From a virus: DNA of 20,259 nucleotides. A program made the translations under genes and the position numbers. The stretch spans positions 1 through 20,259 of IMG/VR virus record IMGVR_UViG_3300047300_001119. One strand, 5' to 3'. The notes under the pieces are model-generated. The model searched no databases. It was not told the DNA's origin and worked only from the letters and a program-made list of their open reading frames with translations. Positions 1-20,259 of this stretch are shown here, piece by piece (the first letter of the stretch is position 1; each line of letters opens with the position of its first letter).

Positions 1-3000
1 ATTCGCAAAACATTTACAGGTATTACTGGAGCCGCCACTATTGCAACAACAGCCGTTACTAGTTTTGTTGGTGCAATACAAGGGTATTTGGGACTTGCTT
101 CCGCTATTGTGGGTATCGGTGTTTTAATTGATTCATGGTTTACTAAAAATGGTGAACAGGCAAAAAATTTTAGCGACGCTATCGATACTTCCACAGAAGC
201 AATCAAAACATATGGACGCACTTTAGATTATTTAGCAAAGCAAGACACTAGTCAAATATTTAATTCTAGAAATCTTACAGCGCAAGCAAATGCTGTCCAA
301 GGTTTAGTTGATGGACTTACTAATCTTCGCGAAAAGTTTCAAGAACTAGATAAAGCTACTACAGGCTGGGATCGATTTACCGATAGTTTAGCCGCTATGG
401 TAGGTAAAGACCAGTTAAGTAAATTTGCCGAAAGCAGCGTAAAAAATATTGTTCAAACTATTGCATCTATTGATAGCGATGTTGCCAGAGAAACTGCATT
501 AAAAACAGTAACTGCAGAATTAGGTGCTGCTGGAGATAACCAAATCGCATGGTTAGAAGCTATTCAAAAGGGTGGGCCTCAAGCAGCCAAAAAAGTTGAA
601 TTAGTAGAAAAGACATTAAAGAAAGTAGCAGATCAGCAAAGCGTAGTTGCTAGTCGTAGTACAGAATTTGACGAAAATATTAAAAAATTAGGCGATACCT
701 ACAAAGACTTTACTAAGTCTGCTATTGACCAATCACCTCTTACAAAGTTAGGTGATGATATGGCTGCTAGTTCTGTTAAGATGGTAGGGGCATTAGCAGA
801 TCCAGTAGCAGGTATTAATAGCATGAAAAAGCTACTGGAAGATACCTCTGTAATTGGCATTTTTAATCCAGCATTAGTACAACAACTAAATAGATTAAAG
901 CCTGAAATAGACGACATGAATAAAAAGCATGGCGAAACAGCTATTCAGTTAAAGAAAGCTCGTCAAGAAGTTTTAGGTTTAGAATTAGAGTATCAAAAAC
1001 TAAATAAAGCATATGGCGGTGTAGATCGAGACATGGTTATTGCCCAAGGCGGCGATACTTCAGGACTAGACGCTCTGGAAGAGGCTGCGGATAGGATGAA
1101 CACAAAGCAAGCAGAAATACTTGCTTTGACTAAAAAAGATACTGAAGAACGTGCAAAAATTGCCGAATTAATGAGTAGCACTAAGTTTAAAGACTTAGCC
1201 GTTGACGCATTTATTCAAGGCAGTGCCTTGGTATCACGAGCACTAAACGATGCTTTTGAAAAAGCACGTATTGAACTCGGCCGAGGCATCCTTAGCATGA
1301 TGGGAAGTATTCCTGGCATAGCTAAGCTAGAATCTGATTTAAATCAGCGTGACTTTGCTCAGCAAAAAGCAATGTTGAAGCTGCAAGAGGATATGCTTCG
1401 CGCACAACATATGCAGACAGCGGCTACCATGGCTAACACAGCAGCTTTGAATCTTAGTAATGCTAGATTAGCTGCAGGTAACATGGACGCAAGGGACCGC
1501 AGACTTTCTGCAGGAACAGATGCTGTAGGTAATGCACAAGCAGAAGTAGATTTAACTAATAAGTATCAACAGTACATAAGTGGTAATAAAACTGGAAAAG
1601 ACTCAGAAAACTTCTTACAAGAGCTAAATAATGCAATGGCAACGTTTGGTAAAGACTCACCAGCGGTTGCTGCAAATATCAATAGTATGAGAACTGCTGT
1701 TAAAGCCTTTATGGATACCGCAGCACAGCGTGCCAAGATTACAACAGGTGAACAGTTAGATAAGTTAAAAACTGAAGCTAAGGTTCGGGATGATATTAAT
1801 ACACTAAGTGCAGATGCTTTAAAGTTACAGGCTTCTGGTATTGATTCTCAGATAAAAGAACTTGACCAATTACAGCAACAAAATGGTAAATTAACCGATG
1901 CGCAAGCACTACAAAGAAGTTACTTAGAAAGCCAACAAGCCCAAATTGAATACGATCTTCAAATTAATGCTATTACTGCAGAGCGTGCAAAATTTGAGTT
2001 GTACATTGATGGTTTGAAAAAGGCAGGCATTACAAAAGGTTTAGAAGAGCTACAAACTAACTATGCCTTGTTGGAAAATAGTAAAATTCTTGGAGCATTT
2101 AAAGCCAAGACAGAAAAGGATACTGCCAGTGATTTAAAACGACGTCAAGAATTAAACAAAAATATGTTTGATGCAGAACAACGGTCTTTAGATAATCGTA
2201 AGTCTGCCCAAGAAACATTAAACATACTTAATACTGACAGGTTACAAGTCGCAGAGTTAGAGTTCCAGTTGGCTGAAAAGCGTGGCGGGTTAAACCCAGA
2301 CTATATAGCTTCTCAGAAACTGGCCCTAGAACTTAGCAAACAACAGCAAGAGGAAACAAGTAAGTTAGCTAGTTTAGAGACCAACTATTTAACAGGTATC
2401 AACAAGCTTCGCAAAGAATACTTAGATACTGCTCCTGGAGAAAAAGGTGCTGCTCGTCGAGCTGAAATTGCAGAAGAAATGGCAAATCTTGGAGCACGAT
2501 ACGAAGCTGAGTACCAGGGAGTAACCAGAGTGGCAGAAGCAAAACGTAAATTGTCACTAGAAGACTCACAATACTCTCAACGAGCATTAGCTTATGGCGA
2601 TGTTTTCGAGAAAGCTTTCCAGAGCATGGGCGACGTAATGGTTAACTTTGCTAAAACTGGTAAACTTGCTTTCAATGATCTCATTGCTACTATGCTTGAA
2701 GGATTGTTAAGATATGAGGTACAATTGCAAGCCACTTCAATGTATGCAGCATTTAGACCAGGACTAATGACTTTTCTTACCTCAGCGTTTGGTGGCGGAG
2801 GGGCCGGTGGATCCGGGGGCTCTAATCCTATGTATGCACTAGACTTTGGTGGGGTTAAATTAGGCGGTCCTAATGCAACTGGTAATGTATATGATGGTGG
2901 TTTAGTGAAGTTTGCCAAAGGTGGTGCATTTACTAATTCTGTTGTAGATACTCCTACTATGTTTAAGTTTGCAAAAGGCACTGGATTAATGGGCGAAGCA

Positions 3001-3267
3001 GGGCCAGAAGCTATTATGCCCCTAAAGCGTGATAGTAACGGAAACTTAGGGGTACGCTCTGGAGGTGGAGGCAATGTTGACATAGTTGTTAACAATTACG
3101 GAACCGAAAAAGCCACTACTAAAGAAACAGTTGACTCGCGTGGTAACCGTCGTATTGAGGTTACTGTTGGTGATATGGTTGCACAAGAGGTAACTCGTAC
3201 TGGCAGCTCAGCACAGACAGCATTTACTAGTACATACGGTACACGACCCGCACTAGCAAGGAGATAA
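1..3267 (+). CDS. Tail tape measure protein, lambda H-like (5' partial)
   Basis: The frame is open from base 1, so the gene is cut at the window edge; 1088 residues are visible and the first in-frame TTG (88) is not a credible start. The protein spans the tail tube, sets tail length and is probably delivered to the host membrane during DNA entry. Visible support: an Ala/Thr/Val-rich hydrophobic stretch in the first 45 residues (possible membrane segment); about 800 residues of charged, Gln/Lys/Glu-rich helix and coiled coil; a C-terminal block near 2600-2760 (FEKAFQSMGDVMVNF, then TGKLAFNDLI) like the lambda tape measure C-terminal domain; a Gly-rich linker; and the motif GEAGPEAIMPLKR near 2992-3030, a hallmark of these proteins. 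An AAGGAG site (3258-3263) at its end serves the next gene. Its size fits a tail longer than lambda's. Identity is near certain; the N-terminus is missing. Confidence 0.95.
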   Translation: MRKTFTGITGAATIATTAVTSFVGAIQGYLGLASAIVGIGVLIDSWFTKNGEQAKNFSDAIDTSTEAIKTYGRTLDYLAKQDTSQIFNSRNLTAQANAVQGLVDGLTNLREKFQELDKATTGWDRFTDSLAAMVGKDQLSKFAESSVKNIVQTIASIDSDVARETALKTVTAELGAAGDNQIAWLEAIQKGGPQAAKKVELVEKTLKKVADQQSVVASRSTEFDENIKKLGDTYKDFTKSAIDQSPLTKLGDDMAASSVKMVGALADPVAGINSMKKLLEDTSVIGIFNPALVQQLNRLKPEIDDMNKKHGETAIQLKKARQEVLGLELEYQKLNKAYGGVDRDMVIAQGGDTSGLDALEEAADRMNTKQAEILALTKKDTEERAKIAELMSSTKFKDLAVDAFIQGSALVSRALNDAFEKARIELGRGILSMMGSIPGIAKLESDLNQRDFAQQKAMLKLQEDMLRAQHMQTAATMANTAALNLSNARLAAGNMDARDRRLSAGTDAVGNAQAEVDLTNKYQQYISGNKTGKDSENFLQELNNAMATFGKDSPAVAANINSMRTAVKAFMDTAAQRAKITTGEQLDKLKTEAKVRDDINTLSADALKLQASGIDSQIKELDQLQQQNGKLTDAQALQRSYLESQQAQIEYDLQINAITAERAKFELYIDGLKKAGITKGLEELQTNYALLENSKILGAFKAKTEKDTASDLKRRQELNKNMFDAEQRSLDNRKSAQETLNILNTDRLQVAELEFQLAEKRGGLNPDYIASQKLALELSKQQQEETSKLASLETNYLTGINKLRKEYLDTAPGEKGAARRAEIAEEMANLGARYEAEYQGVTRVAEAKRKLSLEDSQYSQRALAYGDVFEKAFQSMGDVMVNFAKTGKLAFNDLIATMLEGLLRYEVQLQATSMYAAFRPGLMTFLTSAFGGGGAGGSGGSNPMYALDFGGVKLGGPNATGNVYDGGLVKFAKGGAFTNSVVDTPTMFKFAKGTGLMGEAGPEAIMPLKRDSNGNLGVRSGGGGNVDIVVNNYGTEKATTKETVDSRGNRRIEVTVGDMVAQEVTRTGSSAQTAFTSTYGTRPALARR

Positions 3268-3269
3268 AT

Positions 3270-3635
3270 ATGCCGATATCATGGCCAACTATCCATAACT
3301 TTCCGCAAAGCCCCCAAAAGGGGTTTTCGGAAAGTATTGGTGTAAATATTATACGCTCGCCAATGGATGCAGGCCCAGCTAAACAGCGTAGACGTTCGCA
3401 ACGCCCTAGTATGATGGATGTTAATTTTATATTAACAACACAACAAACTCAGGATTTAGAATCATTTGTATTCAATGATTTAGAAGGTACTAAGCGATTT
3501 AACTTTCAACATCCGCGACTAAACACAACCGTAGAAGTACGTATAGTACCTCAGTCAGAGGGCGAGTTATTTCGCTTACAATACTTAGCTCCTGGATACT
3601 GGCAAGCTAATTTAAAATTTGAAATATTACCATGA
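3270..3635 (+). CDS. Minor tail protein, lambda M-like
   Basis: 121 residues, close to lambda gpM (about 109). It begins two bases after the tape measure stop, with AAGGAG at 3258-3263, and overlaps the next gene by ATGA. The N-terminus has the pattern seen in this family: W-P, a Phe-Pro turn, KGFSES, then a basic KQRRRSQR patch near residues 38-45, followed by a beta-rich C-terminal part ending in KFEILP. In lambda, gpM acts with gpL, K and I to complete the tail tip around the hub and the tape measure; the same place in the gene order is occupied here. The function is inferred from position, size and sequence style rather than from a catalytic motif. A 16-bp RNA hairpin lies inside the reading frame at 3298-3335. 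Confidence 0.75.
   Translation: MPISWPTIHNFPQSPQKGFSESIGVNIIRSPMDAGPAKQRRRSQRPSMMDVNFILTTQQTQDLESFVFNDLEGTKRFNFQHPRLNTTVEVRIVPQSEGELFRLQYLAPGYWQANLKFEILP
3298..3335 (+). other. Strong RNA hairpin inside the M-like gene
   Basis: The arms ACTTTCCG (3298-3305) and CGGAAAGT (3328-3335) pair perfectly. Inside them, after a single bulged C3306, AAAGCCCC (3307-3314) pairs with GGGGTTTT (3320-3327), closing a CAAAA loop. That is 16 pairs with one G-T wobble and one bulge, 28 bases downstream of the start codon. No T-run follows, so it is not an intrinsic terminator. It could be an RNA stability, processing or translation-control element for the mRNA joining the tape measure and tail-tip genes. The structure is seen in the sequence; the role is not known. 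Confidence 0.7.
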
Positions 3636-4162
3636 GCAGATTAACTCGACTAAGCCCAGAAGCAATTCGTGCAATGTTTTCGTCCGAAAGCGACCAAACA
3701 TTGATTATGTTATTAACCATTTATGATCCTGCTGACGAATCACAGGTGGTGTTTCGTTTTGCTGACAACTACACACAACGTATATCTTCGCTGACTACAG
3801 AAGACGAAGTCGTATATGGTGTATCTAGTCGAGGCCATGATTATGCTTTCTTGCCAATGGAATTGAGTCTACCCTCAGAACAGGATACTGGAGTAGGCTC
3901 CTGTACCTTAAAACTTCAATATGTTATTCGCGAAGCTATTGAAGTAATACGTACAGAACTTAATAAACCAACTAAAGTTCAAATTGAATTAGTTCTTAGC
4001 GGTTCTCCTAATGTGGTAGAAGCAGTATTTCCAGGGTTTTATATTACTTCGGCCGTATATAACGCAGATTCAATTAGTTTTGATTTAACCATGATTAATT
4101 ATGCTCGGGAACCTTTTCCGTGTTATAATTTTATTCCAAGCTATTTTCCGGGGTTATTCTAA
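3632..4162 (+). CDS. DUF1833-like minor tail protein in the lambda L position
   Basis: 176 residues. The ATG overlaps the stop of the M-like gene (ATGA) and its own stop overlaps the start of the hub gene (TAATG), so translation is coupled at both ends. The N-terminus (SRLTRLSPEAIRAMFSSES) followed by a beta-rich body with an I-x-L-x-I-x-D-P-x-D stretch resembles the family annotated DUF1833 in many phages, which sits between M-like and K-like genes. It probably takes the part of lambda gpL, a tail-tip component, but I see no iron-sulfur-type cysteine set: the only cysteines are two isolated ones, near residues 91 and 167. The C-terminus is aromatic and proline-rich (CYNFIPSYFPGLF). Family assignment is from recall of sequence style; the role is inferred from order. 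Confidence 0.7.
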   Translation: MSRLTRLSPEAIRAMFSSESDQTLIMLLTIYDPADESQVVFRFADNYTQRISSLTTEDEVVYGVSSRGHDYAFLPMELSLPSEQDTGVGSCTLKLQYVIREAIEVIRTELNKPTKVQIELVLSGSPNVVEAVFPGFYITSAVYNADSISFDLTMINYAREPFPCYNFIPSYFPGLF

Positions 4163-7100
4163 TGGATTACAATAAATATATAGGATTGCCTTATGCTAGT
4201 AATGGTCGTACAGAGTCTGGCGTAGATTGCTGGGGTTTAGCTTGTTTGTTTTACCGCGACGAGCTGGGCATTGAACTACCAAGCTATTCAGAACTATATT
4301 CTACAGCATCAGACCCAGAAGTTGTTAATGCAATTAATGCTAACCGCGATAACTGGCTACTGGTTACTGAAGCAGTACCTGGTGATTTATGCCTTTTTAA
4401 TATTTACGGTGAACCCGCTCACGTAGGTATTTATGTCGGTGACAATAAATTTTTACACGCACGCGAAGGCCGCGATAGTGTTATTGAATCACTATCAAAT
4501 CACCAATGGTCGAAACGATTCCAAGGGTTCTATACTTATAGCCGTCAATCACAAGTATTGGTTGCAGGATCTCCACACCCATTAAAAACTCAAGTTGTTT
4601 ATGATTGGACTTTAGCGGGAACTACTGTTCAAGATTTTGCCAACTATGTAAATACCAAGTACTTAGTTAGTGAGGCCTATGCTTCCCAGCTAGCTGTGTT
4701 AGTTGATGGCCAGGTAATTCCACGCGAACAGTGGGCAACTACTGTTTTGCAAGGTGGCCAAACTATTGCTTACAGATCTGTTGCTCAAGGTCGTGCAGGC
4801 AGAATACTGCTAATGATTGCAGTTGTATATATTGCTCTGCAAACTGGTCAGTGGATGGTCGGTAACGAATCTATATTCGGTGCAGGTGCTACAGGATCGG
4901 CTGCGGCAGGAAATATTGCTGCCAATTCTTTTACATACGCAGCAACTATTACAGCCGTTAATATGGCAGGTATGGCATTAATTAATGCTATTGCTCCTGT
5001 GCGTATGCCTACACAAAATAATCCTGGCAGTGCTGCAAGTCTTAATCTGTTCTCAGGTTCTAGCAATCAGGCAAACCGCTTTGGCGCAATCCCTGTTGTC
5101 CTTGGTAAAATGCGTGTAACTGGTGTATTGGGTGCTACCCCATACATTGATACTTTAACAGACACTAGTTTAATTAACATGTTGTTAATTTGGGGTTTTG
5201 GCCCATTACAGGTAACAGATATTTGTGTAGGCACAAGTCCAATTAAAAATTTCTATGGTCTTGAAGAGTTTGGCCAAGACTTCCCTGCTCCAGTCACTTT
5301 AGGTGGATACGCTACTGATGATGCCACGGCGTTTAATAAACTGTACCCACGAGATGTTGAACAGCAACAAGTAAATGTACTATTAGTGAATAATGCCGAA
5401 GACGGCAACCCTTGGCAAAATGTGGTTTTAAATCAAGACAATACTACGGCTATTGATATCGCACTAACCTTTCCCGAAGGCATGCGACAACTGGTAATTA
5501 GTGGTAACGATGCTGGTAAAGTACGCGAAGCAACAGCAGCCGTTGAATTTCAACTACGCAAGTTTGACTCTACCACAAATGCATTTAGTGCGTGGACTAC
5601 ACGTGCCAGTTATACACATGGTTCAACTGGCACTTCTGCTACAGGTTATACAAATACTATTGGCCCAAATATTGGGTATACTACCCTTATTCCCGGCAGT
5701 GGTGATAACGGAGACACTAACGCTTTTACACCACTTTATCAGTGGTTTACCTACGCACTTAGTGAAACTGGTGAGATTAGACGCTTCGATGGGGCGGCTA
5801 CCCAAAATAAAAATGCTGATCCTTCTGCAGAATTACTAGCAATATATAGAAGTGGCAATTATGCTAATCTATTAGGTAATGACGTAGATCCTCTTACATA
5901 TAGTAGAATACCTCAAATACCTCAAAATGGATATGTAAAGCTTTATACTATCTGTGTTTTTCAAAATGCAGTTGAAGAAACTATTAATCACGTAGAAGGC
6001 TATGTAGGTTATACTGGGCTTGGATTAACTACTACGATCGCTACTACTTATAATGGATATACCGATAGTACCGAAAATATAGGGATAAAGGTAGAAATTG
6101 CTCCTGGAATAGTTTCGCGCTTTAGTTCTACACAACCAGCAGTTGGACAAGAAACGCCTGTATTTAGTACTAGAAGTATGTCTGGTATAGTAAGTAGGAC
6201 TAACTACAAGTTTTGGGCAGACTTTACTAATACGCACGCAGTCTGGGATGCAGCCCAGCCTAGTGCTATGGAGTTTGATAAAACTCAACAAGTTAATTTC
6301 CCTTATACTGGGTATTATAAAGTAGAAGCCAGTGCGGATGATGAAGGCAGCGTGCTAATTAATAACAGGCAAGTTGTCGGTATACCTCTTCCAGGGTATT
6401 CAAGCACAGTTGTTAATCTAATATATTTAGAAGCAGGAACTTATCCAGTTAGAGTAAAAGGTAAAAATACTAAATATGGTGATGCTGGTGTTGCGTGTTA
6501 TATAACATACACTGAAAATGGCGGGCTAAATAACTTAGCTACTCCTGAAACTATTATAAGTTTTGGCAGTCCTGGGTTATATCATAAGCGCAAAGATGCT
6601 TTTAACTTTGTTTATAAAATGAAAAATTTAGCTCCTGGTCAGTACGAAGTTCGAGTACGTCGTGTAAACGATGACGTGGTTGAGCCTTCAGAAGAGTTAC
6701 GGAACTATAACAAAGTCTCTATATTGAGTGTTACAGGTTATGCTAACCCAATAGACCCTGCAACCGGACTACCGCAAGGCCCCTTAAACCCAATACCAAA
6801 CTCATATTTAGCACGCACAGCACTAAGATTGCAAAGTACTAGTAAGGCCAATGGTAACGTTGATGGGGTTAACGCTATAGTGCAGACAATTGCCCCAGAT
6901 TGGAATCGTACAACACAGACTTGGGTAACCCGCCCAACAAGTAATCCAGCAAGTTTGTTTGGCTATGTATTAACACACCCAGCCAATGCCTATCGTATTA
7001 AACCAGCAGATATTCTTGAGCAGATTGATGTAGCGGCGTTACAGATCTGGCATGAGTACTGTGATGACAATGGCTTTGAATTTAATAGTGTTATATCACA

Positions 7101-8673
7101 AACCCAAAGTGTAATGGATGTGCTACGAGATATCTGTGCTGCCGGTAAGGCAAGCCCTACTTACGTAGACGCTAAGTGGTCTGTTATTATTGACAAGCCG
7201 CGCGCTTATGTAACTCAGCACTTTACGCCACATAATTCCTGGGGATTCGAATCTACAAAGGTACTTCCTAGACTACCAGACGCATTTCGTGTTACTTTTG
7301 CAAATGCCGAAAAAGCTTATCAAGCAGATGAGATACTAGTATTTAATTTTGGTAAGAACAAAAACACGGCAGAAGTTTTTGAAGAATTAAGTTTGCCAGG
7401 TGTAACAAGTGCACGTCAAGCAAAACACCTTGCTCGATGGCATTTAGCACAAACCAAGCTACGTCCAGAAATTTATACACTTAATGCCGATTTTGAGTAC
7501 TTAGTTTGTAGTCGCGGCGATTTAGTTCGCGTAAGTCACGATGTTCCTTTATGGGGTACAGGAAGTGGTCGCATTGCAGCAAAAAGTGGCTCTACACTTG
7601 AACTAAGCGAACAAGTATACTTGGAAGCTGGAAAAACTTATCAAATACGGGTTCGTTTAAATTCCATTTCTACTACAGCGGGTAGCGATAGCGCGTTACT
7701 AACACTACAACCTATTACCACCAGTAATTGGTATAGTACAATTACGCTAAATGCTGCCGTTCCTGCAAATGTTGAAGCGGATAACTTGTATATGATTGGC
7801 GAAATCGCAAAAGAATCCCAGCAATTAATAGTGCTTAGTATCGAGCCTGCTCCTAACATGAGTGCGCGCCTAACACTTGCTGACTATAGTCCTGAAATTT
7901 ATTCACTAAACATGAATTCCGACACGGATTTACCGGCTTTCAATGCAAATATCTCTGGCTCTAGTACAAGTACTATACAAAATACTATTACTCAAGCACC
8001 AGTGATTGTTGATGCTATCAGTAGTAGTGCTATTGCTGAAGAAATATCTCGTGGTACGTATCAAAACGTGTTAATGGTAAGTTTTGCGAATGTACAAGGA
8101 TTAACTTCTCAAGCACAACGGATACAAGTTCAAGTTGTATTAGGCGATCAAGAATTTGATTCAGGTAACTTATTTGGTGTTTATAGCATAGATAAGTCTA
8201 CTGGAAGTCTAAGTATTCCGGGCTTGAAAACCCTTACAATTTACAAAATTCGCGCACGCTATACTAACTCAACTGGTAGCGTAAGCGGACCCTGGTCTGA
8301 TACATTCTACACAACTAGTGAAGGCAAAACAATTAGCGGATCAATTGCACCAAACTTAACACTAGACTTAGATCGTACCTTTATTGTTGCAAAACCAGAT
8401 GCTGCCTTGCAGACTGCTGATTTTTCAACTTATGAATATAGGTTGTATAAAAATACAGGTACTTCAGATTTTTGGGACTTAGATTTGACAACAAATAACA
8501 TTAAAGTAGTAAAAAGTACTGGAGAGGCTAGGTTTGATCTTCGCGAGCAACCAAGACCCAGACTTTCAGCAGCGGGAGTTACTTATAGAGTGGCTTGTAG
8601 AGCATTAGATAAACAAGGTAATTATAGTACTGAAAGTACTCTAGGAACAATAGTTGTTAGAACTATTACTTAA
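4162..8673 (+). CDS. Fused tail-tip protein: NlpC/P60 peptidase, I-like domain and J-like hub, with PA14-like insert
   Basis: 1503 residues, one open frame, start coupled (TAATG) to the L-like gene. Residues 1-125 form an NlpC/P60 peptidase: Cys23 in GVDCWG, His87 in PAHVGIYVG and His99 in FLHA give the usual Cys-His-His set, consistent with cutting peptidoglycan peptides as lambda gpK is thought to do. Residues 141-207 look like the small ubiquitin-like fold of gpI. Residues 213-226 and 255-279 are hydrophobic. GAIPVVLGKMRVTG (308-321) is the gpJ-type hub start; about 890-1140 resembles the Phage-tail_3/J hub domain; 1285-1390 and 1395-1503 are fibronectin-III-like. Between them, 684-787 resembles a PA14-like domain. 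In lambda K, I and J are separate genes, so this is a three-part fusion. Peptidase and hub calls are strong; the I-like and PA14 calls are moderate. Confidence 0.88.
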   Translation: MDYNKYIGLPYASNGRTESGVDCWGLACLFYRDELGIELPSYSELYSTASDPEVVNAINANRDNWLLVTEAVPGDLCLFNIYGEPAHVGIYVGDNKFLHAREGRDSVIESLSNHQWSKRFQGFYTYSRQSQVLVAGSPHPLKTQVVYDWTLAGTTVQDFANYVNTKYLVSEAYASQLAVLVDGQVIPREQWATTVLQGGQTIAYRSVAQGRAGRILLMIAVVYIALQTGQWMVGNESIFGAGATGSAAAGNIAANSFTYAATITAVNMAGMALINAIAPVRMPTQNNPGSAASLNLFSGSSNQANRFGAIPVVLGKMRVTGVLGATPYIDTLTDTSLINMLLIWGFGPLQVTDICVGTSPIKNFYGLEEFGQDFPAPVTLGGYATDDATAFNKLYPRDVEQQQVNVLLVNNAEDGNPWQNVVLNQDNTTAIDIALTFPEGMRQLVISGNDAGKVREATAAVEFQLRKFDSTTNAFSAWTTRASYTHGSTGTSATGYTNTIGPNIGYTTLIPGSGDNGDTNAFTPLYQWFTYALSETGEIRRFDGAATQNKNADPSAELLAIYRSGNYANLLGNDVDPLTYSRIPQIPQNGYVKLYTICVFQNAVEETINHVEGYVGYTGLGLTTTIATTYNGYTDSTENIGIKVEIAPGIVSRFSSTQPAVGQETPVFSTRSMSGIVSRTNYKFWADFTNTHAVWDAAQPSAMEFDKTQQVNFPYTGYYKVEASADDEGSVLINNRQVVGIPLPGYSSTVVNLIYLEAGTYPVRVKGKNTKYGDAGVACYITYTENGGLNNLATPETIISFGSPGLYHKRKDAFNFVYKMKNLAPGQYEVRVRRVNDDVVEPSEELRNYNKVSILSVTGYANPIDPATGLPQGPLNPIPNSYLARTALRLQSTSKANGNVDGVNAIVQTIAPDWNRTTQTWVTRPTSNPASLFGYVLTHPANAYRIKPADILEQIDVAALQIWHEYCDDNGFEFNSVISQTQSVMDVLRDICAAGKASPTYVDAKWSVIIDKPRAYVTQHFTPHNSWGFESTKVLPRLPDAFRVTFANAEKAYQADEILVFNFGKNKNTAEVFEELSLPGVTSARQAKHLARWHLAQTKLRPEIYTLNADFEYLVCSRGDLVRVSHDVPLWGTGSGRIAAKSGSTLELSEQVYLEAGKTYQIRVRLNSISTTAGSDSALLTLQPITTSNWYSTITLNAAVPANVEADNLYMIGEIAKESQQLIVLSIEPAPNMSARLTLADYSPEIYSLNMNSDTDLPAFNANISGSSTSTIQNTITQAPVIVDAISSSAIAEEISRGTYQNVLMVSFANVQGLTSQAQRIQVQVVLGDQEFDSGNLFGVYSIDKSTGSLSIPGLKTLTIYKIRARYTNSTGSVSGPWSDTFYTTSEGKTISGSIAPNLTLDLDRTFIVAKPDAALQTADFSTYEYRLYKNTGTSDFWDLDLTTNNIKVVKSTGEARFDLREQPRPRLSAAGVTYRVACRALDKQGNYSTESTLGTIVVRTIT
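6205..6525 (+). other. PA14-like domain inside the hub protein
   Basis: Residues about 682-788 of the fusion protein read KFWADFTNTHAVW, then a beta strand, VNFPYTGYYKVEASADDEG, SVLINN and later YPVRVKGKN. This order (an opening aromatic motif, F-P-x-x-G-x-Y, a D-D/N-x-G-S turn and a closing strand) is that of PA14 domains, beta barrels often used for carbohydrate binding. It lies between hub-type regions, so it probably projects from the tail tip. The assignment rests on motif order alone; another jelly-roll fold is possible. Confidence 0.5.
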
Positions 8674-8682
8674 AGGATAAGC

Positions 8683-11601
8683 ATGGCGGCACATTTATAC
8701 CCAGGCGTAAAATCATTACAGCTAGTATTGGATAGACCGTACGACGCTATTAGAACCACAGATGTTAGGGATGACCTAGCATCTGTGAAAGTGTGGTATT
8801 CACTAACCAGTGGTTTTAATCCTAATAATGGGGAAGGCACACTTGTGCCTTCTGGTAACAGTTTAAATGTAACTATTACAGGATTAACACCTAATACACG
8901 CTACTATGTAAAATATGCATTTATTAGTGCAATTGATGAAGATGAAATCGACCCACCTGGCCCAACAGGTCCTGGGTCTTATACTGTTTCAGAAGAGATT
9001 TCAGCAGTAGTATTAGAAGAAAATGTTAGTGTTTACGGATATTTAACAAACGACCCTACACCAGTAGTTACTAAAACTGACGGTACAGGCGGAGATTTTA
9101 CTAATGCTACAGGTGTTTTTAAAGTCTTTAACTTAAGCACTGAAGTTACCGGGGCAGGGCCGGTCTATGGAATCAAAGCCTTTAGTAACGATAACATTAC
9201 TAATCCAGTTATTAATGCTACAACGGGTGTTTACAGTTGTGAAGGACTAACAGATGATGGCGGCAATGTTACTTTTACAGCGACTTACAACAATATTACG
9301 GTAGAGCAAGTATGGAACGTTTACCGAGCTAAGGCGGGCGAAACCGCGCCGCTTATTCAGCTTAGTACACCTAATAAAGAATTTCATTATAAAGACCAGT
9401 ACGCTACTACATCACTAACAACATCAACAACTGTTACTGCACGGTTAGTAAATCTAGTAGGTACGCCTACCTTTACAGCCCAAGCTTACACCGAGACAAA
9501 TACTCTTTTAGGTAATATTGCGTTTACACAAGTAGATAATGTAATAACTATTACTGCCGCACAATTCAATCCTGTAGCCTATAATAATACTGTGCGAACA
9601 GTAAAAGTAACAGCTACATTGGGAAATGCAACTGACGTGATCACTCTTTATAGGATTAGTGATGGCTCAGAGCAAATTACTGTTGAACTTACAAATGAAG
9701 CAGTACCTATTCCTACTTACGCTGACGGTACACCTACTGAAAGTAGTTATGTAGGTAGTGGCACCACTATTCAAGTAAAAGAAGGTAACACTTATTTAAA
9801 TGTAGATAATATTGCTCCATATGCAAACGGCACTTGGACCATTTTACCTGGCGGAATTAATGCTGTAAATATTGTTTGCGATACAACTCCCTCAGTTGGT
9901 GGAAATTTTATTGATTTCAATCAGCATTCGGCCATGGATGTTGCTTTAGATACTGCTTATATTGATTATACTATTACTGGTAAAACAACTAGCGGAGTAG
10001 CTTTTACTATTGTAAAACGCCAAAGTTTTGCAAAAACAAAAGAAGGTATACAGGGAGCAACTGCCCGCTCCGTAGCAATTACAGCACCTGGTCAAGCTTT
10101 TATTACAGCAAAAAACACTACTACTGCTTATCCTGGCAGTATTACGTTAACTGCTGTACAAAGCAATTTTGTGAATCCACAATATACCTGGTTAGTTGAC
10201 GGATCCTCTAACTTCACTGGTATTGGCTCAGTAGGTGCAGGTGGTCAAACATTTACGCTCAATAGTTTTGCAGCCGTTGGTTCGAAAACTGTTAAAGTAA
10301 CTGTAAGCGAAACCGTTGATGGTGAAACTTTTTCAGTATACGATATATTTACCGTATATAGCTTACGAGAAGGCGACGATTCGTTTATTGCTGGCCTTTC
10401 AAATGAAAATCAAACTATTAGTTATGACAGTGCTGGTGATGCTAATACTGGACAGTTTCCTGTGCATAGTACTTTCTATGCAGTACTGGGAACTAATTTT
10501 TTAACTAGTTCTACTACTCCTGCAGTTACTTTTGCAGTAGATAGTTACAATGGTGGCGGAACTTGTACTATAACTGGTGCAGGTTATGTTACTATTGAAG
10601 CCCCGCTATCAGTTGATTCAGCTACAGCAGTACTAAGTGCTACTATCTATGCTGGTACTGCAAATGCAAAAACTATTACCAAGAGTTTAACACTCAACAA
10701 GTCCAAGGATGGTAAAGTTGGTGAAGGTATTACACAAGTATACCTACGTACAACAGGCACACCAGTAGCACCAACAGGGCCAGCGCTTCCACCTTCCAGT
10801 CCTGTACAATGGTATGCTACAATTGCCGAAATACCCGGTACAGATCCACTATGGACAAGCTTTGGTAAGCGCGCAGCGGGTAGCAACACTTATACTTGGC
10901 AAACTCCAGTACGTGTTGAAGGTACAAAAGGCGAGAGCTCCCCTCCATTAAAGAACGCAACTGGTTATTTATATTACGCTACCGCAACCACAACGCAACC
11001 TGACCCACCCTCAGCTTTAGGATATAATTTTCCTACAGGTCAATTTGATACTGTTACTGCTGGTTGGTATACTACATTTAATATTGTAGATAATCCAAGT
11101 GGTAAAATGTGGGCGGTTCGTTATAGTGTCCAAGAAGTTACCAGCGGTGTTAAGACTACACAAGTCATAGATATTAGTACTGCATTTACACATCAAAACT
11201 TTAATGGCTTAGTAACTTTTACCAATATTGATACTCAGGTAGCAGCTACTAGTACCGTTAGTAATCTAAATAATACTATCAGTACAAAAGTTACCAGTAC
11301 ACAAGCTACTGCACTTGCTAACTCAGCAATCGATAGCTCTACTACAGTTGCAGCAAAAGTTGCTAAAACTGACATTTACTCCACAGGTACTACAACTATT
11401 GATGGTGGTAAAATTACCACAGGTAGTATTAATGCTAACCGATTAAACATTGGATATAATACCGGCAATGCTAGTGGCAATCGAATAGTTATGGACGGAG
11501 CCAATAATAATATTCGTGTATACAATGCCAATCAGTTACGCGTTATTATTGGCAACCTAGATGAACCTGTAGGTGGCTGGCCAAACCAACTTTCAGCCTA
11601 G
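8683..11601 (+). CDS. J-like central tail fibre protein (C-terminal J half as a separate gene)
   Basis: 972 residues. It starts nine bases after the hub stop; AAAGGA (8672-8677) overlaps that stop and serves as ribosome binding site. Residues 1-115 are fibronectin-III-like (SLNVTITGLTPNTRYYVKY). The middle, about 120-680, is a chain of Thr/Val/Ile-rich beta domains separated by hinge motifs such as EGIQGATARS and SKDGKVGEG. Then comes a W-rich module (YLRTTGTPVAPTGP, WYATIAEIPG), a helical Ser/Thr/Ala segment at about 843-893 with the period of a trimeric coiled coil, and the turn TIDGGKITTGSINANRLNI (905-923), typical of the ends of lambda J-like proteins. It probably trimerises, extends from the hub and touches the receptor. 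It is rich in Thr and Asn and has few cysteines. The first 300 bases hold three hairpins. Confidence 0.78.
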   Translation: MAAHLYPGVKSLQLVLDRPYDAIRTTDVRDDLASVKVWYSLTSGFNPNNGEGTLVPSGNSLNVTITGLTPNTRYYVKYAFISAIDEDEIDPPGPTGPGSYTVSEEISAVVLEENVSVYGYLTNDPTPVVTKTDGTGGDFTNATGVFKVFNLSTEVTGAGPVYGIKAFSNDNITNPVINATTGVYSCEGLTDDGGNVTFTATYNNITVEQVWNVYRAKAGETAPLIQLSTPNKEFHYKDQYATTSLTTSTTVTARLVNLVGTPTFTAQAYTETNTLLGNIAFTQVDNVITITAAQFNPVAYNNTVRTVKVTATLGNATDVITLYRISDGSEQITVELTNEAVPIPTYADGTPTESSYVGSGTTIQVKEGNTYLNVDNIAPYANGTWTILPGGINAVNIVCDTTPSVGGNFIDFNQHSAMDVALDTAYIDYTITGKTTSGVAFTIVKRQSFAKTKEGIQGATARSVAITAPGQAFITAKNTTTAYPGSITLTAVQSNFVNPQYTWLVDGSSNFTGIGSVGAGGQTFTLNSFAAVGSKTVKVTVSETVDGETFSVYDIFTVYSLREGDDSFIAGLSNENQTISYDSAGDANTGQFPVHSTFYAVLGTNFLTSSTTPAVTFAVDSYNGGGTCTITGAGYVTIEAPLSVDSATAVLSATIYAGTANAKTITKSLTLNKSKDGKVGEGITQVYLRTTGTPVAPTGPALPPSSPVQWYATIAEIPGTDPLWTSFGKRAAGSNTYTWQTPVRVEGTKGESSPPLKNATGYLYYATATTTQPDPPSALGYNFPTGQFDTVTAGWYTTFNIVDNPSGKMWAVRYSVQEVTSGVKTTQVIDISTAFTHQNFNGLVTFTNIDTQVAATSTVSNLNNTISTKVTSTQATALANSAIDSSTTVAAKVAKTDIYSTGTTTIDGGKITTGSINANRLNIGYNTGNASGNRIVMDGANNNIRVYNANQLRVIIGNLDEPVGGWPNQLSA
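8757..8787 (+). other. 13-bp RNA hairpin early in the central fibre gene
   Basis: CACAGATGTTAGG (8757-8769) pairs with CCTAGCATCTGTG (8775-8787) around the loop GATGA, 13 pairs with one T-G wobble, 74 bases after the start codon. Two more inverted repeats follow: GAAGGCAC/GTGCCTTC around ACTT (8833-8852), and GACCCACCTG/CAGGT..GGGTC with a three-base bulge (8950-8978). No T-run follows any of them. Role unknown. Confidence 0.6.
8833..8852 (+). other. 8-bp perfect hairpin with tetraloop in the central fibre gene
   Basis: GAAGGCAC (8833-8840) and GTGCCTTC (8845-8852) are exact reverse complements around ACTT, and a flanking G-T pair can extend the stem. It lies 45 bases beyond the 8757-8787 hairpin in the same reading frame. 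It is listed because it clusters with the others; alone it would be near chance level. Confidence 0.45.
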
Positions 11602-11616
11602 TCTTAAGGAGTATTT

Positions 11617-11943
11617 ATGCCTTATGGAATGAAAATTTATGGCCCTGATGGGTACTCTGTTGCATATGACTCCACCAGTCCTGGTGGAGTCTTTGTACAA
11701 TTTGTTACCTTGTCACCAACTGCACCTACAAATACCCCTACTGTAATTAGCCTACCGGCTACTTATGCTAAGATGACCATAGAACTATACCCACTTATTA
11801 GTGGCGACCACACATATTACTTAACTCAAGGTAATCCCTACACAGGAGCGGCACCCTATATTACATACCAAAGTACGTATGCTAGTATAGCGGAAACTTT
11901 TGCAACTCGTAATCCAACAATTTTAATGGCGTTTGCTAAATGA
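11617..11943 (+). CDS. Small phage structural protein of unknown function, MxYG N-terminal type
   Basis: 108 residues. It starts 15 bases after the fibre stop with TAAGGAG at 11605-11611, and overlaps the next gene by ATGA. The N-terminus MPYGMKIYGPDGYSVAYDSTS resembles the start of the 1138-residue protein that follows (MSYGFIFKNENNETVIDDTS), so the two share a small module of the type seen at the start of many hypothetical phage tail proteins. The rest is beta-rich with many Thr, Tyr and Pro and no membrane segment. I know no function for it; position suggests a tail-tip or fibre accessory protein, perhaps a docking module or chaperone. A hairpin of at least 10 bp lies at 11668-11691. Confidence 0.75.
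   Translation: MPYGMKIYGPDGYSVAYDSTSPGGVFVQFVTLSPTAPTNTPTVISLPATYAKMTIELYPLISGDHTYYLTQGNPYTGAAPYITYQSTYASIAETFATRNPTILMAFAK
11668..11691 (+). other. Near-perfect 24-base palindrome inside the small structural gene
   Basis: GACTCCACCAG (11668-11678) and CTGGTGGAGTC (11681-11691) are exact reverse complements separated by only TC. As RNA this makes a stem of about 10 pairs with the loop GTCC; as DNA it is a near-symmetric site that a dimeric protein could bind. It starts 51 bases into the gene. The following CTTTG is too short a T-run for a terminator. Confidence 0.6.
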
Positions 11944-14900
11944 GCTACGGATTTATATTTAAAAACGAAAATAACGAAACAGTTATTGACGATACCAGCG
12001 TTAAGCCGTGGTTTTTAAAACAGGCATCCGCAGTTTCAGCCACTCCAGTAACCGATACTTATAACAGGATTAATGAGTACTACTATAATCCTGATACTGG
12101 TGATGGCGGACTGCTTTGGAACTCTGCCATATCCCCAGGCATGAGTAGTTGGACCGTTTATGAAATAGTATATGAAGTTCCAAGCAATTATAACACTTTT
12201 ATAGTGTATTCACTGCCTAACAACAACAAAATATTCTACAACTGTCCTAAACCATATGCGTTGCAAAATCTAAGTGTTAGTTCGTCTTACATATCTATAT
12301 TTGCATTTGTACCTAACACAGTAACTCCTGGGGCTGCCGACATACCAAAAGCCTATATTTTTGTAGCAGATCCAGTACCAACAGCCTTGTCTACCAAAAC
12401 TGGGCATGGTGTAAAAGTTTTAAAGCAAACTGGCGAAATTACTTTTGACTCTGGCTTTAGACACTTTCAGCCAGTTGCAATAGCACAGATGTATGTTCCA
12501 GATCCTGACTCTTATGTATATACGCAAAGTTATATAGTGCCACAACAACAGAGCACTATACCAGGAAATTTAGCAAACCCAGTATTTTTAGTACCAGGAA
12601 TAGAGTTTTTAAAAGTAGGCGGAATAGATTGGGAAGTAGGGACAAATACTGCTTTGGTTAATACTGTGGTATATGGAAGGTCTGGAAATACTTTCTATTT
12701 GTCAGTACCTAGAAGCAGAACTCAAACTGTTCCGTCTTACGCACCAGCAGGATACTATAACCAAGCACTCGTAGGGTTTAACAACTATCTTGTTTTAGAT
12801 GGAAACCTATTAGATCAGGGAAATAGTACTCCAGAGATACAGCCGTCTTACGTATTGTCCAAAAATAAATCTGGTATTGCAGAAGGCGATACTGGCGTAG
12901 TCATAACTCTTAATACTACTGCAGTACCTAATGGGACTATTGTTCCTTATACAATCACAGGTATTAGTGCTAGTGATTTGGTAGTGGCCGACCTAACAAG
13001 AGAATTTATTGTTAATAATAATACTTCTAATGTCTATATTGCAGCGGCATCAGACAGTTTTGCAGAAAACATAGAAACAGCAACATTATCGCTAGATAAT
13101 GGTAAAGCGTCAATTAGTTTTACAATTTCAAATTCTATAAGTTATTCACTATCCAGCTATATGACTCCTGAAGAAGGCCAGTCTATTGCAGTTATGCTAA
13201 CCACCGGTGGTTTAGCTGATGGTAGCACTGTACCTTATACAATAACAGGAATTACTGCCAATGATTTAACAGTAGGAAGTATAAATGGTAGTTTTACAAT
13301 TTCTAGTAATGCATCTACTTTAGAGTTTAGGTTTGCTAAAGATATACCGTATGAAGAAGAAACAATGCGTATTTCTGTTAATAATGGGCTCACGTACTTA
13401 GATATACCTATTACTAACGTTCCATATGGCAATGAAGTTTTATCGATTAGCCCCGCAAGCGTTAGTGCAAATCAAATAGCAAATGTAACCATTACCGGAG
13501 GTCAGGCTAATACTGGTTTTGAGTTTATAACATTAAATCAAGGTATAGACCCTGTCTATGCCTGGAACAATCGTTGGCTACCTGAATATGCTTCACAGGT
13601 AGGTAGTGCTTATTTTGATGAAAATGGCGAATACTATAATAGCCCACTTGGTAGTGCTTTTGGTATAGGGAATAAAACTCTGTGGATTTTTACTACTGCA
13701 ACCAAAAACTTTCGCTCAGCAAATATAACTGTAACACCAGAGCTTACTTTTTCTATTACAGGTAGTGATGGGACTAAAGGCCCTGTAACACTTAATGAAG
13801 GTCAGACAGGTTATTTTAAGGTAACTACTACTAATGTTCCTAACGGGACCGTTGTATACCCTAAAGTGGTAAGTCCTTATACAATTACATCAGCTGATAT
13901 TATTAACAGCGCCGAAAGCGGTTTAACTATTAATAATAACGTTGGTAACTTTACTATACAAATGGTAGCGGACAATACAACTGAATCAGACCCTGATTTT
14001 AATCCTAGCGGACAGGAGTTTTTTACCTTAGTGGTAGACTATCCAAACGGTACTCGTAAAGATACTTACGGAACAGTGTATATTAATGATACTTCTTTAA
14101 CCCCACCAAGTTATAATCTATCACGGAGTGCTGCAAGTGTTAATGAGGGTAGCGCAGTTACTTTTACATTTACAACTAATCAAACTGGTGTTCGTTACTG
14201 GACGCTCACTGGCATGGATTTTGCAGATATTTGGTATGTTAATTATTGGGTAGACTCTGGAGAGGGTGCTTACTGGGAATATCAAGGGCAAATCAATTCA
14301 GGAACTATTTATCCAGGAGGCCAGGTTCAGATATACTTTACCGCAGATCAAATGACTGAAGGTGCACAAACAGCTTACTTTAGTGTTCGTGATGGAGGTA
14401 TTACGGGATTCCCACTAGTATCAAGTTCTGTTGTTATTAATGATACAAGCGTTTATCCTGCAGCAGGAACTCCTAGTGGTAACCCTTACTGCATTGGATT
14501 TGACAAGTATCAAGCATATCACAATGGTAGTGGCGGTACTTATAGCACGTTAATTGAAACCAATAGTGCTTTCTGCGGATTTACAATATACAACGAATCA
14601 TTGACTATTACCAGTGATGCTAATGGCAATTACATAGTTCCGCTGAATGGATACATGACTATTGTTATTAGTGGCGGTGCACCTAATACTGTATTTAACT
14701 ACGCTATTACTAATAACAGCGACCCTCAACCAACAAGTTTTCCAGGAAGCGCTACATTAGATGAAAATGGCTATTGGTCTAACTATATTACCGGTGCAAC
14801 TGCTCAAGGCGGTCAAACGATTGGTGATAAGCGTTTATGGGTTAAGTTTGCTTATAATCAACACGTTAGGTCTGCAAGGTTCCAGGTAGTTTACGATTCA

Positions 14901-15356
14901 GGCACACTTAGTGGTGGTCAGTATTGTGTTGGATATACACTAACACAAAACTACAACGATGGAGCTGGCGGAACGTATTCTCAGGCAGTACAGTACAACA
15001 GTCCAACTTGCGGATATGTGCAGCAGTATTATCCTTATATGTCGGCAGGTTCTTACTCGTACTACAATGTTGACTATGTACATCAACTTTGGTACATTTA
15101 TGATGCTAAGCCTAATTCTACAGTAAAGTTTACCATTGTAGCGGGCCCAAATTATGTAGGTGCCAATGCATCAATTACTGTTGATGGTAATGGCTATGGA
15201 AGCTATGATATTGGTAATGCACCCTATACTGCAGGAACTTACACAATCAATGCAACTTTTCCTGGAAATGATGCTAGCTATCCCACTAACTATCGTACTC
15301 TAGTATTTTCCTGGATAGTATATGCTGGTAGTGGAGGCGGTGGAGGAGGCTATTAA
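11940..15356 (+). CDS. Large repeat-built putative tail adhesin (Calx-beta-like repeats, paired YC...CG modules, Gly-rich end)
   Basis: 1138 residues, start overlapping the previous stop (ATGA). The N-terminal MSYGF module matches the preceding small protein. Calx-beta-like repeats occupy about 303-398 and 401-493 (both with VPYTITGI, then an S/N-rich strand and E-E/E-N-x-E turn), with more divergent ones near 602-719 and 723-839, each of the last two ending in INDTS. A different beta domain at about 494-600 is echoed near 900-990 (both with GG-x-A/P-N-T, a D-E-N-G turn and K-x-LW). Two 32-residue cysteine modules lie at 850-881 and 995-1026, with 15 identical positions including Y-C, G-G-T-Y-S, N-S and C-G. 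The protein ends in GSGGGGGGY. This build fits a receptor-binding or cell-surface adhesin; receptor unknown. Calcium binding is possible for Calx-beta domains but not shown. It is the last gene before the terminator. Confidence 0.7.
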   Translation: MSYGFIFKNENNETVIDDTSVKPWFLKQASAVSATPVTDTYNRINEYYYNPDTGDGGLLWNSAISPGMSSWTVYEIVYEVPSNYNTFIVYSLPNNNKIFYNCPKPYALQNLSVSSSYISIFAFVPNTVTPGAADIPKAYIFVADPVPTALSTKTGHGVKVLKQTGEITFDSGFRHFQPVAIAQMYVPDPDSYVYTQSYIVPQQQSTIPGNLANPVFLVPGIEFLKVGGIDWEVGTNTALVNTVVYGRSGNTFYLSVPRSRTQTVPSYAPAGYYNQALVGFNNYLVLDGNLLDQGNSTPEIQPSYVLSKNKSGIAEGDTGVVITLNTTAVPNGTIVPYTITGISASDLVVADLTREFIVNNNTSNVYIAAASDSFAENIETATLSLDNGKASISFTISNSISYSLSSYMTPEEGQSIAVMLTTGGLADGSTVPYTITGITANDLTVGSINGSFTISSNASTLEFRFAKDIPYEEETMRISVNNGLTYLDIPITNVPYGNEVLSISPASVSANQIANVTITGGQANTGFEFITLNQGIDPVYAWNNRWLPEYASQVGSAYFDENGEYYNSPLGSAFGIGNKTLWIFTTATKNFRSANITVTPELTFSITGSDGTKGPVTLNEGQTGYFKVTTTNVPNGTVVYPKVVSPYTITSADIINSAESGLTINNNVGNFTIQMVADNTTESDPDFNPSGQEFFTLVVDYPNGTRKDTYGTVYINDTSLTPPSYNLSRSAASVNEGSAVTFTFTTNQTGVRYWTLTGMDFADIWYVNYWVDSGEGAYWEYQGQINSGTIYPGGQVQIYFTADQMTEGAQTAYFSVRDGGITGFPLVSSSVVINDTSVYPAAGTPSGNPYCIGFDKYQAYHNGSGGTYSTLIETNSAFCGFTIYNESLTITSDANGNYIVPLNGYMTIVISGGAPNTVFNYAITNNSDPQPTSFPGSATLDENGYWSNYITGATAQGGQTIGDKRLWVKFAYNQHVRSARFQVVYDSGTLSGGQYCVGYTLTQNYNDGAGGTYSQAVQYNSPTCGYVQQYYPYMSAGSYSYYNVDYVHQLWYIYDAKPNSTVKFTIVAGPNYVGANASITVDGNGYGSYDIGNAPYTAGTYTINATFPGNDASYPTNYRTLVFSWIVYAGSGGGGGGY
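13541..13563 (+). other. 10-bp hairpin in the adhesin gene
   Basis: AGGTATAGAC (13541-13550) pairs with GTCTATGCCT (13554-13563) around a three-base loop CCT, ten pairs including one T-G wobble. It is fully inside coding sequence and no T-run follows. Role unknown; chance is not excluded. Confidence 0.4.
14487..14582 (+). repeat. Cysteine module, copy 1 (residues 850-881 of the adhesin)
   Basis: Encodes a 32-residue segment that starts YCIG, has Q-A-Y, GSGGTYS and NS, and ends CGF. The second copy lies at 14922-15017 with the same length and no gaps. Similar YC-to-CGY modules occur in other phage tail proteins as far as I recall. The two cysteines, 28 residues apart, could form a disulfide or bind a metal, but that is inference. 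Confidence 0.65.
14922..15017 (+). repeat. Cysteine module, copy 2 (residues 995-1026 of the adhesin)
   Basis: Encodes YCVG, then Q-N-Y, GAGGTYS, NS and CGY, aligned without gaps to the copy at 14487-14582 with 15 of 32 residues identical. DNA identity is moderate, so this is an old duplication or shared family module rather than a recent one. Confidence 0.65.
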
Positions 15357-15374
15357 AGCCAAAAATTCGTAGCC

Positions 15375-15412
15375 AAAATACCCTGCTCATTATATGGGCA
15401 GGGTATTTTTTT
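15375..15412 (+). terminator. Intrinsic (Rho-independent) terminator
   Basis: AAAATACCCTGC (15375-15386) pairs with GCAGGGTATTTT (15398-15409); two further pairs (T-G and C-G) tighten the loop to about seven bases. The stem ends in a T-run at 15406-15412. It lies 19 bases after the adhesin stop and just before a new promoter, so it ends the tail-tip and adhesin transcription unit. The A-run on the left arm gives a weaker stem on the - strand too, but no - strand gene faces it. Confidence 0.92.
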
Positions 15413-15415
15413 GCA

Positions 15416-15451
15416 TTGACAAGTTACCGCCCTTGTGGTATAATATATCAA
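15416..15451 (+). promoter_or_regulatory. Perfect consensus sigma70 promoter
   Basis: TTGACA (15416-15421), a 17-base spacer and TATAAT (15439-15444) match the bacterial housekeeping consensus at all twelve positions with the ideal spacing. Transcription would start near 15451 and run into the gene at 15568 and onward. The -35 box begins four bases after the terminator T-run. It suggests that host RNA polymerase drives the second half of this structural region as its own unit. Confidence 0.9.
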
Positions 15452-15490
15452 ATTGTCAGAGTTTGTCAACCTTTTTTCTTGACAAGCTTT
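15451..15490 (+). promoter_or_regulatory. TTGTCA direct repeats and leader hairpin just downstream of the promoter
   Basis: TTGTCA occurs at 15453-15458 and 15463-15468, exactly ten bases apart, at about +3 and +13 from the expected start. The inverted form TTGACA occurs at 15479-15484 and again as the -35 box. AGAGTTTGTCAA (15458-15469) can pair with TTGACAAGCTTT (15479-15490), 12 pairs with two wobbles around a T-rich loop. The layout fits either an operator for a dimeric repressor or an RNA leader hairpin. Both readings are inference. Confidence 0.5.
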
Positions 15491-15498
15491 TAACTAGA

Positions 15499-15531
15499 TC
15501 TAAAAGGCGGACTTCCCGTTTAGACTATAAT
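15499..15531 (+). promoter_or_regulatory. Inverted repeat next to a second -10-like box
   Basis: TCTAAAAGG (15499-15507) faces CCGTTTAGA (15516-15524), eight pairs with one mismatch, and TATAAT follows at 15526-15531. No matching -35 lies 16-18 bases upstream (AAAGGC region), so on its own it would be a weak sigma70 promoter. It could be an activator-dependent promoter, or the repeat could be an operator. It ends 36 bases before the ATG at 15568. Confidence 0.4.
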
Positions 15532-15567
15532 TAAATATACAACCACTGCTAATAAGGAGATCTGATT

Positions 15568-15924
15568 ATGGTGGAGATTGATAACCACAGCCTCATTCAG
15601 ACAGTTTCACTAGTTGCGTTAGCAGTTGTTGCTTTCTCAGTTGGAATTCAGAAATTGTTAAAAGACTGGAAAAGTACTCATGCGGAAACTAGCATTATTA
15701 CTTTAATGCACTCAGAACTAGAGCGTATGAGCCAACAGAATAGCGTACTAGCTACTGAGTTAAACCGCTTGCAACAGGAAATGATTATTTTAAATGCACA
15801 ACTATCACAGTTGTGCATTGAAAATCAGCAACTGCAAACTGAAGTTGTTGCACTAACTGAAGAAGTTAACAAGTTTCGAGTATCGGCTACTATAGCAGCA
15901 GCTAAAAAGGTTAAGGTGGGCTAA
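15568..15924 (+). CDS. Small single-span membrane protein with cytoplasmic-type coiled coil, function unknown
   Basis: 118 residues. It is the first gene of the promoter at 15416, with AAGGAGA at 15554-15560. Residues 9-27 (LIQTVSLVALAVVAFSVGI) form one membrane span; residues about 48-104 form a coiled coil with Leu/Val/Met at heptad positions and many Gln and Glu. Charges argue for the C-terminus inside: the N-tail is acidic (E3, D5) while three Lys follow the span (K29, K32, K35). This disagrees with an Rz-type inner spanin, which is N-in with its coiled coil in the periplasm. It could be a holin-like or membrane-anchoring protein. The gene overlaps the next by TAATG. An 11-bp hairpin lies at 15793-15819. 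The gene is certain; the function is not known. Confidence 0.85.
   Translation: MVEIDNHSLIQTVSLVALAVVAFSVGIQKLLKDWKSTHAETSIITLMHSELERMSQQNSVLATELNRLQQEMIILNAQLSQLCIENQQLQTEVVALTEEVNKFRVSATIAAAKKVKVG
15793..15819 (+). other. 11-bp perfect hairpin inside the membrane protein gene
   Basis: AATGCACAACT (15793-15803) and AGTTGTGCATT (15809-15819) are exact reverse complements around the loop ATCAC. It sits in the coiled-coil coding part, about 105 bases before the next start codon, and no T-run follows. Role unknown; an RNA processing or stability site is one option. Confidence 0.6.
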
Positions 15925-16520
15925 TGCAACCAGCAAAAATTAACTATAAAATCTATCAAGGCAGCACTTTTCAAGAGACATTTCGTTGGGAATCAGAAAC
16001 AAAAGTTTATGTACCAATATCTGCTATTGCAAAGTCAGCACCTTGTGTAATTACTACCAGCGAACCACATAATCTACCGGTAGGTTGGAGATTTCGTGTG
16101 GTAGGTGCAGGTGGCATGAAAGAAATGAATTCAGTAGGTGAAGATGCTTACTACTTATCAACACTGAGCCCCACTGCCACCACAGTAGAAATTAATCAGG
16201 TAAACAGTCTTGCTTATACCAACTATAGTTCTGGGGGAGTTATTGAATTTAACCAACCAGTTCCGCTAACAGGTTTAGCTGCTCGTATGCAGATTCGTGA
16301 AACAGTGGATAGCCCTACTATTATTCACGAAGCAACAACACAAAACAATCAAATTGTGTTAGACAACACAACCAAAACAATTCAGATTACTCTGTTAGCA
16401 AATGTTACGCAAAACTTTACGTTTTCAACAGCTGTGTATAGTTTAGAACTATACAATGGCAACAACGTAATCCCGTTCATTAATGGTAATATAACCCTAG
16501 TGCAGGAGGTTACACGATGA
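15924..16520 (+). CDS. Beta-rich phage virion-type protein with E1-FCCH-like middle domain
   Basis: 198 residues, start coupled to the previous stop (TAATG), stop overlapping the next start (ATGA). The opening INYKIYQGSTFQETFRWES is the Y-Q-G-x-T-F pattern found at the start of many phage proteins of the tail fibre or baseplate region. Residues about 38-110 (ITTSEPHNLPVGWRFRV, GAGGMKEMN, a YYLSTLS strand, TNYSSGGVIEF) match the small beta module that databases often label as ubiquitin-activating E1 FCCH-like in phages; that label does not mean ubiquitin chemistry. The last third (ARMQIRE, LDNTTKTIQITL, YSLELYNG) is another beta domain. Probably a virion component; the exact place is unknown. 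Confidence 0.7.
   Translation: MQPAKINYKIYQGSTFQETFRWESETKVYVPISAIAKSAPCVITTSEPHNLPVGWRFRVVGAGGMKEMNSVGEDAYYLSTLSPTATTVEINQVNSLAYTNYSSGGVIEFNQPVPLTGLAARMQIRETVDSPTIIHEATTQNNQIVLDNTTKTIQITLLANVTQNFTFSTAVYSLELYNGNNVIPFINGNITLVQEVTR
16504..16510 (+). promoter_or_regulatory. Full-consensus Shine-Dalgarno site
   Basis: AGGAGGT lies six bases before the ATG at 16517 and inside the end of the previous gene. It is the strongest ribosome binding site in the window and fixes the start of the 89-residue protein. It suggests high translation of that small protein relative to its neighbours. Confidence 0.75.
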
Positions 16521-16786
16521 GTGTTGAAGTTGTAGTAACCCAAAGCGGTGATACTAGTGTTGTACAAGAACAAATTATTAATCGCGTCGTAACAGACGAT
16601 AAACCTGCAAGAATTATTACTAGTGGCATGATGCCACCACCTGCAGTTAATTCAATTATGGCATCTGGCGATGTTGATTTAACTGCCTTGCAAGACGGAG
16701 GGGTGTTGGTTTACAACACGGTAACTAATATGTGGACAGCTACTAATTTGTTTGAAAAACAAATTTTTGAAGCTGGACAGTACTAA
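16517..16786 (+). CDS. Small virion-type protein, function unknown, C-terminal AGxY
   Basis: 89 residues, overlapping the previous gene by ATGA and read from a full-consensus AGGAGGT. The N-terminal half is Val/Ile/Thr-rich beta sequence; then MMPPPAVNSIMASGDVDL and the phrase LQDGGVLVYNTVTNMWTATNLF, a pattern common in small phage fibre or fibre-associated proteins. It ends FEAGQY. The fibre encoded next ends VDAGTY, so the two share an A-G-x-Y ending. No membrane span or catalytic motif is visible. It may be a fibre connector or a short trimeric fibre. An AT-rich 9-bp hairpin (16745-16765) lies near the 3' end. Confidence 0.7.
   Translation: MSVEVVVTQSGDTSVVQEQIINRVVTDDKPARIITSGMMPPPAVNSIMASGDVDLTALQDGGVLVYNTVTNMWTATNLFEKQIFEAGQY
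16745..16765 (+). other. AT-rich hairpin near the 3' end of the small virion gene
   Basis: AATTTGTTT (16745-16753) and AAACAAATT (16757-16765) are exact reverse complements around GAA, and three T follow. The stem has only one G-C pair, so at best it is a weak attenuator. It lies 22 bases before the stop, ahead of the fibre gene. Confidence 0.35.
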
Positions 16787-16796
16787 AGGATAGAAT

Positions 16797-18128
16797 ATGG
16801 CTTCAATTTTACGAATTAAGCGAAGTGAAACGTCAGGTAATCCTGGGGTATTAGCAGCAGGTGAGTTAGCCTATTCTGGCTTAACAGATAATGGCTCAAA
16901 TGGTGGTGATCGACTTTATATCGGCCTTGGAACCGAAACTGCAGGAAACGCAGTAAATCACATTATTATCGGTGGTAAGCGTTATACTGACATGGTTGAT
17001 GCTGCTACTAACTTAAATAATTTAGGCACTTTAGTAAAACGCGATTCAAATGGTGATTTTACTGCCCGTCGTATTACAGCAGACTTAATTGGAAATGCTG
17101 ATACAACTACAAAATGGTTAAATCCACGTAACTTGTCATTAACAGGCGATGGTACTGCTACACTAACAGCAGTAGACGGTTCCGCAAATGTTTCAGCAGC
17201 ACTTACTTTAGCAAACACTGGAGTTACTGCTGGCGAGTACGGTAGCGCTACAGCGATCCCTACTTTTACAGTTGACACAAAAGGCCGATTAACTGCCGCA
17301 GGAACTGTAGCAGTTGCAACTAACTTATCAATTGCAGGCAATACTGGAACAGATACAGTTAGTTTATTAACAGACACATTAACAATTACAGGCGGAGTTG
17401 GAGTTACAACTGCTATTACAGATAATACAGTTACCATCAACTTACCACAAGCTTTAGCACCTACATCAAATGTTACTTTTAATGATGTAACAGTTACTGG
17501 TACACTAAACTCAAATGACATTACTGCTACAAATATTCAAATTGCAGGTAATGCCGAAGTAACAGGTAATTTAACAGTATTAGGTACTGTTACTACTGTT
17601 AATTCAACAACAGTTTCTGTTGGTGATAAAAATCTTGAGTTAGCCAAAGATGCTACTAGCGCAGCACAAGCTGATGGCGGTGGTATTACAGTAAAAGGCC
17701 CAACAGTTGCAGCTACTTTAACATATACAAGTGCTGACGATCGCTGGAATTTAAACAAAGATTTAAATGTTACTAACGTTTACGCTGAATTAGTTGGCAA
17801 TGCTTCAACAGCAACCAAATGGAAAACAGCACGTAACTTGAGTTTAACAGGGGATGCAACAGCTACTTTAACCGCAGTTGACGGAAGCTCTGCAGTAAGT
17901 GCAGCACTTACATTAACAACAGTTAACTCTGATGTAGGCACATATGGTGATGCGATCACTGTGCCAACAATCACAGTTAATGGCAAAGGTCTAGTAACTT
18001 CTATTTTCCAGTCAGTTATTCCAACTGCTACAACTTTAGTAAAAGGTTTAGCAAGTTTTGATGCAAACCAGTTTACGCTTACTAACGGATCTGTTTATTT
18101 AAGTGTTGTTGATGCTGGTACTTATTAA
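16797..18128 (+). CDS. Tail fibre or virion fibre protein with MTD-N-like start and internal 70-residue duplication
   Basis: 443 residues, ten bases after the previous stop, with AAAGGA at 16785-16790. Residues about 4-62 ([25 protein letters not shown], then DRLYIGLG) match the short N-terminal domain of phage tropism determinants and fibres that docks on the virion. Residues 97-166 and 332-401 are a duplicated unit (44 of 70 identical, no gaps) containing GNA-x-TATKW-type, RNLSLTGD and LTAVDGS blocks. Between them lies a Thr/Val-rich beta region with [19 protein letters not shown] and [10 protein letters not shown], typical of the shafts of fibres in many aquatic phages. No lectin-type variable domain is visible. 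It ends VDAGTY. Probably a trimeric fibre for host attachment. Confidence 0.78.
17085..17294 (+). repeat. 70-residue fibre repeat, copy 1
   Basis: Encodes residues 97-166 of the fibre (starts [11 protein letters not shown], ends KGRLT). It aligns without gaps to the copy at 17790-17999, with 44 of 70 residues identical. The first 40 residues are the best conserved (31 of 40) and the last 30 have diverged. It looks like an internal shaft duplication. Confidence 0.85.
17790..17999 (+). repeat. 70-residue fibre repeat, copy 2
   Basis: Encodes residues 332-401 of the fibre (starts [11 protein letters not shown], ends KGLVT). Compared with copy 1 the codons differ at many synonymous sites, so the duplication is old. 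Copy 2 is followed almost at once by the C-terminal tip region. Confidence 0.85.
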
Positions 18129-18140
18129 TAAGGGAGCGGT

Positions 18141-18581
18141 ATGACAACATTAACTGGACCAATTACTTCTGCTGTACAATATGATACGCTTGCACCATAT
18201 AATGGACAAACTGATATAGCAGTAAATGGCGGAAATGGCGATGCAAGAATTAGTGTTGCCAATGGTGTTATAACCGTAACTAATCCTGGTACTAGTTATA
18301 CAGCAGGCATCGCCACTATAGGTGGCGGTACTAGAATTGTTATTGCGGTTGACGCAAAACTAAAGTTACAAGTTAGACGAAGTAACATAGCAGGTAAAGT
18401 TCCTACCGCAGCAGATTTAGAAGACGGTGAATTAGCTTTAAATACTGCTGATGGTATTCTTTATTATAAGAATAGCCAAGGAAATATTTCATCGCTATCT
18501 AGTGGTGGAGGCGGTAGTTCAGCACTAACTGAACAAATAGCAACAGAAAAAGCTATTATTATGGCAATTGCATTGGGGTAA
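18141..18581 (+). CDS. Small fibre-like protein with MTD-N-like domain and flexible Gly linker
   Basis: 146 residues, 12 bases after the fibre stop, with AGGGAG at 18131-18136. Residues 1-72 are Gly/Thr/Val-rich beta sequence (NGVITVTNPGTSYTAG). Residues 73-119 (KLQVRRSNIAGKVPTAADLEDGELALNTADG, then LYYKNSQG) match the fibre-docking domain also seen at the start of the preceding fibre. A SSGGGGSS linker (120-127) leads to a short helix EQIATEKAIIMAIALG. So it looks like a docking domain without its own long shaft: a truncated fibre, or an adaptor that presents another protein. The helix is too short to call a membrane span with confidence. Confidence 0.7.
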   Translation: MTTLTGPITSAVQYDTLAPYNGQTDIAVNGGNGDARISVANGVITVTNPGTSYTAGIATIGGGTRIVIAVDAKLKLQVRRSNIAGKVPTAADLEDGELALNTADGILYYKNSQGNISSLSSGGGGSSALTEQIATEKAIIMAIALG

Positions 18582-18584
18582 CAT

Positions 18585-18905
18585 ATGGCAACAGTATTTG
18601 TAAACGCAATATCACGTGCCGTTGGAACTACCGAAGTAATTAGTTTTACAGCACCAGAAAAATGTATTGTAATCGGTGGTAGTATATCAAATTTAAAGAG
18701 TACTACTATTCCTTTTACATTAAAAATTCGTAGGGGATCGGAAGATACCTACATTCACAAAGATAAAAGAATAGATGCAGGCGATCCATACGAGTTATCA
18801 AAAGGTAATAAGTTAGTTCTTGCCGCTGGAGATAAGTTAATTATCTCAGCTAAAGTAGATTCTAGCATTGATGCGGTCTTCTCAATATTACAAGGAGTCT
18901 CATAA
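18585..18905 (+). CDS. Small beta-rich virion-type protein, function unknown
   Basis: 106 residues, starting three bases after the previous stop. No good Shine-Dalgarno site is seen (only GGGG about seven bases upstream), so translation is probably coupled. It overlaps the next gene by TAATG. The body reads as one beta sandwich: IGGSISN, FTLKIRRGSED, DAGDPYELSKGNKLVLAAGDKLIIS and a closing IDAVFSILQGVS. Proteins with this G-D-x-Y/K-x-L-x-x-G-x-K-L-V-L-x-A-G-D pattern are frequent near the fibre or decoration genes of aquatic phages, in my recollection, but I know no proven role. Its Gly and Asp turns suggest an external decoration or fibre cap. Confidence 0.65.
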   Translation: MATVFVNAISRAVGTTEVISFTAPEKCIVIGGSISNLKSTTIPFTLKIRRGSEDTYIHKDKRIDAGDPYELSKGNKLVLAAGDKLIISAKVDSSIDAVFSILQGVS

Positions 18906-19135
18906 TGGGTGGTTTTTACGAAGGCACAGATTTGGCCGATAAAGTGTTGTACGGGTTTCGTCTAGACCCAGACACAGGCAATCTAAACATAGAAATTTTG
19001 GACGGGGACACTCCAGTCTCGTTGCCTCAAGAAGGCGTAATTGATAAGTATGACTACAAACAATGGGTTTGGTCAAAAGATACTATTCAGTTTGAGTGGG
19101 GTAACAAAGGACACTTACTTATGAGGCTAATATAA
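18905..19135 (+). CDS. Small acidic protein of unknown function
   Basis: 76 residues, start coupled to the previous stop (TAATG). It is acidic and aromatic (DLADKVLYGFRLDPDTGNLNIEILD, KYDYKQWVWSKD) and has no membrane span, signal or cysteine. The phrase YGFRLDPDTGNL is typical of small phage proteins that lie among fibre genes. The gene ends two bases before the next start codon, and GAGG within its last codons (19123-19126) can serve that gene. I do not recognise a family with a known role. Confidence 0.6.
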   Translation: MGGFYEGTDLADKVLYGFRLDPDTGNLNIEILDGDTPVSLPQEGVIDKYDYKQWVWSKDTIQFEWGNKGHLLMRLI

Positions 19136-19136
19136 T

Positions 19137-20259
19137 ATGAGTCAACTTATTGATCTTGGAAAATTACGCTTCCACTTCGCTGGTCAGTGGAGCAATGCCA
19201 CTACATACGAATCTAATGATATCGTTAAGTACGGTGGTAACGTATATGTGTATACATACGCATTAAAAACATCAGGAATCTTACCTACTGATACGGCTTA
19301 TTGGGCCTTGATGGTAGAAGGTTTCAACTTCTTGGGTTCTTTTAGCACAACCGGCAACTACAAGGTTGGTGACGGTGTTGCACACGGTGGCGTTGTGTAT
19401 GTTGCTATCAAAGACTCTATTAACATTACTCCTCCTAACGCAGTTTACTGGTCACGTTTCTTGGATGGTATTCAGTACGAAGGTACTTACTCTCCAACAA
19501 CTTCTTATCAGAAAAACGACGTTGTTAAGTACGGTGGTTCTATCTATGTTGCAAAACAAGACGGCACAAACAACTTACCAACAGTTACTGCATACTGGGA
19601 CAAGTTCGTTGAAGGCGTTAGCCCTCGCAGCGTTTACAACGAAGCTACAGCTTATGTACCAAATGACTTAGTTGCCTATGGCGCTAACATTTATCGTGCT
19701 AAAGTAGAAACTACTGGCAACGCTCCAAGCAATACAACTTACTGGGAATTGTACGTTGGCGGTATTAAGTTTACTGGCAACTACAGCGCTGTAACAGAAT
19801 ATTATGTAAACGATATCGTTGTTTATGGTAACAACATTTATCGTTCAAAGTTAACACAATCCAACACACTGCCTACAGTTGCAGCTAACTGGGAATTGTT
19901 AACTGCTGGTAACAGCTATAAAGGCACTTACGTAAATGCTACTGGATACTTCCAGGGCGATATTGTTAGCTACGGCGGCAATGTTTATATTGCGTTAGGT
20001 GTGACAACAGGTAACTTACCTACTGATGCTACTAAGTGGCAAGTATATAGTTCAGGCTTCTCTTACCAAGGCGTATGGTCTAGTGGTACCGAATATAAAA
20101 TCAACGAAATCGTTGGTTACGGTGGTTCATTATATCGTTCTAAAGCCGACAACCAAAACGTTAACCCAACAGTTACAGCTACTTGGGACAAGGTTGTTGC
20201 AGGATTTAAGCTGCGCGGTACATGGGCAACTGCTACACAGTACGCAACTGATGAAGTTG
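19137..20259 (+). CDS. Repeat protein with tandem carbohydrate-binding-like modules (3' partial)
   Basis: 374 residues are visible and the frame is open at the right edge. ATG at 19137 follows the previous stop by one base; GAGG at 19123-19126 is a weak ribosome site. After MSQLIDLGKLRFHFA the protein is built only of repeats: residues 16-66 (51), then six of exactly 49 (67-115, 116-164, 165-213, 214-262, 263-311, 312-360) and a cut eighth from 361. Each repeat has the pattern G-x-W/Y/F, a Tyr at about position 9, N/G-D/E-x-V, Y-G-G/A-x-V/I-Y, a Pro near 34 and a Trp near 39-40. This is the pattern of small chitin- or cellulose-binding type modules (CBM5/12-like), often strung together in phage tail proteins. 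It probably contacts a surface polysaccharide. Codons shift toward TTC, TAC, AAC and AAG compared with the genes before it. Confidence 0.8.
   Translation, partial: MSQLIDLGKLRFHFAGQWSNATTYESNDIVKYGGNVYVYTYALKTSGILPTDTAYWALMVEGFNFLGSFSTTGNYKVGDGVAHGGVVYVAIKDSINITPPNAVYWSRFLDGIQYEGTYSPTTSYQKNDVVKYGGSIYVAKQDGTNNLPTVTAYWDKFVEGVSPRSVYNEATAYVPNDLVAYGANIYRAKVETTGNAPSNTTYWELYVGGIKFTGNYSAVTEYYVNDIVVYGNNIYRSKLTQSNTLPTVAANWELLTAGNSYKGTYVNATGYFQGDIVSYGGNVYIALGVTTGNLPTDATKWQVYSSGFSYQGVWSSGTEYKINEIVGYGGSLYRSKADNQNVNPTVTATWDKVVAGFKLRGTWATATQYATDEV
19182..20259 (+). repeat. Tandem 49-residue (147-base) coding repeats, seven complete and one cut
   Basis: Unit starts are at 19182, 19335, 19482, 19629, 19776, 19923, 20070 and 20217; the first unit is two codons longer than the others. 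Protein identity between units is moderate and DNA identity lower, so they are not recent copies. The constant 49-residue period with no linkers suggests a rigid rod or a packed superhelix. Confidence 0.85.

Follow-up and report, generated by a model that had tools for sequence, protein, structure and literature searches.

Stem-loops of the REP type and other intercistronic stem-loops stabilise polycistronic mRNA. Locally selected RNA structures inside coding regions are likewise a known kind of element, described in a survey of viral orthologous groups (PMC6563262), and dsDNA viruses show reduced mRNA structure near their start codons (PMC3072339). The element described here is a hairpin near the start of a lambda-M-like tail gene. 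It resembles the REP-type stem-loops in its stable stem of about 16 pairs, the lack of a U-run and its place at a gene boundary of an operon, but where they occupy an intergenic gap, it is embedded in a translated gene, the gap here being 2 nt. With the surveyed coding-region structures (PMC6563262) it shares pairing-constrained synonymous sites, a signal against codon-preserving shuffles and compensatory changes; unlike them, it is a single very strong element in one gene of one phage group, whose presence is kept while its position and sequence turn over. As in the start-codon pattern (PMC3072339), the M-like gene keeps its first 24 nt free of strong hairpins, but a strong excess of structure follows immediately, where the score reported there is near zero or slightly negative. 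The phage lambda tail operon (H-M-L-K-I-J) is alike in gene order and in the fold of M, whereas the first 150 nt of lambda M hold no unusual hairpin, and 84.5% of its recodings fold at least as well. Literature outside subscription journals yielded no description of a comparable element at the boundary between the tape-measure and M genes.

The window analysed is a DNA stretch of 20,259 nt from an uncultured phage (positions 1 to 20,259 of IMG/VR record IMGVR_UViG_3300047300_001119). The hairpin is carried by a gene for a lambda-M-like minor tail protein of 121 aa (3270-3635, plus strand; phrog_384 match), which is preceded by the 3' part of a tape-measure gene (1-3267, plus strand; Pfam Tape_meas_lam_C; stop codon 3265-3267) and followed by a lambda-L-like minor tail gene (3632-4162, plus strand; phrog_396). 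The ATG of the M-like gene lies two bases past the tape-measure stop codon, and its strong Shine-Dalgarno sequence, AAGGAG (3258-3263, plus strand), lies within the 3'-terminal part of the tape-measure gene, outside the hairpin. The M-like protein had no match in Pfam, even at E 5, or in NCBIfam. Its AlphaFold2 model (pLDDT 87.5) found its best PDB fold match in the lambda tail-tip chain 8iyk_E (109 residues; E 2.5e-4, TM 0.66/0.73). Because this match is flanked by a tape-measure gene before and an L-like gene after, the M-like label is well founded, and the initial annotation was right to place an M-like gene directly after the tape measure. Residues 21-50 of the model have lower confidence (pLDDT 72-79) and are predicted to form a less rigid N-terminal arm ahead of the compact domain. 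Further downstream, a 1,503-aa protein (4162-8673) combines an NlpC/P60 peptidase, a ThiS/lambda-I-like part and a J-like part in one chain, and lambda K, I and J appear to be fused into a single gene there. Among sequenced phages, no nucleotide relatives were found, and prophage relatives were limited to distant matches (29-35% identity) in Treponema, Zoogloea and others.

The hairpin, ACTTTCCGCAAAGCCCCCAAAAGGGGTTTTCGGAAAGT (3298-3335), starts 28 nt downstream from the first base of the M-like start codon (A3270 of the ATG) and forms 16 pairs, from A3298-U3335 to C3314-G3320, with a single bulge at C3306. Its 5' arm (3298-3314, plus strand) consists of ACTTTCCG, the bulged C3306 and AAAGCCCC, the loop is CAAAA (3315-3319, plus strand), and the 3' arm GGGGTTTTCGGAAAGT (3320-3335, plus strand) pairs with 3298-3314, including one G.U pair (G3310-U3324). 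All pairs have a probability of at least 0.86 in three different contexts, and no other 40-nt RNA segment, on either strand of the 20-kb window, folds as stably (-23.4 kcal/mol). Dinucleotide shuffles of 3270-3360 were never as stable (0/200; z -4.4), and synonymous permutation inside the M-like gene likewise yielded nothing as stable as the native hairpin (0/5,000). Resampling by codon usage with the same peptide did not reach -23.4 kcal/mol in any of 20,000 trials (mean -6.2, sd 2.9). The stem is built of five rarer codons, namely CCG, CCC, GGG, TCG and AGC. The geometry given in the initial annotation, a 16-pair stem with one bulge starting 28 bases into the coding sequence, was thus recovered, and the codon-shuffled folding it had proposed as a check favoured the native sequence throughout. 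Its statement that the hairpin has no T-run and is no terminator also stands, as no U-run follows the stem and the site is absent from the terminator-like sites of the window. No Rfam family matched anywhere in the window at the gathering score, and a check for frameshifting or gene overlap found no ORF of at least 60 aa across the start of the M-like gene.

The same hairpin is retained in the window's clade, which comprises 15 distinct M-like genes with protein identities of 71-100%. Of the 13 hairpin codons, 11 are synonymously invariant, as against 19 of the 102 others in the gene, and a 36-nt core is nearly invariant. One of the two variable columns alternates between CCC and CCT, giving a G-C or a G.U pair. 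The other is the last Ser codon (AGT/AGC), which forms the end pair with an opposite A or G, both A-U and G-C versions being seen; several members (e.g., L083) have lost this end pair alone. Variation on both sides is confined to the end pair because the other pairs are nearly invariant. A mobile palindrome or repeat was also considered and rejected, the 36-nt pattern occurring in 19 viral contigs, once in each and always in the M-like gene. The initial annotation had held that the synonymous positions carry the test and that relatives with the same peptide and unpaired arms would speak against the hairpin. The former view agrees with the frozen hairpin codons of the clade and with recodings that are never as stable. 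As for the latter, five such relatives exist (L135, L142, L212, L215, and L216), which encode an identical QSPQKGFSES and reach only -2 to -6 kcal/mol at the site of the window's hairpin; the same five carry a strong stem (-18.5 to -25.1 kcal/mol) about 30 nt downstream instead, so their unpaired arms are no sign that the hairpin is meaningless. QSPQKGFSES therefore neither forces nor needs a hairpin at that place.

The wider set of relatives comprised 137 distinct genes from aquatic phage contigs, alignable without gaps between the PQxPQ motif and R[S/T], which yielded 122 distinct 135-nt regions. For the null, synonymous codons were exchanged column by column of the alignment, only between sequences that share the residue there (48 permutations), and hairpins of -18 kcal/mol or better were called strong. 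Strong hairpins were present in the first third of the M-like gene in approximately 73% of the 122 distinct sequences versus 6.6% after permutation, and the mean best fold was -20.1 versus -12.95 kcal/mol (permuted sd 0.23; 122 sequences). They were missing in 24 of the 122, about a fifth. Three alternative sites were found, around motif codon +5, at +16 (about 50 sequences) and at +24 to +29; the +5 site is used by the window's clade and, with different stems, by L061-L065, L072, and L143. Each lineage group is strong at one site, its own, and close to the null level at the remaining two, and the core sequence is not common to different lineages. On a tree built from the 3' part of the M-like gene, outside the hairpin region and with branch support not tested, the site class changed 22 times, compared with 68 times with shuffled labels. 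The hairpin class is therefore inherited, yet repeatedly replaced, and this change of position and sequence between lineages was unforeseen in the initial annotation. Since the hairpins of relatives are rebuilt from different sequences at different spots, it is an RNA shape that is preserved and not the protein only. Hairpin starts ranged from +25 to +126, the first paired base never lying before +25, and stems had 12-20 pairs, with a T-rich tail in 2 of 79 hairpins. Lineages with and without the hairpin showed no difference in tape-measure/M spacing or Shine-Dalgarno strength. The signal was not significant in lambda M, two Vibrio phages and Curvibacter phage P26059A, the last of which is a cultured relative without a strong M hairpin, and it was weak or borderline (2%) in a Bradyrhizobium phage.

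Covariation was analysed in 41 distinct sequences of the +16 type. Paired cells amounted to 84.5%, compared with 75.5% (sd 0.9) after shuffling and 31-48% with the partner slid, and double-changed cells numbered 55 versus 25.5, a value reached in 0 of 500 shuffles. At the third-position pair between Thr/Ser and Ala/Ser codons, A-U, U-A and G-C occurred 27, 10 and 2 times, respectively, and at that between Glu and Asp codons, G-C, A-U, G.U and A.C occurred 24, 12, 3 and 2 times, respectively. RNAalifold unaided recovered the outer eight pairs. The two cleanest third-position pairs showed 8 (pair 5-47) and 5 independent pair-keeping double changes on the tree; as the cell and tree counts depend on sampling and the tree has no tested support, their direction is taken and not their exact numbers. 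Under within-column codon permutation, Watson-Crick pairs were in excess (449 versus 389, sd 5.2), and both A.C (16 versus 30.4 expected) and G.U (36 versus 44.9 expected) were depleted. The compensating changes that the initial annotation had told readers to look for are thus present in the +16 type, where they are purely synonymous and recur independently on the tree. Across the 122 sequences, the best sense-strand hairpins were 1.8 kcal/mol more stable than the antisense ones (a sense-minus-antisense difference of -1.8), versus +0.24 (sd 0.24) in permutations. This sense-strand excess and the stronger avoidance of A.C than of G.U are modest and point to RNA, and the sense-strand excess, together with the synonymous signal, agrees with the RNA-level reading originally given. 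The hairpin is almost certainly a selected RNA structure.

Placement was scanned in 89 divergent loci with a threshold of -17 kcal/mol or better. The first 120 nt of M contained 55 hairpins versus 1.4 expected (89 loci), and the last 600 nt of the tape-measure gene contained 21 versus 13; in relatives, the tape-measure gene itself is not enriched. A second, weaker hotspot occupied the first 120 nt of L (15 versus 0.2 expected; 87 relatives), and J showed 15 hairpins versus 0.6 expected at 120-180 nt, the excess mostly fading past approximately 300 nt. This wider hairpin-rich zone, extending into the next two genes, was not anticipated by the initial annotation. At least one hairpin was found in the M-L-early-J zone in 90% of 86 loci, compared with 3-10% under the null. 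Strict compensation between the M hairpin and downstream hairpins was considered and not adopted, amounting to a trend only (20 of 29 loci without an M hairpin had one downstream, versus 30 of 57; p = 0.17). Four contigs of 78-102 kb contained 39, 30, 39 and 47 coding hairpins overall, versus 30.5, 17, 19.5 and 39.5 expected, respectively, and the M hairpin is listed in each of them.

Other coding hairpins were observed farther along the tail genes. A strong one, CACAGATGTTAGGGATGACCTAGCATCTGTG, lies at 8757-8787 of the window, about 70 nt into the gene after J, and at about the same offset in that gene, L010, L093, L095, and L097 carry a hairpin that is also strong but differs in sequence, TACCGGAAAGGTCCGTCGTGACCTTTCTGGTA. 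A further one, TGATGGCAGCTACGACCCTAAGGCTGTAGCTGCCATTA, recurs among relatives (L014, L022, L023, L024, and others) roughly 1,064 nt past the start of M, around 150 nt inside the NlpC/J-like gene; most of the lineages that have it show an M hairpin that is weak or at the third position. L027 and L062 have a different stem at a similar place.

Overall, selection acts on an mRNA stem-loop that is translated, tolerates shifts in position and lies just downstream of the tape-measure gene. The explanation that best covers the whole is a cis-acting stem-loop whose structure is what selection keeps, whatever its sequence and precise location, and that would serve as a barrier, to which we assign a probability of about one half. 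The specific mechanism proposed, a barrier to 3'-to-5' exonucleases that also sets a stability boundary between the tape measure and the tail-tip genes, is offered more tentatively. Translation of M would not be blocked, because the hairpin always begins beyond the footprint of the initiating ribosome. On transcripts that have been cut or carry few ribosomes, the hairpin would halt 3'-to-5' exonucleases; the barrier would thereby protect the very long tape-measure message upstream, and the boundary would split the stability of that message from that of the low-copy tail-tip genes M, L and J. A position-tolerant, motif-free hairpin just downstream of the tape-measure frame, as found here, is the arrangement expected of an mRNA-stabilising 3' barrier. 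The main difficulty is that, with the strong Shine-Dalgarno sequence of M, translating ribosomes would melt the hairpin, and a 3' barrier within a translated ORF is unusual. We suggest, with considerable caution, that a large group of aquatic tailed phages requires a boundary stem-loop somewhere past the tape-measure stop, which is repeatedly lost and rebuilt from other codons in M, L or early J and separates the fates of the tape-measure and tail-tip messages; the hairpins in L and J may just as well reflect separate elements, one per gene. Selection on single hairpins inside phage structural genes is rarely shown so cleanly. The roughly 40-fold enrichment, the synonymous compensation and the turnover among three sites indicate a required RNA structure at the tape-measure/tail-tip boundary, through which one can test how the relative amounts or lifetimes of tail messages are set within one operon of tailed phages, and they caution that synonymous changes in phage tail genes may not be neutral.

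A close rival, almost as good as the barrier, is a brake on translation elongation, by which the stem-loop would slow ribosomes early in M, L and early J and so limit the output of low-copy tail-tip proteins or time their folding with the tape-measure product. This is possible, though less likely than not. The onset of hairpins from +25 on, just past the initiation footprint, their recurrence near the L start and the fact that the hairpin stretch encodes the less rigid N-terminal arm of the M-like protein all suit a brake, as does the avoidance of structure by dsDNA phages only in the first 30-40 nt (PMC3072339). However, selection is strong at all three sites although the starts are scattered, and an initiation brake would be expected close to the start codon, whereas the J hairpins lie 120-300 nt in. 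A barrier would fit better than a brake on M initiation with the position tolerance, with the missing motif and U-run, and with a hairpin zone that sets in at the tape-measure boundary. A transcription terminator, attenuator or recoding signal is improbable: strong stems can make RNA polymerase or ribosomes pause, but a U-run is lacking here and in all but 2 of the 79 hairpins, 12-20 pairs make a short stem for RNase III, and the site has no overlapping ORF of at least 60 aa.

A DNA-level element, either a protein binding site or a cruciform extruded in double-stranded DNA, is similarly hard to reconcile with lineages that have no common core sequence, with the sense-strand asymmetry and with a core found once per contig and in every case in the M-like gene; its palindromic form and the near-invariant core in the window's clade are what speak for it. 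We consider equally improbable an origin by mutation without selection, in which quasi-palindromes that arose by chance are made perfect by template switching as the phage DNA replicates. Such events could change both arms at once and leave the near-perfect, lineage-specific stems that are often seen, but, being strand-symmetric, they do not predict the sense-strand excess. Nor do they predict that A.C is avoided more than G.U, that hairpins are restricted to the zone past the tape-measure gene, or that synonymous sites in the clade are frozen beside free neighbouring codons, and hairpin excess elsewhere in the four near-complete contigs is modest. The initial annotation had suspected that the hairpin partly reflects the codons of QSPQKGFSES. 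The S-P-Q-K-G-F codons do have a built-in partial complementarity, with weak versions in L012, L014, L024, and others. An unselected by-product of a conserved peptide and codon usage is nevertheless scarcely credible, given that none of the 20,000 recodings reached native stability, that the five same-peptide relatives are unpaired at the site, and that both the column permutation (6.6% versus approximately 73%) and the codon freeze in the clade argue against it.

Several other features were observed in the window. A perfect intrinsic terminator (15375-15409), with 16 pairs followed by TTTTTTT, occupies the gap between two gene blocks; directly after it lies a perfect 12/12 sigma-70 promoter with an extended -10 (15416-15444, plus strand), faced by an 11/12 promoter on the other strand (15469-15442). 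A palindrome, GACTCCACCAGTCCTGGTGGAGTC (11668-11691), about 50 nt into a short gene of 108 aa, is stable on both strands. The gene running off the end of the window (19137-20258) contains many repeats of about 45-50 aa (NDIVKYGGNVYV-like), and its product resembles a repeat-built tail-fibre or carbohydrate-binding protein.
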